Shown piece by piece: positions 1 to 28,589 of a stretch of 28,589 nt of DNA. Both the position numbers and the translations under genes were made by a program. The stretch comes from a virus: positions 1 through 28,589 of the IMG/VR virus record IMGVR_UViG_3300042868_005481; one strand, written 5' to 3'. The number at the start of each line of letters is the position of its first letter. The first letter of the stretch is position 1. Under the pieces are notes generated by a model. That model was not told where the DNA came from. It worked only from the letters and a program-made list of their open reading frames with translations, and did no database searches.

Positions 1-131
1 AACCATAGCGGTAAATCATTATAATAGCAATTATAAGAAAGTTTTAAATCATCTTTTTTATTATCGCAACTCGTCGCACATATAATCGTAGCGATTAAAA
101 ATAGTACGTAAATTAGTTTTTTAGTTTTCAT
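1..131 (-). CDS. Partial lipoprotein (C-terminus beyond window)
   Basis: The frame starts ATG AAA ACT AAA AAA and reads to the left window edge without a stop. The first 20 or so residues form a lipoprotein signal: basic MKTKK, a hydrophobic stretch (LIYVLFLIATII), then a CATSC lipobox-like end with the lipidated Cys followed by Asp-Asn-Lys-Lys. Such Cys-Asp starts are common for Bacteroidota lipoproteins. The start overlaps the end of the upstream 80-aa gene by 11 bases; an ATG six bases further upstream (137) would add two residues. It is the last visible gene of the accessory operon beyond the endolysin, so it could be an outer-membrane spanin-like lysis protein or a host-altering surface protein. 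Neither can be decided from 43 residues. Confidence 0.6.
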   Translation of the reverse strand, partial: MKTKKLIYVLFLIATIICATSCDNKKDDLKLSYNCYYNDLPLW

Positions 132-363
132 AAACATTCTCTTTAAAATATTGTTGTTTTTCTTCAATAGTCATTTCGTTTGGAAAATCATATTTTGATA
201 CATTGTACCATTTCACAAACTTAACACTAAAATCGTCTGTTATTTGTTCGCATTTTTCGGCTAATTCTAAATGATTATATTCAAAATGCATTCTATTTTC
301 AGATTCTCTTATTTCAATATTTGTAATAATTGAATCGTTTAACTTCTCTCTTAACTTATTCAT
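121..363 (-). CDS. Small hypothetical protein (80 aa)
   Basis: An intact 80-aa frame in the accessory cluster downstream of the endolysin. It is hydrophilic, Glu/Lys/Asn-rich and aromatic-rich near the end (VKFVKWYNVSKYDFPNE, then a short EEKQQYFKEN helix), with no signal peptide or membrane segment. It is not a family I recognise. The ATG overlaps the stop of a tiny upstream ORF (356-418) and its stop overlaps the start of the lipoprotein gene, the tight coupling seen across this phage. Coding is supported by packing and composition rather than homology. Confidence 0.6.
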   Translation of the reverse strand: MNKLREKLNDSIITNIEIRESENRMHFEYNHLELAEKCEQITDDFSVKFVKWYNVSKYDFPNEMTIEEKQQYFKENVYEN

Positions 364-418
364 TTTTTACTTTTTTTATTAGTTGTTCTAACTCATCTTT
401 TACTTTTCCGTTTAACAT
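356..418 (-). CDS. Tiny ORF (20 aa) filling the gap between two accessory genes
   Basis: ATG lies three bases after the TAG of the 124-aa gene. The frame encodes MLNGKVKDELEQLIKKVKNE and its stop overlaps the next gene's ATG in the arrangement ATGAATAA. It predicts one basic amphipathic helix. The end (LEQLIKKVKNE) resembles the end of the 37-aa ORF at 782-895 (AQELIKKIEDESK), which also overlaps the start of the gene after it. It may be a real micropeptide or a translational-coupling leader; the exact fit into the gap is the only strong evidence. Confidence 0.35.
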   Translation of the reverse strand: MLNGKVKDELEQLIKKVKNE

Positions 419-420
419 AT

Positions 421-795
421 CTATAAATTTATTTCTAATTCTTTTCCACAAAGACAAAAATATAGGTTTTGTAGTTGGTGTAGGTGTTTTAAGTTTGAAA
501 AATCAGAATAGTTTTTATTACCAATACTCCATCCTTTTTCCCCAATATAGTACACTAATTTTAAATTACCTTTTAAATCGATGCAATATGTCCATTCCAT
601 TTGCTTAACAAACCCACACTTCAATAGAATTTCTTCGGTTAGTTCGATTGGTTTAAATGAATTTAATGGAATTTCTCCAGTTATACTATTAAATATATCT
701 TCATTTTTGCTACATATTGATTCTACTAATATATATTTATCATTATATAAATTTGCATTTACATAATTCCCTATTCTCAATTCACTTGCTTTCAT
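421..795 (-). CDS. Conserved Bacteroidota phage protein of unknown function (124 aa)
   Basis: The N-terminus (KASELRIGNYVNA) and C-terminus (LKHLHQLQNLYFCLCGKELEI), with a central 'PIELTEEILLKCGF' segment, match a small-protein pattern I know as recurrent in Bacteroidota phages and prophages (R-I-G-N-x-V start, PIPLTEEWLLKFGF-like middle, VHQLQNLYFALTGEEL-like end). No biochemical role is known to me. It is soluble with no signal peptide. The ATG sits inside the end of the 37-aa ORF upstream (14-base overlap), so the two are probably translationally coupled. It belongs to the separately promoted accessory operon after the lysis genes. Confidence 0.75.
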   Translation of the reverse strand: MKASELRIGNYVNANLYNDKYILVESICSKNEDIFNSITGEIPLNSFKPIELTEEILLKCGFVKQMEWTYCIDLKGNLKLVYYIGEKGWSIGNKNYSDFSNLKHLHQLQNLYFCLCGKELEINL

Positions 796-895
796 CTTCT
801 ATTTTTTTTATCAGTTCTTGTGCTTTCGGCTTTAAAAATCGGTGTTCTACTTTATGCAGAAACTCGATTAACTCTTTTTTTAATTCGGGTGTCAT
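782..895 (-). CDS. Small helical protein (37 aa), first gene of accessory operon
   Basis: The ATG at 895 opens a 37-residue frame, MTPELKKELIEFLHKVEHRF then LKPKAQELIKKIEDESK, ending in TGA inside the next gene. It is highly charged and probably all helical. It starts 17 bases after a good Bacteroidota promoter box (913-920) and is the first ORF after the endolysin terminator, which supports it being expressed. No family is recognised. Its length excludes it from most gene callers, but promoter position and overlap coupling make it credible. Confidence 0.5.
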   Translation of the reverse strand: MTPELKKELIEFLHKVEHRFLKPKAQELIKKIEDESK

Positions 896-912
896 AGGTT
901 AGTTATTTTTAA

Positions 913-945
913 CAAAATTAACGATAAAAATAACACCTACAACAA
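913..945 (-). promoter_or_regulatory. Bacteroidota-type promoter for the accessory operon
   Basis: Read on the minus strand, TAATTTTG (913-920) matches the Bacteroidota -7 consensus TAnnTTTG. TTG triplets lie 19 bases (940-942) and 22 bases (943-945) upstream, at the expected -33 distance. It lies between the terminator at 990-1017 and the ATG at 895, so these genes have their own transcription unit. The match is by eye; the start site is inferred. Confidence 0.6.
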
Positions 946-989
946 TGGATTGAAATTTAGAATTAATCTAAATAGTAATAATTAAGCAC

Positions 990-1017
990 AAAAAAAGCGA
1001 TATATTTCTATACCGCT
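990..1017 (-). terminator. Intrinsic terminator after the endolysin gene
   Basis: On the minus strand a 9-bp stem (AGCGGTATA with TATATCGCT, one G-T pair) closes a GAAA tetraloop and is followed by seven T residues. It lies 45 bases after the endolysin stop and would end the late transcript. The stem, stable loop and T run make this one of the clearest terminators in the window. Confidence 0.85.
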
Positions 1018-1061
1018 CTTCATCTATTAACCAACAAAATCTATTATGAAATGTAAAGATA

Positions 1062-1559
1062 TTAAATAATCGGATAATTTACACTATTATTTTTAATTAA
1101 TTTTCCGCTATCTAATAACGCCTTTAATTCTTGCCATTTAAAACTTGTTCCGTTTGCTTTTTTATATTGAAAATGTGGAGCATCTTTAAACTTCCAACGA
1201 CCGCCCCACTCAAAACCTAATTTTTCCAATTCCTTAACTACAAAATTAAAATGCGTTCCATTCCAAACCGCCTTTTCAAATGTTTCGTTTTTATCCTCGT
1301 CTAATAAAATAACAATATCAAAAGCAAGTCCGTAATTATGAATTGATTGACCGCCTTTAGCATTGGTAACAATAGAACCGCCACGTGTACGCCCTTGACT
1401 ATATAAGTAGTTTTGTTCCTCAATAGTTCTTAAAGTATGCGTAAAACGTAATCGTACGCCTTTAGGGAGTTGATTATTGATATTAATATAAATCTGTCTT
1501 AATGAATCCCTTTTGTCTGGGTGCATTAGTTTTATTCTGTCAATTGTTACGTTATCCAT
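1062..1559 (-). CDS. Endolysin, M15-family L-Ala-D-Glu type peptidase
   Basis: This 165-aa protein has the zinc-peptidase pattern of M15 (VanY / phage L-alanyl-D-glutamate peptidase) enzymes. S72-I-H74-N-Y-G-L-A-F-D81 gives the SxHxxGxAxD metal site, W119-type residues follow, and DAPH129F supplies the third metal ligand. The early RFTHTLRTIEEQNYLYSQGR segment is the usual substrate-side helix of the family. It cleaves the stem peptide of peptidoglycan to release progeny. There is no signal peptide, so access to the wall needs a holin; two small membrane-protein genes lie immediately upstream. Its length is typical of the family. It starts one base after the stop of the upstream gene and a terminator follows. 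Confidence 0.92.
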   Translation of the reverse strand: MDNVTIDRIKLMHPDKRDSLRQIYININNQLPKGVRLRFTHTLRTIEEQNYLYSQGRTRGGSIVTNAKGGQSIHNYGLAFDIVILLDEDKNETFEKAVWNGTHFNFVVKELEKLGFEWGGRWKFKDAPHFQYKKANGTSFKWQELKALLDSGKLIKNNSVNYPII

Positions 1560-1560
1560 A

Positions 1561-1863
1561 TTACTTCAAATTAAATAGTTTTGCAAATATACCTAAAAGA
1601 ATAACAACAACCGCACCCACAACGAACTTAAACTGCCTAACATAAACGTTAATTTCGCCTTTAAAATCTTCCAAATCCTCAACACGTGTATCAATATCTT
1701 TCAAAGAACTTACAACGCCCTTATGTCCGTTAAAATCGTTTCCGATAATAGCTGTTTTAATATCGTTTAATGTTTTGGTGTTTTCCTCGTTTACTTTCCT
1801 TTGTAAATCTTGATGGTGGCGTATGCGTTCTATTTCTGCGGTTACCTTTGCTAATTCTTGCAT
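1561..1863 (-). CDS. Membrane-anchored coiled-coil protein, holin-like (XhlA-type layout)
   Basis: This 100-aa protein has a long hydrophilic helical N-terminus (residues 1-75, heptad-like, e.g. IDTRVEDLEDF) and one C-terminal membrane segment (about 79-97, FVVGAVVVILLGIFAKLF) ending in a basic LK tail. This layout resembles XhlA-like phage lysis accessory proteins, and the gene is directly upstream of the endolysin. The cytoplasmic coiled coil could help the holin or anchor the endolysin. It starts four bases after the stop of another small membrane protein. The lysis role is inferred from position and topology. Confidence 0.65.
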   Translation of the reverse strand: MQELAKVTAEIERIRHHQDLQRKVNEENTKTLNDIKTAIIGNDFNGHKGVVSSLKDIDTRVEDLEDFKGEINVYVRQFKFVVGAVVVILLGIFAKLFNLK

Positions 1864-1867
1864 TGTA

Positions 1868-2032
1868 TTATTTGTTTAAATATGTTTCAACTCCAATGTA
1901 TAACATCGATATTGACATCCATTGTACGTTCGTTATCAGTCCAAATATTAAGAAAAAAGAGGATATAATAAAAACTAATAATTTTCTACTAATCCACTTA
2001 CTTACTAATTTGTCAAATTGTTCTTTGCTCAT
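1868..2032 (-). CDS. Small membrane protein, holin candidate (54 aa)
   Basis: The ATG at 2032 opens a 54-residue frame. A short charged N-terminus (MSKEQFDKLVSKWISRK) is followed by two closely spaced hydrophobic segments, about residues 18-35 (LLVFIISSFFLIFGLIT) and 38-49, and a polar end YLNK. Very short phage proteins with paired membrane segments beside an endolysin are usually holins. It overlaps the previous gene's stop by 20 bases and ends four bases before the next start. I favour this one as the holin and the 100-aa neighbour as its partner. Confidence 0.65.
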   Translation of the reverse strand: MSKEQFDKLVSKWISRKLLVFIISSFFLIFGLITNVQWMSISMLYIGVETYLNK

Positions 2033-2387
2033 TGTTTAAATCTATCGTAATTATTAATTGTTTTAATTTGTTAAATTTTTCTCGAATCGCTTTGCGTTCT
2101 TCTACTATTTCAATCGGCACGTCAATATTTAACTCTCGCTCACGAATGTACGCCCAATCTGTCTTAGAAAGTTCCTCAAATTGCATTTGATTTAATTGAA
2201 GTAATTGATTTTCTTTTTCTTTTAATAATTCTTCTTTTGTTCTTCCGTCTATCCATTGCGTACCATCAAACTTCGCGAACTCTATTGGAACTGAAATTTC
2301 TATTTCAGTTGAGTTTTTTGGTTGTACTTCAGAAATTACACTTTCTGTATAATATCCATTATCAGTATTATATTTATTCCATTTCAT
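2013..2387 (-). CDS. Tail-fibre assembly-like protein (124 aa)
   Basis: The C-terminal half contains L-S-K-T-D-W-A-Y-I-R-E-R-E-L-N-I-D-V-P, then EERKAIREKFNKLK. This is the 'TDW..IR.....VP.E....R..LR' signature seen at the end of many phage tail-fibre assembly or fibre-tail proteins. The first 45 residues (DGTQWIDGRTKEEL) look like a short beta-rich fibre-proximal segment, and residues 50-75 form a Glu/Gln-rich helix. It follows the fibre gene by two bases, the usual position for a fibre chaperone or the last fibre-associated protein. It has no signal peptide. The exact family is uncertain. Confidence 0.6.
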   Translation of the reverse strand: MKWNKYNTDNGYYTESVISEVQPKNSTEIEISVPIEFAKFDGTQWIDGRTKEELLKEKENQLLQLNQMQFEELSKTDWAYIRERELNIDVPIEIVEERKAIREKFNKLKQLIITIDLNNEQRTI

Positions 2388-2389
2388 AG

Positions 2390-4381
2390 TTAACTAGTTT
2401 TTTGAATTGTTACATAACTTCCTGAATTAGTTATAGCTGCTATTGCAACACCTAATGAAAAGCCAGGATAAAATTTCCCAGCACTTGTAACTTCAAAAAC
2501 ACCATCTAATTTAAAAACACCAGTTGTAGTAGATGAAGTATCACTAATATTTGTATTAGAAGTAAAGCTTTCCATTATCGTGTCAATTGGTGATACAGTA
2601 TTAGCGGTAAAATTCTTTTTTCTACCTAAAATATGAATAGTAATATTAGAAAATGTACTTATTCCGTCACCTAATCCTGTCATAAAACCAAAAACTCCAG
2701 TACCTAGATTTGATAGTTTTATTAATCCTTTGATATCATACGTCCCAACTTCAACATTAAATGAACCATCACCATTTGCTCCCAGATTTCCAAACAATTT
2801 TTGCGAACTTGTTGTAGCAGTTAATGTAATATTTGAAGTAGCTCTTAATGTTTGCGGTTTATCAATTTTTAAATTCAAAGCATCGAAAACCGCATTTTGA
2901 CTTGGTGCAATTGTAGTAACTCCGTTTGTAATTGAATCCTCTATAATAGTCTTATTTTTCCATAAATCCGTAGAAGTTTCGTAAATTAAACCTTGATTAT
3001 TTAAAGGCGTAGAAATTGCAACATTATGAAGTTCGTCTAACTCCCAACCATTCATTACTTTTACATAAATTTTCCCATTGTTAGCGTGTGCATATTCTAC
3101 ATATCCTACAATAACAATATGTGCTGGTGCAACTGGTTTCACGTTTGTAATTCGACCAGCAATTGTTGGACTTAAATATAAAACATCACCATCGACCCAA
3201 GTTTCACCTTGCAAACTACCCGTTGTATTTATATTTTCAAGTTGTCCAATAGTCATAATAAAGCCTTCTTGGTTTGTTGCAATTGTTTCTGTAACAATTC
3301 CTAAAGTATCGGCTGAATTATTATCGTTATTTGCTTGTGCTAAATTAACCGCTAATCTTTGACCTTGCGCTCCGCTTATTCTAACAACTTGATATGATGC
3401 TTTTGTTAGTGTAGTATTTGGTGTTACTTTGTTGACTACTCGTGCTACTAAATCAACTCCATTTTTTAAAATAACGTTACCGCCTTTTAAAGTAGTTTCT
3501 GAACTTCCTATTGTATCATTCCATCTTGTTACAGCAACTCCAGCAGTTCCAGTTGGTGTAGTATCTAATTCTATTTGACCAGCTTTTAATCCGTTTTCAC
3601 CTAAATTAACGTTTTGTGTTGCTCCTGTGTAAGGTACAAAATCACCAACACTTGGAATGTCGCTTTCATAAGCAATTATTTCAGTATCATCACCAACGTC
3701 TTTTAAGATTGCTCTTCCAGTTCCCATAGTTCCTGTTGGAGTCTCAGCTTCAAACAAAATTGCTTTATTTCCGGCATCTGCAAGAATAGCGAAACCATCA
3801 CTACGATATTCAATAGCTCTTGAATTATCTTCATTTTTAACAAGCATAGGAATTGAAGTTTCAGCTCCTTCATCAGTAACCTCTTGAAGTGTTCCTACAC
3901 CGCCACCGCCTCCAGTTGATGAAATTATAGGGTTTAAAGGGTCGGTATTATCAATTGTAATATTATCACCAGCTACTAAAATATTTTGTTTTAAAGCTAA
4001 TAAATTATCAATAGCCGTTTTAGTATAGCCTATAACCCAACTTAAAGCACTTCTTACATAAGCATTAGAGTTGTTTGGTGCATCAGGTATTCCACCGCCA
4101 CCACTTGAAACAACACCATAACCCAATTCATTTAAACGAACCCTTAATTCCTCAGCAGTTGCAAAAGTTTCTTCTACACTTGCATCGGTTTCGTCAATAA
4201 CGATAATATCAGTTACTAATACTTTATTAGCTGGTACGTTTGAGCCGTTTGCCTGAACTAATACAAAAGTATTCGCAACCTCTTCTAAATTGAATGTTAT
4301 TTTTGAAACGTATAATTTCTTAGCATCATTATTGTAATAGTGCCAAAAATTATTTGCTCCTTTTTTGATTATCTTAAACAT
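2390..4381 (-). CDS. Tail fibre / receptor-binding protein (663 aa)
   Basis: A long, low-charge, beta-rich protein. The N-terminal region (about 1-95) probably joins the tail. Two poly-Gly hinges (SSGGGGIP near residue 95 and SSTGGGGGVG near 160) separate modules. The middle carries fibre-type repeats such as FVPYTGATQNVNLGENGLKAG, and the region around 380-450 (QGETWVDGDVLYLSPTIAGR) resembles fibre-shaft or host-contact domains of Bacteroidota phages. The last 150 residues look like a trimeric beta-sandwich head: alternating short strands, Gly-Thr rich, ending in a clean strand. Its role would be host recognition at the tail tip; the receptor is unknown. It is the largest of three fibre or adhesin genes here and is followed by a fibre-assembly-like gene. 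Confidence 0.8.
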   Translation of the reverse strand: MFKIIKKGANNFWHYYNNDAKKLYVSKITFNLEEVANTFVLVQANGSNVPANKVLVTDIIVIDETDASVEETFATAEELRVRLNELGYGVVSSGGGGIPDAPNNSNAYVRSALSWVIGYTKTAIDNLLALKQNILVAGDNITIDNTDPLNPIISSTGGGGGVGTLQEVTDEGAETSIPMLVKNEDNSRAIEYRSDGFAILADAGNKAILFEAETPTGTMGTGRAILKDVGDDTEIIAYESDIPSVGDFVPYTGATQNVNLGENGLKAGQIELDTTPTGTAGVAVTRWNDTIGSSETTLKGGNVILKNGVDLVARVVNKVTPNTTLTKASYQVVRISGAQGQRLAVNLAQANNDNNSADTLGIVTETIATNQEGFIMTIGQLENINTTGSLQGETWVDGDVLYLSPTIAGRITNVKPVAPAHIVIVGYVEYAHANNGKIYVKVMNGWELDELHNVAISTPLNNQGLIYETSTDLWKNKTIIEDSITNGVTTIAPSQNAVFDALNLKIDKPQTLRATSNITLTATTSSQKLFGNLGANGDGSFNVEVGTYDIKGLIKLSNLGTGVFGFMTGLGDGISTFSNITIHILGRKKNFTANTVSPIDTIMESFTSNTNISDTSSTTTGVFKLDGVFEVTSAGKFYPGFSLGVAIAAITNSGSYVTIQKTS

Positions 4382-4383
4382 AA

Positions 4384-5100
4384 TTACATTATTGTATTAC
4401 TTAATTTTTTCCATTCTGTACCATCATAAAAGCAAATAGTATGCAATGTAGTATTATAATATTGCTCGCCCTCAAATGGTGTAGTAATTGCGTTTATTTC
4501 AGCAGTTGTTTTGTTTACAATTAAACCGATATTTGGATTATGTGGCTCACTATAAAAAGGTGTAACACCTTGCAAACCTCTATCGTCTAATTTAATATCA
4601 AAACCACCGAAATATATTCTACTTCCTAAAGTATCGCTTTGAGTTTTAATAGCACAAGTAAAGTCATCTCCTTGAGTTAATTCTACTACTTGACTAAAAG
4701 TATTCCATTGACCGAAAACAAATTGACTATTATCTGTTGTATAATTAAATTCTTCTAAAGCTAAATTAGCAAAAACTGCCCACTTGCCGTAAATGGTTGC
4801 ACTGCTATATGTACTTGGTACGAAAATACGCATTGATAAAATATAAGTACCCGTTGTAGGCACAACAAATTCTAACGCATCACCTAAATTAAAGGTACAA
4901 ACTCCCATATCTGTAAATATTGCTCTAATTACATTTAATCTGTTGTATAAAGGTACGCTTACATTCGTAATATCAACTACGGCATTATCTGCTCCATCGG
5001 TAGTATTTATTGTTACTGATTCATTTAAAGTCGATTTATAAGGGAATAAATTCTCAGCATACTTTGACTTTTCATTTGGTATTATTACTGCATTTGGCAT
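4384..5100 (-). CDS. Tail tip / adhesin protein with beta-sandwich domain (238 aa)
   Basis: The protein has an N-terminal tail-linked segment (NAVIIPNEKSKYAENLFPYKS) and a central jelly-roll-like domain (about 70-180; TGTYILSMRIFVPSTY, QGDDFTCAIKTQSD, RIYFGGFDIKL), similar to C1q/TNF-like or carbohydrate-binding folds. It ends in a motif common at tail-fibre module junctions, EGEQYYNTTLHTICFYDGTEW. The gene lies between tail-tip and fibre genes with 2-base gaps on both sides. Its role is probably host-surface contact or linking the fibre to the tail. The fold is inferred from strand spacing only. Confidence 0.62.
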   Translation of the reverse strand: MPNAVIIPNEKSKYAENLFPYKSTLNESVTINTTDGADNAVVDITNVSVPLYNRLNVIRAIFTDMGVCTFNLGDALEFVVPTTGTYILSMRIFVPSTYSSATIYGKWAVFANLALEEFNYTTDNSQFVFGQWNTFSQVVELTQGDDFTCAIKTQSDTLGSRIYFGGFDIKLDDRGLQGVTPFYSEPHNPNIGLIVNKTTAEINAITTPFEGEQYYNTTLHTICFYDGTEWKKLSNTIM

Positions 5101-5102
5101 AA

Positions 5103-5507
5103 TTAATCGTTTATTTGATATGATTCGTTAATAAATATTGTTTCGTTTGCTCCTAAAACTCCAAATAAATTAATATCTGTATCGCTTATCTGTAAAGTAA
5201 TGCCATTGTTTAATTGGCTACGTGTTTGAGTACCCGTTTTAGCATAGTAAATAGAGTTTGGAATTTCTATTAATCCATCACCAATAAGACTTGAAGTATT
5301 GTTAGTTATTGAACCGCTAACCCTTGCCTCGTTACCGCATTTTTTATAATCTAAATTACAAATTATATCGCCCGTTGAAATAGTTTGATTTAATTTAGTT
5401 GGAAATAATGCGTTTATTATTTCTAAATAAGCGTTTCTAACTTTTGCAACACTTACTACTGCTGTAATAAATCCGTTTATCGTTGAAATTAATGTTGTTT
5501 TATTCAT
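5103..5507 (-). CDS. Tail-tip associated protein of unknown function (134 aa)
   Basis: A helical N-terminus (about 1-35, FITAVVSVAKVRNAYLEIINAL) precedes a beta-rich domain (about 45-130, GDIICNLDYKKCGNEARVSG then SSLIGDGLIEIPNS), like a small fibre or knob subunit with a helical attachment. The hydrophobic helix is probably amphipathic packing rather than a membrane segment, given the structural context. It sits between the 375-aa tail protein and the 238-aa adhesin with gaps of 2 to 4 bases. No family is recognised. Confidence 0.6.
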   Translation of the reverse strand: MNKTTLISTINGFITAVVSVAKVRNAYLEIINALFPTKLNQTISTGDIICNLDYKKCGNEARVSGSITNNTSSLIGDGLIEIPNSIYYAKTGTQTRSQLNNGITLQISDTDINLFGVLGANETIFINESYQIND

Positions 5508-5511
5508 TTTT

Positions 5512-6639
5512 TTATGTTGTTAAAAATTCTGTACTATCAAATTCTGCTCCGTCAAATTCGCCATCAGCAATAGTAAAAGTCCACTCGCCAAACCCAAAAC
5601 CATTCCAAACATCACTACCTGATTTTGCTTGTCCTTCAATTATTACCGACCATTCTCCGTTTGCATCAGGTAAAGCTTCTAATTGACCACCTACATTAAT
5701 ATCGTTAAAAATTAAAACGTTATCAGATAAATCAACAAAGTCAATTGGTAAAGCAGTTGCATTGCTATGTTTTTTTATGTAAGCATTGCCCATAAAACTT
5801 GTTATATTTTTATTAAAAAATAATCTTAAATAATTGTTTGTTTCGGTACTTGGTAAAGTAAAAATAGCACCATTTGAAAACTCTAATGTTTGTATTATTT
5901 CCAATCCCTCATACAATTGATAAACCCAATTGTAAAACTGACCTTGTGGATTAACTAAGAAATCACTATCTAAAAAGTTTGTATCTCCTTTTCGTTTGCC
6001 TTGTTTGTATTCCGATACAATTACTCTTTCACTATTTAAGTAAATCAAATCATAGTTAAACAATTCATTTAACCAACGCCCTAATGCAAAATCAACGGCA
6101 TCAATATTATATCTGTCTAAGTTGGTTGTAGTGTTTTTATAACGAACGAGTTTACCGCTTGTTTCAGTGTATTCTGAAAATTCGTTTTTATCTTCAATAT
6201 CTTGATGATAACATTTAGCAATTCTAATCGATTGAAAATATACATCACTTTTATTCTTAAAATCAAACCTACTTGATAATTCAGAATAATAATCAGTAAC
6301 GATAAAGCTATTTGAGTAATAAACATTATCGTTTATTAAATCCGTTATTTTAATATATAATTCTTTAGTATAAAAATCAGTTCCAATATTGCCAAACTCA
6401 AAATAAATATCGGTGTTTACTTCTGAATAATAAAAGTTTCCATCGATATTTTGAACTACTACACCGCAACTATCAATTAAATCTACTTGAATAGCACCAG
6501 CAAAAGAAATTCCTTTTGCATAACAAAAGAATGTTTCATTTGTTTTCTGTTGGATAAAACCCGAATAAAGCAAAGTAGCAACGTTTGGATTTGCGCTTTT
6601 CTTTGCCTTATTAAAGTCGTTTAAAAATAGTTTTATCAT
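5512..6639 (-). CDS. Tail-tip / baseplate structural protein (375 aa)
   Basis: A mixed alpha-beta and beta-rich 375-aa protein following the 859-aa tail-tip protein with an ATGA overlap. The N-terminal half is strand-rich (IQVDLIDSCGVVVQNIDGNFYYSEV) with a central aromatic-rich segment (NWVYQLYEGLEIIQTLEF). The end carries an Ig-like or carbohydrate-binding-looking stretch (EWSVIIEGQAKSGSDVWNGFGFGEW) and a short repeat-like tail (FDGAEFDSTEFLTT). Position and coupling suggest a baseplate or tail-fibre connector. I do not recognise the family. Confidence 0.62.
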   Translation of the reverse strand: MIKLFLNDFNKAKKSANPNVATLLYSGFIQQKTNETFFCYAKGISFAGAIQVDLIDSCGVVVQNIDGNFYYSEVNTDIYFEFGNIGTDFYTKELYIKITDLINDNVYYSNSFIVTDYYSELSSRFDFKNKSDVYFQSIRIAKCYHQDIEDKNEFSEYTETSGKLVRYKNTTTNLDRYNIDAVDFALGRWLNELFNYDLIYLNSERVIVSEYKQGKRKGDTNFLDSDFLVNPQGQFYNWVYQLYEGLEIIQTLEFSNGAIFTLPSTETNNYLRLFFNKNITSFMGNAYIKKHSNATALPIDFVDLSDNVLIFNDINVGGQLEALPDANGEWSVIIEGQAKSGSDVWNGFGFGEWTFTIADGEFDGAEFDSTEFLTT

Positions 6640-9215
6640 AGTGTTAAAAGTGCCTCGTTTAAATCAAAAATACTCTCGTATATTAATCCGTTCAAAATTA
6701 CTAAATTAAATTTATATTTGTTACTAATTGGTAAATTATTTTCATCAAACACTTGTAAGTATTCGTTTTCAATTCGCCACCAATTAACCGATAATGTATA
6801 AGTCGCACCATTTACAACTATTGCACCATCATTAATCGTTAATTCAAGTTCGCCACTTTCATACTGCTTTTCAGCTAATAATGTAAGTTTGTTGGTCGAC
6901 CATTCTTGCTCCAACTTCTTGAAATATACACGTTTTACTACATTATCATTATTGTAAACTCTTATAAATCCACGATTAATTTTGTAGTTTTCAATAATGC
7001 TTTTTATCTGTTCCATCGTTGCAACGCAATCAATATTTACTTCCATTGCATCGAGTATCGGTGTTGGTAAATCAGAATAAAGTATAGTAGCGTTTTCGAT
7101 AACGGGTTCTGTTTCTGTTGTTAATTGACTTGAAAAACTGCCGTTATTTTTAAAGAATAGGTTTAAAATATCCTTTTTACTATACATCAATGCCGTTGCA
7201 AACTGCTCATAAAAATACTTTAAATTACGTTTGATAGTGTAAAAAGTATTAAGCATTATAGGTGTGTTTATAAATCCCTCAGTTGTTCGTGTAGCATACT
7301 GAACGCCACTATAAAAGTATTTCACTTGTATAAACAAATCACCACTCAAAGGAATGAAAGGCGTCAAAGGTGTTAACTTAATGTATTTTTGTGATAACTC
7401 AGCTACTACAAAATTAGCGTTATTAATTGCACCCGTTATTTGAAATTGCTGACCTACTGCTAAACCTAAACTTGTCCAAAAAAATGATGCGTTATCGGTG
7501 TTCTCACTATCTGTATTGTAAATTACTAATTTAAAATTAGTAACGTCAAAAACTTGATATAATACTTTGCCCCACGTGTTGAATGAGTTTGGTGCAATTT
7601 CTACAACTTGCGTAATATAAACCTTGTCGTCGTCTGTTGTTGATGTTGTAGGGTTTGCATATTCCAATTCGCTCATTTTTTGAATAGCAAATCCATCACG
7701 AACGAATTTTACTTTAACTTCCTTTTTATTCTCAACACCATCATTTTGAATATTCCACTCGCTTTGTGTGTGTACAGACTTCGAAGTATCTGTTGCATCT
7801 CTATCTTGCTCGAATGTTTCAAAGTCATACTTTAGATTATTAATCATAAATCTATCGTTATAACTCTCATTATAATCTTTACTTGGCAATTCTAATAATG
7901 CACCAATCTCAATATTTTTGTAAAAGTCGCTTTCGTGTCCTACAAATATTTCATTATCTAAGTTTTCAAAATCCTGATTAACTTCAATTAAATTCTCAAA
8001 TAAATCTTTAGGTGTTGAATAAAAGTAATCGGTACGAGCGCTTACCATTCGTTTATTGAAAACAAAATTATTATAGTGTTTACCGCCTACCTGATAATCA
8101 ACTGCGTTTATTGGTGTATCTTTTATAAATTTACTCGCTTGTTTTAAAGCGTCTATTTGTCTAACCGCTTTAAAAACCGTATCAATTGCTTTTTCAGTCG
8201 ATGTTATTTCAACACTTCCATTTAAAAAACTCAATACGACAAGCGGTTCATTTATTTCTGAAGTGCGCCAATAAATCCAAAGAAACTCACCACTATTAGC
8301 CGAAGGAATATTGAAATTTGCACTTATATTGAAATATAAATCTGTTCCGTCGCCTTGTGGAACACCGCCCGAATATATCGCTAATGCATTTTCTGGACTT
8401 GAATAAAATTCAAAACCTTTTCGCCAATATAAACCGACGTTACCAATTCCGCTTGATAGTTTGAAAGTATTGTTTTTTACTTTTACCGATATATTAGTAC
8501 TTCTATCTTTGAACCGAATATATTTAAAATCGGGTGCAGAACTTAAATTACTCATAAAGTAACTTAATGTATTATTAATTCCACTTTCAACGATATTGGA
8601 AACCGCATTAAAATACAATCCGTCCTCTTCTGTGTTAACAAAACCCCAAAATACATTAGTAACTTGTCCGCTATTCCATTTACTTGTATTAGTTTGCGGA
8701 ATGGCTTTTTTAAGTACGTTAACTGCCGTTGCTGGTGTTATTGGTTCGTTTCTGTAATTCTTATCACTGAATAAATTAAACTTTGTATCGTATTGCTTTT
8801 TAAAGTCGGCTACATCGGTCTTATCAATTAGATTAAATTCTACGTATGTTTTCCAATCTGTAAACCCTTTTTGGCTAAAATCACACAAACCTACTTCAAA
8901 TTGAGTGCCGTTATCTTCTAAAATATACTCTATTTTAGCCTCAAATCCGTACTCTTTTAAAATAGGAAATACCCAATCCAAACCATAATCTAATCTATTA
9001 CTAACATCACCAAACGGATTAATAACTTGGTCGGTTTCAATAGTTCCGTTAACCGCATTAACTAATCGCAACTTTGACAAACTGCTTTTTATATCCCTTG
9101 AATAACGTTTACTATTTTGCTCAATAACGTACTTTGCACCATCAAAACCAATAGGCTCAGCAATTTGATAAAGTTCTTCTATTCCTAACGATACGAATTT
9201 TAAAAAGTGTTTCAT
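6636..9215 (-). CDS. Large tail-tip / tail hub protein (859 aa)
   Basis: The first gene after the tape measure, joined to it by a TAATG one-base overlap, which is the position of distal-tail and tail-hub (Dit/Tal-like) proteins. At 859 aa it is beta-rich with few Cys. The N-terminus (FLKFVSLGIEELYQIAEPIGFDGAKYVIEQN) resembles the start of distal-tail proteins that set up the hub. The middle (about 370-480) has aromatic-rich carbohydrate-module-like stretches, and the last 150 residues contain regular strands (SGELELTINDGAIVVNGATY). It may combine hub and adsorption functions. No peptidase motif was seen. The call rests mainly on gene order and size. Confidence 0.7.
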   Translation of the reverse strand: MKHFLKFVSLGIEELYQIAEPIGFDGAKYVIEQNSKRYSRDIKSSLSKLRLVNAVNGTIETDQVINPFGDVSNRLDYGLDWVFPILKEYGFEAKIEYILEDNGTQFEVGLCDFSQKGFTDWKTYVEFNLIDKTDVADFKKQYDTKFNLFSDKNYRNEPITPATAVNVLKKAIPQTNTSKWNSGQVTNVFWGFVNTEEDGLYFNAVSNIVESGINNTLSYFMSNLSSAPDFKYIRFKDRSTNISVKVKNNTFKLSSGIGNVGLYWRKGFEFYSSPENALAIYSGGVPQGDGTDLYFNISANFNIPSANSGEFLWIYWRTSEINEPLVVLSFLNGSVEITSTEKAIDTVFKAVRQIDALKQASKFIKDTPINAVDYQVGGKHYNNFVFNKRMVSARTDYFYSTPKDLFENLIEVNQDFENLDNEIFVGHESDFYKNIEIGALLELPSKDYNESYNDRFMINNLKYDFETFEQDRDATDTSKSVHTQSEWNIQNDGVENKKEVKVKFVRDGFAIQKMSELEYANPTTSTTDDDKVYITQVVEIAPNSFNTWGKVLYQVFDVTNFKLVIYNTDSENTDNASFFWTSLGLAVGQQFQITGAINNANFVVAELSQKYIKLTPLTPFIPLSGDLFIQVKYFYSGVQYATRTTEGFINTPIMLNTFYTIKRNLKYFYEQFATALMYSKKDILNLFFKNNGSFSSQLTTETEPVIENATILYSDLPTPILDAMEVNIDCVATMEQIKSIIENYKINRGFIRVYNNDNVVKRVYFKKLEQEWSTNKLTLLAEKQYESGELELTINDGAIVVNGATYTLSVNWWRIENEYLQVFDENNLPISNKYKFNLVILNGLIYESIFDLNEALLTL

Positions 9216-11968
9216 TATACTTTGTTTCCGTTAAAAGTTTTTCTTCTATTCATTACTTCCTTAGTTTGATTTGCAGTCGTTACATACATTTCAAGTCCGT
9301 CTTTATCAATTCCAATGTTTGCCACTGGTTTATCGTTAATCGCTTTTACTACTGGTGATAAATCAATATTAGTGTTTTGAATGTTTACACTTGGTGCTTT
9401 ATCAATTGAATTATTAGTTAACATTGCGTTTAGTTCGTTGTTAAACATTAAATAGTCCATTGTTTCACTTGCGGTTTTAACTTTATCGCCTTTGTTTAGA
9501 TAAGTCATAGTTGCTCCTTTGTCGTTTCCTAAACTTTTAATGTTTCCTTTACTATCTGTAATAATTTCACGCCCTCGCTCTTGTGTTAACGCCCAACCCT
9601 CAGGAGCGTTATCTGTACCTTTCCAAAACTGAGGCATTTGTTGACTTGCAACCAATCCCGCTTGAACTGCACCTAAAGCACCCATAGCAATAGCTAATCC
9701 AGTTCCTAAAGGTGGAGGAGTTCTTGCTAAAGTTGCTATTATAGCTTGCGCCGTATCTATTGCTATATTAACTAACGCTTGTGCTTTTCTTGCTTTAAAT
9801 TCTTTTTTTTGTATTTCTCTTTGACGCTCTTGGTATTGTTTTTCAATCTCAGCTCTTGCACTTGCGCTATCACCAGCAAACGCCAACCCTATTTTATATT
9901 CACGTTCTAAATTCATTCGTTGATTTTCAAAACGTTGGTTTGACATTTCATTGATTTTGTTAAATACGTCTTGTGCAACATCACCAACCGCTTGAAAAGT
10001 AATAGCAAATTTCTCTTTCATACTATCCGCACCCTCAAACAATTTATCAAATGTACTTTTTCCATCTGCATCAAAATCAAGAAACATTTTAGCACTTGAC
10101 AAACCAATATTGTCAAAGGCTTTGTTAAACGCATCACTTGACAAAGTTTTTAAATAACTATCTGTAGCCTCTTTTAGTTTTAACCACGCAAAGTAATCAG
10201 CGTAAACCGCCTCGTCTGTTAACTCTAAAGCGTCGATTATTTCTTCTTGTGCTTTTACAACTTTCTTTTCACCATACAAAGCATCATACAAAGAATTAAC
10301 ACCTCTTAAAGTATCGCTAAGTATTTTGTATGCTGGATTTAATTTACTTGTTAAATTAAGTTCTTCTTGTAATGCCGAAATTTGACTTTGTAAACGTTCC
10401 TTTGATAAAAATTCGCCTTTTTTCTCTAACTCTTTATTATTGTCTTTTTTTGCTTTTGTGTTTTTTTCTGTTTCTTTTGTTTCCTCTCTAACTATGTTTA
10501 AATATTTAGCATTTTCATTATATTGTTTAATATAAAAATCAATACTATTTCTAATTATATTATTTTTGCTTTGATATTGTTCTTTTAATGTTCCTTCTAA
10601 ATAAAACAATCTTGTTAGTTGTAAACTTAATTCTTCATATTTTTTAGATAAATTTTCATCTTTTGTAAAAGGGTCTATTTGATTAATTTGTTTTCCTAAA
10701 TTTAATCTTTTTTCTTCAATAGTTCTTAATTGGTCTGCTAACCATTTTTCATTTTTAAGATTATTATTTATCTCTTCTTGTATAGCTTGTTGACTTGCTA
10801 ATGCTATACCTCTTTTAATTAAAGCATCATTAAGTTTCAATTCAGCATCAGCGGTATCTCCAGCTAATATTTTTTCTTTACTTAAACTACCTAAATAATC
10901 TGGGTATCTTTTTTGTAATTCATTAACTGCTTTTGTTCTTTCGCTCATTGAAAGAGTTAAGTTTTTAGCATTTTCAAAAAGTATTTTAGCTCTGCTTATT
11001 TCATCACTTTGAAATCTTGCCAACTTATCTCTTGCTTGTTCTTCTGCTTTTGATTTTTCTTCAATTGCTTTTTTTTCAGCTTCTAATGCTTTCTTTTTAC
11101 TTTCACTTCCACTTATAAATTCTCCTATTTCTTTTCCGTAAACGGTCAATAAAGTTATACCAACACTTAAAGCAGTTCCCCAACTTAAAAAAGCACCAGC
11201 TAATTGACTTAAAACGCTTGTAGTTGGTTTGCCCTCCGCTTGTAATGCTTTATTTTGTGCTATTGCGTTACTAATTGCATCGGTAAATATTGGAATATTA
11301 TTTGATAATGCCATAAATCCAGTTTGTACCGAATATGTAAATGCTGGCATTTCTCTTGTTAATTGGTTAATTGAATTACTTAACGGATTAAAAGCACTCG
11401 CATAATTACCTACGTTTCTTTGATTTTTACCAATAGTAGCGTCAACGGCTTTTAGCGTTGTATTGTATCTTTCGGTAACTCTTTGTAATGTTAAAAGTCT
11501 TTTTTCTTCATTATCTGAAAGATTGTTATATCTTAATTTACGAGTTATTAAATCGTTATAACTTGCCGTTATGTTGTTTAATTGTTTTTGTGTTTTGTTA
11601 TAAAGGTTTAAACTTGCATTTAATTTAGCTTGTTCACGTGCTAAATTCTTATCAAATTTATCAAAGGCTTGTTCTCTTTGTTGTGCTAATTTAATTTCAG
11701 CTAAACGTGTTTTTTCCGCTTGTCTTTGTGCTACTTCATTTGCTTTTACTACTTTATTTTGTAAATTAGTAATTATCTTTTCTTGTTTTTGATATTCAGC
11801 AGTCAATCCTTTTATAGCACTATCCGAACCGCTTGGCGTAGTGATACCTTTCATTTTAGTACCTACTTTGTCCACGTTACTAATCATAGTAACAAGTTCA
11901 GCGTTTGCCGTTTGTAAGTCTTTTAATGCACTTGGACTTAATATTTCTATGAACTCACTATTTGCCAT
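9215..11968 (-). CDS. Tail tape measure protein (917 aa)
   Basis: The longest frame in the window has tape-measure composition. There is extended coiled coil from about residue 50 to 180 (QEKIITNLQNKVVKANEVAQ onward), a hydrophobic segment around 250-280 (LAGAFLSWGTALSVGITLLTVYG), a second charged coiled coil (about 290-570), and a C-terminal Ala/Gly-rich hydrophobic stretch (LAIAMGALGAVQAGLVAS) followed by an APEGWALTQERGREIITDSKG region. The block RNVGNYASAFNPLSNSINQ is familiar from Bacteroidota phage tape measures. It sets tail length and helps eject DNA. By the usual rule of about 0.15 nm per residue a tail near 130-140 nm is expected (inference). The start overlaps the stop of the upstream gene by one base. 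Confidence 0.9.
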   Translation of the reverse strand: MANSEFIEILSPSALKDLQTANAELVTMISNVDKVGTKMKGITTPSGSDSAIKGLTAEYQKQEKIITNLQNKVVKANEVAQRQAEKTRLAEIKLAQQREQAFDKFDKNLAREQAKLNASLNLYNKTQKQLNNITASYNDLITRKLRYNNLSDNEEKRLLTLQRVTERYNTTLKAVDATIGKNQRNVGNYASAFNPLSNSINQLTREMPAFTYSVQTGFMALSNNIPIFTDAISNAIAQNKALQAEGKPTTSVLSQLAGAFLSWGTALSVGITLLTVYGKEIGEFISGSESKKKALEAEKKAIEEKSKAEEQARDKLARFQSDEISRAKILFENAKNLTLSMSERTKAVNELQKRYPDYLGSLSKEKILAGDTADAELKLNDALIKRGIALASQQAIQEEINNNLKNEKWLADQLRTIEEKRLNLGKQINQIDPFTKDENLSKKYEELSLQLTRLFYLEGTLKEQYQSKNNIIRNSIDFYIKQYNENAKYLNIVREETKETEKNTKAKKDNNKELEKKGEFLSKERLQSQISALQEELNLTSKLNPAYKILSDTLRGVNSLYDALYGEKKVVKAQEEIIDALELTDEAVYADYFAWLKLKEATDSYLKTLSSDAFNKAFDNIGLSSAKMFLDFDADGKSTFDKLFEGADSMKEKFAITFQAVGDVAQDVFNKINEMSNQRFENQRMNLEREYKIGLAFAGDSASARAEIEKQYQERQREIQKKEFKARKAQALVNIAIDTAQAIIATLARTPPPLGTGLAIAMGALGAVQAGLVASQQMPQFWKGTDNAPEGWALTQERGREIITDSKGNIKSLGNDKGATMTYLNKGDKVKTASETMDYLMFNNELNAMLTNNSIDKAPSVNIQNTNIDLSPVVKAINDKPVANIGIDKDGLEMYVTTANQTKEVMNRRKTFNGNKV

Positions 11969-12564
11969 TATTTTTTCTTTTTATTTTGTTCAACTATTCT
12001 TTGTGCTTGTTTCTCTAAAGTAACATAAACCGCTAAAGTCATATATTCCTTTAATAGTGAGTTATTTGGTAAAACGTTACTTAATGCTCCAATACTATCA
12101 TAATAATCAAAATCTTTGTTTTTAGATTTGTTTATCATTTCGTCAAACTCTATTTGTGCAAAGTTTAAATCGTTGTTTATTATTCCTATTTCAATAGTTA
12201 AAACACGTTCTACTTCTTCAATAAAAGGAACGTCTTTATTAATTTCTATTCCATAACCTTGTTTCATTGCATCAATAAAATCTAAACGCATTTTTTCAGT
12301 TGTTTTATTGTAGAAATAAAAATGTATTGACTGCTTTAAAGTTGCTATTTTATACTTATAAAACGCAATATCTTTAGTTAATTCTAAATACCTTTTAGCC
12401 TCGTGGTTGTCAGATTTTATAAAAAACTCATCGTAAATACTAATAAATACTTGCTCCAAATCCTTTTCACGTGGTTTTGGTTTCAATAACTGATAATTCT
12501 TTGACTTTAATATATCAAAGAATGTTTTTGCTGGTATGTTTGATATGTTGTTGTATTTAGGCAT
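11968..12564 (-). CDS. Protein in tail-assembly-chaperone position (198 aa)
   Basis: A soluble helical protein directly before the tape measure gene (TAATG overlap), where tailed phages usually carry the tail-assembly chaperone. It is Lys/Glu/Asp-rich, with segments such as KPREKDLEQVFISIYDEFF and a basic tail EQNKKKK. Its ATG directly follows the TAA of the 44-aa ORF upstream, in the same frame, so limited stop readthrough would produce a longer fused form, reminiscent of G/GT-type paired chaperones. No classical slippery heptamer is seen there. The chaperone role is inferred from position. Confidence 0.6.
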   Translation of the reverse strand: MPKYNNISNIPAKTFFDILKSKNYQLLKPKPREKDLEQVFISIYDEFFIKSDNHEAKRYLELTKDIAFYKYKIATLKQSIHFYFYNKTTEKMRLDFIDAMKQGYGIEINKDVPFIEEVERVLTIEIGIINNDLNFAQIEFDEMINKSKNKDFDYYDSIGALSNVLPNNSLLKEYMTLAVYVTLEKQAQRIVEQNKKKK

Positions 12565-12699
12565 TTATTTAAAAATAGTTTGCAAAGGATTGTTTTTAAT
12601 AACTGCTTTTAAATATTTTTCAGAATCAACCAAATTAGGCAATTCTCTACATAATGCATTAAAAACATTATTATTTTGCTTTTTTACTTCTTTTTCCAT
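12565..12699 (-). CDS. Small protein (44 aa) before the chaperone-position gene
   Basis: ATG at 12699, one base after the upstream gene's stop; it ends TAA exactly abutting the next ATG. It encodes MEKEVKKQNNNVFNALCREL then PNLVDSEKYLKAVIKNNPLQ and TIFK, a charged, probably helical peptide. It fills the gap between neighbours perfectly and has normal codon composition, so I consider it real. With the 198-aa gene it may form a two-component tail assembly chaperone. Confidence 0.55.
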   Translation of the reverse strand: MEKEVKKQNNNVFNALCRELPNLVDSEKYLKAVIKNNPLQTIFK

Positions 12700-12700
12700 A

Positions 12701-13147
12701 TTACGCAATTTTATATTTTTTTTTTATTTGATACGTCAATGTTAATCTATAAATGTCTTTTTGTCTTTTATCGAACCAATCTTGGTTTATTCCTAAAATA
12801 TCCAATCCGTAACGACCTACTAAATTATGCTCATCATTCCAATTAAACAAAAATCCCTCTCTAAATGGTCGCACAAATAAACTCCTTGCAGTTCGATACG
12901 TATAAAGTAAATCAACATATCCGTTAGCTTGTGGGTTTTGTGCTATTTTAATTTGTCGATAATTCTCATCTCTATATTGACCTATTCGAGTTCCATCAGG
13001 TCGTAAACCTTGCTCAAACTCATCAATTTTTTGCTCTTTTAGTCGTTCTTGGTCGCTTAGTATTATCTCCTTGACTAAGTTCTGCATTGTCGATTGATTG
13101 AGTATCGGTTGCAACCTCGTTTGATATTGTTTTACTGATATTGCCAT
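12701..13147 (-). CDS. Tail completion / joining-type protein (about 148 aa)
   Basis: The sequence has the look of a phage head-tail joining or tail completion protein: a helical N-terminus (VKQYQTRLQPILNQSTMQNL), a conserved-looking F-E-Q-G-L-R-P-D-G-T-R-I-G-Q-Y-R segment, and a C-terminal strand region (LVGRYGLDILGINQDWFDKRQ). I chose the ATG giving MAISVKQY; an ATG nine bases upstream (13156) adds MKT. Either start lies deep in the upstream gene, so 125-134 bases are read in two frames. A start at 13087 would shorten the overlap but would remove part of the helical N-terminus. The role is inferred from motif and order. Confidence 0.65.
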   Translation of the reverse strand: MAISVKQYQTRLQPILNQSTMQNLVKEIILSDQERLKEQKIDEFEQGLRPDGTRIGQYRDENYRQIKIAQNPQANGYVDLLYTYRTARSLFVRPFREGFLFNWNDEHNLVGRYGLDILGINQDWFDKRQKDIYRLTLTYQIKKKYKIA

Positions 13148-13337
13148 AGTTTTCACGCTCTTTTTTACAATCTAAACACTCCACCTTACCTACTACTAAA
13201 TTGGTAAGTAATATTTTAATCTGTTCTTTGTCTTTTTGGTTTGTGTTTGTTTCAATCCATTTTACTTGCTCCTCAAAGCATAAATCAATAAACTGCTCCG
13301 CATCACTTCCAAAAATATGTTTTCCGAATATATCCAT
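13023..13337 (-). CDS. Small phage protein with Cys pair (104 aa), overlaps next gene
   Basis: I start this at ATG 13337 (MDIFGKHIFGSDAEQFIDLC) rather than the TTG at 13358, because the TTG lies in a hairpin and the downstream ATG gives a clean N-terminus. Residues 1-65 look well folded, with a C-L-D-C pair (VECLDCKKERENYGN) that could bind metal. The last 40 residues are low-complexity, rich in Ser, Thr, Asn and Arg (TKRPRTTKRAKN), and lie in the segment also read by the next gene in another frame. It sits between major tail and tape measure genes. Function unknown. Confidence 0.55.
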   Translation of the reverse strand: MDIFGKHIFGSDAEQFIDLCFEEQVKWIETNTNQKDKEQIKILLTNLVVGKVECLDCKKERENYGNISKTISNEVATDTQSIDNAELSQGDNTKRPRTTKRAKN

Positions 13338-13357
13338 AATATTGTTTTTAATAAACA

Positions 13358-13387
13358 AAAGGCAACCAAATTTAATTGATTGCCTTT
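13358..13387 (-). terminator. Hairpin 20 bases before a tail gene, terminator or attenuator
   Basis: AAAGGCAA and TTGCCTTT form a perfect 8-bp stem (13358-13365 with 13380-13387) around a 14-base AT-rich loop. On the minus strand it is followed by a T-rich TTTTGTTT run, weaker than a standard terminator. The next ATG is at 13337. It could terminate transcription from the gene at 13436-13645, or regulate the tail genes that follow. Confidence 0.55.
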
Positions 13388-13415
13388 CATACTTGTTTTA
13401 TAACTTTACCTATTG

Positions 13416-13423
13416 CAAATATA
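13416..13423 (-). promoter_or_regulatory. Possible promoter -7 box (TATATTTG)
   Basis: The minus-strand octamer TATATTTG fits TAnnTTTG and lies 12 bases after the stop of the small gene at 13436-13645, just before the hairpin at 13358-13387. No TTG is present at the usual -33 distance, so it would be weak or activator-dependent. The same octamer occurs at 19383-19390 and 19739-19746. Confidence 0.3.
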
Positions 13424-13435
13424 ATTAATTATTTG

Positions 13436-13645
13436 TTATGTATAGTATTTTATTTTGTATTTATTAAAATGCCTTTTTAAACCTAATAAAGTTTTAAATG
13501 TTGACGCATCATTTTTATTACTTTCAATAATATATGGCTCTTCACAATCAATAAAAACACTTATACCAGTTTTATGAATGTATTGGTTATTACTCCACAC
13601 AAAGTAAGTTTGTAAATATTCGTTTATTTTTTCGTATTCTGTCAT
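13436..13645 (-). CDS. Small hypothetical protein between hairpins, moron-like (69 aa)
   Basis: I use ATG 13645 (MTEYEKINEYLQTYFVWSNN), since the upstream alternative at 13663 lies inside the terminator's T run. The protein is soluble, Tyr/Asn/Lys-rich, with a central strand-like ISVFIDCEEPYIIE and a basic end (LKRHFNKYKIKYYT). No family is recognised. It lies between the major tail protein gene and the tail joining genes, preceded by a strong terminator and a promoter-like TAATTTTG box only five bases before its ATG, and followed by another hairpin. An independently controlled small gene inside a structural operon is the hallmark of a moron. Confidence 0.6.
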   Translation of the reverse strand: MTEYEKINEYLQTYFVWSNNQYIHKTGISVFIDCEEPYIIESNKNDASTFKTLLGLKRHFNKYKIKYYT

Positions 13646-13650
13646 AAACA

Positions 13651-13658
13651 CAAAATTA
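13651..13658 (-). promoter_or_regulatory. Possible promoter -7 box (TAATTTTG) five bases before an ATG
   Basis: TAATTTTG on the minus strand matches TAnnTTTG exactly and is the same octamer used before the accessory operon and before the terminase operon. Five bases (TGTTT) separate it from ATG 13645, implying an almost leaderless transcript. No clear -33 TTG is found; that region is the terminator stem at 13665-13692. Confidence 0.35.
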
Positions 13659-13661
13659 AAC

Positions 13662-13692
13662 AAAAAATCCTTAACTTTTACATTAAGGATTT
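13662..13692 (-). terminator. Intrinsic terminator after the major tail protein gene
   Basis: A perfect 10-bp stem, AAATCCTTAA with TTAAGGATTT (13665-13674 and 13683-13692), and an 8-base loop are followed on the minus strand by six T residues. It starts 22 bases after the stop codon at 13715. Partial termination here would explain how the major tail protein is made in excess over later tail proteins. Confidence 0.8.
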
Positions 13693-13714
13693 AATTTAGA
13701 ATTATTTTAAATTA

Positions 13715-14644
13715 CTATGCTACTGGTGTAATACTTGCAGTAACTCCTTTGTAATATCTTGAGCCTATTTTTGCACAAGCTACTGAATTAACCGCATCAT
13801 ACAACTGAACTACTACACTTTGAGAAGTTGTTAGCGTTGTTGTTGGTGTAAAACTCCATTCGCCACTTACTGAATCATAAGACAAAGATAAAGCAGTGAT
13901 AGTATCAACAACTCCGTTAATAGTACATCTTAAATTAGCAATAGCAATTCCACCTAAGTTAGTTGCTCTATTCATATCAAATGATGCTTTGAAGTAAACT
14001 TTTGCGTTTGATACATCGGCTCTACCAGTCATATAAATATCTGTAATAGGGTTTACATCGGTGTTAATATCAAAGTCTAATGAACTTCTATCTAAAACCG
14101 CCACATCTCTATTAAATTGCGTTTCGTTAATCAATTGAATAGTAGTTGATACACTTGCAGATGTGTTACCATCTGTAAACATATACGTACCAGTATTTAA
14201 CATACCTAAGTCAAAACCGCTAAAAGTAGTTCCGTTAGTTGCTCCAGCAATTGCACCAGTAGAAAACACAAATAAAATGTCAAATGCTTGTTGACTATTA
14301 TAAGTATTTAAAGCGTTTGCGTACTTCCAACCACCTTTTAAGAATTTGAAAGTAAATTGTGGTAATCCATTACGAACTACTGACATAACACCACCTTGAT
14401 ACTCCTCAGTTGTTGCCTCAGGTGTATTGTTTGTTACTTCAACCGCTCCTAAAATTGGCACAAAGTTACCTAATTGTATTTGCTCATTTACGTAGTCTTT
14501 ATCGAATACGTCTGTTAGCAAGTTAATACTCCAACCCTTAGGCACAAGTATTTTACCAGTCAATCTACCCTCTTGTAAAATACAATCAGGTAAACCTAAA
14601 TTTTTACGTGTTGTAACACAATCTTTTTGATTTATTAATATCAT
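13715..14644 (-). CDS. Major tail (tube) protein (309 aa)
   Basis: Located after the connector and neck genes and before the tape measure module, followed by a strong terminator, as expected for the abundant tail tube subunit. The composition is beta-rich, Thr/Asn/Val/Gly-rich and poor in Lys. The N-terminal domain (about 1-200) would form the tube ring. The last 100 residues (from about 205: DIYMTGRADVSNAKVYFKAS, LTTSQSVVVQLYDAVNS) read like an added Ig-like surface domain, as on many major tail proteins. Start ATG 14644 lies five bases after the upstream stop. The assignment rests on order, composition and length. Confidence 0.78.
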   Translation of the reverse strand: MILINQKDCVTTRKNLGLPDCILQEGRLTGKILVPKGWSINLLTDVFDKDYVNEQIQLGNFVPILGAVEVTNNTPEATTEEYQGGVMSVVRNGLPQFTFKFLKGGWKYANALNTYNSQQAFDILFVFSTGAIAGATNGTTFSGFDLGMLNTGTYMFTDGNTSASVSTTIQLINETQFNRDVAVLDRSSLDFDINTDVNPITDIYMTGRADVSNAKVYFKASFDMNRATNLGGIAIANLRCTINGVVDTITALSLSYDSVSGEWSFTPTTTLTTSQSVVVQLYDAVNSVACAKIGSRYYKGVTASITPVA

Positions 14645-14649
14645 TGTTT

Positions 14650-15162
14650 TTAATTATTAAAATTTATTGTTTGTAGGCACGAACTAACTCCGCTAAATGT
14701 AATATCAATATCTAAAGCTATTGCGTTCCATACGTCAATTTGATTTGTAGTATCAAGTTTTGCGTAATTTGGAAAACGTTCGCTTTTTATTGTCATATCA
14801 TCATATCGGCTAATACCACCTACTTTTAATGCTAATAGTAAATTATCTACAATAGGTTGTAAAATAACTTTAAAATCGTTTTGGTATTGGTATGGATTTA
14901 ACTCATCAACATTCAAAGAACGTGTCGCAATTATAATTCTTGCGTTACGTTTAACACTAGGCTCTCTCAAATCGTGTGTATCTTGTCCGTTTGCTAACCA
15001 AATCAAAGGATATTTTGAAACGTCAGTCGGTAGTAGTAAATATTTGTTTAAATATTCAATAGTTCCCCAATTGTAATTAATTGGAAATTCTACTGAATCA
15101 CTACCAATAAAAGGCGGTAAAACATCAACTATCCTTGCTAACTGCTCTTCAAAAATTATCAT
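14650..15162 (-). CDS. Neck / tail terminator-like protein (170 aa)
   Basis: This 170-aa protein lies just before the major tail protein and overlaps the upstream connector gene by four bases (ATGA). Segments such as YPLIWLANGQDTHDLREPSV and KRNARIIIATRSLNVDELNP, followed by a helix around FKVILQPIVDNLLLALKVGG, fit the alpha-beta fold of tail terminator or head-tail joining proteins (gpU-like). It would cap the tail tube and join it to the head. The family is inferred from order and predicted fold. Confidence 0.65.
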   Translation of the reverse strand: MIIFEEQLARIVDVLPPFIGSDSVEFPINYNWGTIEYLNKYLLLPTDVSKYPLIWLANGQDTHDLREPSVKRNARIIIATRSLNVDELNPYQYQNDFKVILQPIVDNLLLALKVGGISRYDDMTIKSERFPNYAKLDTTNQIDVWNAIALDIDITFSGVSSCLQTINFNN

Positions 15163-15794
15163 ATACCAAAACTATTTTTACTTTCACAAAACACTTTAAA
15201 ATCTTCTATTTTAAAATCTACAAAATCCGCTTTTTTGTCGTTTAAATAAGTGTATAAACTTACTTCTACGTCGTCATTTTGTCCATACCAATCAACAAAG
15301 TTTTCGTAAACAATAGGCTCGAATAAATAACCGCCTTGATATTGTTTTAAAAAGTTATGATTAGCGTTTGCAATTTTATAAATAGGTGTTGAAATTTCCG
15401 CACCTTGTGGATTTACTTTTGTTATTCCTATTGCTGATAATCGGTTGTTAGTTTCAGTAACAAATACCTCGTAAATTCTGTAAAGTAGTAACGAATAATC
15501 GTTATTTAAACCATTCCAAACTTTACCATCGTAAGTATCACCTTGTACTAACTTTTTATAAGAGGCATATAGCGGATTGTTAATGTCCGCTAAAGCCAAT
15601 TGTAATGTGTTATAAGTCGCTAAACCTAATGCGTTTAATAGTATCGTTTTTTCCTCTTTAGCAATTAAATTCGTTAAATATAATTCGTTTGATGGTGTTG
15701 CAGTTGATGTATTAGATACTGGAACTGCAACCGCCAAAGGAATGTTTAACTCATTCGCTTTTTTAAATTGTGCTATTGATACTATGTTTGGCAT
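15159..15794 (-). CDS. Head-tail connector (adaptor) protein (211 aa)
   Basis: A mostly helical 211-aa protein second after the capsid gene, where gp6-like connectors lie in HK97-type phages. Typical features are L-I-A-K-E-E-K-T-I-L-L-N-A-L-G-L-A-T-Y followed by NPLYASYKKLVQGDTYDGKVW and a helix with YSLLLYRIYEVFVTETNNRL. I associate this pattern with Bacteroidota phage connector-like proteins. It would bind the portal and extend the DNA channel. The C-terminus overlaps the next gene by four bases and the start overlaps the previous stop by one. Confidence 0.7.
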   Translation of the reverse strand: MPNIVSIAQFKKANELNIPLAVAVPVSNTSTATPSNELYLTNLIAKEEKTILLNALGLATYNTLQLALADINNPLYASYKKLVQGDTYDGKVWNGLNNDYSLLLYRIYEVFVTETNNRLSAIGITKVNPQGAEISTPIYKIANANHNFLKQYQGGYLFEPIVYENFVDWYGQNDDVEVSLYTYLNDKKADFVDFKIEDFKVFCESKNSFGI

Positions 15795-15922
15795 TATTTT
15801 TCAGTTTTAACTTCTTTTACTTTTGTTTTTTTCTCTACGTATAAATGAGCATCTTGTTTAGCTACTCTTGTAGTTTTACCATTATAGGTAACTTCTACCG
15901 TTGTATCTTGTAAGTGTCCCAT
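15794..15922 (-). CDS. Small basic protein after the capsid gene (42 aa)
   Basis: ATG 15922 lies two bases after the capsid stop; the TAA shares one base with the next ATG (TAATG). It encodes MGHLQDTTVEVTYNGKTTRV then AKQDAHLYVEKKTKVKEVKT and EK: a small beta hairpin followed by a lysine-rich tail. Tiny ORFs in this slot are frequent in phage head operons. Exact packing and beta-strand alternation support coding. The role could be a head-completion or decoration peptide, but this is unproven. Confidence 0.6.
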   Translation of the reverse strand: MGHLQDTTVEVTYNGKTTRVAKQDAHLYVEKKTKVKEVKTEK

Positions 15923-15924
15923 AA

Positions 15925-17112
15925 TTACGCTTGAGTTAATGCAGTTATAGCATCAGAGAAATCACCATAAACAAACGCCCCATAATGATTAGATTTTACT
16001 CTTTGTACTAATCTTGCCTCAGCTAAGATAGTTACTAAGTTTTTAGTAAAGTCGTCATTTTCGTAACCTACGTTAATAGTTAATCCTTCTTTGAAACGTA
16101 CACCAGCTTTTGAAAAATCTCCAACTAAGAATTTATCAATAGTTACTCCAGTGTTTGCAACAACTCTAATACCCTCAACACTTGTACCATCTACACTTGA
16201 AAAAGGAGGCAATACATAATGTCCATCAGATGCTTTTGATAATTTCATTTTAGTAACATCAGTTGGGTGCATTACAATATAAGTAGGCTCAAACAAGTTA
16301 ACTCTTACTTGGTTAATTGCAGTAGCTAATACATCGTAATTTGTAGGCTCAGGAATAGCTAAAGCAAAAGCACCAGCACTCCACGCAGTAGCGTTAGTAA
16401 CAATACCAGTTAAATTAACAGTTAAACCAGTTCCATTCAATAATTGGTCGTCAATTCTTAAATTAATTAATTCTGTTAACTCTTGGTCGATTTCAGAACG
16501 TAACAAAGCAACATCATCAAGCATTTCTTTAGTTACTTTGATGTAAGCAGTTACTTTTTTAACGTTTGCAGATGCAACTACTAAATCAAAATCTGTTTGA
16601 GATTTTGCAGCTCCTTCAGCAGTCATTGCAGAACCACCCTCAACATTCTTTTGTTCTACCCATTCCCAAACGTTAGACATAATTGTTCCAACGTTAACCA
16701 ATTCTAAAATAAAAGGGTTACGTCTTACAATTCTTGTAATACCAGTTTCTCTTTCGGCTTGTGGTATTTGTCCAGTTGTGTTTGTAGAAAGTGCCATTGT
16801 ACCAACTGCTTTAAGTTGAATTTGTACACTTGCACCGCTTTTTTCTTTCATTGCTTTTAACTCATCAGCTTTTTCAGTCAATAATGATGTTAAATTTTCA
16901 GGTGCGTTTGACGGCGTTCCTTTAGTTTCAAGTTCTAATACTTGCAAAGCTAATTGTTCAACATTTTCTTTTAATGTTGCAACCTCTGCTCCTTTTGTTT
17001 CTAAGTCTTTAACCGCAGATAATACTTCGATTAATTCCGCTTTTGAAACGCTTTCGTTTTTCATTGCGTCGATTTTATCTCCCAACGCTTTAATGATTTC
17101 TTCTTGTGTCAT
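15925..17112 (-). CDS. Major capsid protein, HK97 fold (395 aa)
   Basis: The layout is typical of HK97-type capsid proteins. Residues 1-95 are a helical, Glu/Lys-rich delta (scaffolding) domain, followed by the capsid domain with 'LELVNVGTIMSNVWEWVEQ', AYIKVTKEMLDDVALLRSEID and the long spine-like helix, and the C-terminal DFSKAGVRFKEGLTINVGYE then EARLVQRVKSNHYGAFVYGD. A likely maturation cleavage is near residues 100-103 (QLKAVGTM), by analogy with HK97 where the delta domain is removed by the prohead protease. The protease gene is five bases upstream. No attempt was made to predict crosslinks. Start chosen at ATG 17112. Confidence 0.93.
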   Translation of the reverse strand: MTQEEIIKALGDKIDAMKNESVSKAELIEVLSAVKDLETKGAEVATLKENVEQLALQVLELETKGTPSNAPENLTSLLTEKADELKAMKEKSGASVQIQLKAVGTMALSTNTTGQIPQAERETGITRIVRRNPFILELVNVGTIMSNVWEWVEQKNVEGGSAMTAEGAAKSQTDFDLVVASANVKKVTAYIKVTKEMLDDVALLRSEIDQELTELINLRIDDQLLNGTGLTVNLTGIVTNATAWSAGAFALAIPEPTNYDVLATAINQVRVNLFEPTYIVMHPTDVTKMKLSKASDGHYVLPPFSSVDGTSVEGIRVVANTGVTIDKFLVGDFSKAGVRFKEGLTINVGYENDDFTKNLVTILAEARLVQRVKSNHYGAFVYGDFSDAITALTQA

Positions 17113-17117
17113 TTTGT

Positions 17118-17954
17118 TTAAAATTTGTTTAATAATTGTTTTAACATTTCCGTTGTTTGAGTGTCATCTGACGGCTCTTCTTTATTCTCAAGTGATTGCT
17201 CGGCTTGTTTATTGTTACTAACTAATCCAGTTGCGGAATTACTTCCAAATACAACCAAACTAGCCTCTTTTACGTTCTTTGCCTCTTTAATGATAAAGTA
17301 GTAGTGTATGTACTCAAAATCTTCTTTATTGGCTATAAATTGCAAATAGTCATCATAGTTCTTTTTTTCGGTTGCATCTTCAGGTGCATTGCTATCCATT
17401 GCTAATAAAATAGTAACGTATTGCATACGCACACTACCCTCTATTGCATCGCCACTATCTAACCATTCCTTAACTACTTCGTCTTTAATTTTGTCTTTAG
17501 CTACTTTGTATATTAAAACCTCAGTATCTCCATCGTATGGTTTTCCAATTAAAGCAAATGGGACTTTAGCAGTAAATATTTCAATGTGTTCTTTTCTAAC
17601 AACTACTGATTTAACCTCTAAGTCGTGGTCTAAAATTAAATAGTTTTTACCTTGTTGCTCTGAAATAGATTTTTTCCAAATTCCGTCTAAATGTAAATCA
17701 TCGTGGCTATCTAAAATACGTGTTGAATTAACCGCAATGTAATAGAAGTTATCATCTATTTTAATTCCTTTTAATTGGTCAGAAAACTTTAATAAATCCA
17801 AAGATTTACAAGTAACTGAAACGCCTTTATCACAAGACTTTTGAATTAAAGACTTTTTGCTTTCAATAAGAAAATCTTTGTTATCTCTTAATTCCTTAAA
17901 CAACTCTTCTTTAGTTGCAAAAGTTTTATCGCTAAAATAGTGTGACTTTATCAT
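17118..17954 (-). CDS. Prohead maturation serine protease (278 aa)
   Basis: The region around residues 70-115 (YYIAVNSTRILDSHDDLHLD, ending YLILDH110D) and I171-E-G-S174-V-R-M-Q-Y fit the His and Ser catalytic positions of HK97-like prohead proteases (herpesvirus-assemblin-like fold). A third catalytic residue may lie near E227-A-S-L-V. It would cleave the capsid delta domain during maturation. An N-terminal extension of about 65 residues and an acidic Gln/Glu-rich tail surround the core. The gene starts in an ATGA overlap with the 37-aa gene and immediately precedes the capsid gene, the classic order. Confidence 0.8.
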   Translation of the reverse strand: MIKSHYFSDKTFATKEELFKELRDNKDFLIESKKSLIQKSCDKGVSVTCKSLDLLKFSDQLKGIKIDDNFYYIAVNSTRILDSHDDLHLDGIWKKSISEQQGKNYLILDHDLEVKSVVVRKEHIEIFTAKVPFALIGKPYDGDTEVLIYKVAKDKIKDEVVKEWLDSGDAIEGSVRMQYVTILLAMDSNAPEDATEKKNYDDYLQFIANKEDFEYIHYYFIIKEAKNVKEASLVVFGSNSATGLVSNNKQAEQSLENKEEPSDDTQTTEMLKQLLNKF

Positions 17955-18064
17955 TTCTTAATTTCTTTTTTGTATTTAATCGCTTTTAACTTCTTATTCA
18001 TTTTATCTATAGCCTCTTTTTTAAGTTGCTCTTCAATTTCCTTTTGTGATAACTTTGTACTCAT
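17951..18064 (-). CDS. Small lysine-rich protein (37 aa) between portal and protease
   Basis: The 37-aa frame (MSTKLSQKEIEEQLKKEAID then KMNKKLKAIKYKKEIKK) starts inside the portal stop (ATGA) and ends inside the protease start (ATGA). It forms one long, highly charged helix with about a third lysine. Overlap at both ends makes translation very likely. It may be a scaffold or packaging accessory, or a coupling ORF; no family is recognised. Confidence 0.6.
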   Translation of the reverse strand: MSTKLSQKEIEEQLKKEAIDKMNKKLKAIKYKKEIKK

Positions 18065-19272
18065 AACCCTAACTTTGTTTTAAATTCATCACTCATTTTT
18101 TTAGCGTCAATTGGTGTTAAAGTTTGATTTTCTAAACCTAATTTAATTGCGTTTTGCATTTCGGTAAACGATTTAATTTTATCATTAACAACCGATTGCA
18201 TACACGCTAAATGGTCGTAACTTGCTATTAACTTTTCTCCTCGTTCAAACAATCCCCATTGACTTGTTAAACTATTCATCGTGTTTTTTGCAGTCGTTTG
18301 TATTGAGTTTTGAATGTAACTTATTAAACCTTGATTTTGATTTTCAAACGTGCTATCCTTAGCGAAATAATTCAATACATTTTTGCTCATTTCAAACGCA
18401 AGTAATACTTTGTTAGCATCGTCAGCAAACTGCTCATCTAAATACAATTTCTTCATATCGCTAACTAAGTGCCTTGCATCAATATTACGATTAGTTATAA
18501 TAGTTGAATTTACTTCTAACTTTGAATAAATATCTTTTCTATCATCATCTTGTATTTGAGCCTCGTTACCATCACTTGAATTCTTAACTAAATACTTTTG
18601 CGACATTTTAAGGTTTTTATTCTTAGACCTTAAATTTTCATCGATATTCTGCAATACTTTACAAACTCCTTTTACTCGGCTTTCACTTGTGAAAAATGAA
18701 TTATTTGTTAATCCGTTAGATAAATCATACAAAGGAATTAACTCACTTAATTTTAAATCGTATTGAGTACTATCTAAAGTATATTTAATAACTCTATCTC
18801 CAAATGCTTTTTTATCTTTATCTGTAACAATAAACTTGTCTAATTTATGAGCCTTGTTTAAATCTATTTCACTTGGAATAAGATTAAATATTGCCTTAGG
18901 TACATCGTTTAAAAACGCTTTACGTTCTAATATAAAATTAGTTCCAGCAGTTGACAAAAACCACATTTGTTGAAATAACCAATCGTTTTGACTTTGAAAA
19001 TAGTTAGGTTGTTGTAATAATTTAATATAAGGCGAGTTTTCAATTACTTTACCATTCTTATCAACGTGCTTTATTTCCATTTGAGAATAAAGAGCGGAAC
19101 GAATAGCACAAATAGTCATTAATACTGGATTGTCTAAAGACATTGCTAAGTATTTATCACTATTAACAAAGTCGTTACCGCCATCTAAAAAATGATATGA
19201 AAACTCACCAGCACGATTGCGTTCTACTTGAAATATAGTTCTACCAAATAATTTAATCGACTTTTCTACCAT
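18061..19272 (-). CDS. Portal protein, HK97-like (403 aa)
   Basis: Length and position between terminase and protease fit the dodecameric portal. Recognisable features include the N-terminal LDNPVLMTICAIRSALYSQM, the helix-rich LQQPNYFQSQNDWLFQQMWF (an 'L..PN....F' motif common to HK97-type portals), SELIPLYDLSNGLTNNSFFT (an analogue of the 'H.......GL.G.S' loop) and the C-terminal YIQNSIQTTAKNTMNSLTSQ. It forms the DNA channel at the capsid vertex. The ATG is only three bases after a terminator T run, so its translation start region is unusual: there is no space for a conventional ribosome binding site outside the hairpin. Confidence 0.85.
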   Translation of the reverse strand: MVEKSIKLFGRTIFQVERNRAGEFSYHFLDGGNDFVNSDKYLAMSLDNPVLMTICAIRSALYSQMEIKHVDKNGKVIENSPYIKLLQQPNYFQSQNDWLFQQMWFLSTAGTNFILERKAFLNDVPKAIFNLIPSEIDLNKAHKLDKFIVTDKDKKAFGDRVIKYTLDSTQYDLKLSELIPLYDLSNGLTNNSFFTSESRVKGVCKVLQNIDENLRSKNKNLKMSQKYLVKNSSDGNEAQIQDDDRKDIYSKLEVNSTIITNRNIDARHLVSDMKKLYLDEQFADDANKVLLAFEMSKNVLNYFAKDSTFENQNQGLISYIQNSIQTTAKNTMNSLTSQWGLFERGEKLIASYDHLACMQSVVNDKIKSFTEMQNAIKLGLENQTLTPIDAKKMSDEFKTKLGL

Positions 19273-19280
19273 AGCAAAAA

Positions 19281-19310
19281 AGCCTTAACCGAAATTAATC
19301 AGTTAAGGCT
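19281..19310 (-). terminator. Intrinsic terminator abutting the portal start codon
   Basis: A perfect 9-bp stem, AGCCTTAAC with GTTAAGGCT, with a 12-base loop, is followed on the minus strand by six T residues (down to 19276). ATG for the portal follows at 19272. It is a strong terminator by sequence, unusually placed directly before a structural gene. Confidence 0.8.
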
Positions 19311-19342
19311 ATTGTTTTAAAATTAGTTGTGTTTACGTTCAT
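19295..19342 (-). CDS. Possible leader peptide (15 aa) ending in the terminator loop
   Basis: ATG AAC GTA AAC opens the frame MNVNTTNFKTIALTD, whose TAA (19295-19297) lies in the loop of the terminator hairpin. A ribosome reaching this stop would cover the upstream stem arm and block hairpin formation, as in classical attenuation. The frame is short and could be chance; it has no run of one rare codon. Confidence 0.25.
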   Translation of the reverse strand: MNVNTTNFKTIALTD

Positions 19343-19382
19343 TTGTAATAGTTTGATGCGTCTTCACATCAATTAATTGCTA

Positions 19383-19416
19383 CAAATATATAAATAAATT
19401 ATTACATTGTATGTAA
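19383..19416 (-). promoter_or_regulatory. Promoter-like box with palindromic operator candidate
   Basis: TATATTTG (19383-19390, minus strand) matches TAnnTTTG. No TTG lies at -33; instead a perfect palindrome TTACAT-TGT-ATGTAA (19402-19416) covers positions 12-26 bases upstream of the box. This suggests a regulated promoter or operator that controls the leader RNA before the portal gene. Activity is inferred. Confidence 0.45.
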
Positions 19417-19429
19417 AATGTTGATTATT

Positions 19430-19570
19430 TTAAATATTTTTATTTGATGTATATGCGTAATAATATAATTCTTCTCCTTTTGGATAATACAAACGAGATA
19501 TCTTCATTGATTTATTTTTTTGAATAAAATAAAAATATTCACTTAATTTTACAAATCGAAGTATTTTCAT
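19430..19570 (-). CDS. Small hypothetical protein (46 aa)
   Basis: ATG 19570 opens MKILRFVKLSEYFYFIQKNK then SMKISRLYYPKGEELYYYAY and TSNKNI. It is basic and very tyrosine- and phenylalanine-rich, with alternating strand-like residues, and lies eight bases after the stop of the 46-aa gene upstream. No family is recognised. It sits in the terminase-portal gap, a place where phages often carry accessory genes. Confidence 0.45.
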   Translation of the reverse strand: MKILRFVKLSEYFYFIQKNKSMKISRLYYPKGEELYYYAYTSNKNI

Positions 19571-19577
19571 AATCTAA

Positions 19578-19718
19578 TTATTTTGTTATTTCTACTAACT
19601 TACCATTCTCATCAATATATTTTATATGATGTGGTTTAAATTTACTTTCTTCTAATTGTTTAGTTAATGTATTGCAAATATCAAAAGTTGTCGGTATTGG
19701 TTGTTTATTTTCTTTCAT
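19578..19718 (-). CDS. Small hypothetical protein (46 aa)
   Basis: ATG 19718 opens MKENKQPIPTTFDICNTLTK then QLEESKFKPHHIKYIDENGK and LVEITK. It is hydrophilic with a C-terminal IKYIDENGKLVEI beta-turn-beta segment that looks properly folded. A TATATTTG promoter-like box lies 21 bases upstream (19739-19746), just after the terminase stop. With the equally short gene that follows it forms a tiny operon. No function is recognised. Confidence 0.5.
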   Translation of the reverse strand: MKENKQPIPTTFDICNTLTKQLEESKFKPHHIKYIDENGKLVEITK

Positions 19719-19738
19719 AATTAATAATTTAAGTTAAA

Positions 19739-19746
19739 CAAATATA
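19739..19746 (-). promoter_or_regulatory. Possible promoter -7 box (TATATTTG) after terminase
   Basis: Minus-strand TATATTTG fits TAnnTTTG and lies between the terminase stop and the 46-aa gene at 19578-19718. A TTG exists only 14 bases upstream, too close for the usual -33 spacing, so confidence is low. The octamer is the same as at 19383-19390 and 13416-13423. Confidence 0.3.
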
Positions 19747-19751
19747 GTAAT

Positions 19752-20951
19752 TTATATCGACAATCCTCTTGTTTTAACATACCAACTTACACCCATTCTA
19801 CAACAATCTAAAGCGTGGTCATTTTGGTTATCTTCTGGCACATCCATTTGAATACCTTGATACATTTTCCAGCTATAGTTTTCGTACTCATTCTCTAAAT
19901 CAATAGAACTTTTAGTATAATAAACATTGCACTTTTGTAGAGTTTCAATACCAGCGTTTATACTTCCATGTCCTTTTTGTGCAAATATTACATTATAACC
20001 GCTATTACGTAGCTTTGTACCCTCTGCTTTGTTTAATTCATTTCCGCTATCACAAATGTTTTCTTTTTGTTTTATAGTTCCTAATTTTTCAAACTCATCA
20101 GATAAAGTGCTTTCCATTTGATTCATTGGTTTATACAACCTTTGATGAAAGAAGAACGTTTTATCTCCATCAAATTTAAACTCAATATTTGCCGTAGGTG
20201 CTGAAAGTCCAAAATCGGTTGCGTAATAGCTTTGATAAGGTAAATCATAAAACGCTTTATCTTCTATTTGTTGCCAATTGCGAAATATTCGATTTGGTTT
20301 TTCTGCTTTTAAGCCTAACCCGTACACGCACCACATATATTCTGAGGCGGTGTTTTGTTGTATATTGTATTCCGTTGGTTCGTATGATAATATTTTTTTC
20401 TTTTGCTCTAATGGACAAAATGGATTGTCTTTAAATGTAGAATGAATTAAGGTTGCGTTATCTTGTTTTACAAGGTCATCACTCCAAAGTTTACCAACTG
20501 GATTGTAGTCCATAAAAACCGCAACACTACACCTCATATCTAATTGGTCGAATGTTTCTTTAGGCATTTTATAGAACTCATTAAACCAAAGATAGTCGGA
20601 ATGGTATCCGTGAACTTTTAACTCATCATCTGTTCCCTCAATATTTATAGTTGAACCATTTGGAAACGTGAAAATACTTTCGGTTTTATTAAAACGTACA
20701 CTTTCATAATTGTCTAAAGTTGGATAGTATTTCAACATATCTTGCAGAATAGTATCCTTACAATCTTTTTTAGTATTTCTAAAAACTGCTAATTTAGTAC
20801 GCTGATTTGTCCACGCTAATATCCAAAATATCTGTAAGATTGAAAACGTTTTACTTGAACGTGAAGAACCGCTATTGATAATATATTTATACTTTTTACT
20901 ATTTAAAGCGTTCCAGTTCTTTTCAAATACTGGTGTTGCATTAATCTTCAT
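19752..20951 (-). CDS. terL: Terminase large subunit (399 aa)
   Basis: The ATPase that pumps DNA into the prohead and cuts concatemers. The ATPase domain shows a Walker A variant G28-S-S-R-S-S-K-T35, Walker B ending in D119-Y-L-W-F-N-E125 with catalytic Glu, and a coupling motif STFKDNP (171-177). The nuclease domain has RNase H-like acidic positions: ATD246FGLS, CD301SGNE and ND378HALD382. The order and the SRSSKT form are typical of PBSX/SPP1-like large terminases. The start overlaps the small-subunit stop by 11 bases. Its length is normal for the family and nothing is missing. Confidence 0.94.
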   Translation of the reverse strand: MKINATPVFEKNWNALNSKKYKYIINSGSSRSSKTFSILQIFWILAWTNQRTKLAVFRNTKKDCKDTILQDMLKYYPTLDNYESVRFNKTESIFTFPNGSTINIEGTDDELKVHGYHSDYLWFNEFYKMPKETFDQLDMRCSVAVFMDYNPVGKLWSDDLVKQDNATLIHSTFKDNPFCPLEQKKKILSYEPTEYNIQQNTASEYMWCVYGLGLKAEKPNRIFRNWQQIEDKAFYDLPYQSYYATDFGLSAPTANIEFKFDGDKTFFFHQRLYKPMNQMESTLSDEFEKLGTIKQKENICDSGNELNKAEGTKLRNSGYNVIFAQKGHGSINAGIETLQKCNVYYTKSSIDLENEYENYSWKMYQGIQMDVPEDNQNDHALDCCRMGVSWYVKTRGLSI

Positions 20952-21390
20952 TTGGTCGTGTTATTTCGACTTGAATAGTAGTTGGTGTTTGTTGTATTTC
21001 TTTTCCTTTAGTAGTTAAATCAACGTTATCACTAAATCCATTTAACCTTGCGGTTAGGTTTTGTGAATATATCATTGTCATACCTCCGTTAATTTGGTCG
21101 TTCTTAATTTCGGCTTTAATACGTGATGTGATAGGGAAATAATTTTCGTACTTATTATCTTTATTTTCAAAATAAGCAGTTAAGTCGGGATATGTTACAT
21201 CGGTATTATCACAAACAAAACATTCAAAACCAACCATTGTAAGCGGTTTTTCTTTTTCCCTATAAACATCGGTTGCATCTTTACCTACCCAATCTTTTAC
21301 GATAATAGGTTTACTTTTTACTTCTTTTTTATAAAGAGTAAATAATTCCCACATTCTTTCGGGTGTTTCTATGTATTTATTTTTACCCAT
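20941..21390 (-). CDS. terS: Terminase small subunit (149 aa)
   Basis: Directly upstream of and overlapping terL. The N-terminus KYIETPERMWELFTLYKKEV and the later TVGFE-like 'LTMVGFECFVCDN' and DLTAYFENKDNKYENYFPIT segments match Bacteroidota phage small terminases that bind the packaging site. The C-terminal third (LTARLNGFSDNVDLTTKGKE) would contact the large subunit. A strong promoter-like box ends only five bases before the ATG, suggesting an almost leaderless late transcript. The packaging site (cos or pac) was not identified. Confidence 0.82.
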   Translation of the reverse strand: MGKNKYIETPERMWELFTLYKKEVKSKPIIVKDWVGKDATDVYREKEKPLTMVGFECFVCDNTDVTYPDLTAYFENKDNKYENYFPITSRIKAEIKNDQINGGMTMIYSQNLTARLNGFSDNVDLTTKGKEIQQTPTTIQVEITRPNED

Positions 21391-21395
21391 AACAA

Positions 21396-21425
21396 CAAAA
21401 TTACAAAAATATTTTACAATAGCAA
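21396..21425 (-). promoter_or_regulatory. Late (terminase) promoter, Bacteroidota type
   Basis: TAATTTTG (21396-21403) and TTG (21423-21425) are separated by 19 bases on the minus strand, a full match to TTG-N19-TAnnTTTG. Five bases separate the box from the small terminase ATG. The spacer contains the palindrome AAAATATTTT (21406-21415), weak evidence of an operator because the region is AT-rich. Confidence 0.65.
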
Positions 21426-21435
21426 GTTTTATTCT

Positions 21436-21606
21436 TTAAATTTTAATACTGACTTTAATTTTACCATTATTAAATTCAAACTCTTTTATTTCTAATTTCT
21501 GCATAAACTCAAATAAGCGTTCGTAATTAACGTTTTTTGATTTTCTATACTGAATTACTTGGGTAATAGAAACGTTTAAAATTTGCGCTAATTTGTAGTT
21601 ATTCCT
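21436..21606 (-). pseudogene. HTH regulator reading frame without a start codon
   Basis: The open frame reads RNNYKLAQILNVSITQVIQY then RKSKNVNYERLFEFMQKLEI and ends ...IKVSIKI before TAA. 'KLAQILNVSITQVIQYRKSKNVNYERLFEFM' is a good helix-turn-helix of the XRE/Cro type. No ATG, GTG or TTG lies before the HTH; the frame is closed upstream by TAG (21622-21624). AGG AAT AAC TAC occupies the spot where ATG AAT AAC TAC would give a natural start overlapping the stop of the 103-aa gene. Either the start was lost (T to G), it uses a non-standard start, or it is made by +1 frameshift from the upstream gene. It lies beside the late promoter, so it may have regulated it. Confidence 0.5.
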
Positions 21607-21910
21607 CTTTTTTAGTTTCCGCTACTGAATTAGATGTTAAACAATTTTTGTTTTCGTCAAATTTTTTAATTTGAAAGAAACCTATTCTTTTTAAACTTAA
21701 CAATTCTTTGATTGTCATTTTAGATAACAATGTATCATCGCAAATAAAAGATATTTCGTAAGTAATGTTTCCTCTTTTTATTTCATATGTAAATATTTGT
21801 GAATCATAACAAACAAACTTTGCTTTACTATAATACATTTTAAATAATCTAAATTCCTTTTCCTCTTCTTGTAAAAACTTCTTTAATCTAATTTGAAATA
21901 AATTTTCCAT
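21599..21910 (-). CDS. Hypothetical protein (103 aa), upstream partner of HTH frame
   Basis: An intact 103-aa protein: a helical charged N-terminus (LKKFLQEEEKEFRLFKMYYS), a beta-rich middle (FVCYDSQIFTYEIKRGNITY) and an acidic/Asn-rich end (NSVAETKKEE). It has three Cys and no signal peptide. The family is not recognised. It follows a good promoter (21935-21966), and its stop overlaps the HTH frame, so the pair looks like a small regulatory operon between the HNH and terminase genes. Confidence 0.6.
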   Translation of the reverse strand: MENLFQIRLKKFLQEEEKEFRLFKMYYSKAKFVCYDSQIFTYEIKRGNITYEISFICDDTLLSKMTIKELLSLKRIGFFQIKKFDENKNCLTSNSVAETKKEE

Positions 21911-21934
21911 TTTTTATAAATTTTTAATTTTTAT

Positions 21935-21966
21935 CAAATTTACTAAATTGTTTTAATACTACCAAA
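21935..21966 (-). promoter_or_regulatory. Bacteroidota-type promoter before the 103-aa / HTH pair
   Basis: TTTG (21963-21966), 20 bases, TAAATTTG (21935-21942) on the minus strand fit the consensus well. The sequence around the -33 element (plus-strand ACCAAACTTTT) is identical to that at the promoter near 26783, suggesting a shared promoter class or recognition by the same factor. It lies in the 80-base gap after the HNH gene. Confidence 0.6.
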
Positions 21967-21990
21967 CTTTTGAGTTAATTTAGAATAGTT

Positions 21991-22341
21991 TTAAATAGTC
22001 TCAAAATAAAATTTCACTTCAATATCGTTTTCAGAAACTAATCCGTATTTTTTAGCGAATTTGTATTGAGTTGAATATTGATTTAGTGAATTTACAAATT
22101 GTTTTATATTTTCTCTAAATTGCTCCAAAGTGTATGAGTTCTTTTGAATATTGCAACTCGGACAACTTGGATTGTAATTTTGTAAGTTTTCATTTTCTGG
22201 TTTCTCACAAGTTCCATTCCGCCAATTTCTAACTATTGGTTCAATATGGTCTGCGTGCCATCCTTTTGTAAGCTCACAACCGCAATAAGCACATTTCCCA
22301 TTATATTTATCGAAAATTATTTGTCTTTCTTCTTTTTTCAT
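21991..22341 (-). CDS. HNH endonuclease (116 aa)
   Basis: Zinc-binding C17-A-Y-C20 and C60-P-S-C63 pairs surround the HNH core: H29-A-D31-H32-I-E-P, then ENLQNYNPSCPSCNIQKNSY with N52/N56 and N64. This is the standard betabetaalpha-metal nuclease of phage HNH enzymes. HNH genes near the terminase (e.g. HK97 gp74) stimulate terminase cutting of DNA ends, so a packaging role is likely; a free-standing homing nuclease is the alternative. It starts in an ATGA overlap with the 51-aa gene. Confidence 0.88.
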   Translation of the reverse strand: MKKEERQIIFDKYNGKCAYCGCELTKGWHADHIEPIVRNWRNGTCEKPENENLQNYNPSCPSCNIQKNSYTLEQFRENIKQFVNSLNQYSTQYKFAKKYGLVSENDIEVKFYFETI

Positions 22342-22493
22342 ATCTGCACCGCTTTATAATAATAATTTTTGTTTCTTTTTAGTGTTTGGTATTCGTGGAA
22401 TGTGATTAACTCAAAACTTTCTTCAAATGTTACTTTGTCAATTTTAATTAGTTTGAGTTTTGTTTCCATTGGTAAAAGATATTGTTTTGCCAT
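22338..22493 (-). CDS. Small hypothetical protein (51 aa)
   Basis: ATG 22493 overlaps the NinG stop (TAATG) and TGA overlaps the HNH start (ATGA). The frame is MAKQYLLPMETKLKLIKIDK then VTFEESFELITFHEYQTLKR and NKNYYYKAVQI, with amphipathic strands and a helix. Tight coupling on both sides supports translation. No family is recognised; position suggests it belongs with NinG/HNH nucleic-acid functions. Confidence 0.6.
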   Translation of the reverse strand: MAKQYLLPMETKLKLIKIDKVTFEESFELITFHEYQTLKRNKNYYYKAVQI

Positions 22494-23122
22494 TAGTTAT
22501 ATATTCCTATCATTTTATTAAATTGACGTCTTAAATCTATTCTTTGTATTGAATTATAGGTTTTATTCTCTAACTTTAAATGTTTAACTATTGACCTTGC
22601 TATTGTGATTTTTTCTTTTAGTTCGTCAGTAGTTAGTTTTAATATTGGATATTCTGATTTAAGTCGTAAAACATAATCTTTTAAACCAATTCCGTAATTT
22701 TCTTCAATACCATTTATAAAATTGATTTGGTCGCCAGATAAGTATTGATTTGCGTAAACTGATTGTGCGTAAATATTTAAAAGATTAAATCTTAATGTTG
22801 CGTTACTTCCAACAGAATAAAAATGTCCAGCGTCGAATTTATCGTTTAAAGGTTTACCGCTTGAAATACATTTAAAGTCTTTATCTATTAAACGAATTAT
22901 TGTGTTAATTTCTTTTTGTAGTAACTTTTCAAAATCGCTTTTAGTCATTAACTTTTCTTTAATCTCTTTTTTTTCTTTTTGCCATTGCTTTGCTTTTTGC
23001 TTTTCCTTTTGAAGTTTTACACTTTCGTTAAATGCTTTTATACATTCGTCATCAGATAAACAAAACTTTTGATTGAAATATTTAGCGTCGAATTTTGTTT
23101 TATGATATTGGCATTTAGGCAT
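22493..23122 (-). CDS. ninG: NinG/Rap-like recombination endonuclease (209 aa)
   Basis: Matches the lambda NinG (Rap) family, which resolves branched and Holliday-type DNA during recombination. Visible are an N-terminal Cys cluster (C4, C21, C27), a long Lys/Glu/Gln helix (33-58), then the core C85-I-S-S-G-K followed by D97-A-G-H-F-Y-S-V-G and RFNLLNIYAQSVYANQYLSG. In lambda-type proteins the core pair is CISCG; here the second Cys is Ser88, so that zinc site may be changed. The gene belongs to the early or middle region with ERF, as in lambdoid phages. Overlaps the next gene by one base. Confidence 0.83.
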   Translation of the reverse strand: MPKCQYHKTKFDAKYFNQKFCLSDDECIKAFNESVKLQKEKQKAKQWQKEKKEIKEKLMTKSDFEKLLQKEINTIIRLIDKDFKCISSGKPLNDKFDAGHFYSVGSNATLRFNLLNIYAQSVYANQYLSGDQINFINGIEENYGIGLKDYVLRLKSEYPILKLTTDELKEKITIARSIVKHLKLENKTYNSIQRIDLRRQFNKMIGIYN

Positions 23123-23124
23123 AA

Positions 23125-23538
23125 TTAAAAGTATTGCATTATTTCGTTTTCTATATTCTCATCGGAAATTCCCAACCATTTAGAAATAGTATCTTTTGTT
23201 TTTTCGTAAAGTTCACTAAATTCTGTTTCTTCCATATTTGAGAATGAAATTGACTTTGCAACTTTTAATATTTCGCCAGTAATTTTGTTAACCACTTCAT
23301 CATAAAAACCGCTTACAATTGCAATATCTCTACGCATATCGTTTAAACTTCTGTAATCTTGTTGGTTTTCAAATGCTAACTTCATTAAGGCAAAGTACTT
23401 TTTATGAAATTTTAAATTACGTTTCTTTGTGTACTCAATTTCAAACTCCTCATTCATTGGAATTTTACAATAGTTTTCAAGGTCTGAATCGTAAACTGGT
23501 AACAACCCTCTTGGTGTTTTTATTACAAGTAATTTCAT
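23125..23538 (-). CDS. DUF1367-like phage protein (137 aa)
   Basis: 'RGLLPVYDSDLENYCKIPMNEEFEIEYTKKRNLKFHKKYFALMKLAFENQQ' (residues about 10-60) has the 'R..KFH.KYFALL.L.F' signature of DUF1367, a family of lambdoid-phage proteins of unknown biochemical role. The remainder is helical with an acidic end (ENIENEIMQYF). It precedes ninG by two bases, matching the arrangement of nin-region accessory recombination genes. Function is unknown; an association with recombination is inferred from neighbours. Confidence 0.68.
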   Translation of the reverse strand: MKLLVIKTPRGLLPVYDSDLENYCKIPMNEEFEIEYTKKRNLKFHKKYFALMKLAFENQQDYRSLNDMRRDIAIVSGFYDEVVNKITGEILKVAKSISFSNMEETEFSELYEKTKDTISKWLGISDENIENEIMQYF

Positions 23539-23541
23539 AAA

Positions 23542-23775
23542 CTAAGGTAATAAATTTTCATCATTTATCAAAATATATTCAGCGTAATTACATACGTTTG
23601 AATTTCTGTCTAAAACACATTTGTTAATTGTGTCGATTTGAAAACCTCTATTTCGTAGGTTGAAAATAATAGCGCTTAATCTTGTTGCTCCGTAAAGTTC
23701 AATAGCTTTCCACGTGTCAATTTTTCCGTTAGTAGTTAAATGATTTAATACTTGTTTTGTTTTGTTTGCTTTCAT
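23542..23775 (-). CDS. Winged-helix DNA-binding protein (77 aa)
   Basis: Residues 5-55 (QVLNHLTTNGKIDTWKAIEL then YGATRLSAIIFNLRNRGFQI) match a short phage winged-helix family (HTH_39 type, 'L..G.ITSWEAI..YG.TRLS..I..LR.RG'). Such proteins bind DNA and may regulate or mark mid-phase genes. The tail (NYAEYILINDENLLP) is acidic. It sits between helicase and DUF1367-like genes with gaps of a few bases. Target sites unknown. Confidence 0.75.
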   Translation of the reverse strand: MKANKTKQVLNHLTTNGKIDTWKAIELYGATRLSAIIFNLRNRGFQIDTINKCVLDRNSNVCNYAEYILINDENLLP

Positions 23776-23781
23776 AATTTT

Positions 23782-23943
23782 TTAATTTAAGTTAATAATA
23801 TATAATCCTCTTATGTTACTTTTTTTTAAGTCAGTTAAATATAAATCCAATACTAAAAATAGTTCTACGCTTATCTTCTCGGTTTCAAAATCATTACATA
23901 ATTTATCGTGCCAATATTGTAGCAAATCAAAATGGCACTTCAT
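23782..23943 (-). CDS. Small hypothetical protein (about 53 aa)
   Basis: The frame overlaps the 3' end of the primase-helicase gene. I prefer ATG 23943 (MKCHFDLLQYWHDKLCNDFE), giving a 17-base overlap; ATGs at 23949 and 23970 would extend it into the helicase end as low-quality sequence. It is helical and rich in Asp, Leu and Tyr (VELFLVLDLYLTDLKKSN). No family is recognised. It ends six bases before the winged-helix gene. Confidence 0.5.
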   Translation of the reverse strand: MKCHFDLLQYWHDKLCNDFETEKISVELFLVLDLYLTDLKKSNIRGLYIINLN

Positions 23944-25762
23944 CTTCATCGTTATATGGTAAATCATCAAAAACTCCTTTCAACTCTTCCATTTTAATCA
24001 ATGGAAATGGTGCTATTTCTTCAATTAAACTATTTTCTTTTACTTCAATTTTTTGTTTATTAGCATCAATTAGATTTTCTTCTTGTGGATTTGTACCTCT
24101 TTCGTAATAACGTCCTGATGGTTTATGATAATCAAATTCTAAACTCGCTCCGATTTCACCCTGAAATGAATACTTTGTTTTTAAGTTAGTAAATTTAGTA
24201 TAACTATCTTCTCCAAAATATCGATATACACAAAATCCGTCGTGTGTTTGGTTTCTAAAATCCGCACTTCCTGAAACGTCATACAAAGTTGGTTGCTCAT
24301 ATATTCCGTTTTCTTTTTTCATTTTCGTAGGGTGTGCAATAACAATAATTAAAACATTATTTTGTTGTGCAAATTGTGTTAATCTTGATAATGTTAATCC
24401 AATATTTTCACGCTCCGTTTTGTTTCCTGAATGTTCTACTTTATTCCAAGCATCAACTACAAAAATATTAATACCAAAAGAATAAATTTGCTCTCTAAAC
24501 TTTTCAAAAATCCAATCCCAATTTGCAAACTCTCCATTTTCAGGACTTGTTAAATATAGCTTTTGATTTGCCCAACTATGAAACTGCATTATTTCCATTT
24601 TGGAAACTTTAGGTGTTTTATCAATGTCAAAGAAATAATTCTTACCAATTACTTTTTGTACGAATGTACTCATATGTAATTCCATTGGTTGATGTTCAGG
24701 ACTAAAGAAACTCGCTTTTACATCATTCTCTAAAAGATAATTTATAACTAACCATTCTGTAAAGTTTGATTTTCCGTGTGATGGTATTCCCGTACCAATA
24801 CATAAATGTCCGTACATTAATTTAAACTTATCATTCAAACAACTTAAAGCACGATTTTTAACTTCAATACAATTTGGTAAACCATCATTGTATAAGTTAA
24901 TCATTTTTTCTATTAAATCTTCAGTTGTGAAAACTCCTGAAACTGGGTATTTTTTTCTGTTGTAAATACTCTCTTTTAAAGTACCATCTTTTAAATCGTC
25001 GTTAGCATCTTTACCATTAAATAAAACTCTTTCACATCGGTAACGTCCTAAACGTTGTGCAATTTTTTCAGCTACATTGTTACCGCTTTCGTCGTTGTCA
25101 GTTGCTATGTAAAACTTTTTAACTTCCTTTAGATATTTTTCTGAATTAATCCAATAGTTATCATTATCGTTTGCACCATTTGGAATTGAAATAACGTTTT
25201 TTATTCCTACTTCATAAAGTGCCAAAACATCAAACTCTCCCTCAACTATGTAAACTTCATCTTCTCCAATAATAGAATTAATATTATAGAAAATCGGTTT
25301 ACCATTTTTTGATTGAGTAAATTTTTTGTTACCTGAACGATATTTTTTATTAACTAAAACATCGCCCTCGAAATAATTAAATACTATGTTATTTACTTCT
25401 TTGTTTAATGCTGGTTGATAAAATTTTTCTTCACTAACTCCGAAATGTTTTAACGTGTACTGATTTATTTTTCTTTCACTTTCACAATGTTTAACAAGTG
25501 CATCAGATAGGTTTGTATAATTTTTCCATTCCTGACTTGGCAAAGTATAATTGTTTTGTATTATTGATTTTTGAATGCTTTCTCTAAAAAATAAAGCATT
25601 GCAACCATCGTTAAAGCATTTTGCAGTTCCATTGTTAAACCAAACCATCAAAGACTTATCCGATTTGTTTTTTCGTGTATCCGTGCAAATCGGACATTTC
25701 ATTTTTGCCGTTCCGCTCGTTTTATTCGTTTGGATTAAATCCCAATTATGTATATTACTCAT
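23927..25762 (-). CDS. Bifunctional DNA primase-helicase (611 aa)
   Basis: Three modules as in T7 gp4-like enzymes. The N-terminal zinc-binding part has C23-P-I-C26 and C49/C54. A TOPRIM primase centre carries E174-G-E-F-D (in YIVEGEFDVL) and D222-N-D (in YIATDNDESG). A DnaB/RecA-like helicase has Walker A G323-T-G-I-P-S-H-G-K-S332, Walker B INIFVVD437AW and a following IVIAHPTKMKKENG sensor region. It would prime and unwind at the phage fork. It ends in an acidic DEDEVPF tail, a probable SSB-like contact. The start shares one base with the upstream stop. Length is normal for the group. Confidence 0.92.
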   Translation of the reverse strand: MSNIHNWDLIQTNKTSGTAKMKCPICTDTRKNKSDKSLMVWFNNGTAKCFNDGCNALFFRESIQKSIIQNNYTLPSQEWKNYTNLSDALVKHCESERKINQYTLKHFGVSEEKFYQPALNKEVNNIVFNYFEGDVLVNKKYRSGNKKFTQSKNGKPIFYNINSIIGEDEVYIVEGEFDVLALYEVGIKNVISIPNGANDNDNYWINSEKYLKEVKKFYIATDNDESGNNVAEKIAQRLGRYRCERVLFNGKDANDDLKDGTLKESIYNRKKYPVSGVFTTEDLIEKMINLYNDGLPNCIEVKNRALSCLNDKFKLMYGHLCIGTGIPSHGKSNFTEWLVINYLLENDVKASFFSPEHQPMELHMSTFVQKVIGKNYFFDIDKTPKVSKMEIMQFHSWANQKLYLTSPENGEFANWDWIFEKFREQIYSFGINIFVVDAWNKVEHSGNKTERENIGLTLSRLTQFAQQNNVLIIVIAHPTKMKKENGIYEQPTLYDVSGSADFRNQTHDGFCVYRYFGEDSYTKFTNLKTKYSFQGEIGASLEFDYHKPSGRYYERGTNPQEENLIDANKQKIEVKENSLIEEIAPFPLIKMEELKGVFDDLPYNDEDEVPF

Positions 25763-26403
25763 TACGCTGGACTATCAAAAAAAGGTTTAACAATAGTTTT
25801 ATTATTTTTATTATACCAATCAGCATTAAAACCGCTCCAACTATTCTCAATGCATTTTATTAAAACATCATTTATATTGTGTTTACTTTTTTCAACCTCT
25901 GATATAAATCTTTTAAATGCGGTTTCAGTATTAGTTGCTCTTTTTGTTTTTCTAACCTTTAACCAATCAGAAACTAAATTTTCTTTACAACCTGATTTAA
26001 TTAATGAATGGTAAAAACTAAAAGTAGGCAAAGCCGTTATATTATTGGTATTATCATTTACATTTACATTTACATTATCATTTACATTATCATTTACATT
26101 ATCAGTTGACGAAATTAAACGCTCGTTAACGCTCGTTGCATTTCGTTTACGAACTTCTGCGCTCTTTAAACCAGCTTGACGTCGTTGCTCTATTTGAGTT
26201 TCCCACTTTTGCAAATCTCTTTTTAATTGCATCTTAATAGGTTCAAATGCAATGTTTAAAAGCAACTCTTCACTTATTGGATTTTCATCATTAACGTATG
26301 CGTAAATATGTTTTAATAAACGACCAGCAACATCATCAGGTAGTTGATTAACCAAGCCTTGACTATCTGAATATAATACGAATGATTTTTTATTTTCAGC
26401 CAT
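25762..26403 (-). CDS. Replication initiator-like protein (213 aa) carrying iteron-like DNA
   Basis: The N-terminal 75 residues (KSFVLYSDSQGLVNQLPDDV, KHIYAYVNDENP, then FEPIKMQLKRDLQKWETQIE) match a domain found at the start of many Bacteroidota phage replication proteins (DUF6291-like). A basic linker (80-100) precedes a low-complexity NVNDNVNDNVNVNVNDN run (102-118). The C-terminal part (AFKRFISEVEKSKHNINDVL then ENSWSGFNADWYNKNNKT) resembles the helicase-loader or primosome-type end seen in phage O/DnaD-like proteins. The gene lies directly before the primase-helicase, sharing one base, as expected for an initiator/loader. The Asn-Val run reflects tandem DNA repeats that may be the origin. 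Confidence 0.72.
   Translation of the reverse strand: MAENKKSFVLYSDSQGLVNQLPDDVAGRLLKHIYAYVNDENPISEELLLNIAFEPIKMQLKRDLQKWETQIEQRRQAGLKSAEVRKRNATSVNERLISSTDNVNDNVNDNVNVNVNDNTNNITALPTFSFYHSLIKSGCKENLVSDWLKVRKTKRATNTETAFKRFISEVEKSKHNINDVLIKCIENSWSGFNADWYNKNNKTIVKPFFDSPA
26050..26110. repeat. Iteron-like tandem repeats inside the replication gene
   Basis: Three copies of the 12-mer ATTATCATTTAC (26050-26061, 26074-26085, 26086-26097), two half-units ATTTAC (26062-26073) and a diverged copy (26098-26110). They are AT-rich direct repeats within the initiator-like gene, the same placement as lambda ori iterons in gene O. An origin role is inferred. Confidence 0.65.
26110..26145. repeat. Tandem 10-mers flanked by inverted CGAAAT, origin candidate
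   Basis: AACGCTCGTT occurs twice head to tail (26118-26127, 26128-26137). CGAAAT (26110-26115) and ATTTCG (26140-26145) flank it as an inverted repeat. A 10-base unit cannot keep the reading frame, so the repeat is not explained by the protein and points to a DNA-level role, next to the iteron-like repeats. Confidence 0.55.
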
Positions 26404-26627
26404 TATACACTTCCTTTCATTTTTTGTTGAACGTGTAATAATGTACCTATAAGAGAATGAAGTTCTTTTTTGGTAATATTAATAGATAAAATATTACTCA
26501 AGCTATCGTTACAAAAATCTGTTTTTTGTATACCTAAATTAACAATATTAGAATCAAGTTCTAATACATAAAATTCATACTTTAAATCAGCATTGCTAAT
26601 TTCTTCTGCAATTAATCTGTGTTCCAT
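26403..26627 (-). CDS. Small hypothetical protein (74 aa) before the initiator gene
   Basis: An intact frame: MEHRLIAEEISNADLKYEFY, a strand-rich middle (VLELDSNIVNLGIQKTDFCN) and a helical end (KKELHSLIGTLLHVQQKMKG). Soluble; no family recognised. Its TAA shares a base with the initiator-like gene's ATG. It is the first gene after the putative small RNA and terminator at 26658-26752, so its expression depends on readthrough or on a start site I cannot see. Confidence 0.6.
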   Translation of the reverse strand: MEHRLIAEEISNADLKYEFYVLELDSNIVNLGIQKTDFCNDSLSNILSINITKKELHSLIGTLLHVQQKMKGSV

Positions 26628-26657
26628 TTTTAAATTATTTTAAATTAAATTATACGT

Positions 26658-26708
26658 AAAAACCCTAAATCGTTTGGCTATTGTGGAGCGCCTCCCGATT
26701 TAGGGTTT
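26658..26708 (-). terminator. Intrinsic terminator with structured loop
   Basis: A perfect 13-bp stem, AAACCCTAAATCG with CGATTTAGGGTTT, closes a 23-base loop that holds a smaller GGAG-GCG-CTCC hairpin. On the minus strand it is followed by a T5 run. It is the longest perfect stem seen in the window. Confidence 0.75.
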
Positions 26709-26752
26709 AATTTCTTTAGTGTTGTTTTGTATTAGGCTCCACTCCAATACAA
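26658..26752 (-). ncRNA. Candidate small RNA or attenuator, two hairpins with complementary loops
   Basis: Downstream of a strong promoter, a roughly 95-base region without ORFs begins with a hairpin (TTGTATT / AATACAA, 26727-26752) and ends with the 13-bp terminator stem. Loop 1 and loop 2 contain the exact complementary 7-mers GTGGAGC and GCTCCAC (26736-26742 and 26683-26689), allowing a kissing contact. It could be a stand-alone small RNA, an attenuator for replication genes, or a put-like antitermination element. No known family is recognised. Confidence 0.55.
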
Positions 26753-26755
26753 TCA

Positions 26756-26786
26756 CAAAGTTAATCAATTATTCCAATATACCAAA
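26756..26786 (-). promoter_or_regulatory. Strong Bacteroidota-type promoter before the candidate small RNA
   Basis: TTTG (26783-26786), 19 bases, TAACTTTG (26756-26763) on the minus strand match the consensus completely. The expected start lies near 26750-26752, exactly at the first base of hairpin 1. The -33 context ACCAAACTTTT (plus strand) also occurs at the 21963 promoter. Confidence 0.7.
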
Positions 26787-26802
26787 CTTTTTTTAATAAA
26801 GT

Positions 26803-27090
26803 TTATAAAAAATCCTCAAATTTATGAGTATCTAAATTTGTGTACGTATAAATTAATTTTCTTAAATCCATGCCACATTGAGTTGCCATTTGACTTCTAT
26901 CCTCAATACTCATTTTATCATAATCTTGATTATCATACATTTTGTCCATCAACGCATTTTGAAAGATAATAACGCAATTCATAAAATCTCTATTGCTATA
27001 ATTTGGTTTATTTTCATTACCAATAGCTATTGAGTTTTGATTTAAAAAGTCTGTTGCAATAAGTTCTATTGCTAATTTATGATTTTTCAT
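26803..27090 (-). CDS. Hypothetical early protein (95 aa)
   Basis: A helical soluble protein with N-terminal NHKLAIELIATDFLNQNS, a central FMNCVIIFQNALMDKMYD and Met-rich MSIEDRSQMATQCGMDLRKL. No known motif. It lies 48 bases after the SSB-like gene and before the promoter of the candidate small RNA, in the early recombination cluster. Possible roles include replication or recombination accessory, but nothing specific can be shown. Confidence 0.65.
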   Translation of the reverse strand: MKNHKLAIELIATDFLNQNSIAIGNENKPNYSNRDFMNCVIIFQNALMDKMYDNQDYDKMSIEDRSQMATQCGMDLRKLIYTYTNLDTHKFEDFL

Positions 27091-27138
27091 TTTTAATAAA
27101 GTTCAAAAGTTTTTATTAGAAGTTGGAGCATTGGATTG

Positions 27139-27432
27139 TTAAAAGGGCAATCCGTCAACGTCTGGAATGTCATTTGGTGTAACCGCCTCTTCTGTTGGTG
27201 TACTTTCTTTTAAGTTACCAAAGTAAAATTTATCCTCTTTTTGTGCTCCTTTGAAATTAGATTGAAAACTTGCTACGTTTCCGTATTTATCTAATTCGTC
27301 GTTAACCCAAACTCGAACGTTTAAATAAATTTTTCCGTTTTCATTTTTGGTAAATGCTTTGTTACCAGCTTTCGCTTGTTCTAATAGTTTTGAGAAGTCG
27401 ATACTTCCATAAAATGATGTTTTAACTGCCAT
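27139..27432 (-). CDS. ssb: Single-stranded DNA-binding-like protein (97 aa)
   Basis: The short protein starts MAVKTSFYGSIDFSKLLEQA, has an OB-like strand core (GKIYLNVRVWVNDELDKYGN then DKFYFGNLKE) and ends in an acidic tail with a hydrophobic tip, NDIPDVDGLPF, the hallmark of SSB-type proteins whose tail recruits partners. Similar proteins occur beside ERF in Bacteroidota phages. It would coat single strands during annealing and replication. It is shorter than cellular SSB and lacks the canonical SSB start, so it is a divergent phage type. It follows the ERF gene by 11 bases. Confidence 0.75.
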   Translation of the reverse strand: MAVKTSFYGSIDFSKLLEQAKAGNKAFTKNENGKIYLNVRVWVNDELDKYGNVASFQSNFKGAQKEDKFYFGNLKESTPTEEAVTPNDIPDVDGLPF

Positions 27433-27443
27433 TGTAAATAAAA

Positions 27444-27938
27444 TTAAAGATTAATAAATTCTGTTTCTTGTTGTGTTGTTACTTCATACTTTGCTTTGAC
27501 TTGTTCAATTGTAAAACCGCCTTGTTTAGCTTTTTTAAGTATTTCAGTAGTTGCTTTTGGTTTTGGTTGTACTGCGTTGTTTCCGTCGTCGTCATCTGCT
27601 CCAACACAAACAAATGATTGTAAAGCGTAACGCCTTGCGTAACTTATTCCGCTTCCTTGCGCTTGTGCATCGTTTACTTTGTTGTAGATAATTTCTGTTA
27701 ATGATTCCATTAACTCACCGCTTTCGTGAAGTAAAATTGTTTTAACAAAGTTTTTTCCGTCAACGTGTACTATTGGTTGTAATACACTAATTCCGTTTTG
27801 ATTAAGTATTGGAATTACCGCCTCTCTAATGGCGTTTAAGTCAGCGTATTTTGACTTGAAGAATGGATTTGTAGCACCTTTTTTCGGGTTGCTCATTTCT
27901 GATTGTGCTTTTAATAAAGCGGTTGCAATTTGTTTCAT
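27444..27938 (-). CDS. erf: ERF-family single-strand annealing protein (164 aa)
   Basis: Carries the ERF (P22 Erf-like) signatures: N24-P-F-F-K-S-K-Y-A-D-L, then IPILNQNGISVLQPI, E75-L-M-E-S-L-T, and G95-S-G-I-S-Y-A-R-R-Y-A-L-Q followed by G113-A-D-D-D-D-G-N. ERF proteins bind single strands and anneal homologous DNA during recombination-dependent replication or circularisation. The C-terminal 40 residues (Lys-rich linker then IEQVKAKYEV) form the variable tail. Its neighbours, the SSB-like and coiled-coil proteins, are typical recombination partners. Length is at the short end of the family. Confidence 0.9.
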   Translation of the reverse strand: MKQIATALLKAQSEMSNPKKGATNPFFKSKYADLNAIREAVIPILNQNGISVLQPIVHVDGKNFVKTILLHESGELMESLTEIIYNKVNDAQAQGSGISYARRYALQSFVCVGADDDDGNNAVQPKPKATTEILKKAKQGGFTIEQVKAKYEVTTQQETEFINL

Positions 27939-27989
27939 AAGATAAGATATTTAATTATTTAAGATTTGTAAATATAAGCATTAATTTAA

Positions 27990-28433
27990 TTAAAAACTAA
28001 TGCTTAAACTACTTTTTCTCGGTGTTGTTGAAACTTTAGGAACTAATACACCGCTTTCGTCGTATATCTCTTTATCTGACTTTAAAGCAAGTTTTAAAAG
28101 TTCTTCACGTTCTTTTAACTCTTTTTGGATATCGCTCCAAATTTCGCATTCTTTGTAGTTTATCGTTTCTCCACCATTTCTAAACGTTCCTTTTAATCCA
28201 AACTCTTCAAAGTTTTCTTGTGGCAATACTTTTAAAAGTTCTTCGTTAATAACTTCCAACGCCTCGCTCATTCGTTTAGCTTGTGAAAGTAGTTCGTATT
28301 TATTTACTTTACCCTCTTCTAAAATATCGGTAATAAACTTTTTACTACTAAATTGAATTTCTTTTTTATTAGGTAAGAAATTTTGTGTTTGTATTTCTTG
28401 TTGACGCATCAACTCAAATAATCCTTTACTCAT
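27990..28433 (-). CDS. Coiled-coil early protein upstream of ERF (147 aa)
   Basis: A charged helical protein: LFELMRQQEIQTQNFLPNKK, a central helix ELLSQAKRMSEALEVINEEL, and a segment FRNGGETINYKECEIWSDIQ followed by KELKEREELLKLALKSDKEI. The last part resembles the 'G..Y.Y....W..I...I...E..LK' pattern of phage proteins that sit beside annealing recombinases. It ends Ser-rich (STTPRKSSLSISF). A role as a recombination accessory or nuclease modulator is suggested by context only. It is separated from ERF by 51 bases. Confidence 0.65.
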   Translation of the reverse strand: MSKGLFELMRQQEIQTQNFLPNKKEIQFSSKKFITDILEEGKVNKYELLSQAKRMSEALEVINEELLKVLPQENFEEFGLKGTFRNGGETINYKECEIWSDIQKELKEREELLKLALKSDKEIYDESGVLVPKVSTTPRKSSLSISF

Positions 28434-28434
28434 T

Positions 28435-28589
28435 TTAATTATAACTTATTTTATTAATAATAATTCTCGTTTCAAATCTTTGAAAGCATTGCGAGGGTGT
28501 TAAACCGCTCCAGTACATTTCAAATCTGTAAATTTGTCGGTTTCCTTTCCAAAAAGTGTAACCGCTAATCTCGTTGCAAAAATCGATGT
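28435..28589 (-). CDS. Partial unknown early protein (N-terminus beyond window)
   Basis: The frame is open from the right window edge to TAA at 28435 and encodes about 50 residues: IDFCNEISGYTFWKGNRQIY, then RFEMYWSGLTPSQCFQRFE and a basic/Ile-rich end (TRIIINKISYN). The aromatic and Trp content and the tight link to the next gene (stop one base before ATG 28433) support coding. The start and family cannot be seen. Confidence 0.45.
   Translation of the reverse strand, partial: IDFCNEISGYTFWKGNRQIYRFEMYWSGLTPSQCFQRFETRIIINKISYN

What the first reader, a model, noticed from the sequence alone, without database searches (positions are those of the whole stretch)
19276..19416. Attenuator-like leader between terminase and portal genes
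A promoter-like box with a perfect 15-base palindrome is followed by a 6-bp hairpin, a 15-codon ORF and a strong terminator whose T run ends three bases before the portal ATG. The leader stop codon lies in the terminator loop, so a translating ribosome would cover the upstream stem arm and let RNA polymerase pass. This would make head-gene expression depend on leader translation, or require an antiterminator. A terminator placed directly at a structural gene start is unusual.
Basis: partly seen in the sequence, partly recalled or inferred. Interest (0 to 1): 0.72.

Follow-up and report, generated by a model that had tools for sequence, protein, structure and literature searches.

The report
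Late-gene switch leader of Bacteroidota phages
Many phages of Bacteroidota start their head-gene operon with the same layout, a promoter, a small conserved RNA hairpin and often a strong transcription stop signal just before the first structural gene, which looks like an undescribed RNA-based switch for late genes, although nobody has tested it.

Summary
The sequence features are largely as described, and the terminator is by far the strongest in the window (-17.4 kcal/mol). Two details are wrong: the 'perfect 15-base palindrome' is 6+3+6 and not conserved, and the hairpin pairs 7-8 bp, not 6. Comparison changes the interpretation. Of 63 related portal loci, 60 have a Bacteroidota-type promoter followed at once by a short hairpin: 17 with a GUGAAGNNGC cap (all with a terminator) and 43 with a GNRA cap (4 with a terminator). 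The GUGAAGNNGC hairpin covaries strongly, is absent from Rfam, and recurs in unrelated Bacteroidota phages before portal, scaffold-like, head-protease and tape-measure genes, up to four times per genome. A pattern scan of 84,980 bacterial and archaeal genomes gave only seven scattered hits, none in a Bacteroidota record. The 15-codon leader ORF is not general: 11 of 29 non-redundant hairpin-terminator leaders have no ATG, and one relative has AAG in its place with flanking bases kept. I therefore favour an RNA-element (put/boxB/LoaP-like) antitermination leader for late operons over leader-peptide attenuation. Antitermination itself is inferred. No antiterminator was found, and a 5'-UTR stabiliser plus an independent attenuator is the main rival.

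The parts
19383..19390 (-). -7 promoter box TATATTTG (Bacteroidota TAnnTTTG type); predicted start about 19378
   Evidence: Sequence. Such a box precedes the hairpin in 60 of 63 related portal loci. Start site inferred, not measured.
19402..19416 (-). TTACAT-ACA-ATGTAA imperfect palindrome upstream of the -7 box
   Evidence: not conserved in L002, L004 and others, so probably not part of the core device.
19353..19372 (-). Conserved leader hairpin TTGATGTGAAGACGCATCAA
   Evidence: Covariance model R1 hit 19347-19373, E 1.6e-7 (a near-identical sequence is in the model). Model built from 37 sequences with covariation score 0.541 against 0.118 +/- 0.022 shuffled (set filtered for pairing). Unconditioned test: 15 of 27 hits have 4 or more extra pairs.
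19358..19367 (-). Invariant hairpin cap GTGAAGNNGC (here GTGAAGACGC), hexaloop GAAGNN closed by U-G
   Evidence: Alignment A1 (the cap was part of the search pattern); U-A closing pair in L004, L066 and MT835612.
19350..19352 (-). ACY trinucleotide directly 3' of the hairpin
   Evidence: C is at least 90% conserved in A1; not part of any search pattern.
19329..19340 (-). Linear motif GAACGTAAACAC (consensus about GAACGWAAAAAC), overlaps the leader start codon
   Evidence: Motif discovery on 29 non-redundant linkers: log-likelihood 60.6 against 30.6-39.9 shuffled; present in only about half of the leaders.
19295..19342 (-). 15-codon leader ORF MNVNTTNFKTIALTD*
   Evidence: conserved as an open frame in the window's clade, absent in 11 of 29 non-redundant leaders.
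19281..19310 (-). Intrinsic terminator stem-loop, 12 bp, loop of 6, -17.4 kcal/mol
   Evidence: a terminator is present in all 17 related portal loci with this hairpin type.
19276..19281 (-). U-tract of the terminator, ending three bases before the portal ATG
   Evidence: Sequence.
18061..19272 (-). Portal protein gene, first gene after the leader
   Evidence: PHROG portal 8.9e-5; Pfam Phage_portal 4.9e-7, below the curated cut-off; 61% identity to annotated portal proteins of Flavobacterium phages.
19752..20951 (-). Terminase large subunit gene, upstream unit

Best explanation
This is the leader of the phage's late (head) operon. A Bacteroidota-type promoter starts an RNA of about 100 nt that first forms a small conserved hairpin (cap GUGAAGNNGC, followed by ACY and often GAACGWAAAAAC) and then an intrinsic terminator just before the portal start codon. 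By default RNA polymerase stops there. When a factor is recruited through the hairpin (a phage or host protein, or RNA polymerase itself), the polymerase becomes terminator-resistant and transcribes the portal and downstream head and tail genes. Shown here by comparison: the architecture, covariation of the hairpin, its repeated position at starts of late structural genes in unrelated phages, its retention at some late genes without a terminator, its apparent rarity in host genomes, and the non-generality of the leader ORF. Inferred: promoter activity, default termination, antitermination and the factor.
For: Of 63 related portal loci, 60 carry promoter plus hairpin; all 17 with the GUGAAGNNGC cap have a terminator. 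Unrelated phages with the same layout have it before portal, scaffold-like (phrog_5824) or head-protease-like genes. The hairpin covaries on 5 of 7 pairs. In a search that did not require pairing, 15 of 27 hits have 4-5 extra pairs, and these are the ones with terminator and late gene. Up to four copies occur per phage genome, including hairpins without a terminator before a tape-measure gene, as expected if the hairpin sets a processive state. A genome scan found only 7 scattered hits, none in a Bacteroidota record. A precedent with the same parts list (leader hairpin plus intrinsic terminator) is LoaP on the dfn operon (PMC12691694), and RNA-only antitermination is known for HK022 put (PMC9378689).
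Against: No experiment was available and no factor was found: no NusG paralog in 21 phage records, no small protein shared by all hairpin-bearing phages, and the protein at the lambda-Q-like gene position (21599-21910) has only three relatives. Most GNRA-cap leaders (39 of 43) have no terminator, so that hairpin class must do something else or act on distant terminators. The element was not found by model R1 in several cultured phages examined (Freya, Danklef, phi17:1, 11b). The hairpin is much simpler than put RNA.
Confidence: 0.52

Rival explanations
1. The hairpin is a 5'-UTR element of late mRNAs (protects the 5' end or helps translation start), and the terminator is an independent, constitutive partial attenuator that lowers or delays portal expression.
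For: 60 of 63 portal loci keep a hairpin close to the promoter although most lack the terminator. Without a terminator the hairpin lies about 10-17 nt upstream of the structural-gene ATG.
Against: All 17 portal loci with the GUGAAGNNGC cap have a terminator against 4 of 43 with the GNRA cap (phylogenetically not independent). The conserved cap plus ACY is more specific than a generic stabiliser needs. Other TAnnTTTG promoters in the window (19746, 21942) lack it.
Confidence: 0.25
2. Translation-coupled attenuation: a ribosome on the 15-codon leader ORF covers the terminator's upstream arm and lets RNA polymerase pass.
For: In the window's clade nearly every frame is open into the terminator, and its ATG sits where the portal ATG sits in terminator-less relatives. 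13 of 18 non-redundant leaders with an ATG are open into the 5' arm, 8.0 expected. In L009, L010, L152 and L408 the frame runs through the terminator to a stop overlapping the portal start (TAATG).
Against: 11 of 29 non-redundant leaders have no ATG; L112/L137 have AAG in its place with neighbouring bases kept. The motif ACAACAC is read in different frames in different leaders, so bases rather than peptide are kept. No run of regulatory codons is seen.
Confidence: 0.14
3. The terminated transcript of about 100 nt is itself a trans-acting small RNA, and readthrough to the portal is incidental.
For: Compact promoter-hairpin-terminator unit of about 103 nt.
Against: Beyond the hairpin cap and ACY the sequence differs widely between phages, and the unit sits at structural-gene starts. 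Terminator-less copies would produce no separate RNA.
Confidence: 0.05
4. Chance terminator-like sequence without function.
For: None specific.
Against: Fold z-score -7.2, strongest site in the window, terminator retained through sequence divergence in relatives.
Confidence: 0.02

Closest known systems
Bacillus velezensis LoaP antitermination at the difficidin (dfn) operon leader (PMC12691694)
   Same: Small RNA hairpin in the 5' leader followed by an intrinsic terminator before an operon; there the hairpin is needed for readthrough.
   Different: LoaP binds a UNCG-type hairpin and is a NusG paralog; here the caps are GAAGNN or GNRA, the operons are phage late genes, and no NusG domain was found in 21 phage records.
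HK022 put RNA (PMC9378689)
   Same: Promoter-proximal structured RNA; persistent antitermination would explain hairpins kept without a nearby terminator.
   Different: put is about 70 nt with two stem-loops and controls early genes; here one short hairpin before late genes.
Lambda-type N/nut boxB antitermination
   Same: Short hairpin plus a linear motif; the GAAGNN loop resembles the GAAGA boxB loop (resemblance from memory, a lead only).
   Different: boxA precedes boxB in nut, here the linear motif follows the hairpin; no N-like protein identified; late rather than early operon.
Lambda-type late control: pR', leader, tR', Q (PMC6606751)
   Same: Late promoter, short leader, terminator, late operon; the window also has the lambda-like order NinB/Orf, NinG, small genes, terminase.
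   Different: Q is loaded through DNA within the promoter; here the conserved element is transcribed RNA and no conserved upstream DNA motif was found.
Amino-acid operon attenuators (trp type)
   Same: Leader ORF overlapping a terminator in the window's clade.
   Different: No regulatory codon run; ORF missing in many members; the conserved hairpin does not compete with the terminator.

Membership tests
Translation-coupled (leader-peptide) attenuator | Translated leader ORF overlapping or abutting the terminator, conserved with it | tested here: not met
   11 of 29 non-redundant leaders lack any ATG; AAG in L112/L137. Met only within the window's clade.
Translation-coupled (leader-peptide) attenuator | Mutually exclusive antiterminator and terminator pairing, or regulatory codons | tested here: not met
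   In the window leader the MFE and centroid folds form the hairpin and the terminator together; no codon runs in the peptides.
LoaP/UpxY/RfaH NusG-paralog system | NusG-paralog gene with the target operon or its genome | tested here: not met
   PF02357 absent from 21 phage records while control genomes ring. A host-encoded paralog is not excluded.
LoaP-type leader | UNCG-type hairpin bound by LoaP | tested here: not met
   Caps are GAAGNN or GNRA.
HK022 put RNA | Two stem-loops in about 70 nt acting on RNA polymerase directly | tested here: not met
   One conserved hairpin only; action on polymerase not testable here.
Lambda N/nut | boxA then boxB hairpin in the leader | tested here: inconclusive
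   The hairpin starts only 3-20 nt after the -7 box, leaving little room for a boxA; no dedicated boxA search was made. A different linear motif lies 3' of the hairpin.
Lambda N/nut | N protein binding the hairpin | not testable with these tools
   N-like proteins are short and diverge fast; the shared-protein search gave none.
Lambda Q late control | Late promoter, short leader, terminator, late operon | tested here: met
   (sequence layout only).
Lambda Q late control | Q protein and promoter-embedded binding site | tested here: inconclusive
   Orphan 103-aa gene at the Q-like position has only three relatives; no conserved upstream DNA motif.
Described RNA family (Rfam 15) | Match at the gathering score | tested here: not met
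   No match in nine sources; only sub-threshold hits in the leader.

The most novel reading that the evidence does not exclude
A new family of phage RNA elements, a hairpin with a GUGAAGNNGC cap followed by ACY and often GAACGWAAAAAC, loads a processive antitermination state at late promoters of Bacteroidota phages, with the terminator before the first structural gene as the late-gene timing gate.
Probability: 0.42. Interest if true: 0.82.

Novelty: new variant of a known kind. Interest (0 to 1): 0.66.

Why it matters
How phages of Bacteroidota time their late genes appears little studied: the searches of open papers made here found nothing on antitermination in them. A small, portable leader with a clear covariance signature makes the question directly testable in reporter strains. 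It would also mark late operons in metagenomic phage genomes and give a handle for finding the factor that acts on Bacteroidota RNA polymerase, which uses an unusual primary sigma factor.

Tried and rejected
Leader-peptide attenuation as the general mechanism: rejected by missing start codons. The 15-base palindrome as an operator: not conserved. Known RNA family: none in Rfam. Host-derived element: the genome scan gave seven scattered, non-Bacteroidota hits; caveat, one exact pattern only. Phage NusG paralog: none. Shared small protein as antiterminator: only structural or replication genes and HNH-type or patchy families are shared. Protein at the lambda-Q position (21599-21910): only three relatives. 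BLAST of the leader against phage records: matches cover AT-rich promoter sequence and were not informative. R1 in further cultured-phage or gut records: only weak hits in MT835612, whose portal leader carries a variant hairpin. Literature searches on Bacteroidota phage antitermination or Flavobacterium phage transcription: nothing relevant; search 100 served to find the lambda Q and HK022 put papers used for comparison.

Full report
WHAT IS IN THE WINDOW. The window is an IMG/VR phage fragment with its genes mostly on the minus strand. Terminase large subunit (19752-20951), portal (18061-19272) and major capsid (15925-17112) were identified by PHROGs and Pfam. The portal is 61% identical to those of cultured Flavobacterium phages (Muminvirus, Lillamyvirus). 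Between terminase and portal the minus strand reads: -7 box TATATTTG (19390-19383), hairpin TTGATGTGAAGACGCATCAA (19372-19353), ORF MNVNTTNFKTIALTD* (19342-19295), terminator (19310-19281, 12 bp, -17.4 kcal/mol), U-tract to 19276, portal ATG at 19272. The leader folds 7.2 SD better than shuffles, and the terminator is the strongest in the window, -17.6 against -10.0 for the next.

RELATIVES OF THE SAME PORTAL. A portal search in IMG/VR gave 72 loci, 63 with upstream sequence. In 60 of the 63 a TAnnTTTG-type box is followed at once by a short hairpin. In 17 the cap is GUGAAGNNGC (the window's type) and every one has a terminator before the portal. In 43 the hairpin is capped by a GNRA-like loop (GUGA, GAGA, GCGA, GGGA, some with one extra base), and only 4 of these have a terminator. 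Shuffled sequence gives as long a GNRA stem in about 5% of trials per leader. Without a terminator the hairpin lies about 10-17 nt upstream of the portal ATG; with one, linker and terminator lie between hairpin and portal. The cultured Muminvirus and Lillamyvirus phages have the GNRA form without terminator.

THE SAME ELEMENT IN UNRELATED PHAGES. Pattern scans (promoter plus GUGAAGNNGC, with or without a T-run) together with the portal loci gave about 48 genuine leaders after removing chance hits. Most carry a terminator whose stem ends 8-18 nt (up to 36) before a start codon. The genes are portals of several families, scaffold-like proteins (phrog_5824) and head-protease-like proteins. In one search that did not require pairing, 15 of 27 hits had 4-5 extra base pairs around the cap, 11 had 0-2 and one had 3. 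In the 37-sequence alignment (filtered for at least three extra pairs, so partly conditioned; many rows were also found with a pattern fixing AUG/CAU around the cap) five of seven pairs show changes on both sides and the covariation score is 0.541 against 0.118 shuffled. The closing U-G pair appears as U-A in L004, L066 and MT835612. The C of ACY after the hairpin is at least 90% conserved, and about half of the leaders carry GAACGWAAAAAC further on.

COPY NUMBER AND SPECIFICITY. The covariance model finds the element in 28 of 37 phage records, usually once, up to four times. In G023 it precedes a small HNH-like gene, the portal (with terminator), the tape measure gene and a 289-aa gene; three of these four have no terminator. 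In G008 a second hairpin-terminator leader precedes a small gene inside the late region. A scan of 84,980 bacterial and archaeal genomes returned seven hits, none in a Bacteroidota record. This suggests an element of phages rather than hosts, with the caveat that only one exact pattern was scanned. Rfam has no match.

THE LEADER ORF. In the window's clade nearly every frame is open into the terminator, usually ending in the loop or 3' arm (L098 and L113 end in the 5' arm, L005 just before the stem). Across 29 non-redundant hairpin-terminator leaders, 11 have no ATG before the terminator, and two more have only two codons. Of 18 with an ATG, 13 are open into the 5' arm against 8.0 expected (P about 0.015). 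L112 and L137 replace ATG by AAG but keep GAACGTAAAAAC. The base motif ACAACAC occurs in different reading frames in different leaders. The leader ORF is therefore optional. In a few leaders (L009, L010, L152, L408) the frame runs through the terminator to a TAATG overlap with the portal start, so translation may contribute locally.

MECHANISM. Because the promoter and hairpin lie upstream of the terminator, and relatives use the same promoter for the portal directly, expression from this promoter must come by readthrough. A conserved hairpin between promoter and terminator, kept at some late genes without a terminator, fits RNA-loaded processive antitermination best. LoaP on the dfn leader has the same parts list (PMC12691694); HK022 put shows that RNA alone can do it (PMC9378689); lambda Q controls late genes through a promoter-leader-terminator layout (PMC6606751). 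The element does not pass the membership tests of any of them in full: no NusG paralog in 21 phage records, no second stem-loop, no conserved promoter motif, no shared candidate protein. Promoter activity, termination, antitermination and the factor are all inferred. The main rival is a 5'-UTR stabiliser or translation element with an independent attenuator.

VERDICT. The RNA element appears undescribed within the sources searched (Rfam 15 and open-access papers).

Noticed in passing
window 13358-13423, minus strand: A second promoter-like TATATTTG (13423-13416) is followed by a 12-bp stem with a 6-base loop (AAAGGCAATCAA-TTAAAT-TTGGTTGCCTTT, read by eye) and a weak T-run before the gene at 13337; it lacks the conserved hairpin.
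   Followed up: partly
window 13667-13700, minus strand: Terminator-like ATCCTTAA-TGTAAAAG-TTAAGGAT plus TTTTTTG between the 309-aa gene and a small ORF (about -8.7 kcal/mol).
   Followed up: no
L077 (Flavobacterium phage filifjonk9-1) 13861-14015: Promoter, hairpin TAATGAAGTGAGACGCATTA, then a terminator-like hairpin containing CGTCTCAC, complementary to the first hairpin's GTGAGACG: a possible kissing interaction or riboregulator upstream of gp038.
   Followed up: no
L080 (Tenacibaculum phage JQ), upstream of portal at 2914: A terminator (GTCTAAGC..GTTTAGGC plus TTTTTTT) abuts the portal ATG, with an unrelated leader: possible independent case of a terminator at the portal start.
   Followed up: partly
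window 21599-23538, minus strand: Lambda-like order NinB/Orf (23125-23538), NinG/Rap (22493-23122), HNH (21991-22341), orphan 103-aa protein (21599-21910, three relatives), then terminase; the orphan lies where Q lies in lambda.
   Followed up: partly
L009, L010, L152, L153, L181, L408 leaders: The leader ORF runs through the terminator to a stop overlapping the portal start (TAATG), suggesting translational coupling in these phages.
   Followed up: partly
window 19430-19718, minus strand: Two 46-aa ORFs between terminase and the leader, with their own TATATTTG box at 19746; no family match for 19578-19718.
   Followed up: partly
L461 (MT835612, human gut phage) 6013-6039 and 12626-12652: Variant hairpin GCGTAT-GAAGTT-ATACGC followed by AACC upstream of the portal, and a second weak copy at 12626: the element may extend to gut Bacteroidota phages.
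   Followed up: partly

Follow-up and report, generated by a model that had tools for sequence, protein, structure and literature searches.

Kissing-hairpin leaders, an apparently undescribed RNA family in front of early genes of Bacteroidota phages

The window analyzed here (the whole 28,589-nt stretch of the viral record IMGVR_UViG_3300042868_005481) contains a short segment between two genes of its minus strand. A sequence-only reading had described it as an ORF-free RNA that starts at a full Bacteroidota promoter, begins with one hairpin and ends with a terminator hairpin, the two loops being complementary, and had proposed that it is a small RNA, an attenuator of the replication operon or a put-like antitermination RNA. 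We asked whether this RNA and the pairing of its loops are real, and what the element may do to the genes that follow it.

The element is encoded by the minus strand and corresponds to an RNA of approximately 95 bases, in which a linker joins two hairpins with mutually complementary loops (Table 1). The promoter, called on the generally known consensus of Bacteroidota promoters, is complete: TTTG (the −33 box) and TAACTTTG (the −7 box) are separated by 19 nt, and only 3 nt lie between the latter and hairpin 1, the stem of which comprises 9 bp including one G-U pair. No ORF of at least 50 aa was found across the element. Its fold (−31.1 kcal/mol, z = −5.3) was not equalled by any of 200 shuffled sequences, and when the two loops were shuffled, a complement of 7 or more nucleotides arose in 0.27% of trials. 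In these points the original description proved accurate. The 13-bp outer stem of hairpin 2 is perfect as well; the tail that follows it is TTACGTA, and the T run reaches a length of 5 only if the last three T residues, which are paired within the stem, are counted.

The interior of hairpin 2 consists of a GGA/AAA internal loop, an inner stem (GGC, 26692-26690, and GCC, 26678-26676) and the kissing loop. An inner 4-bp hairpin, GGAG/CTCC, had been suggested to compete with the contact between the loops. It can be formed by the window sequence, but it is absent from the MFE structure and is not conserved. The relatives described below conserve a different, covarying inner stem (GGC/GCC, AGCG/CGCT or GGTA/TACC), which holds the kissing strand, and a built-in competition is therefore not supported.

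Table 1. Coordinates of the window element, of neighbouring genes and of elements in cultured phages (positions without an accession or locus refer to the window).
Feature	Position	Strand	Remarks
Promoter, Bacteroidota type	26756..26786	-	TTTG 26786-26783, 19-nt spacer, TAACTTTG 26763-26756
Hairpin 1	26727..26752	-	stem TTGTATTGG/CTAATACAA, loop AGTGGAGC; starts approximately at the expected transcription start
Kissing strand, loop 1	26736..26742	-	GTGGAGC; compensated in relatives
Single-stranded linker	26709..26726	-	18 nt
Hairpin 2, terminator-like	26660..26708	-	perfect 13-bp outer stem; AAACCCTAAATCG-GGAGGCGCTCCACAATAGCCAAA-CGATTTAGGGTTT
Kissing strand, loop 2	26683..26689	-	GCTCCAC; exact complement of loop 1; compensated in relatives
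U-rich 3' end	26652..26662	-	TTTTTACGTAT; first three T paired within the stem
Upstream gene, 95 aa	26803..27090	-	stop codon just before the promoter; homologues yielded the first relatives
Downstream gene, 74 aa	26403..26627	-	phrog_7002, unknown function; start codon 32 nt past hairpin 2
Replication initiation/primosomal-type protein	25762..26403	-	phrog_6451, phrog_678 O-like
Primase/helicase	23927-25762	-	follows the replication protein gene
FCV-1 element	KY979235 35875-35971		cultured phage
filifjonk9-1 element	MN812206 13873-13968		cultured phage
lillamy9-1 element	MN812212 14110-14205		cultured phage
tooticki6-1 element	NC_048844 12637-12732		cultured phage
Olleya phage Harreka_1 element	L298:4082-4170		cultured phage
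elemoA_13-1B element	L299:6661-6562	-	cultured phage; identified by eye
Cellulophaga phi19:3 element	L300:4098-4018	-	cultured phage; identified by eye; hairpin 1 very short

The genes for the replication protein and the primase/helicase are the presumed target operon of the window element, and in many relatives the replication-protein gene (MAENKKSF...) is directly preceded by an element of its own. No second kissing-hairpin element with a promoter was found elsewhere in the window. Another full promoter of the same type (TTTG, 19 nt, TAAATTTG) is present at 21942 (minus strand), directly before the ORF 21599-21910, and carries no element, so that kissing hairpins are not obligate companions of promoters in this phage. 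Two ordinary terminator-like hairpins (19281-19310 and 992-1021, minus strand) are candidate ends of operons.

The first relatives were obtained from viral contigs encoding homologues of the upstream 95-aa protein. The stop codon of this gene is followed by the same plan with different loops, such as GTGAGATTT/AAATCTCAC in locus L002 and GTGGACG/CGTCCAC in L004; the pair CTACCAC/GTGGTAG of L037 is of the opposite sense, and Flavobacterium columnare phage FCV-1 carries GTAGAGAG/CTCTCTAC. Searches with the Erf protein and the replication protein brought in further loci. The neighbours 27990-28433 and 26403-26627, when used as queries, contributed few others, and an exact pattern search of viral contigs with the loop-1 hairpin gave no match. 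A finder requiring hairpin 1, hairpin 2 and complementary loops detected 100 elements, compared with 8 in Markov-shuffled sequence at equal score, and the box TAnnTTTG lay directly upstream of 85 of these 100 high-scoring elements vs none of the 8 from the shuffled controls. We collected 107 distinct sequences with a promoter box and retained 102 as genuine; they were deduplicated by identity only, and not all of them are independent. Approximately 40 different loop pairs are represented (the count for the first 64 candidates was 41, including a few spurious ones).

The sequence-only reading was thus right that the element is real, but by treating a single locus it underestimated what is a multi-copy family: 29 loci contain two or three elements, located before unrelated early genes and with loops that do not cross-pair. 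Neither the window nor 12 loci that contain the subtypes had an Rfam 15 match at the gathering threshold, and a relaxed Rfam search of the window returned chance matches only. No description of such elements was found in the open-access literature (the motifs of a 224-motif survey were checked through Rfam alone). We conclude that kissing-hairpin leaders constitute a real, apparently undescribed RNA family.

Since the finder itself selects for complementarity, the pairing of the loops was assessed in three other ways. (i) When the hairpins following the promoter were chosen by their stems only, loop complementarity of at least 6 nt was present in 52 and of at least 7 nt in 41 of 89 candidates; permuted pairings of these candidates lead one to expect 5.0 and 1.2, respectively. 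(ii) Subtype alignments were prepared for type E (22 sequences), type A, which includes the window element (19), and type C (20). Changes on both sides were seen in 6/7 kissing pairs of type E, 6/8 of type A and 2/6 of type C, and the signal of covariation was lost when the partner columns were slid by 1-3 positions. At the kissing positions 100% (type E), 98.7% (type A) and 100% (type C) of the alignment cells were paired. These alignments keep some of the bias of the finder, which admitted only Watson-Crick loop matches. (iii) Covariance models R1 (type E) and R2 (type A) were built from the nested stems only, without the kissing pairs. They recovered elements that the finder had missed (e.g. 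in L216, L246, L268, L271, L222, L053, L071 and L092), and the loop pairs of their matches were complementary over 6-10 nt in 16 of 16 distinct cases for R1 (E≤0.0012) and in all 39 of the listed gene-strand matches with E≤0.05 for R2 (approx. 29 distinct pairs). Three R1 matches with E near 0.9 had no alignable loops.

The relatives therefore support real pairing of the exactly complementary 7-mers of the window; the covariance search in related phages that had been recommended as a check revealed loops that vary with compensation. Some near-identical elements are one compensated pair apart (GTGGAAG in L049 vs GTGGACG in L127; GCTTCTCAC in L066 vs GCTTCTGAC in L144). The base pairs of hairpin 1 (helix 1) covary as well, and in helix 3 (hairpin 2) 12 of 17 pairs are changed on both sides. 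In one subtype, the mean entropy of the kissing pairs was 0.73 bits vs 0.80 and 1.31 bits for the stems. The kissing positions there are about as variable as the stems, which indicates that it is the fold that matters but does not tell what reads it; a diversification of the loops of the kind associated with immunity was rejected for this subtype, as the kissing pairs vary no more than the stem pairs. In host chromosomes, R2 (150 genomes of the genus) and R1 (295 genomes of the class) gave no match, a weak negative result, since few candidates per genome were scored and an empty outcome carries no weight unless a positive control accompanies it.

The order of parts is the same throughout the family: a TAnnTTTG promoter, hairpin 1, hairpin 2, a U-tract and a start codon. 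A TTG is located 18-22 nt ahead of TAnnTTTG in 63/102 elements (10% in the background), and the gap between the promoter box and hairpin 1 is 2-7 nt in most of them; in type E it is 10 nt, which a GTTAAC...GTTAA extension of the stem reduces to approximately 4. The linker has a median length of 17 nt in the relatives, and most linkers of at least 28 nt contain an additional hairpin, which leaves a shorter single-stranded stretch. Such small hairpins were seen in L037:3396 and L038:1707 (also in L163 and L111), as if this stretch were kept short.

In hairpin 2, an internal loop generally separates the outer stem from a short covarying inner stem, which carries the kissing loop. The internal loop is GGA/AAA in type A and AGUA/GAA, the sarcin-ricin/loop E signature, in other subtypes. 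We observed AGUA/GAA between the outer and kissing stems in L064:2192-2276, L052, L057, L065, L067, L152, L162, L177, L180 and L298:4082-4170; it is possibly a protein-binding or bending module.

Following the stem of hairpin 2, T accounts for 71-84% at positions 1-7 and for 24-29% at positions 10-14 of the 102 relatives, compared with 16-52% before other genes of the same loci, where the sequence is A-rich. The anatomy of an intrinsic terminator (a GC-containing stem with an immediate U-tract) is thus present in the family. It is perfect in type E, in which both loops are exactly 7 nt long and fully Watson-Crick paired and a 14-17-bp stem is followed by T6-7 and then directly by ATG, and it is weak in the window copy. 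U-tracts of the window's subtype are often interrupted (TTACG, CACTTTTT), and termination may consequently be weak there.

A gene on the same strand lies directly downstream of 101 of the 102 elements, with its start codon a median of 16 nt on (7-42 nt from the 10th to the 90th percentile), whereas the upstream gene lies at widely varying distances (median 94). The downstream genes, named by eye from their N-termini, vary: they include replication protein, phrog_7002-like, MSKDLFQLMRQQ, METLLK, HNH-like and helicase-like ORFs. Given this variety, and given that one and the same gene may be preceded by different subtypes, the element has the character of a portable cassette. A recurring ATAGTTTATAGGTATCTTAAAACCTT, which could form a third small hairpin, was noted between hairpin 2 and the ATG in L002:3434-3475 and in many type-A relatives with MAKFELRF-type genes.

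Among the roles proposed earlier, attenuation of the replication operon fits best, because the start codon follows so closely and in one subtype the U-tract abuts the AUG; a function solely as a small RNA is less probable, given how closely the element adjoins the gene behind it. Attenuator anatomy is present, i.e. a terminator between promoter and gene on one transcript: transcription begins in hairpin 1 and may stop at the U-tract following hairpin 2, failing which it proceeds straight into the gene. From this layout we lean, with modest confidence, towards the view that the element is a cis-acting leader RNA serving as a conditional terminator that gates early phage genes. The promoter-proximal terminator hairpin would be tied by the kissing loop to the hairpin formed by the first bases of the transcript. 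RNA polymerase would pause at the U-tract, and the two-hairpin complex would decide between a stop, with release of the ~95-nt RNA, and read-through into the gene. Since complementarity is strictly demanded whatever the sequence, what is read is presumably the kissing fold and not the loop sequence, and it would be read at several leaders per genome, the most likely reader being a factor of phage or host origin, or RNA polymerase itself.

Hairpin 2 is not simply the terminator of the upstream transcript, since a conventional terminator of its own is already present just before the promoter of the element in 12/101 cases (vs 1.2% at random places). Such upstream terminators, approximately tenfold more frequent than at random places, were seen e.g. 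in L042, L072, L099, L122, L125 and L296. No conserved alternative (antiterminator) stem was seen in the subtype alignments. According to a rough geometric estimate from the linker, the kissing fold and a complete hairpin 2 can coexist in 82/102 elements, so that there is no obvious reason why kissing should prevent termination. The idea that the kissing fold excludes the terminator geometrically was rejected: in most elements the linker is sufficiently long, and linker length shows no correlation with arm length. More tentatively, the leaders may represent a new RNA control device, in which a kissing loop within the molecule would determine what happens at the terminator. Bacteroidota phages would use it as a portable promoter-leader cassette in front of many early genes, and a single common factor, or RNA polymerase directly, would recognize its three-dimensional fold and not its sequence.

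Several other readings have to be weighed against the conditional terminator. The released 95-nt RNA might act in trans, pairing through its loops with a nascent or full leader in the manner of IsrK or P4 CI RNA, with the gene expressed by read-through; it would thereby exert feedback on the replication genes or confer immunity. The order promoter, short RNA, terminator, gene, with complementary parts on one transcript, resembles that of the Gifsy-1 IsrK and P4 leaders (PMC4825925), the leader does precede replication genes, and self-complementary loops could also pair between molecules. We nevertheless regard this as unlikely: in the subtype measured the kissing pairs diversify no faster than the stems, contrary to a specificity of the immunity type, the elements stand tight before a gene of the same strand, the linker is of a length that suits pairing inside one molecule, and the several copies per locus have loops without cross-pairing. 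An antisense partner of the window element was also considered and rejected, as no TAnnTTTG promoter with an upstream TTG was found on the nearby plus strand.

In put-like processive antitermination, a reading that we consider rather improbable, the two hairpins of the nascent RNA would attach to RNA polymerase and carry it past downstream pauses and terminators without a protein factor. The put RNAs of HK022 are two RNAs of ~70 nt, with putL just downstream of PL, that bind the zinc-binding domain of the RNA polymerase beta prime subunit (PMC9378689), and the site after early phage promoters, the similar length and the two-hairpin plan are shared by our elements. Their presence at several early promoters of one phage and a conservation that is bound to the fold and free of sequence would suit polymerase binding as well. 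However, the U-tract conserved at the foot of hairpin 2 is a feature to be expected in a terminator but not in an RNA that binds polymerase. The source on put (PMC9378689) makes no mention of pairing between loops, and the early operon of the window contains few strong terminators to pass.

There is little to recommend a third reading, in which a structured 5' end guards early mRNAs, or hairpin 2 controls the access of ribosomes, with termination being incidental. Hairpin 1 does begin at approximately +1, also in type E with its extended stem, and hairpin 2 mostly ends within a few tens of nucleotides of the AUG, but the U-tract after hairpin 2, so unlike the A-rich sequence before other genes, is left unexplained. 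Finally, single 7-mer matches between loops do arise by chance at ~0.3%, but the shuffled controls, the promoters that accompany the elements, the stem-only test, the strong covariation and the R1 and R2 matches rule out chance inverted repeats in an AT-rich phage genome.

To our knowledge, gene timing in Bacteroidota phages is little understood. The fold is shared by cultured phages from several genera and is present in several copies per genome; it gives a testable way into the control of early genes and may be a new example of a polymerase controlled through the tertiary structure of nascent RNA. Its ~40 natural loop pairs, all different from one another, might also find use as orthogonal switches in Bacteroidota. 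The family also improves phage annotation, as the leaders are unannotated in five cultured phages (FCV-1, filifjonk9-1, lillamy9-1, tooticki6-1 and Harreka_1).

How do these leaders compare with known systems? The RT-14 RNA of Rfam (RF02921) matches L064:2153-2276 with 32.2 bits, and an AGUAG...CGAA hairpin is common to both. As the gathering score of 48.1 is not reached and the model places most of its first hairpin over the promoter, the L064 element is not a member of RT-14. In ColE1 RNA I/RNA II the loop sequence is free and complementarity is fixed. The type E leaders resemble this pair in their 7-nt, fully Watson-Crick paired loops, but carry both loops on one RNA, whereas the ColE1 RNAs are two molecules from opposite strands; as stated above, no opposite-strand promoter was found near the window element. 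In attenuators of the pT181/pIP501 type, a terminator in the leader of a replication gene is controlled by RNA pairing via a countertranscript. A terminator in a replication-gene leader is shared with our element, for which, unlike in those plasmids, no countertranscript is apparent.

Like Gifsy-1 IsrK and P4 CI-seqA-seqC, the leaders described here would combine a phage promoter, a short RNA reaching to an intrinsic terminator and read-through into a gene, with complementary parts on the same transcript; the P4 version controls replication genes. What sets our leaders apart is that complementarity resides in the loops of two hairpins contained in ~90 nt, an arrangement suited to cis pairing, and that one genome carries several elements with different loops. 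Compared by description, the likeness to HK022 putL/putR comprises an RNA of roughly 70-95 nt with two hairpins, a position after early phage promoters, more than one copy per phage and a proposed action on the transcribing polymerase; in this general layout the element agrees with put. Unlike put as described, the element has a terminator U-tract and loop-loop kissing, and the host belongs to a different phylum. By Rfam and the searchable open literature the RNA family is new, and in kind it would be a variant of the phage leader RNAs that act on transcription elongation.
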